From: Muribaculaceae bacterium
GTDB lineage: Bacteria > Bacteroidota > Bacteroidia > Bacteroidales > Muribaculaceae
Direction: 5' to 3'
Length of the DNA stretch: 61,223 nucleotides
Assembly: GCA_022509225.1 (NCBI GenBank)
Contig: JAFLTM010000004.1
Location: 1 to 61,223 of the forward strand
The position numbers and the translations under genes are program-made. Below, piece by piece: positions 1 to 61,223 of this stretch (position 1 is the stretch's first letter; every line of letters begins with the position of its first letter). The notes beneath the pieces were generated by a model, which did no database searches, was not told the DNA's origin, and saw nothing but the letters and a program-made list of their open reading frames with translations.

Positions 1-270
1 TGAGGCATCGCCATGGGGGTGATATTGCATGGTGTTGCCCACAATATTCGCTACTTTGTTAAACCTTCCGTCATCGAGTGTCTGCATGGAGTGCAGGATT
101 CTCCTTTGCACCGGTTTTAATCCATCTTCAATATAAGGGACAGCCCGGTCAAGGATAACATAACTTGCATATTCCAAGAAACTGTTTCGGAACATCCCTG
201 ACAAAATAGTTTTTTTCGACATGTTGTCAGGAGAATAACCTCCGGATATGTTTTCTGTGTTTTCTGACAT
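1..270 (-). CDS. parC: DNA topoisomerase IV subunit A, N-terminal part (cut by window edge)
   Basis: Not a complete gene: the first 90 codons of a minus-strand gene that runs off the left edge. The ATG is the complement of 268-270. The peptide contains the type IIA topoisomerase A-subunit core: Y-A-S-Y-V-I-L-D-R-A-V-P, then D-G-L-K-P-V-Q-R-R-I-L-H-S-M and H-P-H-G-D-A. The family cleaves and religates DNA to decatenate chromosomes; the catalytic tyrosine lies beyond the edge. The V-Q-R-R form and the short acidic N-terminal extension match Bacteroidales ParC better than GyrA. The lipoprotein gene upstream on the same strand ends 41 bases before this start. Confidence 0.88.
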   Translation of the reverse strand, partial: MSENTENISGGYSPDNMSKKTILSGMFRNSFLEYASYVILDRAVPYIEDGLKPVQRRILHSMQTLDDGRFNKVANIVGNTMQYHPHGDAS

Positions 271-311
271 TAAAGAAAAATTGTGTTTTTATTGATAAAT
301 CTTGTCACGCA

Positions 312-1280
312 TCAATTTTCAGGAGGAGTGACCTTCAGGCATCCCTTCAATTCTTTGTAGGGGATAACCACTATAGGGCTGCCGTCTGATCCGGGAGTCA
401 ATTGGTAAGGCTCATAGACAAAGACAAGGCCGGTCAGGTTTAATGCCGGTGTGGGTAAGGGAAAGTTTTTGAGTGTAATGGTCTCATCCTCATCATCACT
501 TGAGGAATCTTTATCATTGCCCAGCCAAACATTTAATGAATCAATATATTCATCAACTGTGTGTAAGTTCTCATATATAGGATAGGAATAGGCCATGTGT
601 GCGGCTACTTCATCCCTGACTTCATCCAGTCTGTCGGCTTTAATTATATCGTAGAGGTTGAGTGCTTTGCCGGTTGTGATATCAAAAGTCTCCAATTCAA
701 GAGAGCTGTTGCCATGGGCGCCACCGGTGTAACAGTAGGCTGATTTAAGGAATGTTACATAGTTTGTGTCAATAAACACCGGATAAATGTTGAATGTTAT
801 ATTAAAGGCACTCCCGTATTCCTTGATTACTGGCAATTCGTTAAAGAATTCCTTTTTGAGATTTTCAAATTCACTCTCAATAAATTCTTCAGAGAAATTT
901 GATTCGGCGAAACCTGAAATTGAGTCGGCTGCTGATAGAGATGCTGTTGGTTTAATAAAGCCGAAGGTTTCCATTTCATTCTTGATAAACGAGAGCAATG
1001 AGCCTGTCACCCTCGGGTTGATATCCAGAATGGTGAAGGAGTCAATATTGACGTAGATTTCCTCATCTTCTGTCTCCATTCCATACCTTAAAGATAATCC
1101 GGCAATACTGTCGGGTCCGAACGTATAGGAATCAGGATATTCTTCTTCATTAGGGAGAAGTGGCACCGAAACATCTTCCGAATCAGAATCGTATGGCACA
1201 ATGGGACGTGGTCCCTGACAGGATACCAAAGCAAAAACAAGGGTTAAAACTATAAAGGAAAAGGATTTGGTTAATTTCAT
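312..1280 (-). CDS. Lipoprotein with DUF3298/RsiV-like domain
   Basis: 322 residues. The N-terminus has a lysine-containing n-region, a hydrophobic stretch and a lipobox ending L-V-S-C at about residue 21, so a lipoprotein is predicted. The middle has an acidic, variable linker. The second half holds the Y-C-Y-T-G-G-A-H-G signature and a D-I-T-T-G-K-A-L-N-L segment, typical of the DUF3298 (RsiV/PdaC C-terminal) fold. This family is found in envelope proteins; some members bind lysozyme or act on peptidoglycan, but no catalytic role can be assigned here. It lies just upstream of parC on the same strand and may be cotranscribed. Family call is fairly sure; function is open. Confidence 0.7.
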   Translation of the reverse strand: MKLTKSFSFIVLTLVFALVSCQGPRPIVPYDSDSEDVSVPLLPNEEEYPDSYTFGPDSIAGLSLRYGMETEDEEIYVNIDSFTILDINPRVTGSLLSFIKNEMETFGFIKPTASLSAADSISGFAESNFSEEFIESEFENLKKEFFNELPVIKEYGSAFNITFNIYPVFIDTNYVTFLKSAYCYTGGAHGNSSLELETFDITTGKALNLYDIIKADRLDEVRDEVAAHMAYSYPIYENLHTVDEYIDSLNVWLGNDKDSSSDDEDETITLKNFPLPTPALNLTGLVFVYEPYQLTPGSDGSPIVVIPYKELKGCLKVTPPEN

Positions 1281-1312
1281 CTTTTATTATTAAGAGATTG
1301 TTTAAATATATG

Positions 1313-1320
1313 CAAAATTA
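1313..1320 (-). promoter_or_regulatory. Candidate -7 element for the DUF3298-like lipoprotein gene
   Basis: On the minus strand this reads TAATTTTG, matching the Bacteroidetes -7 consensus TAnnTTTG, about 33 bases before the ATG. No TTTG is found at the usual -33 spacing. It overlaps the 3' end of the Nudix gene. Confidence 0.3.
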
Positions 1321-1896
1321 CTTTAAATTTCGGTAATTACCCCCACATTTAAGTTTCTCCTTTAGATAAAAATATTTCCAGAGAGGGGCAGCCATAAGCG
1401 CCTGTTTCATTTCATCTGCAAGCAAAATTGATTTCACTTCATCTTCAGAAAGAAGTCTCACAGCTATATCTTCGCTTGAATCCAGACTTTGATTTGCCGT
1501 TGGAACCACATTTCTTGCCAGGAAGCAATGGGTCAGGTTATTTGAGATTGAAGGATTCTGTGAGATAACCATCAGTAATTCCCAATCTCCTCCTGAATAT
1601 CCCGTTTCTTCAAGCAACTCACGTCTTGCAGCATCCAGCGGTTCTTCATCTTTTTCTACCACCCCGGCTGCCAATTCTATATAGACATCATCAAGGCCAT
1701 GGCGATATTGTTCAATCATTACAAATTCACCTTTTTCTGTTATTGCCAGTATGTTGACCCAGTCAGGATACTCCAGAACATAGTGTTCAGGATTTATGCG
1801 TCCGTCGGGCAATCTAACTTTATCACGTCGAACGGTGAGCCACGGTCGCCGGAATAAATATTGGGATTCCAACGTGTCCCATTTTTTAATTTTCAT
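1318..1896 (-). CDS. Nudix hydrolase (ADP-ribose pyrophosphatase-like)
   Basis: 192 residues from the ATG at 1896; a longer reading frame exists upstream, but the M-K-I-K-K-W start matches the family and lies downstream of a good promoter. A perfect Nudix box (G-x5-E-x7-R-E-L-x-E-E-x-G) begins G-V-V-E-K-D-E and ends R-E-L-L-E-E-T-G. The E-Q-Y-R-H-G segment before it is typical of ADP-ribose or nucleotide-sugar pyrophosphatases. These cytoplasmic enzymes cleave nucleoside diphosphate derivatives using Mg2+ bound by the box glutamates. The exact substrate cannot be told. The gene is divergent from the alpha/beta hydrolase at 2012. Confidence 0.88.
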   Translation of the reverse strand: MKIKKWDTLESQYLFRRPWLTVRRDKVRLPDGRINPEHYVLEYPDWVNILAITEKGEFVMIEQYRHGLDDVYIELAAGVVEKDEEPLDAARRELLEETGYSGGDWELLMVISQNPSISNNLTHCFLARNVVPTANQSLDSSEDIAVRLLSEDEVKSILLADEMKQALMAAPLWKYFYLKEKLKCGGNYRNLK

Positions 1897-1938
1897 GATA
1901 TTTTTCTTTTGCAAATAAGCGTGAATGGTATTAAACTT

Positions 1939-1970
1939 CAAATTTAAAAACAAGATTTGTCTTGCCCAAA
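1939..1970 (-). promoter_or_regulatory. Promoter of the Nudix gene
   Basis: On the minus strand: TTTG (1970-1967), a 20-base spacer, TAAATTTG (1946-1939). This matches the Bacteroidetes primary sigma factor consensus. The predicted transcription start is near 1932, giving a leader of about 35 bases. Confidence 0.55.
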
Positions 1971-2011
1971 TGTGTGATTTCTACTATATTCGTAAAAATA
2001 AAAATAATCAC

Positions 2012-3232
2012 ATGAAAGGCAGGATCTTTAAAATAATATCGATTTGTGTGATTTTTCACATAGGTCATGCAGAGATGCGAGGGAATGAAACCGAAGATTA
2101 CCAAAGATCAACACCAACAAGAAAAGCTGTTGTGGGTAATATTAAACGTAATATTCCCCGTCTTGCGGCTGACACCGCCATGACGGCTTCACAGATTGAA
2201 AAATGGAGGGGAGAGATGTCCGAGACAATGGCCAAACTCATGGCTCATCCGTCACGGCAGATGTGTCCTCCTGTCAGGTTATCGTCTGCACAAAGGGATG
2301 GTTATAGGATTGAGAGATGGCAATCTTTCCCGTTGCCTGAGACGAGGGTTAATTTTCTGGTGCTCATACCTGACGGGGTAGATGAAAATAATCCTGCAGT
2401 AGGTGGAGTGCTTTGTATTCCGGGATTCGGGCAGACCAAAGAACTGCTGGCAGGTGAAAAAAGGGGCGATTACGACCTTGTTACCGGTCCGGATAGTGTC
2501 ACCCCACGGGCTGCGATGGCTAAATTATATGTAGAGAAAGGATTGGTTGCGGTGGCTGTTGATAACCCTTCTTTCGGAGAATTAAGTGACAACGGTGTTG
2601 GCGATTATCTCAACACAAGCCGAATGCTTCTCGAGGAAAACTGGAGTTATCTTGGCCTGACTTCTTGGCAAGACAAGATTATTCTTGATTGGCTGAAACA
2701 ACAGCCATTCATAAATCAGGACAAATTGATAGTGAGTGGATTTTCATTAGGAACGGAGCCAATGATGGTTTTGGGTTTGCTTGACAATGACATTGAAGCT
2801 TTTGTTTACAATGATTTTCTCTGCAGAACACGCGAAAGAATCCTCGTGATGGATAAACCGGATGAAAAAGGCAACCGACCTTTCCCTAATTCAATAGAAC
2901 ATCTGATTCCCGGTTTCTTAATGGAGTTTGATTTCCCTGACATAGTTGCAGCTTTGTCACCTCGTCCGGTGATTTGCACAGAGGGTGGCCTTGACAGGGA
3001 TTTTCATATTATCGAGAAAATATATGAAAATGCGGGAGCACCGGAAAATTTTGAATATCATCATTATGAGAAATATGCAGATCCTGCCGAAAGGATAATG
3101 ATAGGCAAGGATGAACTGCCGGGCAATCTTGATTTATGGGAATTTTTCAGATTAGTCAACGTGGATTCACCCAACCATTATTTCAAGGCTGAATTTGTGA
3201 TGCCATGGCTCGACAGATTCCTGTCGGAATAA
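2012..3232 (+). CDS. Secreted alpha/beta hydrolase (Abhydrolase_7 / acetyl-esterase-like)
   Basis: 406 residues from the ATG at 2012. An in-frame start at 1925 was rejected because M-K-G-R-I-F-K followed by a hydrophobic stretch gives a normal signal peptide. The alpha/beta hydrolase core starts with L-C-I-P-G-F-G; the nucleophile elbow is G-F-S-L-G (Ser near residue 248), followed by an acidic residue in E-G-G-L-D-R-D and a C-terminal histidine region. This layout resembles the large secreted Bacteroidales hydrolases grouped with acetyl xylan esterases and Abhydrolase_7. The substrate is unknown; an ester on a dietary or host glycan is a reasonable guess. It converges with the phosphatase gene at 3262. 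Confidence 0.7.
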   Translation: MKGRIFKIISICVIFHIGHAEMRGNETEDYQRSTPTRKAVVGNIKRNIPRLAADTAMTASQIEKWRGEMSETMAKLMAHPSRQMCPPVRLSSAQRDGYRIERWQSFPLPETRVNFLVLIPDGVDENNPAVGGVLCIPGFGQTKELLAGEKRGDYDLVTGPDSVTPRAAMAKLYVEKGLVAVAVDNPSFGELSDNGVGDYLNTSRMLLEENWSYLGLTSWQDKIILDWLKQQPFINQDKLIVSGFSLGTEPMMVLGLLDNDIEAFVYNDFLCRTRERILVMDKPDEKGNRPFPNSIEHLIPGFLMEFDFPDIVAALSPRPVICTEGGLDRDFHIIEKIYENAGAPENFEYHHYEKYADPAERIMIGKDELPGNLDLWEFFRLVNVDSPNHYFKAEFVMPWLDRFLSE

Positions 3233-3261
3233 GTCCATGACTCATGAATGATAAATGAGGT

Positions 3262-4566
3262 TTATTCCTTGAATCTTGTTGAGAATGACTCTATTTTTTT
3301 ATTGTAATAATCCCTTACATCATTCCATCTGTAATAATTACCCGTCACAGGTTTTGCGGGTAAAGAAACCTCTCTCTCGTTAAGCAGGGCTTTGACAAGA
3401 ATATCGTCGCTATTTGAAACCTTGTTTAATTCGGGACGATAAAATATGAGTTGGATATTGCAGCCCATAGGAAAAATTTCATAGTTGCGCCATTTGCTGT
3501 CGAGGTCGTAGAGGTCGTTTATTTCATCGCCATAGTTGTCAAGTTCCATAAACACAGTCAATGGAAGCACCACAACCTCGTGCCCGAACCTCAGATTGGC
3601 GCTTAGATTGGGCGATAGCATGGCTGTGTCGGCACTCGCTATTATCTCCTCCATAAGGAATCTTTGATTGAAAGGCACCCTGCCATCAGAAACTGCCGAA
3701 TTTCCGGCAGAAACAAACCATGACGCATTGTCCGATTTCCATTTTCGTTGGAGCATCTCCGGTGTAAACAAGTCATAGAACGAAGGCTGATCGTCGTGGC
3801 TCTGTGTGTTGGTGGCTATTTCAAACATATTAGAAAACAATGAGTTGGAGTCTATGTTTGTTGCCACATAATCCTGATCTGTGAAGATTTGTTCAAAAAA
3901 ATATGTTTTGTCAAATAGAAGTGTATCAACGGCTTCTGTAAGCCGATAGGCTTTTGCCGCAGCATTGAAGGAACCTTTGTCGAGATCGGAGTTATTGAGG
4001 ATCGGTTGAGTGGTGGCGGAAGCATCCATTGTTATTATAAGTTCAGGATTTAAAACTCTCAATTCCTCAACTTCGTTGGCCATGGATAGGATGCATCTTA
4101 TCACCTGGGTTGATTTTGCATCAACATGTGTGCCGGGTTGGAAGACAGTCGGGAAATTATGATACATCCTGTTGGCTATTCCCCGGTGTTGACGATGGCC
4201 TAACGGCGTAAGTTCTCCGTCCCTTGTCTTGGCTTCCTTTGCAATTGGACGAAGTTGCTCCAAAACTTCTTTCCCTCTTGGAGTAAGCTTGTTCTGTTTG
4301 TCGGCCTTTTCAAGCTGTCTTACAGTGTTTTCATATTTATATGCCCCTATAATCCAGCGGCTTCCATGACGTCCGTAATGTTCGATATGAAAAGGAACAT
4401 AGCCGTCGGGAGTCGGGCTTAATATTGGTATCCCTCTTTCCGGAACAGGGTAAGCATAATATTGACTTCCTGCTTGCAAGGAGTCAGGCACTATTTTTGT
4501 ATCACTTTTGGCATGAAGAGTTAAACCTGTAAGGCTTAACAGGAATATGATTGAAATTTTTTTCAT
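3262..4566 (-). CDS. Histidine-type phosphatase (MINPP/phytase-like), secreted
   Basis: 434 residues with a signal peptide (M-K-K-I-S-I-I-F-L-L-S-L-T ending near A-K). The histidine phosphatase signature R-H-G-S-R is at about residues 71-75 and supplies the phosphohistidine nucleophile. The proton-donor region reads R-F-G-H-E-V, that is H-E rather than the H-D of acid phosphatases or H-A-E of MINPP. Family members in gut Bacteroides dephosphorylate inositol phosphates in the periplasm or outer membrane vesicles. It follows the EpsG gene on the same strand after 75 bases but has its own candidate -7 element, so it is probably not part of the capsule operon. Phytate as substrate is inference. 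Confidence 0.75.
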   Translation of the reverse strand: MKKISIIFLLSLTGLTLHAKSDTKIVPDSLQAGSQYYAYPVPERGIPILSPTPDGYVPFHIEHYGRHGSRWIIGAYKYENTVRQLEKADKQNKLTPRGKEVLEQLRPIAKEAKTRDGELTPLGHRQHRGIANRMYHNFPTVFQPGTHVDAKSTQVIRCILSMANEVEELRVLNPELIITMDASATTQPILNNSDLDKGSFNAAAKAYRLTEAVDTLLFDKTYFFEQIFTDQDYVATNIDSNSLFSNMFEIATNTQSHDDQPSFYDLFTPEMLQRKWKSDNASWFVSAGNSAVSDGRVPFNQRFLMEEIIASADTAMLSPNLSANLRFGHEVVVLPLTVFMELDNYGDEINDLYDLDSKWRNYEIFPMGCNIQLIFYRPELNKVSNSDDILVKALLNEREVSLPAKPVTGNYYRWNDVRDYYNKKIESFSTRFKE

Positions 4567-4600
4567 GGTGAATATGGTAAGAAACCTTGTTATTTATCTT

Positions 4601-4608
4601 CAAATATA
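4601..4608 (-). promoter_or_regulatory. Candidate -7 element for the histidine phosphatase gene
   Basis: Minus strand reads TATATTTG (TAnnTTTG) about 35 bases before the ATG at 4566. No -33 TTTG at the expected distance. Confidence 0.35.
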
Positions 4609-4641
4609 GCAAATTTTCATCAAAACATGTGTAACTTGTTG

Positions 4642-5850
4642 TCAGAATCCCCGGTTTATATTGTATCTGAAAACTTTTTCCCTGTCAGGATTCATCTCCC
4701 TGTCAAAAATTGTGTTATAGGGGTAGTATTTCATATATGTTTGCAAAGTTCCGTCACGGTTAACGTTGCTGAAATAAACCGAATAAATGGAAAAAAGGAA
4801 CAATGGCAGAAATATTAATGTCCAATTCCCAAAATTAAGCTTAACTTTTTTATTTCTGAATTTTAACTGTGAAAATATCCAGTCGGATAAAATCAGGTAA
4901 GAAAAAAACATGAAGTAGTTATTGAATCTGCCTATGATTATCACACTGACAGAGAGAAGACTCACATATATCGAAATCACAGAAAGAGATTCTTCAAGGT
5001 TATATTGTCTTTTGTTTGAACTTTTCAGGAAGAAGATAGCCACACAGGGATAGGCCACATATATAAAAAGTGTGTTGAAAGCCCCGAAAATATTTAGAGT
5101 TTTTAGTCCTCCAAGATCATTTCCGGCATATTTATGAGCGAGCTCCGTCATTTTTTCATTGATTGATATTATCTGTATCAGATCAAAAAGATAATACCTG
5201 ATTGCGAAACCAACGATCAACACGCCCAATACGATGAAGATTGTCCTCATCCCGAAATAGAAAAAATTTCTGATGCCGGGTAGGAACACTAAAGGAATAA
5301 ATAATAGAATCAGGGCGGAAATATGAAAAAATATAGCGAGAATGGCACAAAGATAATATTTTAGAAGTTTCCTCTCTTTCAGATAATGCCACGACAGAAG
5401 AAATATCGCCACGGCAATTGATTCTCTCATCACCTCCATGTTGAGTGTGACATACATAAAGAAGTAATAGAGCAACACTCCGAAAAAGGGATGGCGTGAA
5501 TTTTTGGTAAAGAAAAATAAAACAGCAAAATTAAGAAATGCCGCCACCAGAAATTGCACCAATGTAAAATCCGGAGAGATTGATTTACAAATAGATGCAA
5601 AAATAATAAATCCGGGTGCATATCTGGTTTTTTGAAAATCAATCACATTTAATTCCCCTAACGGATGCACCATGTCGTAGTAGTGCATATACTGTATAGT
5701 GTCGCCCCCAATCCTGTACCTGAATCCTGCGATACAAACCAATATTATATATATCACCGCAAGCCACACTGCTCTACCGTGTTTCAAGCCGCGATAATCA
5801 TAATTATATACCCCGAGAAGTATAAGGAAAAGTGCAAAGAGATAGATCAA
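4642..5850 (-). CDS. EpsG-family polysaccharide polymerase (Wzy-like)
   Basis: 402 residues with about ten hydrophobic segments and the EpsG hallmark near the N-terminus (F-R-Y-R-I-G-G-D-T-x-Q-Y). These inner-membrane proteins polymerise lipid-linked oligosaccharide repeats on the periplasmic face. The start is a TTG (complement of 5848-5850) overlapping the TGA stop of the phosphatase gene; no in-frame ATG occurs before the conserved segment, so the TTG or translational coupling must be used. It is the last gene of the exopolysaccharide operon. The acceptor and repeat structure are unknown. Confidence 0.82.
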   Translation of the reverse strand: MIYLFALFLILLGVYNYDYRGLKHGRAVWLAVIYIILVCIAGFRYRIGGDTIQYMHYYDMVHPLGELNVIDFQKTRYAPGFIIFASICKSISPDFTLVQFLVAAFLNFAVLFFFTKNSRHPFFGVLLYYFFMYVTLNMEVMRESIAVAIFLLSWHYLKERKLLKYYLCAILAIFFHISALILLFIPLVFLPGIRNFFYFGMRTIFIVLGVLIVGFAIRYYLFDLIQIISINEKMTELAHKYAGNDLGGLKTLNIFGAFNTLFIYVAYPCVAIFFLKSSNKRQYNLEESLSVISIYVSLLSVSVIIIGRFNNYFMFFSYLILSDWIFSQLKFRNKKVKLNFGNWTLIFLPLFLFSIYSVYFSNVNRDGTLQTYMKYYPYNTIFDREMNPDREKVFRYNINRGF

Positions 5851-6566
5851 ATCCTATTTGAAACGTAGTTCAACCGGTTAATAATATCTTTATGTAAAAA
5901 AGGTGTGTCAAGTTGTCCTTTCAAGTGTTCAACGCGGTGAAAATCTCCCCCGACTATATCGATCATCCTTTCCGAAAGCAATTTATGGGCGATTTTGGCA
6001 GAAGTTTCTCCGTAAGCACCTGTCAGTGACATGAAATTTAATTGAAAAAGCACACCTTTATTCTTGAGCTCGATATAATCTTTGGTCTGCATATACCTGT
6101 ATCGTTCAGGATGTGCCAAAACAATACGGTAGCCTTTCCTGATAGCTTCATCCAGCATGCTCTTCATGCCATAGGGTGCATTATAGTAGGATGTTTCAAC
6201 AAGAAGATTCTTCCCGGTGTCACCGAGAGTCAGGAAATCATCTTTTTCCAGCCTTTCTTCAAACAAGGAATCAAGCATGTTTTCCGATGCGAGGGCTATT
6301 TCCACATTTCCTTTCCATTCTTTTTTTAAAGACCGGAACCTCTCTTTTAAACTTTGGGTGGAATTAGGAAAATCTTCCATTATATGCGGAGTTAGCCAAA
6401 CTTTTTTCACTCCTGCATTCTGGTAAACTTCCAAGATATTCAGGGCATCTTTCATATCTTGCAATCCATCGTCAACGCCGGGCAAAATATGAGAATGCCA
6501 GTCGGTCAATCCTTTCAGAAAACCTGATTCCCTAAGAGTCGGTATCTTCTTTTTAAATAGCCACAT
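5847..6566 (-). CDS. CpsB/YwqE-type protein tyrosine phosphatase (PHP domain)
   Basis: 239 residues. The N-terminal D-W-H-S-H-I-L-P-G-V-D-D-G motif is the metal-binding signature of the PHP-type phosphatases CpsB and YwqE, with further metal ligands in A-H-P-E-R and G-G-D-F-H. The family dephosphorylates the C-terminal tyrosine cluster of the cognate BY-kinase and so resets capsule export. Its ATG directly follows the stop of the Wzc-like kinase gene, supporting a kinase-phosphatase pair. It overlaps the EpsG gene by four bases. Cytoplasmic; no signal peptide. Confidence 0.88.
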   Translation of the reverse strand: MWLFKKKIPTLRESGFLKGLTDWHSHILPGVDDGLQDMKDALNILEVYQNAGVKKVWLTPHIMEDFPNSTQSLKERFRSLKKEWKGNVEIALASENMLDSLFEERLEKDDFLTLGDTGKNLLVETSYYNAPYGMKSMLDEAIRKGYRIVLAHPERYRYMQTKDYIELKNKGVLFQLNFMSLTGAYGETSAKIAHKLLSERMIDIVGGDFHRVEHLKGQLDTPFLHKDIINRLNYVSNRI

Positions 6567-8945
6567 TTATAAATTTTGCTCAAGACTTTGGTAATTCCCG
6601 TAAGTGTAATATCTGCTATGAATAGGCTCAGTTCCGTTCAAAATAACGCATAGGTTTTTAAACCTTTTCTCTTCATAGAATTCATTGAGTTCACTTAATG
6701 CCGAACGGTCAAGAAGACCTGCGCGAATAATGAAAACAGTCCTGTCTGCCCATTTTGCAACCAATTGGGTATCGGCCACAATATTCACGGGTGGACAATC
6801 GAGAAATACAAGATCAAATTCTTGCTTTGCCTCTTCGATAATTTTCTCTAATCTATTATTTTCCAAAAGTTCTGCCGGATTTGGCGGAATTTTGCCGATA
6901 GGGAGAATCATGAGATTTTTATTGGTTTCTCCGGCATAAAGCAGAGAGTTCCAGTTATCTGTCTCCCCTGTTAAATAATTACTCAACCCTTGGCCGGGCA
7001 TTCCTGCGTATAAAGAGGCAGACCCATGACGCATATCGCAGTCTATTAATAAAACTTTCTTGTTTTTCAAACAGAAGCTTAATGCAAGATTATAGGCTAT
7101 GAATGATTTTCCACTGCCGGGATTGAAAGATGTGAACATTATGGCCTGATGAGCGTCTTTTCTTCCCGACATGAAATCAAGATTTCCCCTCACAACCCTG
7201 AAGGCTTCATTCACAACATCTCTTTTCCCCTCTTTTACAACATCAAGTGGTTTGTCAGTAGTTTTAATATGATTTTTCTTCCCTGCCAATGGAATTTCAC
7301 CGGCAAATGGAGGCATTATATTTTCAAGATCTTTTCTGCTTCTAACTGTGGTGTCGCTTGCTTCAAGATAGTAGAGAAGAAGGAAAGGCACTCCAAGCCC
7401 AAGAATGCATGCAACAATAATAATTAGAGCTTTTTTAGGCGAAACTGGTTCGAGTGAACCCATAGGAGGGGTGATGACCCTTATATTGTCGGCAGAAAAT
7501 TTCCGTGTAAGTTCGTTCTCCTCTTTTTTTTGCAACAGGAAAAGATAAAGGCTCTCTTTCACCATCTGTTGGCGTTCTTCACCAAGCAAGGGGAGATTGT
7601 CTTCAGGAACCTTAGCCATTTTTGACGACATCCGGTTCATCTCTTTGTTAAGGTTAGAGACAATATTACGGAGGTTATTCACCTGATTGTTCACTCCGGT
7701 TGATATAACATTGCGGAGTTGCTGCAATTGATTGTCATAGTTCACAACGAGCGGATTGCTGGCAGATGAATTCTCCATGATGGTGTTGCGTGCCAACAAT
7801 AATTCGTTATATCTGTTTATCTGAACGGCAAGTTCCGGATTCTCTATCCCCATATTCACAGGAAGAAGGCTTGTAAGGTTGCTTTCATTGTTTATAAAAT
7901 CCTGTAGATATTGGGCAACACTCAATTGGTTGGCAGCTTTGATCGCTTCCTCTTCAACCCGTGAACCTAATTCAAGATTAGCCTGTGCTGTTATTTCGAT
8001 ATCAGTGACACCGCTTTTTTTCATATAGTCGGCAATATTCCTGTCAACCCCGCCGAGTTCACTTTGAATCGCCCTTAGCCTGTCGTCGATAAACAGGGAT
8101 GTGGCAACGGCCATTCGGTTTTTATCTTCAATCCAATTATTATTATAGACAGTGATTATATAATTAAGTATATCCACTGCTCTCTGCACCGACACATCTT
8201 CTATCGACAATTCTATTACATCGGCATCCTGATCCACAAGGTCGCCGTAAAGCTTTTTCCCGTATTCCTCCACAGTGGCCTGCATGGGTAGTTTTGATAC
8301 TCGTATTTCATAATTGGCTTCCTTGATTTTACCTGAATAAGAGGGGTTTGGTATTATTTCAATCAGACCGAGTGGTGTTTGTGCGGAAGTCGCACCGGGA
8401 GCCAATGTTATTTCGCCCTTAAGTTTTGTCTTAACCCCCTCTTTATAGCTCACGAATTTTAACAGGTTTTTGGATCCGTCTTGATTTACTTTGATTCTCA
8501 ATGCCGCCCCTTCTTGTCTGTCGATGTCTTGAAGTTTAACTTGAAAAGGGAGATCTCTTCCGTAGAGGGTCTTTAATCTCAATCCATCCCTGACAGAATA
8601 ATTCATGTCAAGATTAAGGGTGTCGGCCACCTCATACATGATAGCCGGTGAGATCATCGTTATAAGCTCATTATAGACATTTGTGTTTTTGGAAAAAAGA
8701 CCTAAAGTTGTGAATGAATTAGTTATGTCATTGATCCCACCTTTGGAGTCCTGTTCAGTCACGAGGATCTGTTCAAATCTTTTATATTTAGGCTGCTTCG
8801 TGTAAAGATAGAATAGCGCCACACCCACCGACACGACAAGACAAATGGCAAACCACCACCATTTATCCGCACAAAGTCTTAAAAAATTGACAAAGGAAAA
8901 ATCAGTTATATCCTGAGGATTATTTTGTTGTGGATACTTGTTCAT
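6567..8945 (-). CDS. Wzc-like polysaccharide chain-length regulator and BY-family tyrosine kinase
   Basis: 792 residues in one polypeptide. A Wzz domain begins after the transmembrane segment near residues 31-50; a long periplasmic coiled-coil region (about 270-480) follows; a second membrane segment is near 505-525. The cytoplasmic kinase has Walker A F-N-P-G-S-G-K-S (about 610), A' L-L-I-D-C-D-M-R and Walker B D-L-V-F-L-D-C-P-P. The C-terminus carries a tyrosine cluster (R-Y-Y-T-Y-G-N-Y), the usual autophosphorylation site. It works with the Wza-like lipoprotein upstream and the CpsB-like phosphatase downstream in exopolysaccharide export. Confidence 0.92.
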   Translation of the reverse strand: MNKYPQQNNPQDITDFSFVNFLRLCADKWWWFAICLVVSVGVALFYLYTKQPKYKRFEQILVTEQDSKGGINDITNSFTTLGLFSKNTNVYNELITMISPAIMYEVADTLNLDMNYSVRDGLRLKTLYGRDLPFQVKLQDIDRQEGAALRIKVNQDGSKNLLKFVSYKEGVKTKLKGEITLAPGATSAQTPLGLIEIIPNPSYSGKIKEANYEIRVSKLPMQATVEEYGKKLYGDLVDQDADVIELSIEDVSVQRAVDILNYIITVYNNNWIEDKNRMAVATSLFIDDRLRAIQSELGGVDRNIADYMKKSGVTDIEITAQANLELGSRVEEEAIKAANQLSVAQYLQDFINNESNLTSLLPVNMGIENPELAVQINRYNELLLARNTIMENSSASNPLVVNYDNQLQQLRNVISTGVNNQVNNLRNIVSNLNKEMNRMSSKMAKVPEDNLPLLGEERQQMVKESLYLFLLQKKEENELTRKFSADNIRVITPPMGSLEPVSPKKALIIIVACILGLGVPFLLLYYLEASDTTVRSRKDLENIMPPFAGEIPLAGKKNHIKTTDKPLDVVKEGKRDVVNEAFRVVRGNLDFMSGRKDAHQAIMFTSFNPGSGKSFIAYNLALSFCLKNKKVLLIDCDMRHGSASLYAGMPGQGLSNYLTGETDNWNSLLYAGETNKNLMILPIGKIPPNPAELLENNRLEKIIEEAKQEFDLVFLDCPPVNIVADTQLVAKWADRTVFIIRAGLLDRSALSELNEFYEEKRFKNLCVILNGTEPIHSRYYTYGNYQSLEQNL

Positions 8946-8961
8946 TTTTCAAGAGAAAACT

Positions 8962-9822
8962 TTACCTGATGAAAACTGCCACTGTTGTAACCACTGAAGT
9001 AAGAAGAGAGGCTATAGAAATCCAGAAACCGGTGGTGTAGAGGTTGTTGCCGTTGGAAGTGGTTTGACGTTTTTTCAAATCATTGGGTTCCACGTAGATA
9101 ATGTCTCCCTGTTTTAGATAATAGGCGGGAGAAGATGAGAGTTCCTTGAAATTAGTCACGTCAACCCTGTAAGTTTTAATTCCATCTTCGGTTTCACGAA
9201 TCAACGCAATGTTGTCGCGTTTTCCTTGAAGGGTCAGATCCCCTGCCATGGCGATTGCTTCCAGAATATTCATTCTGTCTTGATTGATATCATAAAGTCC
9301 GGGACGAGTAACTTCTCCGAGAACCGAGACACCCATATTAAGGAATTCAACTGTGACCACAGGATCTTTTGCAAGATCTCTCCCCATCAGCTCCCCTTTG
9401 ATGAATCCGGAGAGTTCATCGCGGCTCATTCCCTCAACTTTTAATTTACCCAGCACAGGAAAATCTATGTATCCCTCAGGTGATACAGTATAACGTGAAA
9501 TTCCTGCAGAAGAAGTTGCACTTCTTAAAGCGCCGGTCCCCAATGGTGAAACATCAGACAATCTGTCGGTTGTGACAACAAGATTAAATAGAGCCGAAAG
9601 GTTCGGATCCATGGTTTTCACCATTATGGATAGCTTATCGTTTGGCTCTATTTTTATATCTCCCGGTTGGGATGCCGGATAGATTTCTTGATTTATATCC
9701 TGGAAATAGGCTACATCTTTCGGAGTGCCGCAACTTGTGGATATGAGGCACAAGACACTGAAAAGGAGAAGGAATTTTATATCAAGAAAAAATTTTTTTA
9801 AATCATTCATTATAGGTTGCAT
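8962..9822 (-). CDS. Polysaccharide export outer-membrane lipoprotein (Wza/BexD-like)
   Basis: 286 residues, with a lipobox L-I-S-T-S-C at about residue 31. It has the polysaccharide export (Poly_export) domain starting at G-D-I-K-I-E-P-N-D-K-L, then SLBB-type repeats (S-V-L-G-E-V-T-R-P-G-L-Y) and a C-terminal hydrophobic helix. The ATG at 9822 overlaps the TGA of the upstream gene by one base, suggesting translational coupling; an in-frame ATG at 9810 gives an equally good lipoprotein signal, so the start is uncertain by four residues. The family forms the outer-membrane channel for capsule or exopolysaccharide. Confidence 0.88.
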   Translation of the reverse strand: MQPIMNDLKKFFLDIKFLLLFSVLCLISTSCGTPKDVAYFQDINQEIYPASQPGDIKIEPNDKLSIMVKTMDPNLSALFNLVVTTDRLSDVSPLGTGALRSATSSAGISRYTVSPEGYIDFPVLGKLKVEGMSRDELSGFIKGELMGRDLAKDPVVTVEFLNMGVSVLGEVTRPGLYDINQDRMNILEAIAMAGDLTLQGKRDNIALIRETEDGIKTYRVDVTNFKELSSSPAYYLKQGDIIYVEPNDLKKRQTTSNGNNLYTTGFWISIASLLTSVVTTVAVFIR

Positions 9823-10949
9823 CAGTCAAACAGTCTCAGGCCGGTTTTCTTTTCCCTTACTGTTATGGCTTTTGTAAGAATAATATTTACTAAAGTCCAG
9901 AGAACGATATCTGCCAATATCAAGAGGGTAGGATTGATATATGGGCTCAACAAAAGGTTTATGACAATAAATAGCATAGACCAAAGCATGATTATGCTTA
10001 GAGCCACCCTCTGATTTAGACCTAAGGCCAGGAGTTTATGATGGATATGTGATTTGTCGGGCAAAAAAGGATTACGGTGTCTCACCAGTCTGTGAAAATA
10101 CACCCTTACTACATCAAAACATGGAATAACCAATGGTGAGACAGCAAGTATCAGCACGTTGTAATCCTCAATGGCCGGAGCATCTTCTATATGGAGCACG
10201 GCAATGGAGAGGAACACCAGGATCATTCCTGTTGTGAGCGCACCGGTGTCGCCCATAAATATCTTTTTTTGCTTTTTGGCATTTCCGAACACATTATAGT
10301 AGAAGAATGGCAAAAGTGTTCCCGCTGCCGCAGCCGCAAGCAATGAATAGGAATATTGTCCTGCGAAATAAAATATTATAGCATAGAAAATAAAAGCCAC
10401 TGTGCTGAGTCCGGATGCGAGACCGTCGATGCCGTCGATAAGATTGATTGAATTCACAACGTAAACCACAATAAAGGCGGTTGAAATCCATCCTATCCAG
10501 TCAGGCACTTTATAGATCCAAAAAAGCCCCTCATAGTTAGTGATATAGACACCGGAAAACACAATTAAAATTGAGGCAAGGATCTGAACTCCGAATTTGG
10601 CCATATATCTCACACCTAAGAGATCGTCGGCGATACCCACGAGGAACATGAGCAATACGGCGCAAATCATAAAATAAAAAGGAACCACCACATCGAAATA
10701 TATGCCGGCAGTTTCCCATCCAAAATATTTCAAATTGAATCCAACGATCAATGCAAAAGAGAACAGAATAGAGGGGAAAAAAGCAATCCCACCCAACCTG
10801 GGCACAACCCCCTTATGAATCTTTCGTTCATCTACATTGTCAAATAGCCTCTTTCTGAATGCTATCAGCAGGATCTGAGGTATAAGGATACCGGATACCG
10901 CTAATGACACAAAGAATGCGATTACATCGTTAAAAATCCAGGTTTCCAT
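9822..10949 (-). CDS. Undecaprenyl-phosphate sugar-1-phosphate transferase (WecA/MraY family)
   Basis: 375 residues, about eleven membrane segments. Family signatures are D-D-L-L-G-V-R, N-L-I-D-G-I-D-G-L-A-S-G (catalytic aspartates) and the H-I-H-H-K-L motif near the C-terminus. These enzymes transfer a HexNAc-1-phosphate from UDP-sugar to undecaprenyl phosphate and so start glycan assembly on the inner membrane. MraY itself is unlikely because there is no cell-wall gene cluster nearby and the H-I-H-H motif is of the WecA/TagO kind. First gene of the exopolysaccharide operon, with a leader of roughly 97 bases. Confidence 0.9.
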   Translation of the reverse strand: METWIFNDVIAFFVSLAVSGILIPQILLIAFRKRLFDNVDERKIHKGVVPRLGGIAFFPSILFSFALIVGFNLKYFGWETAGIYFDVVVPFYFMICAVLLMFLVGIADDLLGVRYMAKFGVQILASILIVFSGVYITNYEGLFWIYKVPDWIGWISTAFIVVYVVNSINLIDGIDGLASGLSTVAFIFYAIIFYFAGQYSYSLLAAAAAGTLLPFFYYNVFGNAKKQKKIFMGDTGALTTGMILVFLSIAVLHIEDAPAIEDYNVLILAVSPLVIPCFDVVRVYFHRLVRHRNPFLPDKSHIHHKLLALGLNQRVALSIIMLWSMLFIVINLLLSPYINPTLLILADIVLWTLVNIILTKAITVREKKTGLRLFD

Positions 10950-11052
10950 AAATGCGTCTTTTCAGGTGCCTTTAAATTAGCGACAAACATTCTTTATTGC
11001 GAAAGTTTCAAACATTCAGTAATAATACTGAAGAGCTACTGTTAATAAATTG

Positions 11053-11083
11053 CAAATATAATCTTTTTAACCGAATTTCCAAA
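11053..11083 (-). promoter_or_regulatory. Promoter of the exopolysaccharide operon
   Basis: Minus strand: TTTG (11083-11080), 19-base spacer, TATATTTG (11060-11053); a full consensus match. The predicted start near 11046 leaves a leader of about 97 bases before 10949. The leader contains a small perfect hairpin at 11015-11032 (7-base arms, 4-base loop). Confidence 0.62.
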
Positions 11084-11147
11084 TTATAGACGGTTTTGCT
11101 TGTTTCGGCAAATTTTTTGAACTACTCCTTCGCTTCATATTTTCTTT

Positions 11148-11178
11148 TTTGTCTTGTTATCCTTTAGTTTTATCTTTG
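11148..11178 (+). promoter_or_regulatory. Promoter of the Wzi-family gene
   Basis: TTTG (11148-11151), 19-base spacer, TATCTTTG (11171-11178): a full match to the Bacteroidetes consensus, with a short leader before the GTG at 11199. It is divergent from the exopolysaccharide operon promoter. Confidence 0.65.
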
Positions 11179-11198
11179 CAACATTGAAGTTAGAATAA

Positions 11199-12707
11199 GT
11201 GAAGAAATTTCCCGGCTTATTGAAATTATTCCTAATGATTTTCGTTGCAACCTTTTGGCTGCAAGCTTATTGTGCTGAAGATAAGGAGTATGAGCCTGGA
11301 GATTTATTCTTTCAAGTTGAGACCAGAGCAACATTTTCCGGAGGAGAAAACACGCCATTCTGGATGGTTAGCAATATGCACGGGCTTGGTTCCCCTGTGC
11401 TTGACAACGGATATGTGCGCGGCAGTCTGTTCAAGCCGATAGATGAAAAGGGAAAAATATCGTGGGGCGCCGGTGTTGACCTTGCTGCCGGATGGAATCT
11501 TCCGGCTGTTTTCAGCATACGTCAGCTTTACGCCGAATTCCGGTATCGAGCCTTATTGATAAATCTGGGAAGCCGAGATTTTGTACCGGAATATAACAAT
11601 CCACGGTTGTCGTCGGGTGACCTGCTCTTTTCGGGGAATGCCATGGCAATACCTCAATTGAGGATTGGAACCGCCGGTTTTGCACCATTTTGGGGCACCA
11701 AAGGATGGCTTGCCGTGAAAGCATATCTTGCCTATGGGATTTTCACCGATTCAAGGTGGGTGAAAAATTGGGTTACACCGGATTCCCAGTGGGTTTCGGG
11801 GGTCTTGTTCTGTTCAAGGGGAGTATGGTTCCGTGTCGGTAAGCCTGATTTCTATCCATTGTCACTTGATGTCGGGATAGAGATGGGCACTCAGTTCGGT
11901 GGAACGGTTCATTCTCCCGAGGGATTGTTTAAAATGCCCCATGGGATTGTAGATTGGATTAAGGCATTTATTCCTTTTCCGGGGGGAGCGTCAACACCGG
12001 AATCTGAACAAACCAATGTTCAGGGAAACATGACGGGAGAATATAATTTCTCTTTGTCATGGAAACCTACAGCCGAATGGGATGTGCGACTTTACTATGA
12101 GCATTTTTTTGAAGATCACTCACAGATGTTTTTGGAATATGGTGCCTGGAAAGATGGATTGTGGGGTTGTGAAATCCGGTTCCCGAAGAATCCCTTTGTA
12201 GATAAATTTGTTTACGAATACGTATCGACTAAAGACCAGACCGGTGCTGTATATCATGATTCCACACCTGAAATACCTGAACAGATAAGCGGACGCGACG
12301 GTTATTATTCCCATTATCTCTACGGGGCATGGCAGAACTGGGGAATGACCATGGGCACACCTCTGGCAATATCTCCAATCTACAACCGCACACATGTTCT
12401 TTCGATGTATGATTCACGGTTTGTGGCAAATCATTTCGGTATCGAAGGCTCTCCGACCCCCTTTCTCAGATGGAGAATACTTATGACTTTTTCACAAAAC
12501 TGGGGCACCTATAATCGTCCTCTCCCATATAGAATGGGTAATTTCAGTGGTTTGGCGGAGATTGAGGGAGATTTGCCCTGTTTGAAAGGATGGTATGCCA
12601 AAGCTGCTTTAGGCTGGGACAAGGGAAGCCTTCTTGGAAATAATTTCGGAGGACTTGTTTCAATCGGATATAAGGGAAATTTTTCAATTTTAAGTTCAAA
12701 AAGATAG
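11199..12707 (+). CDS. Capsule assembly Wzi-family outer-membrane protein
   Basis: 502 residues from a GTG start (M-K-K-F-P-G-L-L-K then a hydrophobic signal ending near Y-C-A). The mature part begins with E-T-R-A-T-F-S-G-G-E-N-T-P-F-W, a typical N-terminus of Bacteroidales Wzi-family beta-barrels, and continues with alternating aromatic strands to the end. Known Wzi is an outer-membrane lectin that anchors capsule to the cell surface. Its position divergent from the Wza/Wzc operon supports a role with that polysaccharide. No ATG gives a better signal peptide, so GTG is preferred; it fits the short leader from the promoter at 11148-11178. Confidence 0.8.
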   Translation: MKKFPGLLKLFLMIFVATFWLQAYCAEDKEYEPGDLFFQVETRATFSGGENTPFWMVSNMHGLGSPVLDNGYVRGSLFKPIDEKGKISWGAGVDLAAGWNLPAVFSIRQLYAEFRYRALLINLGSRDFVPEYNNPRLSSGDLLFSGNAMAIPQLRIGTAGFAPFWGTKGWLAVKAYLAYGIFTDSRWVKNWVTPDSQWVSGVLFCSRGVWFRVGKPDFYPLSLDVGIEMGTQFGGTVHSPEGLFKMPHGIVDWIKAFIPFPGGASTPESEQTNVQGNMTGEYNFSLSWKPTAEWDVRLYYEHFFEDHSQMFLEYGAWKDGLWGCEIRFPKNPFVDKFVYEYVSTKDQTGAVYHDSTPEIPEQISGRDGYYSHYLYGAWQNWGMTMGTPLAISPIYNRTHVLSMYDSRFVANHFGIEGSPTPFLRWRILMTFSQNWGTYNRPLPYRMGNFSGLAEIEGDLPCLKGWYAKAALGWDKGSLLGNNFGGLVSIGYKGNFSILSSKR

Positions 12708-12712
12708 ATCAG

Positions 12713-13132
12713 GTGAGTCCGAACTCCATAAAATATTATCTTGTTGTGGTTATGTCAGTGGTTTTGTCAATCACAAGCATGGAATCTTGTCAAAAGGCAC
12801 CTATAAACGGGGACCTCGACGGACAGTGGCAGGTTGCATCGGTAACGCCCCGACCCTCCCAGATAATTGTGAATGAAAGGCTCTATTATAATTTTGGAAT
12901 GCATGTATGCATGCTTACCTATTATGAGGGATGGTTTTTAAGTGCCAACATGGAGTATGACGGGAAAACCATGAGGCTGGATTTCCCGTATGTAAGTTCG
13001 GAAGAGGATTATATCATACTTCGTCAATATGGAATTACGGAGAATCCTGTTGCGTTCAATCTCAGGTTTGAGGGCTCCCATCGGCTTGTTTTATGGAATG
13101 ACGACACAGAGATAACCCTGATTAAGCTATAA
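12713..13132 (+). CDS. Small lipocalin-like lipoprotein
   Basis: 139 residues, starting with GTG six bases after the Wzi stop, so probably cotranslated. A lipobox S-M-E-S-C at about residue 26 predicts a lipoprotein. After it comes D-G-Q-W-Q-V-A-S-V, the typical opening strand of the lipocalin-like domains found in small Bacteroidales lipoproteins, then several beta strands. An alternative ATG at 12752 would remove most of the n-region and is less likely. Function unknown; coupling to the Wzi gene suggests an envelope or capsule-related partner. Confidence 0.62.
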   Translation: MSPNSIKYYLVVVMSVVLSITSMESCQKAPINGDLDGQWQVASVTPRPSQIIVNERLYYNFGMHVCMLTYYEGWFLSANMEYDGKTMRLDFPYVSSEEDYIILRQYGITENPVAFNLRFEGSHRLVLWNDDTEITLIKL

Positions 13133-13136
13133 AAAT

Positions 13137-13161
13137 GTGGCGGAATTTTCGGTTCCGCCAC
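13137..13161. terminator. Bidirectional terminator between the lipocalin-like gene and the SDR gene
   Basis: Perfect 9-bp stem (GTGGCGGAA / TTCCGCCAC) with a 7-base loop. On the plus strand T-rich sequence follows; on the minus strand the stem is directly followed by ATTTTTAT. It serves both convergent genes. Confidence 0.8.
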
Positions 13162-13190
13162 TCAGATCTAATTTTGATTTTTATTACGAG

Positions 13191-13991
13191 TTATTTCGAT
13201 ATTTCTTCATGCACTTCCTCCTGAAGGTCTCCCACCGAAGGATAATTCGGATCCGGGGTGGAAATGGTTGGATTCATCCGTGTCCAGACAGCATTGGGTA
13301 TCGACCTCCATACTCCTGTGAAAATATTCCATCTCCAGTCAACAACAGCAACCCTGTATTTTCTGACAATAGCCTTAATAATCTTGGGCACGACATAATC
13401 CACGGTCATATTCATCGGATAATTCCTGTCGGGGTTTTCAAGAGGGGTTCTGACCCAACCCGGACGGATGTCGGTGATTGTGATTCCCGATTTTTCTGCA
13501 TGAGCTACTTGTTCGATTGCGTCAAGATACCATTGGCCGAATTTTTTTGACGATGAGTAGGCTGCAAGACGGCCTATCCCCTTTGTTCCGGCCACTGAAG
13601 TTATTGCCGCGATCTGACCTTTCTTTTTGTTGACCCTGAAATATCTGTAGGCGGCGCTGATCATTCTGGCGAATCCTCCACAATTTGTGTTGACTACTGC
13701 AACATCCTGTTCGGGATCTTGGTAGAGATTTTCATCATAAATACCTGCCACATGGAAGTATATATCCATTCCACCTATTTCTTCAATCAGGTCTGAAAGT
13801 TGGTTGACAGCTTCCGGTTTGGTTATATCTATTTTCGCATATTCAACAAATTCAGGATATTTTTCTTTAAGAGCTTTCAGCGAGGCAATATGTCTTGCTG
13901 CCACTCCAACCTTCACACCTCTTGATGCCAAGGCCTCTGCAACTCCGTAACCCATTCCGGATGATGCTCCCATTATAACAACTTTTTTCAT
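13191..13991 (-). CDS. Short-chain dehydrogenase/reductase (SDR)
   Basis: 266 residues, classical SDR. The nucleotide-binding motif G-A-S-S-G-M-G is at residues 8-14, N-T-N-C-G in the middle, and the catalytic Y-S-S-S-K about residue 146. R-P-G-W-V-R-T-P-L follows, the usual segment after the active site. The cytoplasmic family reduces or oxidises alcohols or ketones with NAD(P)H; the substrate cannot be read from sequence. It is a single-gene unit between a shared terminator and the intergenic region before the VTC-domain gene. Confidence 0.85.
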   Translation of the reverse strand: MKKVVIMGASSGMGYGVAEALASRGVKVGVAARHIASLKALKEKYPEFVEYAKIDITKPEAVNQLSDLIEEIGGMDIYFHVAGIYDENLYQDPEQDVAVVNTNCGGFARMISAAYRYFRVNKKKGQIAAITSVAGTKGIGRLAAYSSSKKFGQWYLDAIEQVAHAEKSGITITDIRPGWVRTPLENPDRNYPMNMTVDYVVPKIIKAIVRKYRVAVVDWRWNIFTGVWRSIPNAVWTRMNPTISTPDPNYPSVGDLQEEVHEEISK

Positions 13992-14081
13992 AATTTCTGT
14001 TTTTAAGTTTTTAATATCTTATTTTATAATCAAAACAATATAAGATTAATGTTGGTTTAAGTCACTTGACAAAAAGCTGAC

Positions 14082-14109
14082 TTGTTTTAAAAATTTATAA
14101 GTAAATTTG
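14082..14109 (+). promoter_or_regulatory. Promoter of the VTC-domain gene
   Basis: TTG (14082-14084), 17-base spacer, TAAATTTG (14102-14109); predicted start near 14116, 18 bases before the ATG at 14134. Confidence 0.45.
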
Positions 14110-14133
14110 GGATGATATTAACTCTTAATTTAT

Positions 14134-14916
14134 ATGCCGTCACAGTTTGATCCGGGTTTGTTCGACACTTTTAACCCCATTTCTCTGGAAGAGATGGGGA
14201 AGGTGCGTCTGATGAACCGGATTGACACCAAATTTGTCACGGATTTATCCAAGATAGAGTTGCTGTTGCAGATGGTCAGCGGCACATATTTGGCTCAGCA
14301 GATAAACGGGTTTTACAATATGCCTTACTATACCTGTTATTTTGACACAAATGATGTCTTGATGTTTTACGATCATGTACGTGGCAAGAAAACAAGGCAA
14401 AAGTTCAGGATAAGAATTTATGAGAATAGCGAAACCCCTCCTTTTTTAGAAGTAAAAGATAAGAATAATAAAGGCCGCACAAAGAAAAAAAGAGTTCTAA
14501 TGGAAGAGGGTATGAAACTTGACAATTATGCCGGTTTTATAGCCGAAAATCTCAAATATCCTCTGCCATTATTATCTCCCATGATCGAGAACCGGTTCAA
14601 CAGAATAACCCTTGTCAACCCTGCCATGTCAGAGAGAATTACAATTGACACCGAACTGGAATTTCATAATTTTACCACAGAAAATAAATTTAAGTTGGAG
14701 AATGTGGGAATTATTGAATGGAAAAGAGACGGACGGGTGTCTTCTTCAAATCTGGAAAGGTTTTTAAGAATGATTCAGATTCACCAAAGCGGTTTCAGCA
14801 AATACTGTATAGGAATGGCTCTCACTAATCCCGAATTAAGACAAAACAGGCTGAAACCTAAACTCAGGATGATAAACAAAATCAATAGAACAAGCCCGTT
14901 CATTAATTTTTATTGA
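14134..14916 (+). CDS. VTC-domain protein (polyphosphate polymerase-like)
   Basis: 260 residues, entirely a VTC domain. Visible landmarks of this triphosphate-tunnel fold are M-N-R-I-D-T-K-F at the start, the basic strands K-F-R-I-R-I-Y, the E-V-K-D-K-N-N-K-G-R-T-K-K-K-R strand, a T-I-D-T-E-L-E-F strand and I-I-E-W-K-R. In yeast Vtc4 this tunnel polymerises ATP gamma-phosphate into polyphosphate; many bacterial homologues stand alone and are uncharacterised. No SPX or membrane domain is present. The gene precedes the YiiX-like gene on the same strand by 75 bases. Polymerase activity is inferred from family only. Confidence 0.78.
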   Translation: MPSQFDPGLFDTFNPISLEEMGKVRLMNRIDTKFVTDLSKIELLLQMVSGTYLAQQINGFYNMPYYTCYFDTNDVLMFYDHVRGKKTRQKFRIRIYENSETPPFLEVKDKNNKGRTKKKRVLMEEGMKLDNYAGFIAENLKYPLPLLSPMIENRFNRITLVNPAMSERITIDTELEFHNFTTENKFKLENVGIIEWKRDGRVSSSNLERFLRMIQIHQSGFSKYCIGMALTNPELRQNRLKPKLRMINKINRTSPFINFY

Positions 14917-14991
14917 TTTGGAAAGTGCATACTTTATTTGCCAAGTCTTGACAGGAAAGGTTGCTGTGAACTTTTTTAAGAGATTCCTATC

Positions 14992-15657
14992 ATGATAATT
15001 AAAAACATGAGATATGTAAAATCATTGGTTCTATTGGGAGCTGTCCTTCTTGCCGGTAATGAACTAATGGGTGCCAGGGAATTTGATGATTTGAAAACAG
15101 GAGACCTGATATTCAAGATATCCGGAGGTTCGGAATTTTCAGATGCAATTACATCAGCCACGGGAACAGACTCTTTATTAAACTTTGATCATGTTGGAAT
15201 AATTGAAAAAACAGATAAAGACTCGGTGGTTGTTATTGAGGCTTCACCTCGGCTGGGCGTTCATATCACTCCGTTAAAAGAGTTTGTTGATGAAACAGTC
15301 ACTATTAACGGGAAACCGGGTTTGGTAGTGAAACGTTTGTGCGGAGACTATCCTTTTCAGAAAATCATAGAAAGGGCAAAAACTTTCATCGGGCAGGAAT
15401 ATGACTGGTGGTTTCTACCTGATAACGGGAAAATGTATTGCTCGGAGTTGATTTATGAAAGTTATCTTGACAATGAAGGAAAACATATTTTTCAAACCGT
15501 TCCCATGAACTTCCATGCTAACGACGGATCAATGCCTGACTTCTGGATAGAACTGTTTGAAAAAATAGGAGAGGAGATTCCGGAAGGTAAGCCGGGTACC
15601 AATCCCAACGACCTATTTAATTCTAACAATCTGATTGAAATATTAAGATTTTTCTAA
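14992..15657 (+). CDS. YiiX/YebB-like NlpC/P60-superfamily hydrolase (permuted papain fold), exported
   Basis: 221 residues with an N-terminal hydrophobic signal. The order of catalytic residues is permuted as in YiiX/LRAT-type enzymes: the histidine comes first in L-N-F-D-H-V-G-I-I (about residue 63) and the cysteine later in M-Y-C-S-E-L-I-Y (about residue 149). D-L-I-F near the start is another family mark. Such proteins are predicted peptidases, amidases or acyltransferases of the envelope. The start could be the ATG at 14992 or 15007; both keep the signal. The precise substrate is unknown. Confidence 0.78.
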   Translation: MIIKNMRYVKSLVLLGAVLLAGNELMGAREFDDLKTGDLIFKISGGSEFSDAITSATGTDSLLNFDHVGIIEKTDKDSVVVIEASPRLGVHITPLKEFVDETVTINGKPGLVVKRLCGDYPFQKIIERAKTFIGQEYDWWFLPDNGKMYCSELIYESYLDNEGKHIFQTVPMNFHANDGSMPDFWIELFEKIGEEIPEGKPGTNPNDLFNSNNLIEILRFF

Positions 15658-15670
15658 AAATAGAGCCGGT

Positions 15671-15711
15671 ATAAAAATGGCAGGTGTGTCGAAATGAATG
15701 ACACACCTGCC
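15671..15711 (-). terminator. Terminator of the susC-susD operon (fructan locus)
   Basis: Perfect 12-bp stem (15679-15690 with 15700-15711) and 9-base loop. Read on the minus strand it is followed at once by ATTTTTAT, so it ends the transcript coming from the SusD gene. It may also slow transcripts from the YiiX-like gene. Confidence 0.78.
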
Positions 15712-15753
15712 TCTCCCAAAAGGAGTTTTAGACTCTTTTCGTAACCTTAAAGT

Positions 15754-17514
15754 CTAAAATGCTGCATATCCGGGGTTCTGAGTATAAAGACCCTGAGAGA
15801 ATTCATACTGTGGATAAGGTATCGGGAAATATTCATATCCATCAGTGAAGGTCTTCCCTTGATAATATATACGCGTGTTTTCTTCCCGACGCATATAGTT
15901 GTTCATAGTTTCCTTGGCAATACCCCAACGAACCAGGTCGAAGAAACGTTCACCTTCCAATGCTTTCTCAAGACGCATTTCGGTTCTCAGTGCCTGACGT
16001 GCATATTCTTGAGTCACGCCGGTGGTCGGGTAGAGACCGATCTTGTAGTTTGCAGCATAGACAGAGGGATTGTTGAAATCTTTAACCCAAGCACTGTTGG
16101 CGGCACGCTCACGCACCATGTTTATAAGTTCCATTGCTTCATTCTGTCGATTGAGTTCAATAAGGGCCTCGGCTTTATAGAGCAACATGTCGGCATATCT
16201 TATTATTCTCCAGTTCAAGTCGGAGAGACCCCAGCAACCTACCATTGTGAAATGAGAATCGTCGGGAGAAACGAGGAAACGTTTCTGGCAATTGTGCCCG
16301 TAGGCTCCACGGTCTCTCACCCATGACTGACAAGGACGGTCGGTGTAGGTTTTCCAAGTGATGGTGGGACGTCCCACAACGAAATCAAGACGTGGGTCAA
16401 CAAATCCTTCGGCATTGCTGAGAGTCTGGTTTTCGTCATTAATATAAGTCACGACACCGTAATCAGGCAAAGACTGGTAATCAAAGATGGGAAGTCCGTT
16501 AGCATCTGTCTGATAGGCATTGATAAGGTCTTGCGAGGGCACGAAGAAACCGTCGCCGCTATAGGGGCTGTTTCCACCGGGTGAACAAAGCTGATTGCTC
16601 CAGTTGATTCTGCCGGCTGCGCCTGACCCGTCGTTCTCAGAATACTGAATTTCAAAAATAGATTCCGGTCCGTTGTCATATTCAACTTTGTCAAGATACT
16701 GGAAGTCGGAGAGAAGACTGCAGCCTTGAATCTGATCTACAAGAGAAACCACTTCATTGAGAAGACTTTGATTTATATTGACCACCTTGTTTGTGGCGGG
16801 ATCTTGCTCGTAGGCCTGATAAAGTTTAACCTTTGCAGCATAGGCGAGTGCAACGTTTTTATTGACACGTCCCACTTCAGGCTGGGTTACAGGAAGATCC
16901 TGGGCTGCTTCCAAAAATTCAGCAGCTATTCGGCTAAGATGCTGGTCGCGAGTGAATTCATCATTCGACACAGAAGTGTATTCAGCCTCCGGAAGATTCT
17001 CATCCTGATAGGGAATTTTATTGAAAAATCTCACCAATTCAAAGTAGAAATGAGAACGGAGCACTTTCATTTCGGCTATCCTGATTTTCTTTAGAGGAAT
17101 CTCTTCTTCAGTTGCAGCATTAAGCACTCGAAGGGCAGTGTTGCATCTTGAAATCTGGCAATAGAAAGAGAACCATTTTTCATCCATGCGCCAGTTGTCG
17201 GCACGGTTTTCAAATTTTTCCATCTGGTCGAATTCTACCACGTCTCCTTCGCCACCGCCACCTTTATAAGCGTTGTCGGAACGGACTTCACCGTAGCTCC
17301 AATTGGATGTTGGACGGAAAGTCGGGTCGCCATAGTCACGCAACATACCGCTCATGCCGGCATAAGCCGCATTAACAAGCAGGTCTATTGATTCCGGGGA
17401 ATTCATAACACCGTCGTTAAGACTTCCTTGAGGCACATTTTCATGGAAACTGTCGCTGCAAGCAACAAGTGCTGAAGCGCAAAGTGCTATTGATAATATT
17501 TTGATAGATTTCAT
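15754..17514 (-). CDS. SusD/RagB family outer-membrane lipoprotein (fructan locus)
   Basis: 586 residues. Signal with lipobox A-L-V-A-C at about residue 19. Family features are the N-terminal TPR-like region with R-C-N-T-A-L-R-V-L, R-A-H/S-type helix segments, and the C-terminal R-Y-A-D-M-L-L-Y-K-A-E-A-L-I-E-L-N-R followed by E-R-F-F-D-L-V-R-W. SusD proteins lie on the cell surface over the SusC barrel and bind the glycan. The gene follows susC by 23 bases and ends at a strong terminator. The substrate is taken from context (GH32, fructokinase): fructan or fructo-oligosaccharide. Confidence 0.93.
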   Translation of the reverse strand: MKSIKILSIALCASALVACSDSFHENVPQGSLNDGVMNSPESIDLLVNAAYAGMSGMLRDYGDPTFRPTSNWSYGEVRSDNAYKGGGGEGDVVEFDQMEKFENRADNWRMDEKWFSFYCQISRCNTALRVLNAATEEEIPLKKIRIAEMKVLRSHFYFELVRFFNKIPYQDENLPEAEYTSVSNDEFTRDQHLSRIAAEFLEAAQDLPVTQPEVGRVNKNVALAYAAKVKLYQAYEQDPATNKVVNINQSLLNEVVSLVDQIQGCSLLSDFQYLDKVEYDNGPESIFEIQYSENDGSGAAGRINWSNQLCSPGGNSPYSGDGFFVPSQDLINAYQTDANGLPIFDYQSLPDYGVVTYINDENQTLSNAEGFVDPRLDFVVGRPTITWKTYTDRPCQSWVRDRGAYGHNCQKRFLVSPDDSHFTMVGCWGLSDLNWRIIRYADMLLYKAEALIELNRQNEAMELINMVRERAANSAWVKDFNNPSVYAANYKIGLYPTTGVTQEYARQALRTEMRLEKALEGERFFDLVRWGIAKETMNNYMRREENTRIYYQGKTFTDGYEYFPIPYPQYEFSQGLYTQNPGYAAF

Positions 17515-17537
17515 AAAGTTCTTTGTTTTTGAGGAGA

Positions 17538-20500
17538 TTAGAAACCAAATTGAATACCTAATGTGAACTGACGCGGCATAGCGTAGGGATATCCGAGACC
17601 TTCCGGGTCAGCTCCTGAATATTTGGTGATAGTGAAGAGGTTTTGAGCCTGGAAATAGATTCTGGCATTGCTCATGTGAAGTTTATTGAGCACTTTTTCA
17701 GGCAGTGTGTAACCTATGCTGAGTGTCTTCAGACGTAGGAAGCTACCATCTTCAATAATGAATTCCGAGGTTTCAGTTTCATTGTTGTTATTGTCGGTGG
17801 TGGGAGCCGGCACATTTGAGTTATAATATCCGGATGTCAGATATTCATTGTAGGCCTGCATCGCTTCATAGAGTGCATAACCATGGTTGCCGGTCCAACC
17901 TTGCCATAGATTCGTGTAGAACTTCGAATTGTTGTAAGCGTCACGAATAATAGAGTTGAAGAAAAGATTGATATCAAACTGCTTCCAGTTGGCACGCAGA
18001 TTTAAACCGAATTGAGCTTTCGGCAGATCACATCCGAGCCAGGTGCGGTCTTCCCAGTTGATTATGCCGTCGCCGTTTACATCAACATATTTGACACGTC
18101 CAACACCGGGAGCACCGAAATCAACCTGATATTTGCTTTTGTATTCATCGACTTCAGCCTGAGAATGGAACACACCTTCTGTCTTGAATCCCATCCATGA
18201 ACCGATTGATTGACCGATGATCGACATTCCGGCACGACCACCTCCCCATGTGTATTTGATATCATCGATAAGGTCGGTGACTTTGTTTTTCTGCACCGTC
18301 ACGTTGAAACCGATTTCATAGCTGAAATCCTTATTAACCCTGTCGGTCCAATTAATCTGGGCTTCAAATCCCTGGTTAAGCATCTTTCCGCCATTATACC
18401 AGCAGTAGCCCCCTTCTCCGATCGTTGCGATATATGGTTTTTCAACAAGCATATCGTGGGTGTCTTTATGGAAATAATCTAAAGAGAGGGTAAGACGGCC
18501 TAAGAGTAAGCTTGCATCGATACCTGCATTCCATTGATAGGTCTTTTCCCATGTGAGATCGGGATTGGTAGTTCTGTCGCGATAAGCTCCGGGATAAAGT
18601 GTCTGCCCGTCACCGTTCATATTATAGGAAGCACGGTCAAGGCTCATGAGATATTTTGAATAGAACGCCTCATTATCGATGATGTCGTTACCGTTAATAC
18701 CGTAAGAGGCTCTTATCTTGAGATCGGTCAGCCAGGTATAGGTGCTTTCCATGAATTTTTCCTGAGAAATTCTCCAGCCTAAAGAAAGTGAGGGGAACCA
18801 TTCAAAGTTGTGGTCTTTAGAAAGACGGGAAGATGCATCGCGGCGGATTGTGAATGAAGCCAGGTATTTATCATCCCAAGTATAATTTACTTTCCCGAAG
18901 AAGGAAGACATTGAATAGTTTGATGCACCGGCCCAAACATTTTTGTTGGCAGTTACATTCGAGAGATACCAATAGTTTTCATCATCGATTGCAAGACCTG
19001 TTCCGGAACCGCCTGAATTTTCATAATGGTAGCGTTTTGCCTCATAACCGATAAGTGCCATTATAGAATTCTTTCCGAAGTCTCCGTTATATTGGGCTGT
19101 GTTGGTCCAAACCCAGTCTGTGTTTTTGGCGTTAGACTGGTTGAGATAATTGTTTTCATCACGTGCCCACGCGGGTGAGTATGTTTTGTTGGTTTCATTA
19201 TAGTGGTTCACACCAAAACTGGTTTTGAGAACGAGACCTTTCACCGGCTGGATCTGTAGCCATGCATTACCAAGAATTCTCCAATATTCATGCTTGTTGT
19301 TGGAGTTGTTTTCTATAAGGCGCATCGCATTCTGAGTGTCGCCGAGTTCACCCTGGATAGCTTCGTTATAATTACCTTCCGAGTCGTAAACAGCCTTTGC
19401 CGGATGTTGTTTCACAGCATTTTCTTCCACGCCGTCGGGCGCATAGTGTGATCTCCACCAGTTGATTGTGGCGCTGCCTCCCACACGAAGGTGATTGTTG
19501 ATGAAACCATAATCAGAGCTGAAACGTCCGTTTACTTTCTGATAGTCTGTGCCTTTTACGATACCATCTTGGTCAAACCAGCTTAAAGACATGGATGATG
19601 ATCCGCTTTCAGAACCCTTTGACAGGCCAACGGTGTAAGTCTGCATAAGGGCGGTGCGGTGTATCTCATTTTCCCAGTCGGTATTTTGTGGCGACACTAA
19701 AATTCCGTTAAGGTTGTTGTAAGCCTGAAGCTTGGGGGTTGCTCCGTTTCCGTAGATAGGAGAATCCGGAGTGGCGCCGTTATGGGCATATTTATATGCG
19801 CTCCAGTAAACTTCTCCCCATTGTTCTGCATTAAGGAGCTCAAGGCCTTTATTGTAATTTTGAAGAGTCAAGGTGAGATCGAAAGTCACATGAGCCTCTC
19901 CGGCTTTTGCACGTTTTGTTGTAATAATGATAACTCCGTTTGCAGCCTGAGCTCCGTAGATTGAGGCAGACGCTGCATCTTTCAATACCTGCATCGATTC
20001 TATGTCGTTGGGGTTAAGGATTGTTCCGGGATTATCACGTGTCATCACTCCGTCAATCACATAGAGCGGCCCGTTGGCGTCGCCACGGAAGGAGGAAGCT
20101 CCACGGATTGATACTCCGGTGCTGTTTCCACCGGGAGTTCCATCGGTTGATACGGTCATACCTGCCACCCTACCTTGGAGTGCCTGCATCACGTTACCGG
20201 TTGGAGTGTCGGAAACATCTTTCATTTTCACAACTGATACCGAACCTGTGAGGTCTTTCTTCTTTTCGGTTGAATAACCCACTACAACCACTTCGTCAAG
20301 AACCTCGGAATTTTCAGAAAGGCGTATATCCATTTGAGCGGAAACCACTCCTTCAAAATCCTGGTATCCAACGTAGGAGACTCTGATTTTAGAACCCTCC
20401 GGCACCTGAAGCGTGAAATTACCGTCAATGTCGGTGGCTGTGCCTTTTTTGGTCTCAAGTGACATTACTGTCGCGCCAATCAATGGTTCGTCATCGGTGG

Positions 20501-20594
20501 CAGAGATCACTGTTCCTTGCACGAGAATATCTTCTGCATACACATTCAGTGTCATTGCCAATAGAACCAGCAAACTGATAACTAACTTTTTCAT
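17538..20594 (-). CDS. SusC/RagA TonB-dependent transporter (fructan locus)
   Basis: 1018 residues. Signal peptide, then a carboxypeptidase-D-regulatory-like domain (V-Q-G-T-V-I-S-A-T-D-D-E-P-L-I-G-A-T, about 25-105), a plug domain beginning near E-V-V-V-V-G-Y, and a large beta barrel ending in the terminal phenylalanine (L-G-I-Q-F-G-F). The family imports oligosaccharides across the outer membrane using TonB energy. It pairs with the SusD gene directly downstream. Located next to a fructose-sensing-type HTCS and GH32, it most likely imports fructo-oligosaccharides. No SusE/F-like surface binding protein follows. Confidence 0.95.
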   Translation of the reverse strand: MKKLVISLLVLLAMTLNVYAEDILVQGTVISATDDEPLIGATVMSLETKKGTATDIDGNFTLQVPEGSKIRVSYVGYQDFEGVVSAQMDIRLSENSEVLDEVVVVGYSTEKKKDLTGSVSVVKMKDVSDTPTGNVMQALQGRVAGMTVSTDGTPGGNSTGVSIRGASSFRGDANGPLYVIDGVMTRDNPGTILNPNDIESMQVLKDAASASIYGAQAANGVIIITTKRAKAGEAHVTFDLTLTLQNYNKGLELLNAEQWGEVYWSAYKYAHNGATPDSPIYGNGATPKLQAYNNLNGILVSPQNTDWENEIHRTALMQTYTVGLSKGSESGSSSMSLSWFDQDGIVKGTDYQKVNGRFSSDYGFINNHLRVGGSATINWWRSHYAPDGVEENAVKQHPAKAVYDSEGNYNEAIQGELGDTQNAMRLIENNSNNKHEYWRILGNAWLQIQPVKGLVLKTSFGVNHYNETNKTYSPAWARDENNYLNQSNAKNTDWVWTNTAQYNGDFGKNSIMALIGYEAKRYHYENSGGSGTGLAIDDENYWYLSNVTANKNVWAGASNYSMSSFFGKVNYTWDDKYLASFTIRRDASSRLSKDHNFEWFPSLSLGWRISQEKFMESTYTWLTDLKIRASYGINGNDIIDNEAFYSKYLMSLDRASYNMNGDGQTLYPGAYRDRTTNPDLTWEKTYQWNAGIDASLLLGRLTLSLDYFHKDTHDMLVEKPYIATIGEGGYCWYNGGKMLNQGFEAQINWTDRVNKDFSYEIGFNVTVQKNKVTDLIDDIKYTWGGGRAGMSIIGQSIGSWMGFKTEGVFHSQAEVDEYKSKYQVDFGAPGVGRVKYVDVNGDGIINWEDRTWLGCDLPKAQFGLNLRANWKQFDINLFFNSIIRDAYNNSKFYTNLWQGWTGNHGYALYEAMQAYNEYLTSGYYNSNVPAPTTDNNNNETETSEFIIEDGSFLRLKTLSIGYTLPEKVLNKLHMSNARIYFQAQNLFTITKYSGADPEGLGYPYAMPRQFTLGIQFGF

Positions 20595-20819
20595 GTGTGT
20601 GATTTAAGATAAGAAAATTTTATGGTGCAAAATTCACTAATTCATTATTTTATTGTCTATAGCAGATGTTGCATTAAATATAAAATTTGCAATTGGCAAC
20701 ACTTGTTACACTCTTTGCAACAATTTTTATATCTATAATATTTAAAATCGGAGATTAGGACTTCCTTAAGCTGTTTCTTAAGGGAAATGACCAATCATTT
20801 TAATTATTCCCAAGCCATT

Positions 20820-23537
20820 TCATATCTTCGTTCTTGTTTCTGAAGGGGTCTCTCCATACCGTTCTTTATAACATTTTGTGAAGTAGGCAGGATTGGAGAA
20901 GCCGACTTCGTAGCATATCTCGCTCACGGTCTTGTCGGTGGTCTTTAAAAGCCGTTTTGCTTTTTTTAATCTAAGGTTGCGCATAAGTTCAACCGGAGAA
21001 TAATTGGTGATGGCTTTGATTTTTCTATAAAGTTGGGTGCGTTCCAAGCCCATTTCAGAAGCAAGTGATTCCACATTTATGTCAGGATCCGACATACGAC
21101 TTTCAAACACCGATAGGAAAGAGTTATAGAATTCATTATCGATTTCTCCTTTATCCGGCTTGGATTCGTTGCCGGCTTGACCGGCATTTTTCACCGGATT
21201 AACCCCATATAATTCTTTGATTTTTCTGCGGTTTCTGATCATGGAAGCAGCATTGGCCTTCAAGACTTCGGAAGAAAAGGGTTTGGAAATATAACCGTCG
21301 GCTCCGCTTTCGAATCCCTGAACCCTTTGCTCGTCAAGTCCACATGCCGTGAGCATTAACACCGGTATGTGAGAGGTGATAGGTTCCTCCTTTAATCTTG
21401 AACACACCTCCATGCCGTCGATGCCCGGCATCATGACGTCACATATAATAATGTCAGGCACATATTTTATGGCTTTGCGCATTCCCTCCTGACCATCTTT
21501 TGCATTGATCACGTTGTATTGGTCTTGCATCAACTCTGCAACAAGTTTTCTAATGTCGTTATTGTCATCTATTATAAGGAGTAATGGTTTTTCATCACTG
21601 AACTCAATTTCTTGGTCTATTTCATCAAGTTCGTTATAGACATCTGCCGGAGTCAGGTTGGAAGTGAAGTCAGACACTGTTTCTGCTATATGTTTCACCG
21701 GGAGTATAACTGTGAATACTGTGCCTTTACCCAATTCACTTTCCACAGAGATAGAACCGCCATGCAAATCCACAAATACCTTGACAAGCCACAATCCTAT
21801 GCCCGAGCCTTTTGGACGAATCCTGTCAACCTGGAAAAACCTGTCGAAAATATGGGGAATATTCTCATCCCTTATTCCTTCTCCATTGTCTGCAACTACC
21901 AGTTTGAGAGTGTCTCCCTCAAATTTATAGCTGACAACTATTTTTGAGTTGTCGGGACTATATTTTATCGCATTCGACATCAAATTGAAAAAAACACTCT
22001 CAATTTTTTCAACATCTATAGCCAATAGTAATGGTTCATCACCTTCCGGTTGTTCAAGAATCAGTTTTATATCACGTTTTCTGGCAACTGATGAGAAAGA
22101 CTCTGTCCATTCATTCAAAGCCTCGCGGAAATCAATCTCAGTCAGATTGAGTTTCATCTTATTGCTTTCATATTTCCTGAAATCAAGAATCTGATTTATG
22201 AGACGATTCAGGATCTTTACATTCTTATTGGCAAGTTTCACCAAAGTTTGTTGACCTTCATTAAGATTTGAAGCTCTTGAAAGTTGTTCGACCGGCTCGG
22301 CGATAAGGGTGAGGGGAGTGCGAAGATCGTGTGACACATTCGTGAAAAAAGAGAGCTTGGATTGTGTAGCCTCTTCAAGACGAAGATTCAGTTCCTTCTG
22401 TTTATCACGTTCCTCTTCAAGAAGTTTGTTTTGATTTTTCAAATTCTCATGATATTGTTTGGTCTGCCAATAATTGCGTAGAATCAGGAATAAAAAAGCA
22501 AATAGGAGCAGGGTTATCAAGATGCAGGCATAAAGCAAAAAAGTCTGTGCCGAATGTTTTGAAAGATAATCGTCAAGCTGCCCTTTTAAAATCAAAACCT
22601 TCTCTGTGTCTTCCTCAAGCAATTCATTCTGTTTTAACAGGATATCGGCATTTGTGCTATCCACGGCGGAGGTGGCGGGAATAAGAATTTCCTTTTCATA
22701 GGGTTCTCCCCTCAATATTTTGATAGCTTCTTTAAGTATTCGGTTTCCCTCGGAGGGATAAAGGAATGTTGCATCAATCAATCCATCTGCCACCCCCTTT
22801 ATCCCGATCTCAGGAGCTCCGTCTATACCAATTATTTTAATATTTTTCAATCCGTTTGATTCGGAGGCTTTTCTGGCACCGATAGCCATGCGGTCGTTGT
22901 GGGCATAAATAAGGTTGGTTTCGGGATAAATCTTTAGTAGTGAATCAGTCATTAAATATGATTTATCCTGTTGCCAGTCGGCGGGTTTAGAAGCAATGAT
23001 TTCCCCGTTCTCTTGAAGGATGATATTCCTGAATCCTTCAGCTCTTTCAATTGCCGGAGTAGATCCGGGCAACCCTGAAATTTCAATAACTTTCAGTGGC
23101 GCATCAATAAGATTTAAGGCATATTTTGCCGCTGTTTCGCCGATGCTTCGATTGTCAACTGATATTCTTTGAGTATATGTGGTGTCGTTTATATTCCTGT
23201 CGAAAACAATGATGGGAATACCGGAATCATACACTTTTTTCAATTCAGGTGTGAGAGGAGCCGCCTCGTTAGGCGCGACTATTATAATATCAAAGTTATT
23301 GTTGACAAAAAATTCAATATCTTCAATCTGTTTTTGGCTATTGTCGTCGGCGGAACGAATCACCACCTCCACATCATCATGAAGCATTGCCTCTCTTATG
23401 ACTTCATTGTTCATTTTGTCTCGCCAGTCGTCGGAACTGCATTGAGATATTCCAATCTTGAATGTAGCACGGTTATGGCATGCGCATGTAAGAATTAAGG
23501 ATAGGACCCCAAAAAGCGCAAACAGGTATTTTTTCAT
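20820..23537 (-). CDS. Hybrid two-component regulator with periplasmic-binding-protein sensor (fructan HTCS)
   Basis: 905 residues from the ATG at 23537; the frame extends to 23576, but the M-K-K-Y start gives the signal sequence, with a possible lipobox C-A-C. Order: periplasmic sugar-binding-protein domain (about 25-310, G-I-S-Q-C-S, I-I-V-A-P-N-E-A), membrane helix (about 330-350), short coiled coil, histidine kinase (phospho-His in V-S-H-D-L-R-T-P, about 402; ATP-binding G-S-G-I-G-L), receiver domain (Asp in C-D-V-M-M-P-G, about 700) and AraC-type DNA-binding domain. The architecture is that of B. thetaiotaomicron BT1754, which binds fructose. It should activate the flanking susC-susD and GH32 operons. 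Confidence 0.93.
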   Translation of the reverse strand: MKKYLFALFGVLSLILTCACHNRATFKIGISQCSSDDWRDKMNNEVIREAMLHDDVEVVIRSADDNSQKQIEDIEFFVNNNFDIIIVAPNEAAPLTPELKKVYDSGIPIIVFDRNINDTTYTQRISVDNRSIGETAAKYALNLIDAPLKVIEISGLPGSTPAIERAEGFRNIILQENGEIIASKPADWQQDKSYLMTDSLLKIYPETNLIYAHNDRMAIGARKASESNGLKNIKIIGIDGAPEIGIKGVADGLIDATFLYPSEGNRILKEAIKILRGEPYEKEILIPATSAVDSTNADILLKQNELLEEDTEKVLILKGQLDDYLSKHSAQTFLLYACILITLLLFAFLFLILRNYWQTKQYHENLKNQNKLLEEERDKQKELNLRLEEATQSKLSFFTNVSHDLRTPLTLIAEPVEQLSRASNLNEGQQTLVKLANKNVKILNRLINQILDFRKYESNKMKLNLTEIDFREALNEWTESFSSVARKRDIKLILEQPEGDEPLLLAIDVEKIESVFFNLMSNAIKYSPDNSKIVVSYKFEGDTLKLVVADNGEGIRDENIPHIFDRFFQVDRIRPKGSGIGLWLVKVFVDLHGGSISVESELGKGTVFTVILPVKHIAETVSDFTSNLTPADVYNELDEIDQEIEFSDEKPLLLIIDDNNDIRKLVAELMQDQYNVINAKDGQEGMRKAIKYVPDIIICDVMMPGIDGMEVCSRLKEEPITSHIPVLMLTACGLDEQRVQGFESGADGYISKPFSSEVLKANAASMIRNRRKIKELYGVNPVKNAGQAGNESKPDKGEIDNEFYNSFLSVFESRMSDPDINVESLASEMGLERTQLYRKIKAITNYSPVELMRNLRLKKAKRLLKTTDKTVSEICYEVGFSNPAYFTKCYKERYGETPSETRTKI

Positions 23538-23573
23538 TAGGAAATTTATATCTGTCAGTTTTATAATGCGATA

Positions 23574-23606
23574 CAAAGTTAATAATTAATATTAATATTC
23601 GTGCAA
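23574..23606 (-). promoter_or_regulatory. Candidate promoter of the fructan HTCS gene
   Basis: Minus strand TAACTTTG (23581-23574) matches TAnnTTTG, about 37 bases before the ATG. A TTG (23606-23604) lies 22 bases upstream, slightly beyond normal spacing. Confidence 0.42.
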
Positions 23607-23654
23607 TAGCTATAAATTTTAAGAATTTTCAACAAATTTGATAGTTTATGCACG
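23600..23654. promoter_or_regulatory. Inverted repeat, possible HTCS operator
   Basis: Two 14-base arms, 23600-23613 (CGTGCAATAGCTAT) and 23641-23654 (the other strand reads CGTGCATAAACTAT), agree at 11 of 14 positions and are separated by 27 bases. They lie between the divergent HTCS and GH32 genes, 32 bases upstream of the candidate -7 element of the GH32 operon, where an activator would bind. The link to the HTCS is inference. Confidence 0.38.
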
Positions 23655-23685
23655 ATTTATTATAACCTTATTTTATGCTTTATAT

Positions 23686-23693
23686 TAGATTTG
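23686..23693 (+). promoter_or_regulatory. Candidate -7 element of the GH32 operon
   Basis: TAGATTTG matches TAnnTTTG; no -33 TTTG at normal spacing, consistent with activator dependence. It leaves a leader of about 95 bases. Confidence 0.35.
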
Positions 23694-23794
23694 CGTCAGT
23701 TGAAATCACTCATGTTTATTTATATTGAATTGAAAGGAAAAAAGATTGTCTATGGTTTTATTAAAACATGAGATTTAGAAAAAGATACTAAGTT

Positions 23795-25627
23795 ATGAAT
23801 AAAAAAATCGCAACTACCTTAAGTCTGATGGCTCTCACCGTTTCCTCTGTCAACGTGTTCGGAGAAGGGGTTAAAGTGGAGCACCTTGGCATCAACAACA
23901 CATTGGTGAGGATAACGGAACCGGCAAAGTATCTCATAATTCCCGTGCAGGAAAAATATGAAGATGACGCCACCGTCAATGTCATAGTTGACGGTAAATT
24001 GGAAGAGACCATTTATGTAAGGCTTGCCAGAACAAAGACTGATTATACTGTGCCTTATGACCTGAGCCGGTTTGCAGGGAAGAATGTGGTTTTTGATATT
24101 GTTACCGGACAGGGAAGGAATTCAGTGCGCGATGCAAGTGAAGATGTTTGCTGGGATGGACTAACTGTTGCAGATACGTTCGACACGACTAACCGTGAGG
24201 AGAAATGGAGACCTGCATATCATCACACGCCTCTCTATGGGTGGATGAATGATCCTAACGGAATGTTTTATAAAGATGGGGTATGGCACTTGTATTACCA
24301 AAAGAATCCTTATGGATCAAAATGGCAGAATATGACCTGGGGTCATTCAACCTCAACCGATCTCATTAATTGGGAAGCCCGCAAAGATGCAATCCGCCCG
24401 GATGGACATGGCACTATTTTCAGTGGTAGCGCGGTGGTCGATAGCGACAACACCGCCGGATTCGGTAAAGATGCGGTGGTGGCTTTGTTCACATCGGCTT
24501 CAACAAGTCAGAAACAGAGCCTCGCCCATAGTTCGGATAACGGGGAATCATTTGAAATATATCCGGGTAATCCAATCCTCACACTTGAAACGGAGGCACG
24601 CGATCCCAACATGTTCTGGAACAATAAAACCGGCGAATGGAATCTTGTGCTGGCTCATGCTCTCGAGAAAGAGATGTTGATATTCACCTCTCCCGATCTC
24701 ATTAACTGGACTTTGGAAAGTTCATTTGGCAAAGGGGAGGGAGCCCAGGAAGGAGTGTGGGAATGTCCCGACCTCTTTGAACTTCAGATTCCGGGAACCG
24801 ATAAGTCAAAATGGGTGCTGATATGCAATATCAACCCCGGAGGACCCTTCGGCGGGAGTGCCACTCAGTATTTCATAGGTGACTTCGACGGAAAAACATT
24901 TGTTAGTGATACAAATCCTGATGGAACTGTGCCAACAAAATGGCTTGACTATGGAAAAGACCATTATGCAACCGTGAGCTGGAGCAATGCACCGGAAGGC
25001 AGAAGAACCGTGATAGGATGGATGAGCAACTGGCAATATGCAGCCGATGTGCCCACCACCCAATTCAGAAGTGCCAATACGCTGCCACGAGAGATGGAAC
25101 TCTTTGAGGATGCCGACGGTGAACTTCATGTAGCTTCAGTTCCTTCTCCCGAATTGCTTGCTTTAAGAGGAAAATCAGTTGCATCTGTATCTAACAAGAA
25201 TATTGGAGACAAGCCCCTGGAATATAAATTGCCGGCAGATGGAATTTGCGAAATAGTCCTCACATTCCATACCCAAGATAACGACCTTCTCACTTTCACA
25301 CTCTCAAATAATTATGGAGAAAAAGTGTTGATGAAATACGACAATAAAAATCATACCATGTCGGTTGACAGAAAAAACAGCGGAGTAACAGATTTCAGTG
25401 ATAAATTCCCGGCGATCACCACCGCTCCCACCTTTGAAAAGGATGGAAAGATAAATCTAAGAATTTTTATCGACCGTTCAAGTATTGAATTGTTCGGAAA
25501 TAACGGTGAATTCACGATTACAAACCTGGTATTCCCGGAAAATCCCTACACAACTTTTTCAGTGTCTTCCAAAAATGGAAATGCCGGGATTGAATCCCTG
25601 AATATATATGCGATAAACGCTAAGTGA
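23795..25627 (+). CDS. Glycoside hydrolase family 32 (exo-fructosidase-type), periplasmic
   Basis: 610 residues. Type I signal peptide ending near V-F-G, no lipobox. An N-terminal beta-domain (about 25-130, like the DUF4980 domain often fused to Bacteroidales GH32) precedes the five-bladed GH32 propeller. All three catalytic signatures are present: W-M-N-D-P-N-G (nucleophile Asp, about 154), R-D-P-N (about 270) and W-E-C-P-D (acid/base Glu, about 323). A C-terminal beta-sandwich with D-R-S-S-I-E-L-F-G completes it. It releases fructose from beta-fructans; signal type and context suggest a periplasmic exo-acting enzyme. Linkage preference (inulin or levan) cannot be read. Confidence 0.92.
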   Translation: MNKKIATTLSLMALTVSSVNVFGEGVKVEHLGINNTLVRITEPAKYLIIPVQEKYEDDATVNVIVDGKLEETIYVRLARTKTDYTVPYDLSRFAGKNVVFDIVTGQGRNSVRDASEDVCWDGLTVADTFDTTNREEKWRPAYHHTPLYGWMNDPNGMFYKDGVWHLYYQKNPYGSKWQNMTWGHSTSTDLINWEARKDAIRPDGHGTIFSGSAVVDSDNTAGFGKDAVVALFTSASTSQKQSLAHSSDNGESFEIYPGNPILTLETEARDPNMFWNNKTGEWNLVLAHALEKEMLIFTSPDLINWTLESSFGKGEGAQEGVWECPDLFELQIPGTDKSKWVLICNINPGGPFGGSATQYFIGDFDGKTFVSDTNPDGTVPTKWLDYGKDHYATVSWSNAPEGRRTVIGWMSNWQYAADVPTTQFRSANTLPREMELFEDADGELHVASVPSPELLALRGKSVASVSNKNIGDKPLEYKLPADGICEIVLTFHTQDNDLLTFTLSNNYGEKVLMKYDNKNHTMSVDRKNSGVTDFSDKFPAITTAPTFEKDGKINLRIFIDRSSIELFGNNGEFTITNLVFPENPYTTFSVSSKNGNAGIESLNIYAINAK

Positions 25628-25668
25628 ATAAATAACTTTTGAATTGAAAAACTTAAAAAATTAATGAT

Positions 25669-26862
25669 ATGGAAATGACTGTGAATAATGTCACCGATGG
25701 GAAAAAATCCACACTCATGCAATTGGTGCCGGTGATGTTATGTTTCTTTGCCATGGGTTTTGTAGATCTCATTGGCACAGCATCAAACTATGTTAAAGAC
25801 CAACATCATCTAACTGAAAGCCAAGCCGGCTATCTGCCGCTTCTTGTATTTTTCTGGTTCCTTATAATTTCAGTGCCCACCGGCCTGCTGATGAATAAAA
25901 TAGGAAGAAAGAAAACCGTGCTGCTCTCATTAGGTGTGACAATGCTTTCCTTAGTGATTCCGATTTGCGGTGACAGCCTTACTCTCTTTGTGATAGGGTT
26001 CTCTTTGTTAGGCATCGGTAACGCGATAATGCAAACATCTCTCAACCCATTGGTCACTAATCTTATATCGCCCGATAAATTGGCATCAACCCTTACATTC
26101 GGACAATTTGTAAAAGCGATAGCTTCATTTCTTGCTCCTATTGTGATGACATGGGGAGCCATGGAGGTGTTCCCCACATTCGGTCTGGGTTGGCGCGGGC
26201 TGTTTGCATTATATGCAATTATAAGCTTCCTTTCGATAGCAGTGCTTGGCGGAACCCCGATTCAGGAAGAGAAACCCGACAAGGCATCGGGATTATGGGA
26301 AAGTGTGAAATTACTTGGTTTCCCCTTTGTATTTTTGTGCTTTATGGCTATTTTCTGCCACGTGGGTATAGATGTCGGTGTCAACACTTATGCACCTAAA
26401 ATTATAATGGAAAGATTGTCGGTTCCACTTGAGGAAGCCACTTTTGCAACCAGTCTCTACTTTATTTTCCGTACGGGGGGCACGTTCGTTGGTTCATTTT
26501 GTCTGCGTATGATGTCGCAGAAACTATTCTTCTTCATCAGTGTGCTCACGATGATAGCCTCAATGGTGATTCTTTTCTCATGCCATTCCTTGGGAGCATT
26601 ATACACAGGTATAGCTCTTGTGGGTTTTGGTAACTCCAACATTTTTGCTGTTGCCTTCTCACAGGCATTAAACAACAGGCCTAAGGAAAGGAATGAAGTT
26701 TCAGGCCTTATGATAATGGGTCTGTTTGGTGGTGCCGTATTCCCGGTTATCATGAGTTATTGCGCAGATTTCCTTGGTGGTGTGGCCGCTGCCGTTGCAG
26801 TAATGACAGTGGGAGTTCTCTATCTGCTCTTCTTCACTACTAGAATCAAAAAGACGGCATAA
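25669..26862 (+). CDS. MFS sugar transporter (FucP-type, probable fructose importer)
   Basis: 397 residues with twelve predicted membrane helices and the MFS loop motif G-R-K-K after helix 2 (M-N-K-I-G-R-K-K). It lies 41 bases after GH32 and 42 bases before the fructokinase, in the same arrangement as the inner-membrane monosaccharide transporter of the Bacteroides fructan locus (BT1758). It should import fructose released in the periplasm, probably with protons. The substrate is inferred from context. Confidence 0.88.
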   Translation: MEMTVNNVTDGKKSTLMQLVPVMLCFFAMGFVDLIGTASNYVKDQHHLTESQAGYLPLLVFFWFLIISVPTGLLMNKIGRKKTVLLSLGVTMLSLVIPICGDSLTLFVIGFSLLGIGNAIMQTSLNPLVTNLISPDKLASTLTFGQFVKAIASFLAPIVMTWGAMEVFPTFGLGWRGLFALYAIISFLSIAVLGGTPIQEEKPDKASGLWESVKLLGFPFVFLCFMAIFCHVGIDVGVNTYAPKIIMERLSVPLEEATFATSLYFIFRTGGTFVGSFCLRMMSQKLFFFISVLTMIASMVILFSCHSLGALYTGIALVGFGNSNIFAVAFSQALNNRPKERNEVSGLMIMGLFGGAVFPVIMSYCADFLGGVAAAVAVMTVGVLYLLFFTTRIKKTA

Positions 26863-26904
26863 ACTTAAGATTGAAAATTCAAATTAAAAATATCACATAA
26901 AGAT

Positions 26905-27807
26905 ATGGATAAGATAGTAGTTGGTATGGGAGAGGCACTGTGGGATGTGCTTCCTGAAGGGAAAAAATTGGGGGGAGCCCCGGCGAACTTTGCCTATCAT
27001 GTTTCGCAGTTCGGATTGCCGAGCTGTGTGGTGAGTGCCGTTGGGGATGACGCCCTCGGCAAGGAGCTGACTGAAAATTTTGTTGAAAAAAGATTAAACT
27101 TCAGTCTGGCTCAGGTGCCATACGCCACCGGCACAGTTCAGGTTGAAATTGATCAGGCCGGCATCCCGCAATACGATATTAAGGAAAACGTGGCATGGGA
27201 CAATATCCCTTTCACAGAAAATATTCTTGAAATTGCAAAGAAAACCAAGGCTTTCTGTTTCGGCTCGCTTGCCCAAAGAAACATAGTTTCACGCACCACT
27301 ATCAATGAATTTCTTGATGCCATGCCAAAGGATGACGACTCCCTTGTGGTTTTTGATGTGAACCTACGGCAGGGGTTCTATACCAAGGAGATTCTTACAA
27401 ATTCCATGAATAGATGCAATATCCTTAAAATAAATGATGAGGAATTGGTGACCGTGAGCCGGATGTTCGGGTATCCCGGAATAGATCTTCAAGACAAATG
27501 CTGGATTCTTTTGGGGAAATATAATCTGAAGATGCTTATCCTGACATGTGGCATTAACGGAAGCTATGTCTTTACTCCCGGAAATGTTTCTTTCCTTCCA
27601 ACGCCGAAGGTGGAGGTTGAAGACACAGTCGGTGCCGGAGATTCTTTCACCGCGGCATTTATCGCTTGTATTCTCAAGGGACTTCCGGTAACAGAGGCTC
27701 ATCACAAGGCCGTAGAGACCTCGGCTTTTGTGTGCACACAGCAAGGAGCAATGCCGGAACTTCCTGAAAACATCGTTGGTTCGGTGAAATCAAAACCGGA
27801 AGTCTGA
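26905..27807 (+). CDS. Fructokinase (PfkB family)
   Basis: 300 residues. PfkB signatures: G-E-A-L-W-D-V-L-P and L-G-G-A-P-A-N-F-A at the N-terminus and D-T-V-G-A-G-D-S-F-T-A-A-F near residue 238, containing the catalytic aspartate. The G-A-P-A-N-F-A-Y-H form is typical of fructokinases. It phosphorylates cytoplasmic fructose to fructose-6-phosphate with ATP. Last gene of the GH32 operon, followed by a strong terminator. Confidence 0.92.
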   Translation: MDKIVVGMGEALWDVLPEGKKLGGAPANFAYHVSQFGLPSCVVSAVGDDALGKELTENFVEKRLNFSLAQVPYATGTVQVEIDQAGIPQYDIKENVAWDNIPFTENILEIAKKTKAFCFGSLAQRNIVSRTTINEFLDAMPKDDDSLVVFDVNLRQGFYTKEILTNSMNRCNILKINDEELVTVSRMFGYPGIDLQDKCWILLGKYNLKMLILTCGINGSYVFTPGNVSFLPTPKVEVEDTVGAGDSFTAAFIACILKGLPVTEAHHKAVETSAFVCTQQGAMPELPENIVGSVKSKPEV

Positions 27808-27822
27808 CAAATAAATTTCACT

Positions 27823-27856
27823 AAAAAATGCGGAGTTATTTGACCCCGCATTTTTT
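27823..27856 (+). terminator. Terminator of the GH32-MFS-fructokinase operon
   Basis: An 11-bp stem (AAAAAATGCGG / CCGCATTTTTT) with a 12-base loop and a run of eight T residues beginning at the end of the stem. Confidence 0.88.
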
Positions 27857-27919
27857 TTATGGAATATCAATATCAGTCAGATTAATTTAATGCCGGGGTC
27901 AATACTGATAAAATTTTGT

Positions 27920-27927
27920 TAATTTTG
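27920..27927 (+). promoter_or_regulatory. Candidate -7 element of the uronate-locus HTCS gene
   Basis: TAATTTTG, about 80 bases before the ATG at 28008. No -33 TTTG at standard spacing. Confidence 0.33.
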
Positions 27928-28007
27928 AACTTAAAGAAACGCAGATATAATGAAGGTTAAATAAGACCTTTTTTATCTTATTTTGAAAAATAGAACCTGA
28001 AACGGCG

Positions 28008-31000
28008 ATGAATAGAATCCTCAAATTAATCCTGCTGCTGAGTGTTTGCTCTATTGCTGCATCTCCTGTGAAAGGAGCGGCCAATGATGAAATCAAGTTC
28101 ACGCATATCGGAATAGAGCAGGGGCTTTCACACTCAACCATAAATGGGATAACTCAGAGTTCCGACGGTTTCCTATGGGTTGCTACATCGGAGGGATTAG
28201 ACCGTTTTGACGGGTATGGATTTAAAATTTACCGGCCGGATTCTCTGGATTATGAGATTCGTGATGTAATTGCAGACCAAAATGGTGATATCTGGACTAC
28301 AACACTATCTTCCATATTTAAATATTCAAAAAATAAAGATTCATTCGAAGAATTTAAGATTGACAACGTTACTGAAATAAATAAATTATTTGTAATCAAC
28401 GACAAGTTATATGTAACAACTTCCAACGGCCTCTATATCTTCAATCCGGAAACCGGTGTCTTCGAAATAGACAATCTACTTAAGGGAATAGAATGTCACT
28501 CTTTGGCATCCATGGATGAAAAACTGTATTTAGGCACCTGGGGCAACGGAGTCTATATAGCTGACGGAAATAAGGTTAATGCGATTCCCGGCACAAACGG
28601 TCACAGAATCAACACAATCCTTCCTGTAAATGATGAAGTTTTTATTGGCACAGAGGGCAACGGCCTTTTTCTCTATCGACCTTCCGACAAATCATTGACA
28701 AGCCTGCTAAAAGGTATGAACTCTAATTTTATAAGGGCATTGATGGTTGATGAAAAAGGAAGAATCTGGGTAGGTACATTTATGGGATTATATATTCTTG
28801 ACAGAGACCGTAATATGGTCAGGCTTTTCAATAGTTCATCTGAAGAGGGTGCATTAAGCCATAACTCCGTCAGGAGATTCTATGCCGACAATCAGGGTGG
28901 AGTTTGGCTCGGAACATTCTTCGGGGGTCTGAATTATTATCATCCTCTCCAGAATCAATTTTCCAATATAAGGAAAAGTTCTGAAAGCGAATCGCTCAAT
29001 GACAATGTGGCAGGTGTGATTAAAGAAAGGAAGAACGGAGAACTATGGATTGCCACAAATATGGGAGGTGTAAACATCTATGACCCGTCCACCGGACAGT
29101 TCCGACATATCAATTCGGCCCAAGGCATTGGTTCGAACGATGTGAAAGCCATCTTTTTTGATGAAGCAGACAAAAAAGCCTATATCGGTTCAAACAACGG
29201 ACCTTTGGTGACATTAGATATTGATACAAGAAAACTGTTGGCAAGGAATGACAATATCAGGGATGTCTATGATATTCTGCAATCCAAAAAAAAGGATCAC
29301 TTGTGGATTGCGTCTGTCAACGGACTTTATCTATACGACACAAAAAATGATGAAATTAAAGAGAAATACCTGCCAGACGGTAAGGAAGCCTCCAGAGAGT
29401 TGATGAGAAGCCGTGATGGCAAACTGTGGGTGGCTTCGGAATATGGACTAACGGTTTATAATGAAAATAACGGAGAATTGGATCTTGATCAAACGGTGCC
29501 GAAACTAAAAACCAACATAAGTCAGATTTTCCAATCTAATATTAATGATGATATATGGCTTGCCACTTACACCGGATTATACAGATGGAAGGATGGGGCA
29601 GACAAATTCATGAAGTTTGGGACTGAAGAGGGTCTCCCTGGAAATATAGTGTATGGAGTTGGGGAAGACGCCAACGGAAATATCTGGCTCTCAACCAACC
29701 ATGGCCTTGCGAATTTTCATCCTGAGAAGGGAATAGTCAATACTTTCACTTCAAAAGATGGTATTCAGGGAAATCAATTCAACCCTAAAAGTGTATTGAT
29801 GTCAAGTAACGGTCGGATGTATTTCGGCGGTACAAACGGAATTACATATTTCAACCCTTCCACATTTGAAAAAAACACATATTCTCCAACACCATATCTC
29901 AGCGAATTGCGATTGTTCAACCAATTGGTGAAACCCGGAGATAAGACAGGACTGCTGAGTCGTGATATTAACGAGACTCCCCGGATAACTTTTAACAGCG
30001 ACCAGACTTCCTTCAGTCTTTATTTTGGTGTCACCAATTTCTCAGCACTAAGTCACAACACTTTCAAGTATATGCTCGACGGTCTTGACAAACAATGGAC
30101 AATAGCTCCGGAGGGTGTCAGGTCTGTTGTTTATTCAAACCTCCCACCCGGAAATTACACATTCAAGCTCATGTCGGCCAATAACGACGGAGTGTGGAGC
30201 GAGCACGAAAAAACCTTGAATATCATAATTCTTGCGCCATGGTATAAACGTTGGTGGGCTAATTTGCTGTGGGTGGCACTTGTGATTTCGGGAGTTTTCT
30301 TCGGAACCAGATATTATTCGATGAGAATTGACAAGAAGAAAAAGGAAACGGCAATAAGGGAACTTGATAAAATGAAGCTCTCGTTCTTTGTCAACATGTC
30401 GCATGAGCTTCGCACTCCACTCACACTTATGCTTCTTCCGATAACCGAACTCATAGAGAAAGGGGCCGATCCGGTCACAATGAAGAAATATTCGTTGATA
30501 CGCAACAACACCAACCGGATCAAGAACATAGTAGATCAAATTCTGGAATATCAAAAAGTCGAGATGGGTATTCTCAAGCTCAAAGTAAAACCCACCGACA
30601 TAAACTCACTCATGGAGGGGATTCTTGAGCCATATCGCATCTATGCTGAAAAAAAGAGAATAAAGTTGCTTTTCAATTCCGAAATACCACGTAAAGATCT
30701 TTATGTAGATCCTAATTATATCGATCATATCGTTACCAACATTGTCGCAAATGCTTTTAAATATACATCGCCCGACGGGAGTGTCACAGTTGAAGTCAGT
30801 GAAAAAAATGACAGACTTGTCATAAGGGTGTCCGACACCGGATGCGGAATATCTCATGACAAACAACGTATGATATTCAACCCATTTTATCAGGTCAATG
30901 ACCTTGCCGAGGGTTATGGCATTGGCCTCGCTCTCGTGAAACGTCTTGTCGACTCCCATCACGGTAAAATTTCAGTTGTAAGCGAACCCGGACATGGTAG

Positions 31001-31910
31001 CACCTTTGAGATCTCCTTGCCGGTTAAATCAGTTGCATATTCCGATGATGAAAAAGGTATGACTAATGCTCCTGAAGAAGACCAGCTTATGGTGACAGAG
31101 ACATTGATTCCTGTCTCGGATTCTGAGGAAGAACTTCAGCTCGAAGATACAGACGGTAAAAAAACAATCCTGATTGCTGACGATAACCCTGAGATTCTGA
31201 AATATATCTCTGAATCATTCTCGGAAGATTTCAATGTAATTACTGCCTTAAACGGGGCCAAAGCGATTGATGTTTTATCCACATCCAATATAGACTTAGT
31301 GATAACGGATGTCATGATGCCTGATGTGGATGGCGTGCAATTGTGCCGAGCCATTAAGAGAAACTTGCGCACATCTCATATCCCCGTTATCATGTTGTCG
31401 GGCAAAGGGGACATTGCCGACAAACTTGCCGGAGTCAATGTGGGTGCCGATGATTATGTTGAAAAGCCATTTTCCATGAAACTGCTGTTGGGTAAAGTAA
31501 AGAATCTTTTACGAACCCGCGACAGTATCATAAGGCATTACGTGAATTCCAAATCAGAGATCGACCCCGTCAGCCTCACTCAGACTCCTCTGGATGAGCA
31601 ATTCTTGAAAAAGGCCATACAAGTGATGGAAAAGAACCTTGACAATTCGGAATTCTCAACTGATGAATTTGCCCGGGAAATGTGCATGAGCAGATCTAAT
31701 CTTCATTTGAAGATGAAAGCAATTACCGGTGAGGCAACTAACGATTTTATACGTCGCACACGAATGACCAAAGCTGCCGAGCTTCTTAAAAGCAATAAAT
31801 ACACGGTGGCTGAAGTCAGCTACATGGTGGGATATAAAACCCCCTCTTATTTTGCAACGGCTTTCAAGAGCTTTTTCGGACATTCTCCCTCCTCACTTCT
31901 TTCTACATAA
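28008..31910 (+). CDS. Hybrid two-component regulator with double beta-propeller sensor (uronate HTCS)
   Basis: 1300 residues. Signal peptide, then about fourteen Reg_prop-type repeats (pattern W-V-A-T / I-W-L-S-T with G-L-x-x-F) forming two periplasmic seven-bladed propellers (about 28-670), a Y_Y_Y domain (about 675-740, N-L-P-P-G-N-Y-T-F), one membrane helix (about 750-770), histidine kinase (phospho-His in M-S-H-E-L-R-T-P, about 799), receiver (Asp in T-D-V-M-M-P-D, about 1100) and AraC-type HTH (1195-1300). HTCS of this class sense oligosaccharides directly and activate their polysaccharide locus. It stands at the edge of the uronate locus, upstream of kduD. Confidence 0.95.
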   Translation: MNRILKLILLLSVCSIAASPVKGAANDEIKFTHIGIEQGLSHSTINGITQSSDGFLWVATSEGLDRFDGYGFKIYRPDSLDYEIRDVIADQNGDIWTTTLSSIFKYSKNKDSFEEFKIDNVTEINKLFVINDKLYVTTSNGLYIFNPETGVFEIDNLLKGIECHSLASMDEKLYLGTWGNGVYIADGNKVNAIPGTNGHRINTILPVNDEVFIGTEGNGLFLYRPSDKSLTSLLKGMNSNFIRALMVDEKGRIWVGTFMGLYILDRDRNMVRLFNSSSEEGALSHNSVRRFYADNQGGVWLGTFFGGLNYYHPLQNQFSNIRKSSESESLNDNVAGVIKERKNGELWIATNMGGVNIYDPSTGQFRHINSAQGIGSNDVKAIFFDEADKKAYIGSNNGPLVTLDIDTRKLLARNDNIRDVYDILQSKKKDHLWIASVNGLYLYDTKNDEIKEKYLPDGKEASRELMRSRDGKLWVASEYGLTVYNENNGELDLDQTVPKLKTNISQIFQSNINDDIWLATYTGLYRWKDGADKFMKFGTEEGLPGNIVYGVGEDANGNIWLSTNHGLANFHPEKGIVNTFTSKDGIQGNQFNPKSVLMSSNGRMYFGGTNGITYFNPSTFEKNTYSPTPYLSELRLFNQLVKPGDKTGLLSRDINETPRITFNSDQTSFSLYFGVTNFSALSHNTFKYMLDGLDKQWTIAPEGVRSVVYSNLPPGNYTFKLMSANNDGVWSEHEKTLNIIILAPWYKRWWANLLWVALVISGVFFGTRYYSMRIDKKKKETAIRELDKMKLSFFVNMSHELRTPLTLMLLPITELIEKGADPVTMKKYSLIRNNTNRIKNIVDQILEYQKVEMGILKLKVKPTDINSLMEGILEPYRIYAEKKRIKLLFNSEIPRKDLYVDPNYIDHIVTNIVANAFKYTSPDGSVTVEVSEKNDRLVIRVSDTGCGISHDKQRMIFNPFYQVNDLAEGYGIGLALVKRLVDSHHGKISVVSEPGHGSTFEISLPVKSVAYSDDEKGMTNAPEEDQLMVTETLIPVSDSEEELQLEDTDGKKTILIADDNPEILKYISESFSEDFNVITALNGAKAIDVLSTSNIDLVITDVMMPDVDGVQLCRAIKRNLRTSHIPVIMLSGKGDIADKLAGVNVGADDYVEKPFSMKLLLGKVKNLLRTRDSIIRHYVNSKSEIDPVSLTQTPLDEQFLKKAIQVMEKNLDNSEFSTDEFAREMCMSRSNLHLKMKAITGEATNDFIRRTRMTKAAELLKSNKYTVAEVSYMVGYKTPSYFATAFKSFFGHSPSSLLST

Positions 31911-31945
31911 ATAAGACCCTCATAATACAAGAAAGACTGGATGTG

Positions 31946-31979
31946 GAAAGACATTATTCGATATTGGATAATGTCTTTC
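31946..31979 (+). terminator. Probable terminator after the uronate HTCS gene
   Basis: Perfect 12-bp stem GAAAGACATTAT / ATAATGTCTTTC with a 10-base loop, followed by T-G-C-TTTT. The T-tract is short, so it may act partly as an RNA 3' end stabiliser. Confidence 0.62.
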
Positions 31980-32040
31980 TGCTTTTAAACAAATTTAAAA
32001 GAGATTTCAACAAAAACAAACGTGTTCGCAACAACTGTAT

Positions 32041-32083
32041 ATATTGTTTCAAAAGGGATTAAGCTGTATTATGGATAATTTTG
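32041..32083 (+). promoter_or_regulatory. Candidate promoter region of the kduD operon
   Basis: TAATTTTG at 32076-32083 matches the -7 consensus, 25 bases before the ATG at 32108. No -33 TTTG is present. ATATTGTTT at 32041-32049 also occurs, on the minus strand, at 43407-43415 in the other control region of this locus, and could be part of an HTCS site; nine bases alone is weak evidence. Confidence 0.38.
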
Positions 32084-32107
32084 CAACATCAACAAATAGT
32101 CTTAACC

Positions 32108-32902
32108 ATGGATAAACTTTTTTCACTTGAAGGGAAAGTAGCCCTTGTCACAGGCGGTGTTTACGGCATAGGATTCGCAATAGCCAAAGCCTTGCACGGA
32201 GCCGGTGCAAAGATAGTTTACAACAGCAACACACAGGAAATGTTGGATCTTGGAGCCCGGAATTATAAAGAGGCGGGTATTGATGCAAAATCCTATCTGT
32301 GTGACGTGACCGATGAAGAAGCCGTCAAAGCAATGGTCACTGATATCGAAAAGACCCTCGGGGGAGTCGACATTCTTGTCAACAACGCTGGCATCATTAA
32401 AAGAATCCCGATGCATGAAATGGATGTGAAAGATTTCCGTCAGGTTGTCGACATAGACCTTGTGGCCCCATATATATGTGCCAAGGCTGTAATTCCGGGC
32501 ATGATCAAGAAGGGTCACGGCAAAATCATCAATATCTGTTCGATGATGAGTGAACTCGGACGTGAGACAGTAAGTGCCTATGCCGCCGCCAAAGGTGGCT
32601 TGAAAATGCTTACACGTAACATCTGTTCGGAATATGGTGAATATAACATTCAATGTAACGGTATTGGCCCGGGATATATAGCAACACCCCAGACAGCTCC
32701 CTTGCGCGAACGTCAGCCTGACGGCAGCCGTCATCCTTTCGACAGTTTCATTATTGCTAAAACCCCGGCCGGAAGGTGGGGCACACCCGAAGATCTGGGT
32801 GGGCCGGCAGTGTTCCTTGCATCAAAAGCATCGGATTTTGTTAACGGACATGTATTGTATGTCGACGGGGGAATACTTGCATATATAGGCAAACAGCCTT
32901 AG
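32108..32902 (+). CDS. kduD: KduD-like SDR (2-dehydro-3-deoxy-D-gluconate 5-dehydrogenase)
   Basis: 264 residues from the ATG at 32108; a TTG at 32081 is in frame but less likely. Classical SDR: V-T-G-G-V-Y-G-I-G (cofactor site), N-N-A-G-I in the middle, catalytic S-M-M-S-E with Y-A-A-A-K, and a C-terminal Y-V-D-G-G-I-L. The start M-D-K-L-F-S-L-E-G-K-V-A-L-V-T-G and length fit the KduD / gluconate 5-dehydrogenase subgroup. KduD reduces 3-deoxy-D-glycero-2,5-hexodiulosonate to KDG with NAD(P)H in the cytoplasm. The operon context with kduI, KDG kinase and KDPG aldolase makes this the best reading. Confidence 0.88.
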   Translation: MDKLFSLEGKVALVTGGVYGIGFAIAKALHGAGAKIVYNSNTQEMLDLGARNYKEAGIDAKSYLCDVTDEEAVKAMVTDIEKTLGGVDILVNNAGIIKRIPMHEMDVKDFRQVVDIDLVAPYICAKAVIPGMIKKGHGKIINICSMMSELGRETVSAYAAAKGGLKMLTRNICSEYGEYNIQCNGIGPGYIATPQTAPLRERQPDGSRHPFDSFIIAKTPAGRWGTPEDLGGPAVFLASKASDFVNGHVLYVDGGILAYIGKQP

Positions 32903-32925
32903 TCACTTATTCTTCTTCATAATTG

Positions 32926-34347
32926 ATGGAGCAAGTCTTTTCTTATATAATAGGTCTTGGAGCTGCCGTGATGATGCCTATCATCTTCACGGTGCTCGGA
33001 CTTTGTATCCGTATCAAACCGGGCGATGCATTGAAGTCCGGCCTGAAAGTGGGTGTGGGCTTTGTCGGACTTTCCATAGTCACGGCACTTCTCACGTCGG
33101 CCTTGGGACCGGCACTTGACACAGTGGTCAATATCTATGACCTTCAGCTCCATGTCTTTGACATGGGTTGGCCCGCTGCCGCTGCCGTGGCATATAACAC
33201 CGCTGTCGGGGCCTTCATAATTCCTGTATGCCTCGCTGTAAACATACTGATGCTCTTCACCAAGACAACACGGACCGTAAATATAGATCTATGGAACTAC
33301 TGGCACTTCGCTTTTATCGGAGCCGTGATATATTTTGCATCCGATTCTTTGGCGTGGGGTTTTTTCGGTGCGATTGTCTGCTACATTATAACCCTTATAA
33401 TAGCCGACATGACAGCGAAAAAGGTGCAAATGTTCTATAAGGATATGGACGGAATAACTATTCCGCAACCATTTTGTGCCGGTTTCGCTCCATTTGCCTG
33501 GGGCATTAACAAATGCCTTGACAAAATCCCCGGAGTGAATAAAATCGATATCGACGCCGAGGGGATGAAACGTAAATTCGGACTTCTCGGAGAACCTCTT
33601 TTTCTAGGCGTTATTGTAGGAATGTTGATAGGTTGTCTTACATGCTCTTCCTGGAAAGAACTTGTGGATAAGATCCCATATATTCTGGGATTGGGTATAA
33701 AAATGGGAGCTGTTATGGAACTTATCCCTCGCGTGACCGTGCTCTTTATTGAGGGATTGAAACCCATAAGCGACGCGACAAGAGCTTTGATTGCACGTAA
33801 ATTCAAGGGTGCAGACGGCCTTAATATCGGTATGAGTCCCGCTCTTGTGATAGGGGCTCCCACAACCCTTGTCGTTTCCCTGCTTCTAATTCCGGTCACT
33901 CTTTTTCTTGCCGTTATTCTTCCGGGAAACCAGTTCCTTCCCCTTGCCTCCCTTGCAGGAATGTTTTATGTTTTCCCCCTTGTATTGCCTTATACCAAAG
34001 GAAATGTTTTCAAAACTTTCATTGTCGGGCTTGTTGTGATTATCCTTGCCTTATATATGGTTACTAATATCGCGCCTTGGTTCACATTGGCAGCAAAGGA
34101 TGTGTATGCAGCGACTCAAGACGGTGCGGTGGCCATACCTGAAGGTTTCAGCGGGGGAAGCCTTGACTTTGCCGGCTCTCCATTGTCGTGGATAATATTT
34201 CAGTTCACACAAAATCTGAAATGGATAGGTTCGGGAATTCTGGTTGTCGCCACCATGGGTCTCATGTGGTGGAACAGGGTTCTTATCATCAGAAACCAGA
34301 AAGCAATGATAAAGGCCGGATCAGACAGGCTCCAAGATATGGAATAA
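32926..34347 (+). CDS. Orphan PTS IIC-type transporter (GatC/SgcC family)
   Basis: 473 residues from the ATG at 32926 (a TTG directly before it is in frame). At least nine hydrophobic segments. It aligns by eye along its length with galactitol IIC: G-x-G-F-V-G near residue 50, N-V-D/I-W-N-x-W-H near 123, I-P-G-V-N-K/R-I, K-F-G-x-x-G-E-P near 220, P-G-N-Q-x-L-P near 336. No IIA, IIB, EI or HPr gene is beside it. It sits 23 bases after kduD and 40 before the KDG kinase, so it is the obvious inner-membrane importer for this locus. Transport of a keto-deoxy-uronate without phosphorylation is inference. Confidence 0.85.
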   Translation: MEQVFSYIIGLGAAVMMPIIFTVLGLCIRIKPGDALKSGLKVGVGFVGLSIVTALLTSALGPALDTVVNIYDLQLHVFDMGWPAAAAVAYNTAVGAFIIPVCLAVNILMLFTKTTRTVNIDLWNYWHFAFIGAVIYFASDSLAWGFFGAIVCYIITLIIADMTAKKVQMFYKDMDGITIPQPFCAGFAPFAWGINKCLDKIPGVNKIDIDAEGMKRKFGLLGEPLFLGVIVGMLIGCLTCSSWKELVDKIPYILGLGIKMGAVMELIPRVTVLFIEGLKPISDATRALIARKFKGADGLNIGMSPALVIGAPTTLVVSLLLIPVTLFLAVILPGNQFLPLASLAGMFYVFPLVLPYTKGNVFKTFIVGLVVIILALYMVTNIAPWFTLAAKDVYAATQDGAVAIPEGFSGGSLDFAGSPLSWIIFQFTQNLKWIGSGILVVATMGLMWWNRVLIIRNQKAMIKAGSDRLQDME

Positions 34348-34387
34348 AAAGAAAGATCGATTACAGAAATATCATTATATTTTAGAT

Positions 34388-35410
34388 ATGTCAAAAATTG
34401 TCACATTTGGTGAAATCATGCTGAGGCTCTCTCCCCCCGGCTTTCACCGTTTCTTACAAACCGACACATTCGATGTGATCTGGGGTGGGGGAGAGGCTAA
34501 TGTTGCGGTTTCATGTGCAAATTATGGCCATGACACTTACTTTGTGAGCAAACTCCCGGAACATGAGATAGGACAAGCCGCATTAAATGCTTTACGCCGT
34601 TATGGAGTAAAAACAGATTTTATTTCACGTGGAGGAAACCGAGTCGGAATATATTATTGTGAAACAGGCGACTCCATGCGTCCCTCAAAAGTTATTTACG
34701 ACAGAGCCGGCTCCGCCATAGCGGAAGCCTATCCTTCCGATTTTGATTTTGACAAAATTATGAAGGATGCCGACTGGTTTCATTGGAGCGGAATAACTCC
34801 TGCAATATCCGATAAAGCCGCCCTGTTGACAAGCATGGCTTGCGAGGCTGCTAAACGGAACGGTGTCACAGTCAGTGTTGACCTGAATTTCCGAAAAAAA
34901 TTATGGACACCGGAGAAAGCAAGGAGCATCATGAAGCCACTTATGAAATATGTGGATGTCTGTATAGGTAATGAAGAGGATGCAGAACTTTGTCTCGGTT
35001 TCAAGCCGGCTGCAGATATAGAGGCAGGTCAAACATCCGGTGAGGGTTACAAACAGATTTTCAAGGCGATGATGAAAGAATTCGGTTTCAAATATGTGGC
35101 AACCACTTTAAGAGAATCCTATTCCGCCAGCAATAACGGCTGGAAAGCCATGATTTATGATGGAAAGGAATTCTATGAATCCAAACGCTACGACATCAAT
35201 CCTATAGTTGACAGGGTAGGTGGAGGAGACGCTTTTTCAGGAGGCCTGATACATGGATTGTTGACAATACCGAGTCAAGAGGAGGCATTGGAATTCGCTG
35301 TTGCGGCATCAGCCCTTAAACAGACTATCAACGGAGATTTTAACCTGGTCACTGCCCAAGAGGTGAAAGCTCTTGCAGGTGGCAATACAAACGGAAGAGT
35401 TCAGAGATAA
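34388..35410 (+). CDS. kdgK: 2-dehydro-3-deoxygluconate (KDG) kinase, PfkB family
   Basis: 340 residues. Starts with [12 protein letters not shown] and G-G-G-E-A-N-V-A-V, the KDG-kinase form of the PfkB N-terminal motif; the catalytic loop reads [12 protein letters not shown] (G-G-G-D instead of the common G-A-G-D). It phosphorylates KDG to KDPG. Its TAA stop shares one base with the ATG of the aldolase, so the two are translationally coupled. Confidence 0.9.
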
Positions 35411-36069
35411 TGGCAAGATTTGACAAATTTAAACTTTTCAAAAAGTTTGCAGACACACCCGTGGTGCCGGTGTTTTATAACAGTGACATCGAAATCACTA
35501 AAAATATTGTGAATGCCTGTTATAAAGGAGGCATACGCTGCTTTGAATTCACAAACCGGGGAGACTTCGCGCATGAAGTTTTCGGAGAGCTTGTTAAGTT
35601 CGTGATAAAAGAATGTCCGGAAATGGCGCTCGGTGTCGGTTCGATTGTTGACGCTCCTACTGCAGCACTCTTCATGCAGTTAGGTGCCGACTTTGTGGTA
35701 GGTCCCCTTTTCAACATGGAGGTTGCAAAGATATGCAATCGGCGACAGGTGTGCTATATTCCCGGCTGCGGATCCGTCAGCGAGACCGGAATGGCACAGG
35801 AAGCCGGTTGTGAGATAGTGAAAGTATTTCCCGGTGATGTGTTGGGCCCGAAGTTTGTGAAAGGATTGCTTGCACCGATGCCATGGTCTAAAATTATGGT
35901 GACGGGAGGTGTGGAACCATCTGCTGAAAATCTTCATGCCTGGTTCAAGGCGGGTGCATTTTGTGTAGGAATGGGGAGTAAACTATTCCCGAAAGATAAA
36001 GTGAATTCCAAAGACTGGGAATCAATTACAGAAATTTGCAAACAAACAATAGAATGTATAAAGCCATGA
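35410..36069 (+). CDS. eda: KDPG/KHG aldolase
   Basis: 219 residues, TIM-barrel class I aldolase. Catalytic landmarks: the glutamate in C-F-E-F-T-N-R-G, the I-P-G-C-G-S-V-S-E strand and the Schiff-base lysine in V-K-V-F-P-G, followed by V-T-G-G-V near the phosphate site. It cleaves KDPG to pyruvate and glyceraldehyde-3-phosphate, the last step of the pathway. It overlaps kdgK by one base and its stop overlaps the ATG of kduI (ATGA), so the operon is tightly coupled. Confidence 0.92.
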
Positions 36070-36983
36070 AAAAATTTTTATTGACAATGACATTGCTGTC
36101 TGCCATGACAATGTCTGCACAAATAGAATATTCCATACTTACAGCCTCACATCCTGACGATGTCAAAGAATATGACACGAAACAGCTGAGAGACCGTTTT
36201 GTGATGGAAAAAGTAATGTGTCCCGACACAATCAATTTCACTTATTCTCTTTACGACAGAATAATGTATGGAGGTGTGGTGCCGGTCACCAAGACTGTGG
36301 TTCTTGAAACAATCGATCCCCTTAAAGCCGAATATTTCCTTGAAAGGCGTGAACTCGGTGTTATAAACACCGGTGGTGACGGAATAGTTAGTGTTGACGG
36401 AAAAGATTATGAGCTTTCCTTTAAGGATGCCATCTATATCGGGAAAGGCAACAGGAATGTGTCATTCAGAAGCAAGGACTCAAATAACCCTGCAAAATTT
36501 TATATCAACTCGACTCCGGCACATCATGCATATAAGACCCAGGTTGTTACTATAGACGGGAGGAAAGGAACCATAAAAGCTAATCAAATCAAGGCAGGTT
36601 CGATGAAAGAAAGTAACGACCGTATAATCAACCAGTTGATTTGTGCCAATGTGCTTGAAGAGGGTCCGTGCCAGCTTCAGATGGGGCTTACAGAACTCAT
36701 GCCGGGCTCTGTATGGAACACCATGCCGCCTCATACCCATACTCGCCGTGTTGAAGCTTATTACTACTTCAATCTTCCGGAAGGCAATGCGATATGTCAT
36801 CTGATGGGCGACCCACAGGAAACCAGGGTGATTTGGCTTCATAACGAACAGGCGGTGATGTCGCCGGAATGGTCGATACATGCTGCGGCAGGCACCTCAA
36901 ACTATATTTTCATCTGGGGTATGGGTGGAGAGAACCTCGATTATAACGATCAAGACAAAGTCACGTATCTCGACCTTAAATGA
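36066..36983 (+). CDS. kduI: 5-dehydro-4-deoxy-D-glucuronate isomerase (KduI) with signal peptide
   Basis: 305 residues from the ATG at 36066, which overlaps the aldolase stop (ATGA). The cupin zinc site is intact: His223 and His225 (P-H-T-H-T), Glu230, His272. The spacings (2, 5, 42) equal those of E. coli KduI (196, 198, 203, 245), shifted by 27, and the protein is 27 residues longer. The extra N-terminus is [19 protein letters not shown], a clear Sec signal peptide. KduI isomerises 4-deoxy-L-threo-5-hexosulose uronate to 3-deoxy-D-glycero-2,5-hexodiulosonate, usually in the cytoplasm; here a periplasmic site is predicted, next to the lyase and GH88 products. Confidence 0.92.
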
Positions 36984-38104
36984 TTTATATGAAAAGGGCT
37001 TTCTTACTTTTTGTCTTGACATGCTCTCTTCTGGCATGCTCAAAACCTCATGCCATCACCATTACAAACAATTCGGAACTTACGAGAGAAAAGGAAATTG
37101 TTGAAATAGATTATTCCGATATCCGGAAACTTGACATTGGCACCGATTTCCTTTTATTGGATGAAAGAGGTGAAGAGATTCCATATCAACTGACTTACAA
37201 CAACAAGGTTATATTCCCCGTAACCATAAATGCCGGAGAAACCGCTGTTATAAAGGTTGAAAAAGGTATCCCTTCAAGATTTGACACGATAGCATGCGGA
37301 GCTTTCTATCCTCAAAGGAAGGACGACCTTGCATGGGAAAACGACAAGTCAGCCTACCGGGCTTATGGACCGGCATTGCAACAAAGCGGAGAAAAAGCTT
37401 TTGGCTATGACATTTGGACCAAATCCGTGGAACATCCGGTTGTTGCTCAAAGATATCATAATGCACTTGAGCTCGGGATTCCGTATCATAAAGATAATGG
37501 CGACGGTATGGATGTCTATACGGTAGGTCCTACATTGGGAGGGGGGACTACCGCCCTGTTGGATACGGCTGGTAATCTAATATTTCCGTGGGGATTCAAG
37601 GATTATGAGATTTTAGACAACGGCCCCCTCAGGTTCACGGCTAAACTCACCTATGATTCCGGAGAGACTCGTTTGATTTCCCTTGATGCAGGGGAATATC
37701 TCAACAAAACTGATGTCTCTTATCCAAATCCCGAAAACAATGTCATTGCTTCCGGTATTGTTATACATCGGCAAAATCCTGAAGGTTTTGAACTCTCAGC
37801 TGCCAAAAATTATATGGCTTATGCAGACCTGACTGATAATGCCAATGCGGGCAACGGTGTTATTTATGTCGGGATTGTGACTGAAGAAGCAGACTCCATG
37901 ATTAATCTTCCTTTGAAAGAACCCCAAGGAGATGCCATAGGTCATATTCTTGCTCTAAAATCTTATAAACCCGGTGAGAAATACACCTATTACTGGGGAT
38001 CGGGTTGGAGCAAGGGTTTTATGCCTGATTGGGAATCCTGGCTGAATTATCTCGCAAATTTCAGATCTCGCCTTGATTCACCCTTGTCTGTTACAGTTGA
38101 ATGA
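36980..38104 (+). CDS. DUF4861-family lipoprotein
   Basis: 374 residues (or 371 from the ATG at 36989). The first ATG overlaps the kduI stop (ATGA). Lipobox S-L-L-A-C about residue 21. The rest matches the DUF4861 type: N-N-S-E-L-T-R near the start of the mature protein, G-P-x-[18 protein letters not shown] and a C-terminal [10 protein letters not shown] segment. I know of no firm biochemical role. Its envelope location and coupling to an exported KduI suggest it acts on, or binds, the same unsaturated or keto uronate products. Confidence 0.75.
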
Positions 38105-38823
38105 AAACTATCAATTACGAAAATATGCTGATCACTGAGTTTGGAATTATAGTATTGGCGGGTCTCCTTATTTTCTTCATTTATGTTTTTTGGAAAAAAA
38201 CAGACAACGGCTTTCTTTCGGATGTCGTGACTTCGGAAGGCGATGAAAGCAATTCTCTTGAATCACACTTAGCTGAGAATAACTTAAGGAATGAAACCGG
38301 AATTGTTGGAATTCCCACAATTGTTAATGAAGAAATTGAACTTACTTCTGATTTTCAATATAATATACATTCCGTCTGTAAGGGAGATCAATCGCAATTC
38401 AACACCACTTACGGAGAATTATTTCCCGAACATTATGATGATAAGCTTTCAGAGAATAAAGTGAGAAGATTGCTGCCAAATGAAATAGATTTTGTCAGAA
38501 ATGTTGAGGGATTGATAAGGGAGAGCGTGGATTCACCGGATTTCAACATATCGTTAGTCTATAAAAAAATGGGGATGTCAAGATCGCTGTTTTTCAGTAA
38601 ATTCAAGAGAATCACAGGCATGACACCATATTCGATAATGATAAACGAAAGAATGAAACATGCGGCATTGCTCCTGTCGCAACAACCTCATCTGAGTATT
38701 ACGGAAGTTTCCGACCGCTCCGGTTTCACGTCTCCCGTTTATTTCAGCAGAAGTTTTAAGAAACAATTCGGAATCTCTCCATTCAATTATCGTAAGAAAG
38801 CAATAGAAAACCCCGACCTTTGA
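38101..38823 (+). CDS. Membrane-anchored AraC-type regulator
   Basis: 240 residues; ATG overlaps the DUF4861 stop (ATGA). One hydrophobic helix near residues 11-31 (F-G-I-I-V-L-A-G-L-L-I-F-F-I-Y-V), followed by basic residues, a 100-residue linker without recognisable kinase or receiver motifs, then a complete AraC HTH domain (about 135-235; M-G-M-S-R-S-L-F-F-S-K-F-K and F-T-S-P-V-Y-F-S-R-S-F-K-K). It resembles the output end of an HTCS fused to a membrane anchor. With positive residues after the helix, the HTH should be cytoplasmic. It could be a true one-component membrane regulator or the shortened remnant of an HTCS. Confidence 0.75.
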   Translation: MKTINYENMLITEFGIIVLAGLLIFFIYVFWKKTDNGFLSDVVTSEGDESNSLESHLAENNLRNETGIVGIPTIVNEEIELTSDFQYNIHSVCKGDQSQFNTTYGELFPEHYDDKLSENKVRRLLPNEIDFVRNVEGLIRESVDSPDFNISLVYKKMGMSRSLFFSKFKRITGMTPYSIMINERMKHAALLLSQQPHLSITEVSDRSGFTSPVYFSRSFKKQFGISPFNYRKKAIENPDL

Positions 38824-38838
38824 TCCGGTCGGGGTTTT
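38807..38838. terminator. Bidirectional terminator between the kduD and heparinase operons
   Basis: Perfect 12-bp stem AAAACCCCGACC / GGTCGGGGTTTT, loop 8 bases, flanked by A on one side and T on the other. It overlaps the last codons of the AraC-type gene and ends both convergent operons. Confidence 0.88.
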
Positions 38839-38855
38839 CTTAACAACAATTCAAT

Positions 38856-40118
38856 TTATTTTTTCAATGACACGTGTCCGTCTATGGGGATTTCACCCCC
38901 TGCCCAGGCACGTTTTTGTGTCCAAGGTTCAGCCGGGTCCGTCCAGAACGGATGGTCGGCTGGCAATCCTAATGGCATGAACATGCTAGAAGTGATATAG
39001 AGACTTCCGTTATTGGTGTAGCTATTGGCAAGATTGGGTTGATGTCCCACAAATCCGAGTGCAAGAAAACCTTCATCATTGAAATTACCGGGCTGACTGA
39101 ACATGTTTTCCATCACCGCTGTCAGAGCTGAACGCACGGATCCGTTTGACAATCCTTGCGGAAGACCATATTTCCAGGCTGCCATTGCAAGAGTCTGGAA
39201 AGCTCCAAGACGATAAACCACCGACCTTCCGAATGCCGGATATGTACCCTCCGGAGATATCAGTCGTTCAATAAATTGATTATAGCGTTGCATCCTTTTA
39301 ACGGCAAGATCCGATTTTATGTTCCCGACCCATTTGTTTTCAGGAGTAGGGTGGTTCTCGACAGTTTCAAGCATCTCTATATACATCGGATGAATAACGA
39401 AGGCATTGTAGTTATCAAATGCAAGTTCCGGGCCATCGCCATACATTCCGTCTCCAAGATACCATTCATCTATTTTCTTGCCTACTGTGGTAAAAATAAA
39501 ATTATCCGCACTTTCCGGTTCCGCCATCAATAGGAAGGCTTCTATCATGCCTCGGAACAGCAACCAGTTATTGTAAGCGGGCCGGTGCTTGCGCATTCCC
39601 TTGAACAATTCTATATACCTTTTTTGGGTCACAGTATCAAGTTGCTCCCATGTTGCTTCGGGAGCCCGAAGAAAACTTTCTGCCACATAAGCGGCATCTA
39701 CAAGAGGCTGAGGATGTGAACCTCCCCATAGAAGATAATCGGGACTCTCCGGATCAACCGCATTTTTATAAGAGAGAAGCGCCCATTCATGAAGCTGTTT
39801 CCTCATCTTTCCCTCTTCGGTGCCATCGTCAGGCAATGCCAGCCATGGAGTTATTCCTGCCATAAGCCGTCCGAAACATTCCATGTAAGACACAGCAGGA
39901 TCCCTGCCGTCCCAATTTGGACTTAACTCGAGCTGCATATTTTTTCGCAGCTCTCCCTTACTCATGTTTTCTAACACAGGAGCTGCTATGGCATAGCAAA
40001 CCTCCACCCATTTTTCTCTATCGGTTTTCTCTACTTCCTTGGTTTTCTTTGCATAGACGGAAACCGCAGACAGAACAACCAATGCAAGAAACAGAATTCC
40101 TGATCTACGTGGCTTCAT
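38856..40118 (-). CDS. DUF2264-family protein, exported
   Basis: 420 residues with a signal peptide (M-K-P-R-R-S-G-I-L-F-L-A-L-V-V-L-S). The mature protein begins at D-R-E-K-W-V-E-V and has S-Y-M-E-C-F-G-R-L-M-A-G-I-T-P-W-L, W-G-G-S-H-P-Q-P-L-V-D-A-A-Y and Y-G-D-G-P-E-L-A-F-D-N-Y-N-A-F-V, the DUF2264 alpha/alpha-barrel pattern. Related proteins include beta-glucuronidases classified, as far as I recall, near GH154, so a hydrolase of a uronoside is plausible. Last gene of the heparinase operon, two bases after the GH88 stop. Confidence 0.8.
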   Translation of the reverse strand: MKPRRSGILFLALVVLSAVSVYAKKTKEVEKTDREKWVEVCYAIAAPVLENMSKGELRKNMQLELSPNWDGRDPAVSYMECFGRLMAGITPWLALPDDGTEEGKMRKQLHEWALLSYKNAVDPESPDYLLWGGSHPQPLVDAAYVAESFLRAPEATWEQLDTVTQKRYIELFKGMRKHRPAYNNWLLFRGMIEAFLLMAEPESADNFIFTTVGKKIDEWYLGDGMYGDGPELAFDNYNAFVIHPMYIEMLETVENHPTPENKWVGNIKSDLAVKRMQRYNQFIERLISPEGTYPAFGRSVVYRLGAFQTLAMAAWKYGLPQGLSNGSVRSALTAVMENMFSQPGNFNDEGFLALGFVGHQPNLANSYTNNGSLYITSSMFMPLGLPADHPFWTDPAEPWTQKRAWAGGEIPIDGHVSLKK

Positions 40119-40120
40119 TA

Positions 40121-41341
40121 TTATCTGTTTAAATTTCTTTTGCGAGTCAAAGCTTCAAGATAGTAATAATCAGCATAGTTTAGAGGCACATCTATCTCGC
40201 TCTTATGTGGGAGTGAGCCTGTGGAGTGTTTCAGGATAAATCTGCCGTTTTCATCCGGTTTGGCAGAATAATTGTCGCTGGTCAGGTTTTCCATGATTTG
40301 GTCGGCATAATCCCTGTAAGATTCAGCATTTTCCAACGGGAATGTGGAAATCTCATAAAGAGCGGAAGCAATAATTGCCGCAGTTGACGCATCTCTTGGT
40401 TCGTATGGTATTCCGGGAGCATCCATATCCCAATAAGGAATGAGGTCTGCCGGCATGTTTTCATGATTCTTCATGAAGTCAAAAGTCTTCAAGGCCTGGT
40501 CAAGATATTTCTTGTCGCCAGTTTCACGGAAACACATAGTGTAGCCGTAAATTGCCCATGCCTGTCCGCGTGCCCATGCAGAATCGTCGGAGTACCCTTG
40601 TCCCGTGTTACGGTTCAAAACCTCACCGGTTTCAGGATTATAGTCTATAACATGAAACGTGCTCCCGTCTTCACGGAAATGTTCCTGAAGTGTCTTGTCG
40701 GCATGACTCACAGCTATATTATAATAAGTGGAATCGCCCGTTAGTTTCGATGCCTCGAAAAGCAATTCAAGATTCATCATGTTGTCGATAATCACAGGAC
40801 ATGTCCACCCTTTCTTTTCCTGCCACGACCCTGGAGAGACATTCCAACTTTGTATCACGCCGGCACCCGGACGGAAACGTGTTGACAGGCTGTTGGCAGC
40901 TGTGACAAGCACGGAATCATATTTTTCCTTATTTACAAATCTTCTGGCATTTCCAAAAGAGCAGTTGATGATAAAGCCTATGTCATGATGGGATGTGAGA
41001 TTTTGTGCTTCAGATATAGCTTCGGTGTATTTTGTAGCCAAAGGTACTAAAGTGCTGTCGCCTGTAAGCTCATAGAGATACCAGACACTGCCGGGGAAGA
41101 AACCGCTTCTCCAGTCGGTCGGTCCGCAATATGCCGTGTTGAAACGGTTCACTGATGTAGATACAGGATTCAGCACCCTGTCGGTGGTGTCTGCCTCTAT
41201 TGCTTCTATCTGAAGACCCATCATAGTCTTGGCATTCTCAACACCTTGGGTCTGCCAGTCATTGGAAGTATCTGTAGGTTTTGTTGCACATCCGGAAATT
41301 ACAAGAGCCAATAATGCTCCCGAAATCAGGTTTACTTTCAT
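40121..41341 (-). CDS. GH88 unsaturated uronyl hydrolase, lipoprotein
   Basis: 406 residues; lipobox V-I-S-G-C at residue 18. Alpha6/alpha6 barrel with the GH88 marks: D-W-R-S-G-F-F-P-G-S-V-W, H-D-I-G-F (equivalent of Asp88 of Bacillus UGL), I-I-D-N-M-M-N-L (equivalent of Asp149, the acid/base) and D-D-S-A-W-A-R-G-Q-A-W. It hydrates the double bond of a terminal delta-4,5-unsaturated uronic acid and releases it; the sugar then opens to the substrate of KduI. Located between the lyase and DUF2264. A lipoprotein form places it on the periplasmic or outer membrane face. Confidence 0.92.
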   Translation of the reverse strand: MKVNLISGALLALVISGCATKPTDTSNDWQTQGVENAKTMMGLQIEAIEADTTDRVLNPVSTSVNRFNTAYCGPTDWRSGFFPGSVWYLYELTGDSTLVPLATKYTEAISEAQNLTSHHDIGFIINCSFGNARRFVNKEKYDSVLVTAANSLSTRFRPGAGVIQSWNVSPGSWQEKKGWTCPVIIDNMMNLELLFEASKLTGDSTYYNIAVSHADKTLQEHFREDGSTFHVIDYNPETGEVLNRNTGQGYSDDSAWARGQAWAIYGYTMCFRETGDKKYLDQALKTFDFMKNHENMPADLIPYWDMDAPGIPYEPRDASTAAIIASALYEISTFPLENAESYRDYADQIMENLTSDNYSAKPDENGRFILKHSTGSLPHKSEIDVPLNYADYYYLEALTRKRNLNR

Positions 41342-41367
41342 TTCAAATCAAAGTTTATGTTAATAAC

Positions 41368-43272
41368 TTATAATGCTGTGAAGGTATAAGTGTATGTGCC
41401 CGTTTTAGCAGGTTTCTTATCCTTAAGGGATATACGGGTAATTTTCGGCCCCCAGACATTGCTCAACCTCTTGTCAGGAAGTTCCTGGTCTTCGGTGACA
41501 ACATCAAACTGAGATGCGTTATACTTTAATTGTGCCTTATGTCCGTTGGCATTAATATTGACAACACCCGGAGTCTTTATGTCGACTTCACCCCATGTCA
41601 GGAAATTTACAACATTTGGTTCCTTCACTTCTTTAAGGTCGTATTTGTCGGTGACCTTCACGTCACGCCCTTTCACATTATAAGAACGAACCCAGTTATT
41701 GATGCCGGCTTCTGCAGGATATGCATCCTTGAGGTTAACTTCAAACGTGTTCTTCCCCGCCTTGGCTTCAGTGGCCTTGAAATTCTTTCCATGAGGCTGC
41801 TCATAGCCGTTGATAACGGGCAGATTGTGCCACCCACTCTGCATTGTCCAGATGTTGTAACGCTCATTGCTGAAGGTCTGGCGTGTATAGGTGCCGACAC
41901 CGGCATCTATCAGCAGGGGATAATTGTCTGCCCAAACAGAGAAAGTTCCAGCATCGTTATGGTTATGGCTTTCATCATTGAAGCCTCCTTTTGAAGCGAA
42001 GAATAGATCCTGAGGCGTAGATATATATACAAATTCGGTTTCAGGATACCATGTATAGTCCGGACGTTGGAAATTACCTTTGTGCTCTTTTAATTCCGGC
42101 ATGATTTCAAGAGCCAGGAACGTACGGTTAATGTCGCGCCCATTATTCGGAGCTCCTTTGCCATTATACATTAGGGCAGCGAAATTTTTAAGTAGATCGG
42201 AATCTACAGCCTTACCATATCTATAAACCAGATATGGCTCGCCTCCACCTCTGGCGCTTGCATCGGCAAAATTCACAACCCAACCGTCACCAACATACGA
42301 TCTGGCAATATATTCACCCATATCCTTTATAAGCTTTTCATCGGCAATATTAAGCTTTCCATCTGTTGCCATCGACAATATATCTACGTAATCAAGAGTT
42401 TTTCCGGCAGCATGACCCCAATAAGAGGGCCCTTCCTCACAGGCTCCATCCTCTTTTACATAATTCAGAAATTTGTCCATGGCCAGATTGGTGTTGTTGG
42501 CAATCTCGGCATACCTGTCGGGATCATCTTCTATCAGCATGGCTGTGAGCAAGATGTTGCTCAAGCACCATGGCGACCAGTTGTTAAGCATGCGACCGCT
42601 GTATTTACGGCTGCCGTCCCACCAGAAACTGTCATATTCCAGATAAGGATCAAGCACCCTGGTTTTCAATTCATGTTTCAGTCTCCTTGATATTTCAGGA
42701 TTTACTTTGTCGAATTCAGGCTGCATGAAATAATAGACCCAACCATAAAGGTTTCCCATATCTCCGGCAACAAGATCCACTACCGGTTGGTCGTATGGCT
42801 GGATTGACCTTCCTCCCCTCGCAGGAATATGTGCGCTCAAAGCCCATGATGTCATTTCTGCAGCTGCATATACCCCGTTTATCAATTGATCGATAAATCT
42901 TCCTTGACCCTCGGCAAGCTCTGCCATGAGAAGATCCGCCACGGCCTTGTTGTTGGCATCCATCGGGCCTTCCATTATTTGCCTGTTGCCACTTCTTTCA
43001 TACTCAAGGTAATCGGTGGCTTTAATCCTGGGCCAGTCATGTTTTAGTGCTTTCTCTCCTTGTTGGATATAATAATCCTTAGAATCTCCCAACAGAGCGT
43101 CCCATCCTGCCCGATCCGTATATGCCGGCAGATTCACCCACTCCTGATTTTTCACAAGCATTTGCTTAAGGTCATCTTTCGAAGCGCGAGATGAAATCAG
43201 ATTCCGTTCCTTATAGGCGGATGCACTAACCGCAACCATAAGGATAGCGACCAACGTTATAAGTTTCTTCAT
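41368..43272 (-). CDS. Heparinase II/III-family polysaccharide lyase, periplasmic
   Basis: 634 residues with a signal peptide ending near A-S-A-Y. N-terminal alpha/alpha toroid (L-N-N-W-S-P-W, E-E-G-P-S-Y-W-G-H-A with the likely catalytic Asn and Tyr) and a C-terminal beta-sandwich region beginning with S-H-N-H-N-D-A-G-T-F-S-V-W, the Heparinase II/III signature with the catalytic and metal-binding histidines. It cleaves uronic-acid glycans by beta-elimination, leaving an unsaturated uronate for GH88. The PL family (PL12, 15, 17, 21, 33 and others share this fold) cannot be fixed by eye; glycosaminoglycan, gellan-like or alginate-like substrates all remain possible. Confidence 0.88.
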   Translation of the reverse strand: MKKLITLVAILMVAVSASAYKERNLISSRASKDDLKQMLVKNQEWVNLPAYTDRAGWDALLGDSKDYYIQQGEKALKHDWPRIKATDYLEYERSGNRQIMEGPMDANNKAVADLLMAELAEGQGRFIDQLINGVYAAAEMTSWALSAHIPARGGRSIQPYDQPVVDLVAGDMGNLYGWVYYFMQPEFDKVNPEISRRLKHELKTRVLDPYLEYDSFWWDGSRKYSGRMLNNWSPWCLSNILLTAMLIEDDPDRYAEIANNTNLAMDKFLNYVKEDGACEEGPSYWGHAAGKTLDYVDILSMATDGKLNIADEKLIKDMGEYIARSYVGDGWVVNFADASARGGGEPYLVYRYGKAVDSDLLKNFAALMYNGKGAPNNGRDINRTFLALEIMPELKEHKGNFQRPDYTWYPETEFVYISTPQDLFFASKGGFNDESHNHNDAGTFSVWADNYPLLIDAGVGTYTRQTFSNERYNIWTMQSGWHNLPVINGYEQPHGKNFKATEAKAGKNTFEVNLKDAYPAEAGINNWVRSYNVKGRDVKVTDKYDLKEVKEPNVVNFLTWGEVDIKTPGVVNINANGHKAQLKYNASQFDVVTEDQELPDKRLSNVWGPKITRISLKDKKPAKTGTYTYTFTAL

Positions 43273-43306
43273 ACGTATTATTTTAAAGTAAAACTAATTC
43301 TAACCT

Positions 43307-43314
43307 CAAAATTA
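43307..43314 (-). promoter_or_regulatory. Candidate -7 element of the heparinase operon
   Basis: Minus strand TAATTTTG, 34 bases before the ATG at 43272; no -33 TTTG at usual spacing. The 296-base region between this operon and susC holds only control elements; a 70-codon frame in it has no support. Confidence 0.38.
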
Positions 43315-43463
43315 ATATATGAAATAAATTTTGATTATCAAAATTATCCATAAAAATATACAAATAATCCCAACTCAAAACATTGGCACAATTTTAAAAT
43401 TGGATTAAACAATATTGAAATCTTTTTGGACAAATAGTAATAATCCTTTATTCTCTTCTTTAA

Positions 43464-43471
43464 TAAATTTG
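43464..43471 (+). promoter_or_regulatory. Candidate -7 element of the susC-susD-sulfatase operon
   Basis: TAAATTTG, leaving a leader of about 90 bases before 43569. No -33 element. AAACAATAT at 43407-43415, 48 bases upstream, is the reverse complement of a 9-mer in the kduD control region. Confidence 0.38.
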
Positions 43472-43568
43472 CTGACAATATTTTGACTACAAACTTTCCT
43501 AAACGGATTTTATTCTTAATCAACAACATAAATAAATCACAAATCATTATTACCAAAATTTTAATGCT

Positions 43569-46500
43569 ATGATTAACCAGCAGACAATGAAAAAAGGCGT
43601 GTCGGTGTCAGGCTTGAGATGTCAGGGATGGTTAAAATCGGCTTTGATCGCCGGTTGTTTTCTGTTGCCTGCAGGGGTCTTGAACTCCTTTGCAGTCCCT
43701 GCGGAAGCTCCTGCAAGCGCGCCCGAAAACATGGTTACAGTGAGCGGACAAGTTATGGATTCTGATGGAAATCCTGTTATCGGTGCTTCTGTACGAGTGA
43801 AGAACAGAGCTAATGTAGGCACTGCTACAGATATGAACGGTATGTATTCCCTCAGTGTTCCGGCCAACAGCACCCTTGTTTTCACTTATGTAGGAGTGCT
43901 TCCGCAGGAAGTTAAAATCCAAAACGGACAAACCGTTTATAATGTAACTCTCCAGGAAGATGCCATTGCACTTGACGGTGTCGTTGTTGTAGGTTACGGC
44001 ACAGAAAAGAAGGTCAATCTCACCGGTTCGGTATCTTCAATAAATGCTGATGAGATTGCCGAAAATCGGCCTATCTCCAATATCTCTCAGGCTCTTGCAG
44101 GTTTGGCTGCAGGTGTGAATGTCACTTCAGCCTCCAACCAGCCTGGTGATAATAACGCCACAATACGTATCCGTGGTGTAGGAACCCTGAATGATGCGGC
44201 TCCTCTTGTTATAATAGATGGAGTGGAATCAGATATCAACACGGTCAATCCGCCGGATATTGAATCAATCTCTGTTTTGAAAGATGCTGCCTCAGCTTCT
44301 ATATATGGTTCACGTGCCGCTAATGGTGTTATTCTTATAACTACTAAAAGAGGTAAGGCAGGCCAGATCAAAGTGAATTACAACGGTTATGTGTCATTCC
44401 AGTCGATCCGCAAGACAATGACTCCACTCAGCAATTATGCGGATTATATGGAAATTATAAATGAGGGACTTTCAAATTCAGGACAGACAGAAGTTTTCTC
44501 ACAAGAAATGATAAATGCATGGCGCACCGGAAACGATCCGTTGAAATACCCGAATACCGACTGGATAGATGAAACTTTCAAGGGTTCAACATCGACTAAT
44601 CATGTGGTATCTCTCACGGGTGGTACAGACAAGATCCATTTCTTCTCTTCATTCGGATATAACTATAACCCGGGAGTGATGCCCAATGCTACCTACAATC
44701 AATATAACGCTCGTATCAATCTTGATGCCGACGTAAAGAAATGGCTCAGTCTTGGTGTGAACGCAAGCGGTCTGGTGGGCATCAGTGATCCGGGTGTGCG
44801 CGCTCAATCCGATATCTTCACCTATGCAGCCGCAACGTCACCGGGTATGGTTTTCCAGGCTCCCGATGGTCGCTTCGGTGCTCCTAACAACACTGAAGAT
44901 GATGGACAGATGGCCACCAACAATCCTATATCAAGAGCTTACAGAATCACAGGAGACACCCGTCGTAATCAAATGAGAGCTAAATTCTGGGGAACTATCC
45001 GTCCTCTTGAAGGTCTTTCATTCACAGCCACTTATAACTATCAGTTCACAGATAGCCAGCAAAGGAATAAACCGGTTTATCAAGAAGGATGGAATTTCCT
45101 CTTGGATCAGGCCACCTATAACAACTATAGTACTGTGATGACTGTGAGCAATACTGATACAAAGGTTTATCGGTTCTTCTGGGACGTTGTGGGAAATTAC
45201 AGCAAACTTTTCTGGGACAAATTCCAACTCAACGTTATGGTGGGTGCATCGAATGAAAAATACAGGTGGAGTCAGGTCTATACTTCCAAACAAGATTTGA
45301 TCGACCCGGATCTTTGGGCTTTCAATGCTGCCACAGGTGATGCAAACGCCACCGGTTATTCCACAGAATGGGCAATGCGTAGTTTCTTTGGACGTATCAA
45401 TCTGAACTGGGAAGAAAAATACTTGGCTGAGTTCAATATACGTCGCGACGGTTCAAGCCGTTTCGCCAAGGAAAGCCGCTGGGGTACATTCCCATCAGGT
45501 TCTATCGGATGGCGTATCGACAAGGAAGCTTTCATGGAGTCATTGGTCGACAAGGGTCTAACCGCTTTGAAAATCCGTGCCAGCTATGGTAGCTTGGGTA
45601 ACAACTCCGTTGGTAACTACGACTATCAATCCCTCTACACAAGTTCAGGAAACAGTTACGTGCTTGGCAACGCTCTTCAGCCCGGTCTTGCTATCGGTGC
45701 GATAGCCAACCAGCTTTTGACATGGGAATCCACAAAGGTGTTTGATATCGGTCTTGATTTCGCTCTCTTCAACAATAGACTCAGCGGGGTGTTCGACTAT
45801 TTCAACAAGAAAACAACCAATATCCTTATTTCATTACCTGCACCTGCTGTTCATGGCACCGCAAGTCTGCCCACTCTTAACAGCGCAGGGGTAAGCAACA
45901 AGGGTTTTGAATTTACTCTCACATGGAACGACCGTGTCGGTAAAGTTAATTACGGCGCTTCATTCAATGTGACCCATGTCACCAATATTGTCGACAAATT
46001 CAGAGGCACGGATAAAGACGGTATGTCAATCTCAGGCACCAACCTTATTTGGGAAGGTCACCCGATCAATAGCCAATACATGCTGAAAGTAGATCGTATT
46101 CTACAGACCGAAGCCGATATGAAGATTGTTGAAGATATGCTTGCAGCTAACCCGAATGCCTTCGCTTCATACGGAAAACCTCAGTTAGGCGACTTCTTGT
46201 ATCAGGATACAAACGGTGACGGCATCATCAATGCAGACGACCGTGTGATTGTTTCAAACGGACCGAACCCCACATGGTATATGGGACTCAACCTTAACCT
46301 TGAATGGAACGGTATTGATTTCAGCATGCTTATGCAATCACAATTAGGCGCTCACAGATATACCCAGAACCTTTATAATAATCCGGTTGTGAGATGGGGT
46401 TATCAGCTTAACAAAGAAGTGGTTGAAGGTCGCTGGTATCCCGGACGTACAGACGCTACTTATCCTCGTCTGTTAAACTACACTAACACAATTAATACTC

Positions 46501-46736
46501 AGGCGAGTGATTTCTATCTACAAAGTCTTAACTTCTTGAAAATCCGGAATATTGAAATCGGGTATTCACTGCCAAAGAAATGGATGGAAGCTATGAAAAT
46601 TGAAAGAATCCGTATCTATGGTACACTTGAAAACTTCTTTACATTCACGAAGTATAAAGGTATAGATCCCGAAGTCGCCGGTATGGGTTACCCGACCATG
46701 CGTCAGGCTGTAATTGGAGTAAATGTAACATTCTAA
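43569..46736 (+). CDS. SusC/RagA TonB-dependent transporter (uronate locus)
   Basis: 1055 residues. The N-terminus is long: M-I-N-Q-Q-T-M-K-K, hydrophobic core L-I-A-G-C-F-L-L-P-A-G-V-L; an ATG at 43587 is an alternative start. Then the carboxypeptidase-regulatory-like domain (V-S-G-Q-V-M-D-S-D-G-N-P-V-I-G-A-S, about 57-135), plug (G-V-V-V-V-G-Y-G-T) and barrel, ending V-I-G-V-N-V-T-F. It should import lyase-sized oligosaccharides. SusD follows after 15 bases. Divergent from the heparinase operon with a 296-base shared control region. Confidence 0.95.
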   Translation: MINQQTMKKGVSVSGLRCQGWLKSALIAGCFLLPAGVLNSFAVPAEAPASAPENMVTVSGQVMDSDGNPVIGASVRVKNRANVGTATDMNGMYSLSVPANSTLVFTYVGVLPQEVKIQNGQTVYNVTLQEDAIALDGVVVVGYGTEKKVNLTGSVSSINADEIAENRPISNISQALAGLAAGVNVTSASNQPGDNNATIRIRGVGTLNDAAPLVIIDGVESDINTVNPPDIESISVLKDAASASIYGSRAANGVILITTKRGKAGQIKVNYNGYVSFQSIRKTMTPLSNYADYMEIINEGLSNSGQTEVFSQEMINAWRTGNDPLKYPNTDWIDETFKGSTSTNHVVSLTGGTDKIHFFSSFGYNYNPGVMPNATYNQYNARINLDADVKKWLSLGVNASGLVGISDPGVRAQSDIFTYAAATSPGMVFQAPDGRFGAPNNTEDDGQMATNNPISRAYRITGDTRRNQMRAKFWGTIRPLEGLSFTATYNYQFTDSQQRNKPVYQEGWNFLLDQATYNNYSTVMTVSNTDTKVYRFFWDVVGNYSKLFWDKFQLNVMVGASNEKYRWSQVYTSKQDLIDPDLWAFNAATGDANATGYSTEWAMRSFFGRINLNWEEKYLAEFNIRRDGSSRFAKESRWGTFPSGSIGWRIDKEAFMESLVDKGLTALKIRASYGSLGNNSVGNYDYQSLYTSSGNSYVLGNALQPGLAIGAIANQLLTWESTKVFDIGLDFALFNNRLSGVFDYFNKKTTNILISLPAPAVHGTASLPTLNSAGVSNKGFEFTLTWNDRVGKVNYGASFNVTHVTNIVDKFRGTDKDGMSISGTNLIWEGHPINSQYMLKVDRILQTEADMKIVEDMLAANPNAFASYGKPQLGDFLYQDTNGDGIINADDRVIVSNGPNPTWYMGLNLNLEWNGIDFSMLMQSQLGAHRYTQNLYNNPVVRWGYQLNKEVVEGRWYPGRTDATYPRLLNYTNTINTQASDFYLQSLNFLKIRNIEIGYSLPKKWMEAMKIERIRIYGTLENFFTFTKYKGIDPEVAGMGYPTMRQAVIGVNVTF

Positions 46737-46751
46737 CATCAGAAGAACACT

Positions 46752-48470
46752 ATGAAACTTTTCAAAATATTACCAGTGGCTGCAATCGCGTCATTGATGG
46801 GATTGACAAGTTGCTACGATCTTGATCTGGCACCTGACTCCTCTTTGAGTTCGGGTAACTTCTTCAAGACCGAAGACCATGCGAAACAAGCAATGATGGC
46901 TGTGTATTCAACCATGCAGAATGACTATGTTTTCGGAATGTATTTCAACCTTGACTGTCTGGGCGGTGTTTCAACAGGCTATGACCCCTATGCTTTGATG
47001 CCTTTCCAGCAGGGTACTATCGCGGTCAACAATGGTTATGTGCTCAATTATTGGCAGTACACTTATGAAGGAATTGCAAGAACCAACAATATCCTTCAGA
47101 ATATCGATAACGTGGATATGAGCACCGAACTTAAAAACCAGTATATCGGTGAGGCCAAGTTCATGAGAGCCTTGTATTATTTCCAGCTTCTCAATCTCTA
47201 TGGCGGTGTGCCTCTCTATGACGAGACAACAATCATAGCGGAAGAATTCACTGAAATGAAGAAACCGCGTTCCACGGCTGAGGAAACCCGTAATTTCATT
47301 CTTGCCGATTTAGCTGTTGCGGAATCTTATCTCCCTGCCTCATGGGATTCATCCAATTATGGAAGGGCCACTTCAGGTGCTGCCACAGCATTAAAAGGGA
47401 AAGTGCTCCTTTTTGGCAAGCAATATCAGGCTGCTTCCCAGGCTTTCAGTCAGGTTATTAATTCAGGAATGTATCAGCTCTATTCCGACTATGCCGGACT
47501 GTTCCTCCCCGGTGGTGATGAAAGTTCGGAAATGATATTTGCAATTCAAAACCTGGGTGGCGTCGGTCAGGATATAGGTATGCCGATGGCTTTCTACCTT
47601 GGTTCACGTGCCACATACGGTTCTTGCTGGAACAATGTGATGCCCGCCACCACTTTTGTTGACTCATTTGAATGGAATGATGGTCGTCCTTTCGACTGGG
47701 ATGAATTCATTCCCGGTTACACAGAGAGTCAGGATCTCCGTTTTGATGTTTGGTATTCCACTCCCAATGCCGGATTCAACAGTATTGTGGATTATACCCC
47801 TTACAGAGATCAGCTCCTTGAAATGTATAGCCAGCGCGACCCACGTATGATGGAGACAGTTATTCTTCCCTACACAAATTATGTGGGTTGGAGAAGTTTG
47901 ACGGCAACAACGTTTGAATACGGGCTTTTCGATGGAAACGTTGCCGATGACAATGGAACTCTGCTTCGTCCTAACGGAAATCGCCAGCTTTATCTGTGGA
48001 GAAAGTTCGTGCCAGAGGGTGATATGAACGGATTATTGAACAATCGTTCAGACACTCCTATCAACTTTGCACTTATTCGTTATGCAGATGTACTCCTCAT
48101 GCAAGCTGAATGTCTAAATGAGTTAGGAGATGTTAATGGTGCGATTCAACTTATAAATCAAGTGCGTGCTCGTTCCAATATGCCCGGAATCAATAGCGGG
48201 CCCTCTTATCTGGCAGCCACAAGCAAGGATGAGGTGTTTGAACGCATCAAACATGAAAGAGCCGTTGAACTCTGTTGCGAAGGTCACAGTTACTTCGACA
48301 TGAAACGATGGGGTCTTCTCCAGACTTTAGATGGTAAACGTGAGATGTATATCCCCCTAAATGGGGCGAACTTGACACGTGTTGTGACAGAACGATATAA
48401 TTTATGGCCTATTCCAAGTACAGAAATAGAAAAGAATCCTGATCTTACACAAAATCCCGGTTGGGAATGA
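46752..48470 (+). CDS. SusD/RagB family outer-membrane lipoprotein (uronate locus)
   Basis: 572 residues; lipobox L-T-S-C at about residue 21. SusD marks: A-R-T-N-N-I-L-Q-N-I, A-K-F-M-R-A-L-Y-Y-F-Q-L-L-N-L-Y-G-G-V-P-L, and C-terminal R-Y-A-D-V-L-L-M-Q-A-E-C-L-N-E-L with H-S-Y-F-D-M-K-R-W. Surface glycan-binding partner of the SusC upstream. A 13-bp hairpin separates it from the sulfatase gene. Confidence 0.94.
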   Translation: MKLFKILPVAAIASLMGLTSCYDLDLAPDSSLSSGNFFKTEDHAKQAMMAVYSTMQNDYVFGMYFNLDCLGGVSTGYDPYALMPFQQGTIAVNNGYVLNYWQYTYEGIARTNNILQNIDNVDMSTELKNQYIGEAKFMRALYYFQLLNLYGGVPLYDETTIIAEEFTEMKKPRSTAEETRNFILADLAVAESYLPASWDSSNYGRATSGAATALKGKVLLFGKQYQAASQAFSQVINSGMYQLYSDYAGLFLPGGDESSEMIFAIQNLGGVGQDIGMPMAFYLGSRATYGSCWNNVMPATTFVDSFEWNDGRPFDWDEFIPGYTESQDLRFDVWYSTPNAGFNSIVDYTPYRDQLLEMYSQRDPRMMETVILPYTNYVGWRSLTATTFEYGLFDGNVADDNGTLLRPNGNRQLYLWRKFVPEGDMNGLLNNRSDTPINFALIRYADVLLMQAECLNELGDVNGAIQLINQVRARSNMPGINSGPSYLAATSKDEVFERIKHERAVELCCEGHSYFDMKRWGLLQTLDGKREMYIPLNGANLTRVVTERYNLWPIPSTEIEKNPDLTQNPGWE

Positions 48471-48504
48471 TTTATTAAAAGTTAATTTTAGGTTAGTTTT
48501 ATTC

Positions 48505-48538
48505 GACAATGCAATGCTATATTTGGCATTGCATTGTC
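48505..48538 (+). other. Perfect 13-bp hairpin between susD and the sulfatase gene
   Basis: GACAATGCAATGC (48505-48517) pairs fully with GCATTGCATTGTC (48526-48538); loop 8 bases. TTAATT follows, a poor U-tract, so it is more likely an intercistronic attenuator or an RNA-processing or stability element than a full terminator. Confidence 0.7.
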
Positions 48539-48553
48539 TTAATTAAAAGAATC

Positions 48554-50086
48554 ATGAAAACGGCACTCACAGGAATATTGTCAGTTTCAGCGTCCATAGT
48601 GGTCATGGCGGAGAAACCAAATGTAATCTATGTATTCCCGGACCAGATGAGGAATCATGCAATGGGTTTCTGGAATGAAGAACCATTCAAGGATTCAGTC
48701 AATTTCACGGCTGATCCGGTTATCACCCCAAATCTTAATGAATTCGCTCGTCAGTCAAGGGTTCTTACTTCCTGTCAAAGTAATTTCCCCCTCAGTTCAC
48801 CACACAGAGGGATGTTGCTGACCGGCATGTTCAGCCAAAATTCCGGCATAAGCACAAATTGTGTGGCCAACAGGCCTGTGAGCGATCTCCGAGACGATGC
48901 CGAGTGTATTAGCGATGTCTTTCATAAGGCAGGTTATGATTGTGCCTATATAGGAAAGCTTCATGCCAACCATCCCACTCCCAATGATCCTCAGAATCCG
49001 GGACATTATGTTGAAAGTCAGGTGCCGGCTTGGGATGCATACACACCTCCTGAAAAACGTCACGGCTTCAATTACTGGTATAGCTACGGAACCTACGATG
49101 TCCACAAACATCCCCATTACTGGGACACGGAAGGTGACCGTCATGAAATTAGCCAATGGTCTCCTACACATGAAACAGACAAGGCTATAGATTATTTATG
49201 TAATAATAACAATGAACGAGATTCCTCCAAACCTTTTTTCATGATGTTAAGTTATAATCCACCTCACAGTCCCTATCGTTCCACGGAAGACTGTCCGGAA
49301 GACACCTACGATTTATATTCCGGAAAATCTTTGGGAGAATTGTTAGTGAGAGAGAATGTGGATACAACAATGACTAAGGCGCCGAGTGTCAGGTATTATT
49401 TCGCATCGGTGAGCGGAATTGACAGGGAGTTTGGCAGGATACTGACTACACTTGACAGTCTTGGCCTTCAAGACAATACCATAGTTGTTTTCTCCTCTGA
49501 TCATGGAGAGACAATGTGCAGTCAAGGTATTGAGGATCCTAAAAATTCCCCTTATTCTGAAAGTATGAATGTCCCTATGTTGATAAGATATCCCGGAAAG
49601 ATAAAACCTTATATCGACACGGAACTAATTCTTTCTACGCCTGACATAATGCCTACATTGCTCGGTCTCGTCGGACTTGAGGAAAAGATTCCCCATGAAG
49701 TCGAGGGTCGTGATTACTCCGGGAGATTCCTTGGGCGTGATGAATATGCGCCATTGAGAAAAGGTGCGCTTTATATAAAAAACAGTGACGGTGCAAAAGA
49801 CTCTGCGGGAAATGTGATATCATATTTTCCCCTTTCAAGAGGTATCAAGACTCATCGTTATACACTTGCCCTTAATCTTGACAAAAAGACAGGTCAACTT
49901 AAAAATTCACTTCTCTTTGATGATGTGAATGATCCTTATCAACTTGTCAATTTACCTTTGGAAGATCATCCCGAAGTGGTGGCTCAGCTTTGTAAAGAAA
50001 TGGCAATCCTTCTAAAGGAAGCGGATGATCCCTGGTATAATGAGAAAATATTGTCGGAATTGATACCCTATGACGATATAAATTAG
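48554..50086 (+). CDS. Sulfatase (S1 type, serine-type active site), periplasmic
   Basis: 510 residues from the ATG at 48554; an in-frame ATG at 48509 lies inside the hairpin and gives a poor signal. Signal peptide, then P-N-V-I-Y-V-F-P-D-Q. The active-site motif is S-S-P-H-R-G-M-L-L-T-G: the first Ser (residue 81) would be converted to formylglycine by an anaerobic sulfatase-maturing enzyme. Metal and catalytic residues continue in F-S-S-D-H-G-E-T. The sulfate ester position it attacks cannot be told. It shows that the target glycan of the locus is probably sulfated. Converges with the ATP-grasp gene, with 20 bases between and no obvious terminator. Confidence 0.9.
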   Translation: MKTALTGILSVSASIVVMAEKPNVIYVFPDQMRNHAMGFWNEEPFKDSVNFTADPVITPNLNEFARQSRVLTSCQSNFPLSSPHRGMLLTGMFSQNSGISTNCVANRPVSDLRDDAECISDVFHKAGYDCAYIGKLHANHPTPNDPQNPGHYVESQVPAWDAYTPPEKRHGFNYWYSYGTYDVHKHPHYWDTEGDRHEISQWSPTHETDKAIDYLCNNNNERDSSKPFFMMLSYNPPHSPYRSTEDCPEDTYDLYSGKSLGELLVRENVDTTMTKAPSVRYYFASVSGIDREFGRILTTLDSLGLQDNTIVVFSSDHGETMCSQGIEDPKNSPYSESMNVPMLIRYPGKIKPYIDTELILSTPDIMPTLLGLVGLEEKIPHEVEGRDYSGRFLGRDEYAPLRKGALYIKNSDGAKDSAGNVISYFPLSRGIKTHRYTLALNLDKKTGQLKNSLLFDDVNDPYQLVNLPLEDHPEVVAQLCKEMAILLKEADDPWYNEKILSELIPYDDIN

Positions 50087-50106
50087 GGAGGTAAAAAACA
50101 ATCTTT

Positions 50107-51006
50107 TCAAAAAGAGGGGAAGAAACTTCCGAGAAGTCGGTCAAAACTTTGCGGAGCAAACAATTCGTAGCCGGAGTTGGGATAAAATGTTATCTCTCCG
50201 AAATAAATTTTCCCTTCAATATTGTATAAATCTATTCGAGCAAAAGGGAATCCCTCGGCAAGACGTTCGGCTATATCTATCATTTTCCGGATATTTTCAG
50301 GCAAAACAAAACCATCTTCTATAGGGGGATAAAGGCATCTTGCCTCATTGATTCTACAGAGATTTTCATCCCAGAAACTTCTCTTATGGTTTCCGAAGCG
50401 TTCAGTATCAACCCAAAGACATTTGAACTTTCCACCAAAACACATAAATTTAAAATCGGATGCATCCTTTCCCTGATCATCCTCCAGAAGTTTTTCTATA
50501 ATGATTTTTCTCGGCAACCCATTTTCATAAGCCCACTCGCGTGCGAAATGCCTTTTCCCTTTAGGCAAGTTCCTGCAATCTTTGATAAAAGAATCAAAAT
50601 CTTTAGCTGCAAACTGTGTTTTATCCTTGCAAATCAGCACCTGGTTACCCCCACCGCCATCGGATGTTTTCGCGACAAATTTATCGGGCAAAGAAGAAAA
50701 ATCCACACTATAAGGGTGTTCTATAATTGAATAAACCGGAATTAGAATATGAGATAATCCCTTTTCTTTTACGTAGTTCCTCACCTCAATTTTATCTGTG
50801 CATCTCAACATTCCCTTATCCCTGTGATAAAGCTTGTAGTGCTGAATTTTTTCATTGAAAGAAACAGGAGCCGAAAGGTGAAGGTGTTTCCCTGTTTTGA
50901 TATAATATTGCAGACGCAACATCAATGAATCAGGAATAAAGTCAAGGTATGACAAAATCCTCAATCTTAGATTTCTACTTCTGAACCATTTTTTATAATT
51001 TATCAT
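50107..51006 (-). CDS. TupA-like ATP-grasp protein
   Basis: 299 residues. ATP-grasp features of the TupA-like family: L-S-A-P-V-S-F-N-E-K-I-Q near residue 50, F-V-A-K-T-S-D-G-G-G-G (nucleotide loop), I-I-E-K-L-L-E-D, S-D-F-K-F-M-C-F-G-G, and R-I-D-L-Y-N-I-E-G-K-I-Y-F-G-E-I-T with metal-binding residues. This family occurs in capsule and teichuronopeptide loci and is thought to form amide links between sugars or uronic acids and amino acids. It follows the GT8 gene by 23 bases, which supports a role in surface glycan synthesis. Exact reaction unknown. Confidence 0.8.
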   Translation of the reverse strand: MINYKKWFRSRNLRLRILSYLDFIPDSLMLRLQYYIKTGKHLHLSAPVSFNEKIQHYKLYHRDKGMLRCTDKIEVRNYVKEKGLSHILIPVYSIIEHPYSVDFSSLPDKFVAKTSDGGGGNQVLICKDKTQFAAKDFDSFIKDCRNLPKGKRHFAREWAYENGLPRKIIIEKLLEDDQGKDASDFKFMCFGGKFKCLWVDTERFGNHKRSFWDENLCRINEARCLYPPIEDGFVLPENIRKMIDIAERLAEGFPFARIDLYNIEGKIYFGEITFYPNSGYELFAPQSFDRLLGSFFPSF

Positions 51007-51029
51007 TGCCCCTTGAAAATATTCCGGTC

Positions 51030-51932
51030 TTACCTGGATCGGACAAGGTTTGTTGCCAGTCTCAGTTTTTCTATCTTTCTTTTAAAGAGAATCTCAAGTT
51101 TCTTCAGGGAGTTCCCGTGCCGTTTGTGTTGATTATAAAAGTCTTGATTAAAAGCTGCCGAACCTTTATAATATTCCCACCATTCCCCGCTTCCGGGGGA
51201 GTGGCTTTCCCATGGTTTTTGCCCTATGAAATGCAGGATTTTCACAGATCCGGGGTAAAGGGATTGAGTCTGTTTGGGCTTGACATTGTACTCTCCGGGC
51301 AAATGAGCTATTTTACCTTTGCATACGATATTGATAATATCCTGATCCTGATAGACATATTTTTTTCCCGAGTGGCGAAGATATTCATCCTTAAGATTCA
51401 GTTCTCTTTGCAGGGATGAGTTAATCAGAAGAAAACCGCTGTTGATATATTCTTTTTCGCTGAGACCTCTTCTGTTTAAATATCTCTTCAATAATGGTTT
51501 GCTCCAGATTTTTCCGGTTACTCCCGCCACAAGACTGCCTTTCAAATCATGATTGAAAATATCGTTCAGAGATCCTTTGAAAACCACATCGGAATCTGAA
51601 TATATCACCTTGTCGAACTGAGGGAGCAGCCATGGAATCATCAGTCGGTAATAACAGGCATTTGAAACTCCTCTTGTTTCATAGGCTTCCTTAAATTCTT
51701 CCCCTGCATTCAAAAAAGTTATAGAATGTGAGGATACTTTATTTTGCGGGCACACCTGTGCTTCCAAGATTCTTTTATCATTGTCGGTTACGTTATCCGA
51801 AACAATTATAAAGATTTCATAACCACAATTTTCTGAATTTTTCAAGAGTGACATAATGGCCACTGTGGTGGGCACCACAAAGTTATGGTCTGTAGCGAAA
51901 ACAATAGGAATTTTAGGGTGTGAATTATCCAA
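51030..51932 (-). CDS. Glycosyltransferase family 8
   Basis: 300 residues. N-terminal I-P-I-V-F-A-T-D-H-N, the D-x-D motif in Y-S-D-S-D-V-V-F, N-S-G-F-L-L-I-N and a C-terminal L-H-F-I-G-x-K-P-W define GT8. It transfers a sugar (galactose or glucose in known members) from a nucleotide sugar to a surface glycan. The start is a TTG (51930-51932), since the conserved core begins only eight residues later and no ATG is available; seven bases separate it from prfB. Belongs with the ATP-grasp gene downstream. Confidence 0.85.
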   Translation of the reverse strand: MDNSHPKIPIVFATDHNFVVPTTVAIMSLLKNSENCGYEIFIIVSDNVTDNDKRILEAQVCPQNKVSSHSITFLNAGEEFKEAYETRGVSNACYYRLMIPWLLPQFDKVIYSDSDVVFKGSLNDIFNHDLKGSLVAGVTGKIWSKPLLKRYLNRRGLSEKEYINSGFLLINSSLQRELNLKDEYLRHSGKKYVYQDQDIINIVCKGKIAHLPGEYNVKPKQTQSLYPGSVKILHFIGQKPWESHSPGSGEWWEYYKGSAAFNQDFYNQHKRHGNSLKKLEILFKRKIEKLRLATNLVRSR

Positions 51933-51939
51933 CTCGGAA

Positions 51940-53058
51940 TCAGTTACTGTCTGTCGCCGCGAATTCCATCAGATAAGCCTTGATGAAATCGTCGATCTCA
52001 CCATCCATTACACCCCCCACATCAGATGTCTGCCAGTTTGTGCGATGATCTTTAACACGACGGTCATCAAACACATAGCTTCTGATCTGGCTTCCCCATT
52101 CTATTTTCTTTTTTCCTGCCTCCACCTTGGCCTGTTCCTCCATCCGGTGTTTCAGTTCTTTGTCGTAAAGAATCGATTTTAATTGCCGCATGGCATTTTC
52201 CTTGTTCTTGGGTTGGTCGCGTGTTTCGGTATTTTCAATCAGGATCTCCTCTTCTTCCCCGGTGTATGGGTCTTTATATTGGTATCTGAGCCTGACTCCC
52301 GATTCCACCTTGTTTACATTTTGACCGCCGGCTCCCCCTGAACGGAATGTATCCCAAGAAACTCTGGCGGGTTCCACCACAATCTCGATACTGTCATCAA
52401 CAAGAGGGGTGACAAACACAGAGGCGAATGAGGTCATTCTTTTCCCCTGAGCGTTATAGGGGCTAACCCTGACAAGCCTGTGCACACCGTTTTCACTCTT
52501 GAGGAAGCCGTAGGCATATTCTCCCTCAATATTTATGGTGACTGACTTAATGCCTGCATCATCACCTTCAAGCAATTGCGCCACGGAGGTCTTGTAGCCA
52601 TGCTTTTCTGCATATCTAAGATAAAGACGCATGAGCATCTGTGCCCAATCCTGGCTCTCGGTTCCTCCGGCACCGGAATTTATTTTCAGCACAACTCCGA
52701 GCTTGTCTTCTTCCCGACGCAACATATTCCTTAGCTCAAGTTTCTCAATCGCCTCTATAAGCCTGGCATAGAGTGCGTCAATTTCTTGCTCGGTGACAAG
52801 TTCCTCCTTGAAGAAATCAAATGCAAGATTCAATTCCTCGGTCATCTTCTCGATCTCTTCGCAAGAGTCTATCCAGAAATGGAGTTCCTTGATTTTACGC
52901 ATCTGTGCCTCGGCTTTCTCTCTGTCATCCCAAAAGTCGGCCACATGAGTGCGGAGCTCCTCCTCTTCCACTTCAATTTTTTTATTTTCAACGTCGAGAT
53001 AACGTTTGAGGGCTTCTTTCCTTTCTTCAGCCTCTTTATATTGTTCTTGAGTTATCAT
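51940..53058 (-). CDS. prfB: Peptide chain release factor 2
   Basis: 372 residues from the ATG at 53058; an in-frame TTG at 53073 is less likely. G-G-Q is present in G-A-G-G-Q-N-V-N-K. The stop-codon-reading tripeptide is S-P-Y (V-S-P-Y-N-A-Q) rather than S-P-F, as I recall also for other Bacteroidales. The region that carries the programmed frameshift in E. coli (R-G-Y-L-stop-D) reads straight through here as R-Y-L-D, so there is no autoregulatory frameshift. It terminates translation at UGA and UAA. Confidence 0.95.
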   Translation of the reverse strand: MITQEQYKEAEERKEALKRYLDVENKKIEVEEEELRTHVADFWDDREKAEAQMRKIKELHFWIDSCEEIEKMTEELNLAFDFFKEELVTEQEIDALYARLIEAIEKLELRNMLRREEDKLGVVLKINSGAGGTESQDWAQMLMRLYLRYAEKHGYKTSVAQLLEGDDAGIKSVTINIEGEYAYGFLKSENGVHRLVRVSPYNAQGKRMTSFASVFVTPLVDDSIEIVVEPARVSWDTFRSGGAGGQNVNKVESGVRLRYQYKDPYTGEEEEILIENTETRDQPKNKENAMRQLKSILYDKELKHRMEEQAKVEAGKKKIEWGSQIRSYVFDDRRVKDHRTNWQTSDVGGVMDGEIDDFIKAYLMEFAATDSN

Positions 53059-53069
53059 ACTATTTATGT

Positions 53070-54887
53070 TCAATCGGCATACATGGCCTCTATCTCTTTT
53101 GCATATCTTTTGGCAACCACGGGACGCCTGACTTTCATGGTGTTGGTCACTTCACCGTTTGTGATAGAAAAATGATAGGGCAACAGGGTTATCTTTTTAA
53201 TTTTTTCATATTCAGCCACATTCTTTTGAATGAGGTTTATCTGTGCCTGGATAAACGCCACCACAACAGGATTTTTCACAAGACTTTCAACATTCTCGCA
53301 ATCAATTCCTTTATTGGTTGCCCATCTCCTTAATTGAGAAAGATTCGGCACCACAAGGGCTGTGACATATTTCCTGCGGTCGCCTATCACAGCCACTTCG
53401 TCGATATATTTGTTTTCTGCCAGACGGCTTTCAAGCATCTGGGGCGCCACATACTTGCCGTTGGATGTCTTGAACAGGTCTTTCACCCGTTCGGTAAGAA
53501 CCAGTGCACCATGGCGAGTGAAATAGCCGGCATCTCCTGTGCGGAAAAAACCATCTTCAGTGAAAGCCTTTTCATTTGCCTTGTCGTTTTTGAAATAACC
53601 GGCAGTTACGGTGGGACCTTTGACCAGAATCTCACCATTTTTGTCAATCCTAACTTCAAGACCGGGCAATGGAACGCCAACTGTGCCTATTTCATAACCT
53701 ATGTTGGGGAAAAAACTGACGGTTGCCGTTGTTTCACTTAATCCATACCCGATCACCACATCTATGCCGATGGCCCTCATGAATTCAACTATCCTGTCGC
53801 TCAAAGGTGCGCCGGCAGTTGGAAACATGTTAGGATTGGGAATCCCTATAGCTTTTTTGATCTTACTGAAAATACGGTTATCCCAGAATTGATATTCACG
53901 TTCCAGACGTGCAGGCACCTTCATCCCCTGCCGTTTATAGCCAAGGTTGCGTTTTTCACCGCATTTTATGGCTCGTTTCATCAGCAGTTTCTGCATGGTG
54001 CTCATTTTTTCTATCTTTTCACGGATGCCTGCATAAACTTTTTCCCAAAATCTTGGCACGCAGCACATTATATTGGGATGAACGGTGTGAATGGTGTCTT
54101 GAATGATGCGAGGGTCATAGTTCACGGCAATGGCAATACCCTTGGTTATACAAAAGAAACACCACGCCTTTTCCAGGATATGGCTCATCGGAAGAAACGC
54201 CATTGAAAGGTCGGTTTCAGTTACCTGGGGAAGAAGCTTGAGATGGCTTTCGATAGTCGCATCATAATTAGAGTGAGAAATACACACGCCTTTTGGCTCT
54301 CCCGTGGTGCCGGAAGTATATATCAAAGTTGCAATATCTTCCGGTAATCCCTCAGAAGTTCGTCTGTTCACTTCAAGTTTCACGTTCTCATCTGCATCCA
54401 TGCCCAGACGCACGAAATCATCCCAAAAAACAGTGACGTTGTCATCCTCTTCCAACACTACTCCTTCATTTTTAAAGAGTACTATTTTTTCAATCTTCCC
54501 GGGATGGTTTTTCCAGTGATTATAAGCCAACGGGTATTGATGGGAGTCGCCGATAAAAATGATTCTTGCCCCTCCATTACCGACAATGAAATCAAACTGG
54601 TCTTGTGACGATGATGAATAAACCGGTATGACGGCCATTCTGTTGAGGAAAGCACCCAATTCCACAATAAGAATCTGAGGCGTATTGGGAGAGCAGACAG
54701 CAATTGTGTCTTTTTCAAGCAATCCAAGACGGGGGAATGCGCAAGCAGCTACTTTTATCTGACTGTTGAACTCACTCCAAGTCGTGGAAAGCCATTCCCC
54801 ATCTTTCCTCCAGCAAAAACGGTAGGCCTCCTTGTCACCTTTCTCACGTGCATGTTTTGCAACTATTTCACAAAGCCGGTTTGCCAT
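53070..54887 (-). CDS. Long-chain acyl-CoA synthetase (AMP-binding)
   Basis: 605 residues. AMP-binding motifs: Y-T-S-G-T-T-G-E-P-K-G (P-loop, about residue 192), G-Y-G-L-S-E-T-T-A-T, and F-F-R-T-G-D-A-G with the K-D-L-F-K-T-S-N-G-K-Y segment near the C-terminal lysine. It activates fatty acids to acyl-CoA through an acyl-adenylate. The K-T-S-N-G-K-Y-V-A-P form is typical of FadD15/FACL-type enzymes. Seven bases after meaB and 11 before prfB; cotranscription is likely. Substrate chain length cannot be read. Confidence 0.9.
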   Translation of the reverse strand: MANRLCEIVAKHAREKGDKEAYRFCWRKDGEWLSTTWSEFNSQIKVAACAFPRLGLLEKDTIAVCSPNTPQILIVELGAFLNRMAVIPVYSSSSQDQFDFIVGNGGARIIFIGDSHQYPLAYNHWKNHPGKIEKIVLFKNEGVVLEEDDNVTVFWDDFVRLGMDADENVKLEVNRRTSEGLPEDIATLIYTSGTTGEPKGVCISHSNYDATIESHLKLLPQVTETDLSMAFLPMSHILEKAWCFFCITKGIAIAVNYDPRIIQDTIHTVHPNIMCCVPRFWEKVYAGIREKIEKMSTMQKLLMKRAIKCGEKRNLGYKRQGMKVPARLEREYQFWDNRIFSKIKKAIGIPNPNMFPTAGAPLSDRIVEFMRAIGIDVVIGYGLSETTATVSFFPNIGYEIGTVGVPLPGLEVRIDKNGEILVKGPTVTAGYFKNDKANEKAFTEDGFFRTGDAGYFTRHGALVLTERVKDLFKTSNGKYVAPQMLESRLAENKYIDEVAVIGDRRKYVTALVVPNLSQLRRWATNKGIDCENVESLVKNPVVVAFIQAQINLIQKNVAEYEKIKKITLLPYHFSITNGEVTNTMKVRRPVVAKRYAKEIEAMYAD

Positions 54888-54894
54888 CTTGACA

Positions 54895-55998
54895 TTATTC
54901 TTTTTCCTTTATTTTTCTGAAATAACAGTCGAGCACATCTTTTGCCGCCGTGAATGAAGACTGTTCGTTGTTCAACACTTTCAGCTCCTTTTGTTGCAAC
55001 AGGGCTCTCACTTCGGGAATTTGATAGAAATGATTTCGCAGCTGTTCGTCGATTGTTTCCATCATCCAATATTTTGCCTGCTCGTTTCTCTTTTTCTCGA
55101 AATAACCGGTTTTCTTAACATAGGCAAAATATCGTTCAATCATATCCCACACTATATCTATCCCAAGACCATAGTAGCCGCTATATGTTATGACTTCAGG
55201 TTTCCATTTGCTTGGCGAAGGGGGAAACAGGAACAGTGCGTTCCGGAATTGTGAAGCTGCAAGTTTGGCTCTTTCAATATTATCACCGTCGCATTTGTTT
55301 ATTACGATGCCATCTGCCATCTCCATGATTCCACGCTTTATTCCCTGGAGCTCATCACCGGTGCCTGCAAGCTGGATAAGAAGGAAAAAATCCACCATGG
55401 AATGAACGGCGGTTTCACTTTGTCCCACCCCTACAGTCTCTACAAATATATGGTCATAGCCGGCAGCCTCACACAGAACAATGGTTTCACGGGTTTTTCT
55501 TGCCACACCCCCCAATGAACCGGCTGAAGGGGAGGGGCGAATGAACGCATTTTTTTCCAATGCAAGTTTTTCCATCCTGGTTTTGTCACCGAGAATACTT
55601 CCCCGGCTCCTTTCGCTACTCGGGTCTATGGCAAGCACGGCAAGCTTTCCACCCTGCCTGATTACATGAAGCCCGAATTCATCAATAGATGTGGATTTGC
55701 CGGCACCCGGCACTCCGGTTATCCCGATGCGTTGTGATTTGCCGGAATGGGGGAGACATCTTTCTATGACTTCCTGGGCTATCTGCTGATGAGCTTCCGC
55801 CGTGCTTTCAATAAGTGTGACGGCTCGTCCCAGAATGCTGACATCACCCTTTAGGATCCCTTCAACATAATCATTAACTGAAAGAGCCGGCCTAACCGTG
55901 TTTCTCCTTTTCTTATAGGGATTGGTCACAGGCTGCGATCCCACACCCTCATTCACCTGCAGTCCCTTGTACCGGGCATCATTTTCCGGATGTTCCAT
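54895..55998 (-). CDS. meaB: MeaB/ArgK-type GTPase, methylmalonyl-CoA mutase chaperone
   Basis: 367 residues from the ATG at 55998 (a TTG just before is in frame). G3E-type P-loop: G-V-P-G-A-G-K-S-T, then A-I-D-P-S-S, V-E-T-V-G-V-G-Q-S-E, and N-K-C-D for guanine. MeaB loads and protects the B12 cofactor of methylmalonyl-CoA mutase in the succinate-propionate pathway used by Bacteroidales. The mutase genes are not in this window; the neighbour is an acyl-CoA synthetase. Confidence 0.92.
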   Translation of the reverse strand: MEHPENDARYKGLQVNEGVGSQPVTNPYKKRRNTVRPALSVNDYVEGILKGDVSILGRAVTLIESTAEAHQQIAQEVIERCLPHSGKSQRIGITGVPGAGKSTSIDEFGLHVIRQGGKLAVLAIDPSSERSRGSILGDKTRMEKLALEKNAFIRPSPSAGSLGGVARKTRETIVLCEAAGYDHIFVETVGVGQSETAVHSMVDFFLLIQLAGTGDELQGIKRGIMEMADGIVINKCDGDNIERAKLAASQFRNALFLFPPSPSKWKPEVITYSGYYGLGIDIVWDMIERYFAYVKKTGYFEKKRNEQAKYWMMETIDEQLRNHFYQIPEVRALLQQKELKVLNNEQSSFTAAKDVLDCYFRKIKEKE

Positions 55999-56100
55999 CA
56001 ATCTGTGTTGTTATTTTGTTACGTCTTTGGCAGGTTGGGAATCCATTTTTCCGAGACTTGAACTCCACCCACTCTCTCACGCATAAATCCTATTGCCACG

Positions 56101-56136
56101 CAAAGTTAACATAATATTCCAAGACCCACAAAGTTA
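56101..56136 (-). promoter_or_regulatory. Promoter of the meaB operon
   Basis: Minus strand: TTTG (56132-56129), 20-base spacer, TAACTTTG (56108-56101). The -33 TTTG is itself part of a second TAACTTTG (56136-56129), 28 bases upstream. Predicted leader about 95 bases before 55998. Confidence 0.58.
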
Positions 56137-56180
56137 GAAAATATTCCTATGTGTCTCTTGACTCCCCGGAGTCACTGCTG

Positions 56181-57248
56181 TCAGTTTATGCCTACTATCC
56201 TTATTGTTTGCAATGGGAAAAAAGGATCATCGCTGATTATATCGCAATTTATCCGGAAAGGACCTTTCGGTATATCCTTTCTATGCAGGCTGAGGTTTAT
56301 ATATTGGCTGTCACCCGGCTGCATGGTGTCGGTGAAAGAACCTTTTTTCAAAATATTCGATTCGTCGGATATGGCATATATGTGCAAGGGGCCGGTTCCG
56401 GTATTATGAATCTCAAAACCACATTCAAAATCACCGTTTTTGTCAAGCCGGACCATTACATAATTATTTTCGAGGTTCAGCAACCCATAATTCCCAAGAG
56501 AGGAATTGAGATCATCAATCTTGGGCATAATCATTGTTGAAACATTTATGTCAACAGTGTCGGAAGAAGACACATCGGGTAGGATTTTTCCCGATATGAT
56601 CCCTTTGCCATAAAAGCCGATACTGTCGGAATCAATCTCACATACCAGGGAGGCATCTTCACCCGGACTTATTGCAGACGGTTCAATCTTTAAAACTAAT
56701 CCGGGATCAGTCGAGATAATTTGAGGTTGTAAAGTGTCGTGACTTTGATTATATAACTCGATAAACAGATGCCTTTTCATCCCCTTTACGAGAGTGTCGG
56801 TTTTTAAATAGTCGCGCTCAAGTCTGAGATTTCCGGATTGAAAAGGGTATGCTAACCCAAGAGTTTCTTTGTTGCCCATTACAATGCCGCTGATTTCCAA
56901 TGTAACGGGTTTTTTCTCATCAGTGACGTAAAGCTCGATTTCCTGAAGGAATTTCCCGAATTTTCTTGTAGGGTCAAAGGTAAATGTGATGATGGCGGTG
57001 TCTCCGCCTTGAATTTTGCCCGAAGGATAACTCACCTCGGTACACCCGCATGATGAGACAGACTTCAGAATAGACACGGACTTCCTGCCGGTGTTCACTA
57101 TCCCGGTTTCTTTAACCACGGGGCCGTTGCTTTCTTCAATAATCCCTAAATTAATCTCATTTTCAATCCATTCTAATTTTTCTGCGGCATGTGTCAGGGA
57201 AAAATTTGATGTTAGAAAAAACAGCAGCGACAGAAAATGGATTTTCAT
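56181..57248 (-). CDS. DUF1573-domain protein, exported
   Basis: 355 residues with a signal peptide (ends near T-H-A-A). A first DUF1573 domain at about 25-125 has S-S-C-G-C-T, the cysteine motif shared by the family, followed by F-T-F-D-P-T. Two further Ig-like beta regions make up the rest; the last (F-E-C-G-F-E-I-H-N-T-G) resembles the ASH/choice-of-anchor folds. These proteins are common in Bacteroidales envelopes; function not established. The ATG overlaps the stop of the smaller DUF1573 gene by four bases. Confidence 0.8.
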   Translation of the reverse strand: MKIHFLSLLFFLTSNFSLTHAAEKLEWIENEINLGIIEESNGPVVKETGIVNTGRKSVSILKSVSSCGCTEVSYPSGKIQGGDTAIITFTFDPTRKFGKFLQEIELYVTDEKKPVTLEISGIVMGNKETLGLAYPFQSGNLRLERDYLKTDTLVKGMKRHLFIELYNQSHDTLQPQIISTDPGLVLKIEPSAISPGEDASLVCEIDSDSIGFYGKGIISGKILPDVSSSDTVDINVSTMIMPKIDDLNSSLGNYGLLNLENNYVMVRLDKNGDFECGFEIHNTGTGPLHIYAISDESNILKKGSFTDTMQPGDSQYINLSLHRKDIPKGPFRINCDIISDDPFFPLQTIRIVGIN

Positions 57249-57655
57249 TTTTTGGGAATTACCGTGCCCCTTATTTTCAAACTTACCTTACCGGGATTGC
57301 CGTTACTGCGGATAACGACATTTTTGGTGAATCCTCCCGGACGTCCGAGCGGGTTATAGGTCACCTTAATAACACCGGTTTTACCGGGCGCGATGGCTTG
57401 CTGAGGATATTCCGGTTTGGTGCATCCGCATTCTGCTCGGGCGGAATTTATCACCAAGGGCGCATCTCCATCATTCTCAAAAACAAACTCATGAGTCACC
57501 GGTCCGCCGTTCTCTTTTATATTGCCGAAATCAAATACTGTTTCTTTAAATTTCATGCCGGCTTTTTCTGTTTTTTCTGCCGAGGCAATAAACGAGAATG
57601 CGGGAGAGAGCACGCAACACAATACTAATGTTATAATGGGAAAAACTCTTTTCAT
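57245..57655 (-). CDS. Small DUF1573 protein, exported
   Basis: 136 residues: signal peptide and a single DUF1573 domain (F-D-F-G-N-I-K-E-N-G-G-P-V, A-E-C-G-C-T, Y-N-P-L-G-R-P-G). The same cysteine pair as in the larger neighbour. It is the first gene of a two-gene unit; the pair may form a periplasmic complex. No function is assigned to the family. Confidence 0.82.
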   Translation of the reverse strand: MKRVFPIITLVLCCVLSPAFSFIASAEKTEKAGMKFKETVFDFGNIKENGGPVTHEFVFENDGDAPLVINSARAECGCTKPEYPQQAIAPGKTGVIKVTYNPLGRPGGFTKNVVIRSNGNPGKVSLKIRGTVIPKK

Positions 57656-57729
57656 ACCTGATTAATTGAAAATTTATCCGAAAGTTAAGTAATTTGTGAA
57701 AAAACTCCAACTTCAAATTCGTCACTATC

Positions 57730-57760
57730 TTTGCCCTCTATATTTTTTTAACTAAATTTG
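57730..57760 (+). promoter_or_regulatory. Promoter of the GlsB-like gene
   Basis: TTTG (57730-57733), 19-base spacer, TAAATTTG (57753-57760): full consensus. Predicted start near 57767, about 30 bases before the ATG at 57796. Confidence 0.68.
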
Positions 57761-57795
57761 CACCCTAAGGAACTTTGCAGTATAAATAAGATTAC

Positions 57796-58740
57796 ATGCA
57801 ACCGATAATCGAACCCATAGACCGAGAGTTGATTATAAATGAATTAACTCCAGACCGACTTCTCAGGAAAGCAAACAAGGGCGACAATGAGGTGTATGTT
57901 GTGGATGCCTTCAATGCACCCAACACCATGAGAGAGATCGGAAGGTTGCGTGAAATAGCGTTCAGAGATGCCGGAGGAGGAACCGGCAGCGAGTGTGATA
58001 TTGACGAATTCGACACCATGGAGGTGCCGTGCCGCCAACTCATCGTTTGGGATCCCAAAGATCGTGAAATCGTAGGTGGCTATCGTTTTATACTCGGTGA
58101 GGACATAAAATTCAAAGAGGGGATTCCTCAGATCGCAACTTCCCACATGTTTGAATTTTCTTCAAAATTTCTTGAAAACTACCTTCCCAACACATTGGAA
58201 CTGGGCAGGTCTTTCGTGTCGGTGGGATATCAGAGCACACGCTCAAACACAAAAGCCATCTATGTTCTCGACAACCTTTGGGATGGTCTCGGTGCATTGA
58301 CGGTTATTTATCCCCAGATCCAATATCTTTTTGGAAAGGTAACCATGTATCCGGCTTATGGTATATATGGCAGGGACATACTTCTAGGATTCCTTCACAA
58401 GCATTTTCATGACTACGACAGACTTGTGTGGCCGATAGAGGAACTGCAAAGTGAAGCGCTGTCTCCTGAAATTCAGCGAATCTTCACCGGCGAATCTTTC
58501 AGAGAAGACTATCGTATTCTTAATCAGAAAATAAGATCACTCGGACAGAATATACCTCCTCTTGTGAATGCATACATGTCGTTGTCTCCGACAATGAAAG
58601 TTTTTGGCACTGCCATCAATAAGGAATTCGGCAATGTGGAGGAAACCGGTATCTTCTTTAAAATATCTGAGATTTTCGATGAGAAAAAAAGAAGGCACAT
58701 CCATTCTTTTTTAGAATCCGAAACATCATTTGTTAAATAA
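57796..58740 (+). CDS. glsB: GNAT-type N-acyltransferase (GlsB/OlsB-like, hemolysin family)
   Basis: 314 residues. Features of the Bacteroidales 'hemolysin' GNAT family: L-R-E-I-A-F-R-D-A-G-G-G-T-G near residue 50, C-D-I-D-E-F-D, C-R-Q-L-I-V-W-D, G-G-Y-R-F, L-E-L-G-R-S-F-V, then A-L-T-V-I-Y-P. In B. thetaiotaomicron GlsB (BT3459) joins a 3-hydroxy fatty acid to glycine, the first step of glycine lipids. There the O-acyltransferase gene glsA is adjacent; here the next gene is LegB instead. The family call is firm, the glycine substrate is inferred. Confidence 0.75.
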   Translation: MQPIIEPIDRELIINELTPDRLLRKANKGDNEVYVVDAFNAPNTMREIGRLREIAFRDAGGGTGSECDIDEFDTMEVPCRQLIVWDPKDREIVGGYRFILGEDIKFKEGIPQIATSHMFEFSSKFLENYLPNTLELGRSFVSVGYQSTRSNTKAIYVLDNLWDGLGALTVIYPQIQYLFGKVTMYPAYGIYGRDILLGFLHKHFHDYDRLVWPIEELQSEALSPEIQRIFTGESFREDYRILNQKIRSLGQNIPPLVNAYMSLSPTMKVFGTAINKEFGNVEETGIFFKISEIFDEKKRRHIHSFLESETSFVK

Positions 58741-58765
58741 AAGCACCCGGAGTTATAAGTCTGAA

Positions 58766-59746
58766 ATGAAAAAAGTTGCTGTAACCGGAGCCGATGGATT
58801 CATAGGGAGCCATCTTGTGGAAACATTGCTTACGCGTGGATGCGACGTACGGGCATTGTCTCAATATAATTCATTCAACAACTGGGGGTGGCTTGAGGAT
58901 ATTCCGGGGGAAAAGAGTCTTGATGTATGGAGCGGAGATGTAAGAGATCCATCCTTTTGCAGAAAATTTATCGAGGATTGCGACACGGTGTTTCATCTGG
59001 CGGCTTTAATAGCGATACCTTACAGTTATATAGCACCTGACAGCTATATAGACACAAATGTGAAAGGCACACTCAATATCTGCCAGGCGGTGAAAGAGCA
59101 CGGAGGGCAAAAGTTGCTTGTCACTTCCACGTCTGAAGTCTATGGCACTGCACGATATGTGCCTATTGATGAAAAACACCCGAAACAACCGCAAAGTCCC
59201 TATTCGGCATCAAAGATTGGGGCAGATGCAATAGCATTAAGTTTTTACAATGCTTTTGGCCTTGATGTCACCATAGTCCGACCGTTCAACACTTATGGGC
59301 CGAGGCAGAGCGCACGGGCGATAATACCAACCATAATCTCACAGATAGCCGCAGGACAAAGAGAGATAAAGGTCGGAGATCTGACACCCACCAGAGATTT
59401 CAACTATGTCACGGATACATGTGCGGGTTTCGTGGATATAGCTATGACTCAAGACACAGCCGGCAGGGAAATCAATATTGCCACTGGAAGAGAGGTGAGT
59501 ATGGAAGAGTTGTTCTCCACTATAGCCAGACTTATGAAAGCGGATGTGAAATGGGTAAGGGATCCTGAAAGAATCAGGCCTTCCGGAAGCGAGGTTTTTC
59601 GTCTTCTGGGCGACAATTCCTTAATTACATCATTGACCGGGTGGAAACCAAAAGTCAGTCTTGAAGAGGGGCTTGAAAAAACCATACGGTGGTTTACCGA
59701 CAGGGAGAATTTAAGACTTTATAAAACAGATATCTATAACAGATGA
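58766..59746 (+). CDS. legB: NAD-dependent sugar 4,6-dehydratase (LegB-like)
   Basis: 326 residues from the ATG at 58766; the frame extends back into the GlsB gene but M-K-K-V-A-V-T-G-A-D-G-F-I-G-S-H is the natural start. Extended SDR: G-A-D-G-F-I-G (NAD), catalytic T-S-T-S-E-V-Y and Y-S-A-S-K, R-P-F-N-T-Y-G-P-R-Q-S. The Y-N-S-F-N-N-W-G-W-L segment after the second strand is characteristic of LegB, which dehydrates GDP- or UDP-GlcNAc in legionaminic acid synthesis. It is followed by an ATP-grasp and a CMP-sugar synthetase, consistent with a nonulosonic acid cluster. Confidence 0.85.
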   Translation: MKKVAVTGADGFIGSHLVETLLTRGCDVRALSQYNSFNNWGWLEDIPGEKSLDVWSGDVRDPSFCRKFIEDCDTVFHLAALIAIPYSYIAPDSYIDTNVKGTLNICQAVKEHGGQKLLVTSTSEVYGTARYVPIDEKHPKQPQSPYSASKIGADAIALSFYNAFGLDVTIVRPFNTYGPRQSARAIIPTIISQIAAGQREIKVGDLTPTRDFNYVTDTCAGFVDIAMTQDTAGREINIATGREVSMEELFSTIARLMKADVKWVRDPERIRPSGSEVFRLLGDNSLITSLTGWKPKVSLEEGLEKTIRWFTDRENLRLYKTDIYNR

Positions 59747-60693
59747 GTCTTCCATCATTAAATATCATGCTGCTTGGAGGGGGTAGGAAGGTTTCCCTCT
59801 CCCAACAGTTTAAAAAGAGCGGGGAAAAACTTGGATTCAACGTTTCAATTTTCAGTTACGACCTTTCGAAGGAGGTGCCGATTGTGCTTGAGGGAGAGGT
59901 GATACAAGGTATGCCTTGGACTGACCCGTCGGTGGTGGGCGATATTTGTAATGTCGTCACAAACAAAAATATAGACATACTCCTTCCTATGCAAAACGGT
60001 TCGATTGAAGTTGCATCCATTTGTAGGGTCAGACTTCCGGATGTTTTTATCCCGGTGACTGATTTTTCTGTGGCTAAACCTCTTTTCGATAAAAAGGATG
60101 CGGCAAAGTTATTCAAAGAATTGAAATTGCCAATCCCCAAGACCTACTCTGTCCTCAGTGCCAAAATGCCTGCTATAGTCAAACCCCGGAGAGGAGGAAA
60201 ATCAAGGGGTATCCAGATTTTCAGGGATATGGATGATTTGATGCACCTGCAGAATCTCGACAACTATATAATTCAAGAATATATTGAGAATTTCAAGGAG
60301 TTCACCGTTGATGCCTATATCAATATGGAAGGGGAGATATTGACGACTGTGCCACGGGAACGCTTGGAGATCATGGGAGGGGAGTCAACAAAGACCATAA
60401 CCTGCAGGAATCAGCACCTGGAACAGTTCGCAAAGGATATAATCAGAAGACTCCGCCTGTGCGGTCCTGTCAACATCCAGTTCCTCTATGACAAAGATAC
60501 CGACCGCTATCTCCTTCTTGAAGTGAATCCTCGTCTTGGTGGCGCTGTTATCTGTTCAGTGTTGGCAGGTGCTCCTATAACCGATTACATTATTTCCGAG
60601 GCAAAGGCTTTGCCCCTGATTCCATGTGACGATTGGAAAGATCGCACATTAATGGCAACGTATCAAAAAGAGGCGGTCTTCTTTAATTCTTAA
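59743..60693 (+). CDS. ATP-grasp ligase in nonulosonic acid cluster
   Basis: 316 residues; ATG overlaps the LegB stop (ATGA). Carbamoyl-phosphate-synthase-type ATP-grasp: N-terminal N-I-M-L-L-G-G-G-R, A-I-V-K-P-R-R-G-G-K-S-R-G (ATP lysine and glycine loop), Y-I-I-Q-E-Y-I, and L-L-E-V-N-P-R-L-G-G (Mg2+ ligands). Such enzymes form an acyl phosphate and join it to an amine. No ATP-grasp is part of the standard legionaminic or pseudaminic pathway I know, so it may add an amino acid or other acyl group to the sugar. Substrate unknown. Confidence 0.82.
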   Translation: MSLPSLNIMLLGGGRKVSLSQQFKKSGEKLGFNVSIFSYDLSKEVPIVLEGEVIQGMPWTDPSVVGDICNVVTNKNIDILLPMQNGSIEVASICRVRLPDVFIPVTDFSVAKPLFDKKDAAKLFKELKLPIPKTYSVLSAKMPAIVKPRRGGKSRGIQIFRDMDDLMHLQNLDNYIIQEYIENFKEFTVDAYINMEGEILTTVPRERLEIMGGESTKTITCRNQHLEQFAKDIIRRLRLCGPVNIQFLYDKDTDRYLLLEVNPRLGGAVICSVLAGAPITDYIISEAKALPLIPCDDWKDRTLMATYQKEAVFFNS

Positions 60694-60696
60694 AAG

Positions 60697-61223
60697 ATGG
60701 AATCAAGATCCACACTCTTTCTTGTGCCTGCAAGGGGTGGTAGCAAAGGTATCCCATCAAAAAATCTAAAAAATTTCTGCGGAGAACCTTTGGTTTCACG
60801 TGCGGTTAAGCAAGCGATAAATTGCGCAGGAGCAAACGACACCGTGTTCCTTTCCACCGATTCTAATGAAATCAAAAAGGCTGCTGAAATAGCGGGTGCA
60901 GATATCCCTTTCATTAGGCCGGCGGAACTTGCCACAGACACGGCTTCCACCTATGATGTGATAATCCATGCTTTAAAAGAGTTTAAACAAAGGGGAAAGG
61001 AATTTGAAAAAGTGGTGCTTCTTCAACCCACCTCTCCTTTTCGTGAGGAGGAAGATATTTATGGGGCAATCGGTCTATGGAGTCCTGAAATAGACATGGT
61101 GGTCAGCGTAGTTGAATCAAAGTCTAATCCTTACTTCAATCTTTTTGAAGAAGATAATTCCGGTTATCGTCATATCTCAAAAGGGAACGGACTCTATGTA
61201 AGAAGGCAAGATGTGCCAAGAGT
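60697..61223 (+). CDS. CMP-nonulosonate (acylneuraminate) cytidylyltransferase, cut by window edge
   Basis: Only the first 175 codons are present; the gene runs off the right edge. Starts M-E-S-R-S-T-L-F-L-V-P-A-R-G-G-S-K-G-I-P-S-K-N, the N-terminal CTP-binding motif of NeuA/LegF enzymes; L-L-Q-P-T-S-P-F-R and S-V-V-E-S-K-S-N-P are further family marks. It activates a nonulosonic acid as its CMP derivative. ATG three bases after the ATP-grasp stop. Legionaminate specificity comes from the LegB neighbour only. Confidence 0.88.
   Translation, partial: MESRSTLFLVPARGGSKGIPSKNLKNFCGEPLVSRAVKQAINCAGANDTVFLSTDSNEIKKAAEIAGADIPFIRPAELATDTASTYDVIIHALKEFKQRGKEFEKVVLLQPTSPFREEEDIYGAIGLWSPEIDMVVSVVESKSNPYFNLFEEDNSGYRHISKGNGLYVRRQDVPR

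Follow-up and report, generated by a model that had tools for sequence, protein, structure and literature searches.

Why does the KduI isomerase in a Muribaculaceae genome, a sugar-acid enzyme that is normally cytoplasmic, begin with what looks like a signal peptide, and what would its export mean for the compound that has to cross the inner membrane? Here, we analyze a stretch of 61,223 nucleotides (the window; contig JAFLTM010000004.1 of assembly GCA_022509225.1) that encodes such a protein. Our preferred reading, to which we give a probability of about two in three, is that KduI is exported to the periplasm and works with a GatC-like EIIC permease that serves as a phosphorylation-free carrier.

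The window KduI matches NF002091 with 387.6 bits (cut-off 250) over residues 25 to 305 in an NCBIfam search, and PF04962 with 78 bits (cut-off 23.9) in a Pfam search. In a global alignment with E. coli K-12 KduI (from NC_000913), the reference for mapping the zinc site, 141 of the 276 aligned positions are identical. An earlier note on this DNA had stated that the zinc ligands keep the E. coli spacing with a shift of 27 and that the protein is longer by the same number of residues. Both statements hold: H223, H225, E230 and H272 correspond to H196, H198, E203 and H245, and the proteins have 305 and 278 residues, respectively. The ligands are invariant across 23 aligned KduI sequences and, like the other invariant columns, are common to signal-bearing and signal-less KduI. 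As also proposed, the KduI ATG at 36066 overlaps the KdgA stop (TGA, 36067 to 36069) by four bases, read as ATGA, and the DUF4861 gene is coupled to KduI likewise, its start at 36980 overlapping the KduI stop. A search of the window genome, whose completeness is 83%, found a single copy of KduI.

The N-terminal extension, which the earlier note took for a textbook signal peptide, has the features predicted for a Sec/SPI substrate, i.e., a charged start, a hydrophobic core and an S-x-A motif followed by Q. Cleavage is predicted before Q19 (MSA|Q), in agreement with the Q-rule of Bacteroidetes. As PMC5837995 describes this rule, most SPI substrates in Bacteroidetes carry Q at position +1; the average Q-value is 71%, and 332 of 334 species exceed 48%. 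Among signal-bearing homologues of KduI, Q occupies position +1 in 111/132. Homologues share the extension, in which individual residues vary and the character is constant, and a signal peptide with Q at +1 is retained in loci whose titles name Muribaculaceae, Bacteroides, Phocaeicola, and Prevotella or Xylanibacter. An alternative in-frame ATG 12 bases upstream, at 36054, would also yield a signal peptide.

Signal peptides were called by a hand-written rule rather than by SignalP; the rule asks for K or R in the n-region, an uncharged hydrophobic core and small residues at −3 and −1. Applied to control proteins, it was positive for KdgA in 1/40, KdgK in 0/34, KduD in 8/106 and EIIC in 1/87, never with Q at +1; applied to proteins of the exported type, it was positive for DUF4861 in 39/42, GH88 in 5/6 and DUF2264 in only 2/6. 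The rule is thus imperfect, both in its KduD positives and in the 4/6 DUF2264 proteins that it missed. For KduIs with an EIIC seen in the locus it was positive in 94/94, versus 12/121 of those in which no EIIC was seen. In 8 of these 12, the window included, an EIIC appeared with wider flanks; three of the remaining four lie at a contig edge, and the fourth (G114) has an EIIC on another contig. O-glycosylation motifs of Bacteroidetes are a possible mark of export, and exported KduI shows no enrichment of them (0.35 per protein versus 0.54 expected; 0.70 versus 0.59 expected in signal-less KduI), which possibly counts against the exported reading. Altogether, as far as sequence can tell, export of KduI as suggested by the earlier note is well supported by the conserved signal peptide, the Q at +1 and the first residue of a relative of solved structure, 9kd0, which is discussed below.

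Among the neighbors sought, the most consistent correlate of the signal peptide is the EIIC gene. We examined 241 KduI places (80 named loci, 105 from an order-wide sample, 55 from the family, and the window), which the signal rule itself divides into 132 positive and 109 negative. An EIIC lies on the same strand in 125/132 signal-bearing loci and in 0/109 signal-less loci. Four of the seven signal-bearing loci without such an EIIC are cut by contig edges; G186 shows an incomplete EIIC where its contig ends, together with a full copy elsewhere, G114 is the case described above, and in G121 (85% complete) no EIIC was found. The two reading frames are at most 300 bases apart in 104/125 loci; in the window, KdgK and KdgA separate them. 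Other neighbors in the 132 loci, counts of which partly reflect flank length, are KduD (62), KdgK (47), KdgA (32) and DUF4861 (25). In three loci (L067, titled Bacteroides, L239 and L242), the EIIC–KduI pair stands without homologues of KduD, KdgK and KdgA in the fetched flanks. What matters is that the pair persists as the genes around it vary. In the order-wide sample, EIIC was found in 10/393 genomes, the window genome being one of the ten, and all 10 copies lie less than 2 kb from a signal-bearing KduI; in a sample of the phylum, it was found in 3/395 genomes, all 3 of this order (Bacteroidales). In Xylanibacter ruminicola (L093:8989-10440, + strand), an MFS transporter gene directly follows EIIC and KduI. 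In G059, KduI is in two pieces on two contigs (C67 and C63), one with an in-frame TGA, and a stop-free EIIC match shares a contig with one of the pieces.

The earlier note had proposed asking whether signal-bearing KduIs cluster with both GatC-like EIIC and DUF4861 genes, and had counted the neighboring DUF4861 lipoprotein as a supporting clue. The signal-bearing proteins do cluster and go with the EIIC, but not with DUF4861, which occurs in 25/132 signal-bearing versus 39/109 signal-less loci, in sets that differ in flank length. Because DUF4861 lies with KduI of either kind, it is no marker of the exported form. No carrier common to the signal-less KduI loci was found; genes for TRAP transporters lie close to KduI in two named loci, L130 and L133, which fits import of the earlier compound there.

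How many independent events these counts represent depends on descent. In a KduI tree of 83 chosen rows, the signal label changes 2 times, versus a mean of 26.5 when labels are shuffled. With the signal region removed, the 34 chosen signal-bearing rows form two well-supported clades of 28 and 6, and a single signal-bearing clade was not rejected by the AU test (p = 0.497). The EIIC tree (33 rows) splits into the same two sets. Signal-bearing KduIs may therefore have a single origin, in which case the many loci amount to few independent events; the loci are related by descent, and the counts are of non-independent events. Three genomes hold both kinds of KduI: G274 (L147, L246), G377 (L146, L241) and G580 (L242, L228). 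In each, the signal-bearing KduI is with EIIC and the signal-less one lies elsewhere.

The sampling behind these numbers was as follows. The named set comprises the best 80 of more than 587 relatives, and is not a fair draw; the nearest among these 80 are titled Muribaculaceae. The order sample is a fair draw: KduI matched in 103/393 genomes, and the 105 places fetched comprise 96 signal-less and 9 signal-bearing. In the family Muribaculaceae, 61/198 genomes have a match to the window KduI. The family search gave 63 places, 57 of which are in the count table (55 refetched, G013 in the order set, and the window); G119, G196, G128:C27, two G059 fragments and one G181 fragment were left out. Fragments and contig-edge pieces left out of the order set are G522:C578, G428, G208, G327:C219, G359:C246 and G563:C215. 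One signal-less row, L248, has a truncated N-terminus, and named loci and sampled genomes may overlap in species.

The window EIIC falls under the cut-off of TIGR00827 (393.7 versus 542.2 bits), and 152 of the 448 positions aligned with E. coli GatC are identical, most conserved charged residues being common to both. In 14 genomes with this EIIC, 11 of them at least 90% complete, neither PTS_IIB (PF02302) nor the N-terminal domain of enzyme I (PF05524) was found in any (0/14 each), in searches confined to these two PTS components, whose controls matched. Because neither EIIB nor enzyme I was found in these genomes, this EIIC probably transports its cargo without the usual phosphorylation. At residue 312, the window EIIC has Ala, encoded by GCT and thus two changes away from a His codon. 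This position is His in E. coli GatC and in 121/125 EIIC homologues, Asn in two others, and one homologue has no match to the motif used. Because Ala312 replaces a conserved His, the carrier may be altered in the window strain.

The genes around KduI (Table 1) suggest where its substrate would come from and where its product would go. On the + strand, the run reads dehydrogenase, EIIC, KdgK-like kinase, KdgA, KduI, DUF4861 and AraC-type regulator; just downstream, on the − strand, a DUF2264 gene lies beside GH88. The dehydrogenase is above the cut-off of NF005488, “gluconate 5-dehydrogenase” (485.9 bits, cut-off 369), and misses the kduD cut-offs (TIGR01832, 223.1 versus 338.85; NF005390, 242.4 versus 369); we therefore infer its role as KduD from context. 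NCBIfam kinase models match the KdgK-like kinase, none above its cut-off. Lipoboxes were recognized by eye in the DUF4861 protein (LLAC) and in GH88 (LVISGC), which we take as the source of the KduI substrate. The predicted structure of the DUF4861 protein, a low-confidence model (mean pLDDT 66.1), appears to resemble part of GH38 enzymes, and the AraC-type regulator has a hydrophobic, membrane-like N-terminus. Judged from its sequences, the gene set appears to serve the use of a sulfated glycosaminoglycan.

Table 1. Features of the window around KduI, with positions counted from its first nucleotide.
Feature	Position	Strand	Basis and remarks
Short-chain dehydrogenase, taken as KduD by context	32081..32902	+	No signal peptide seen; start codon uncertain
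GatC-like EIIC permease, proposed importer of the KduI product	32923..34347	+	PF03611 (EIIC-GAT domain), 274.3 bits
KdgK-like sugar kinase	34388..35410	+	PF00294, 107.9 bits
KdgA, KDPG/KHG aldolase	35410..36069	+	NF005499, 365.4 bits (cut-off 275)
Predicted signal peptide, KduI residues 1–18	36066..36119	+	Sequence, rule-based check, homologues, start of 9kd0
KduI	36066..36983	+	305 aa; NF002091 match and zinc ligands
DUF4861 (BT3233 family) lipoprotein	36980..38104	+	PF16153, 282.9 bits; NF058564, 356.7 bits (cut-off 320)
AraC-type regulator	38101..38823	+	Overlaps DUF4861 stop
GH88 unsaturated glucuronyl hydrolase	40121..41341	−	PF07470, 50.1 bits; 336.9 bits to GH88 3wiw
Heparinase II/III-like protein, probable polysaccharide lyase	41368..43272	−	738.6 bits to 8r73; signal peptide by eye
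SusC-like ORF	43569..46736	+	Judged by eye from translation
SusD	46752..48470	+	Pfam
Sulfatase	48509..50086	+	Pfam; 767.3 bits to 6s21 endo-4-O-sulfatase, closest match

We suggest, with somewhat better than even confidence, a split route whose first two steps, those of GH88 and KduI, take place in the periplasm; what the PTS-free GatC-type EIIC would then import is the 2,5-diketo-3-deoxy acid rather than the 5-keto uronate or an oligosaccharide (intermediates are named from general knowledge of the pathway). Outside the inner membrane, the lyase and the GH88 lipoprotein would release unsaturated glucuronate from fragments of a sulfated glycosaminoglycan, and this would open to 5-keto-4-deoxyuronate. 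Exported KduI would convert this aldehyde to 3-deoxy-D-glycero-2,5-hexodiulosonate. The EIIC would bring this 2,5-diketo acid in without phosphorylating it, after which the dehydrogenase, kinase and aldolase encoded in the same run would complete the route in the cytoplasm. KduD needs NADH and is hence cytoplasmic. If KduI is periplasmic, as we infer, and the dehydrogenase is cytoplasmic, the compound passing the inner membrane would be the 2,5-diketo form, because only one KduI was found in the window genome. Such a separation of the two enzymes requires that the KduI product be carried inward, and the EIIC is the obvious candidate carrier.

Not every observation points to this substrate. E. 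coli KduI has been reported to be active on hexuronates, and an exported KduI might accordingly act on another uronate, turning glucuronate or galacturonate into fructuronate or tagaturonate, which the EIIC would then import. The three pairs with no KduD homologue in the fetched flanks, the presence of KduD in fewer than half of the signal-bearing loci, gluconate 5-dehydrogenase as the best model for the window dehydrogenase, and the MFS transporter after KduI in Xylanibacter would all be in line with this. We nevertheless regard it as unlikely: in the window, the pair shares its run with a dehydrogenase, a kinase and an aldolase, and its neighbors include GH88, a sulfatase and a protein resembling lyases; the zinc ligands and invariant columns do not distinguish signal-bearing from signal-less KduI; and 9kd0 is titled as a glycosaminoglycan enzyme. 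It is also conceivable, since adjacency alone is no proof of a shared substrate, that exported KduI removes a reactive aldehyde from the periplasm while the EIIC takes up a different compound and some other carrier brings in the uronate. That EIIC is the one sought neighbor present in nearly all signal-bearing loci, whereas KduD, KdgK, KdgA and DUF4861 vary, and that no EIIC in the order sample stands without a signal-bearing KduI, make this unlikely as well.

Finally, the signal peptide could be apparent only, with translation starting downstream or KduI staying in the cytoplasm. A start at Met16 would yield a signal-less KduI, and a Met is present at this position or close to it in some relatives. 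However, many relatives without Met16 (e.g., L003, L005 and L067) keep the charged start and hydrophobic extension, which argues from sequence that the start does not lie further downstream, as the earlier note had allowed it might. The prevalence of Q at +1, the lack of any signal-less KduI with an EIIC, and the B. ovatus chain that begins at the mature Q likewise speak against it, and we consider it very unlikely. Returning to an exported KduI that works with the EIIC, an isomerase outside the membrane would change the compound that has to be transported and sensed and that neighbors may share. The export signal and the nearly constant EIIC neighbor suggest that bacteria with this form of KduI rearrange the sugar before uptake.

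The closest known protein is KduI2 of Bacteroides ovatus (PDB 9kd0, released 2025-10-29), the same form of KduI and 72% identical over 263 aligned residues. Its chain begins at the residue matching Q19 of the window protein; the depositors therefore apparently omitted the signal peptide. Its title, “responsible for metabolism of glycosaminoglycan,” is silent on export and on a partner permease. The exported KduI as a protein is thus already at least implicit in 9kd0; no description of KduI export or of its link to EIIC was found in the literature searched, beyond which a paper on 9kd0 may exist and may give the location of the protein. E. coli KduI (1x8m, 1xru) and B. ovatus KduI1 (9kcz) share the fold and zinc site of the window KduI. 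Unlike the window protein, that of E. coli lacks a signal peptide; the 9kcz chain also seems to begin without one, as a trimmed construct would, and B. ovatus may likewise hold both kinds.

In B. thetaiotaomicron, as described in the relevant part of PMC9067506, a review of glycosaminoglycan use in the gut, GH88 acts on periplasmic lyase products and the unsulfated monomers then cross the inner membrane; that part names no carrier for chondroitin and, for heparin, a putative hexose transporter, BT4653, for desulfated monosaccharides. For the uronate half of glycosaminoglycan use, the KduI–EIIC module suggests a candidate carrier and names the compound that it would move. Its EIIC differs from E. 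coli GatC, the EIIC of the galactitol PTS, in that EIIB and enzyme I were not found with it in the 14 genomes searched. A GatC homologue of this sort, the orphan “galactitol IIC” of Bacteroides (TC 4.A.5.1.4), is described in PMC6281302 from bacteria that lack PTS phosphoryl-transfer proteins; its survey section reports the lone IIC in five of seven Bacteroides strains and suggests a secondary carrier. From family membership, this is probably the protein studied here. The orphan genes are called monocistronic in that section, which names no substrate, whereas the EIIC of the window type almost always lies with an exported KduI; this association predicts a substrate, and the split route, if true, would assign that substrate to the orphan transporter in Bacteroides and its relatives.
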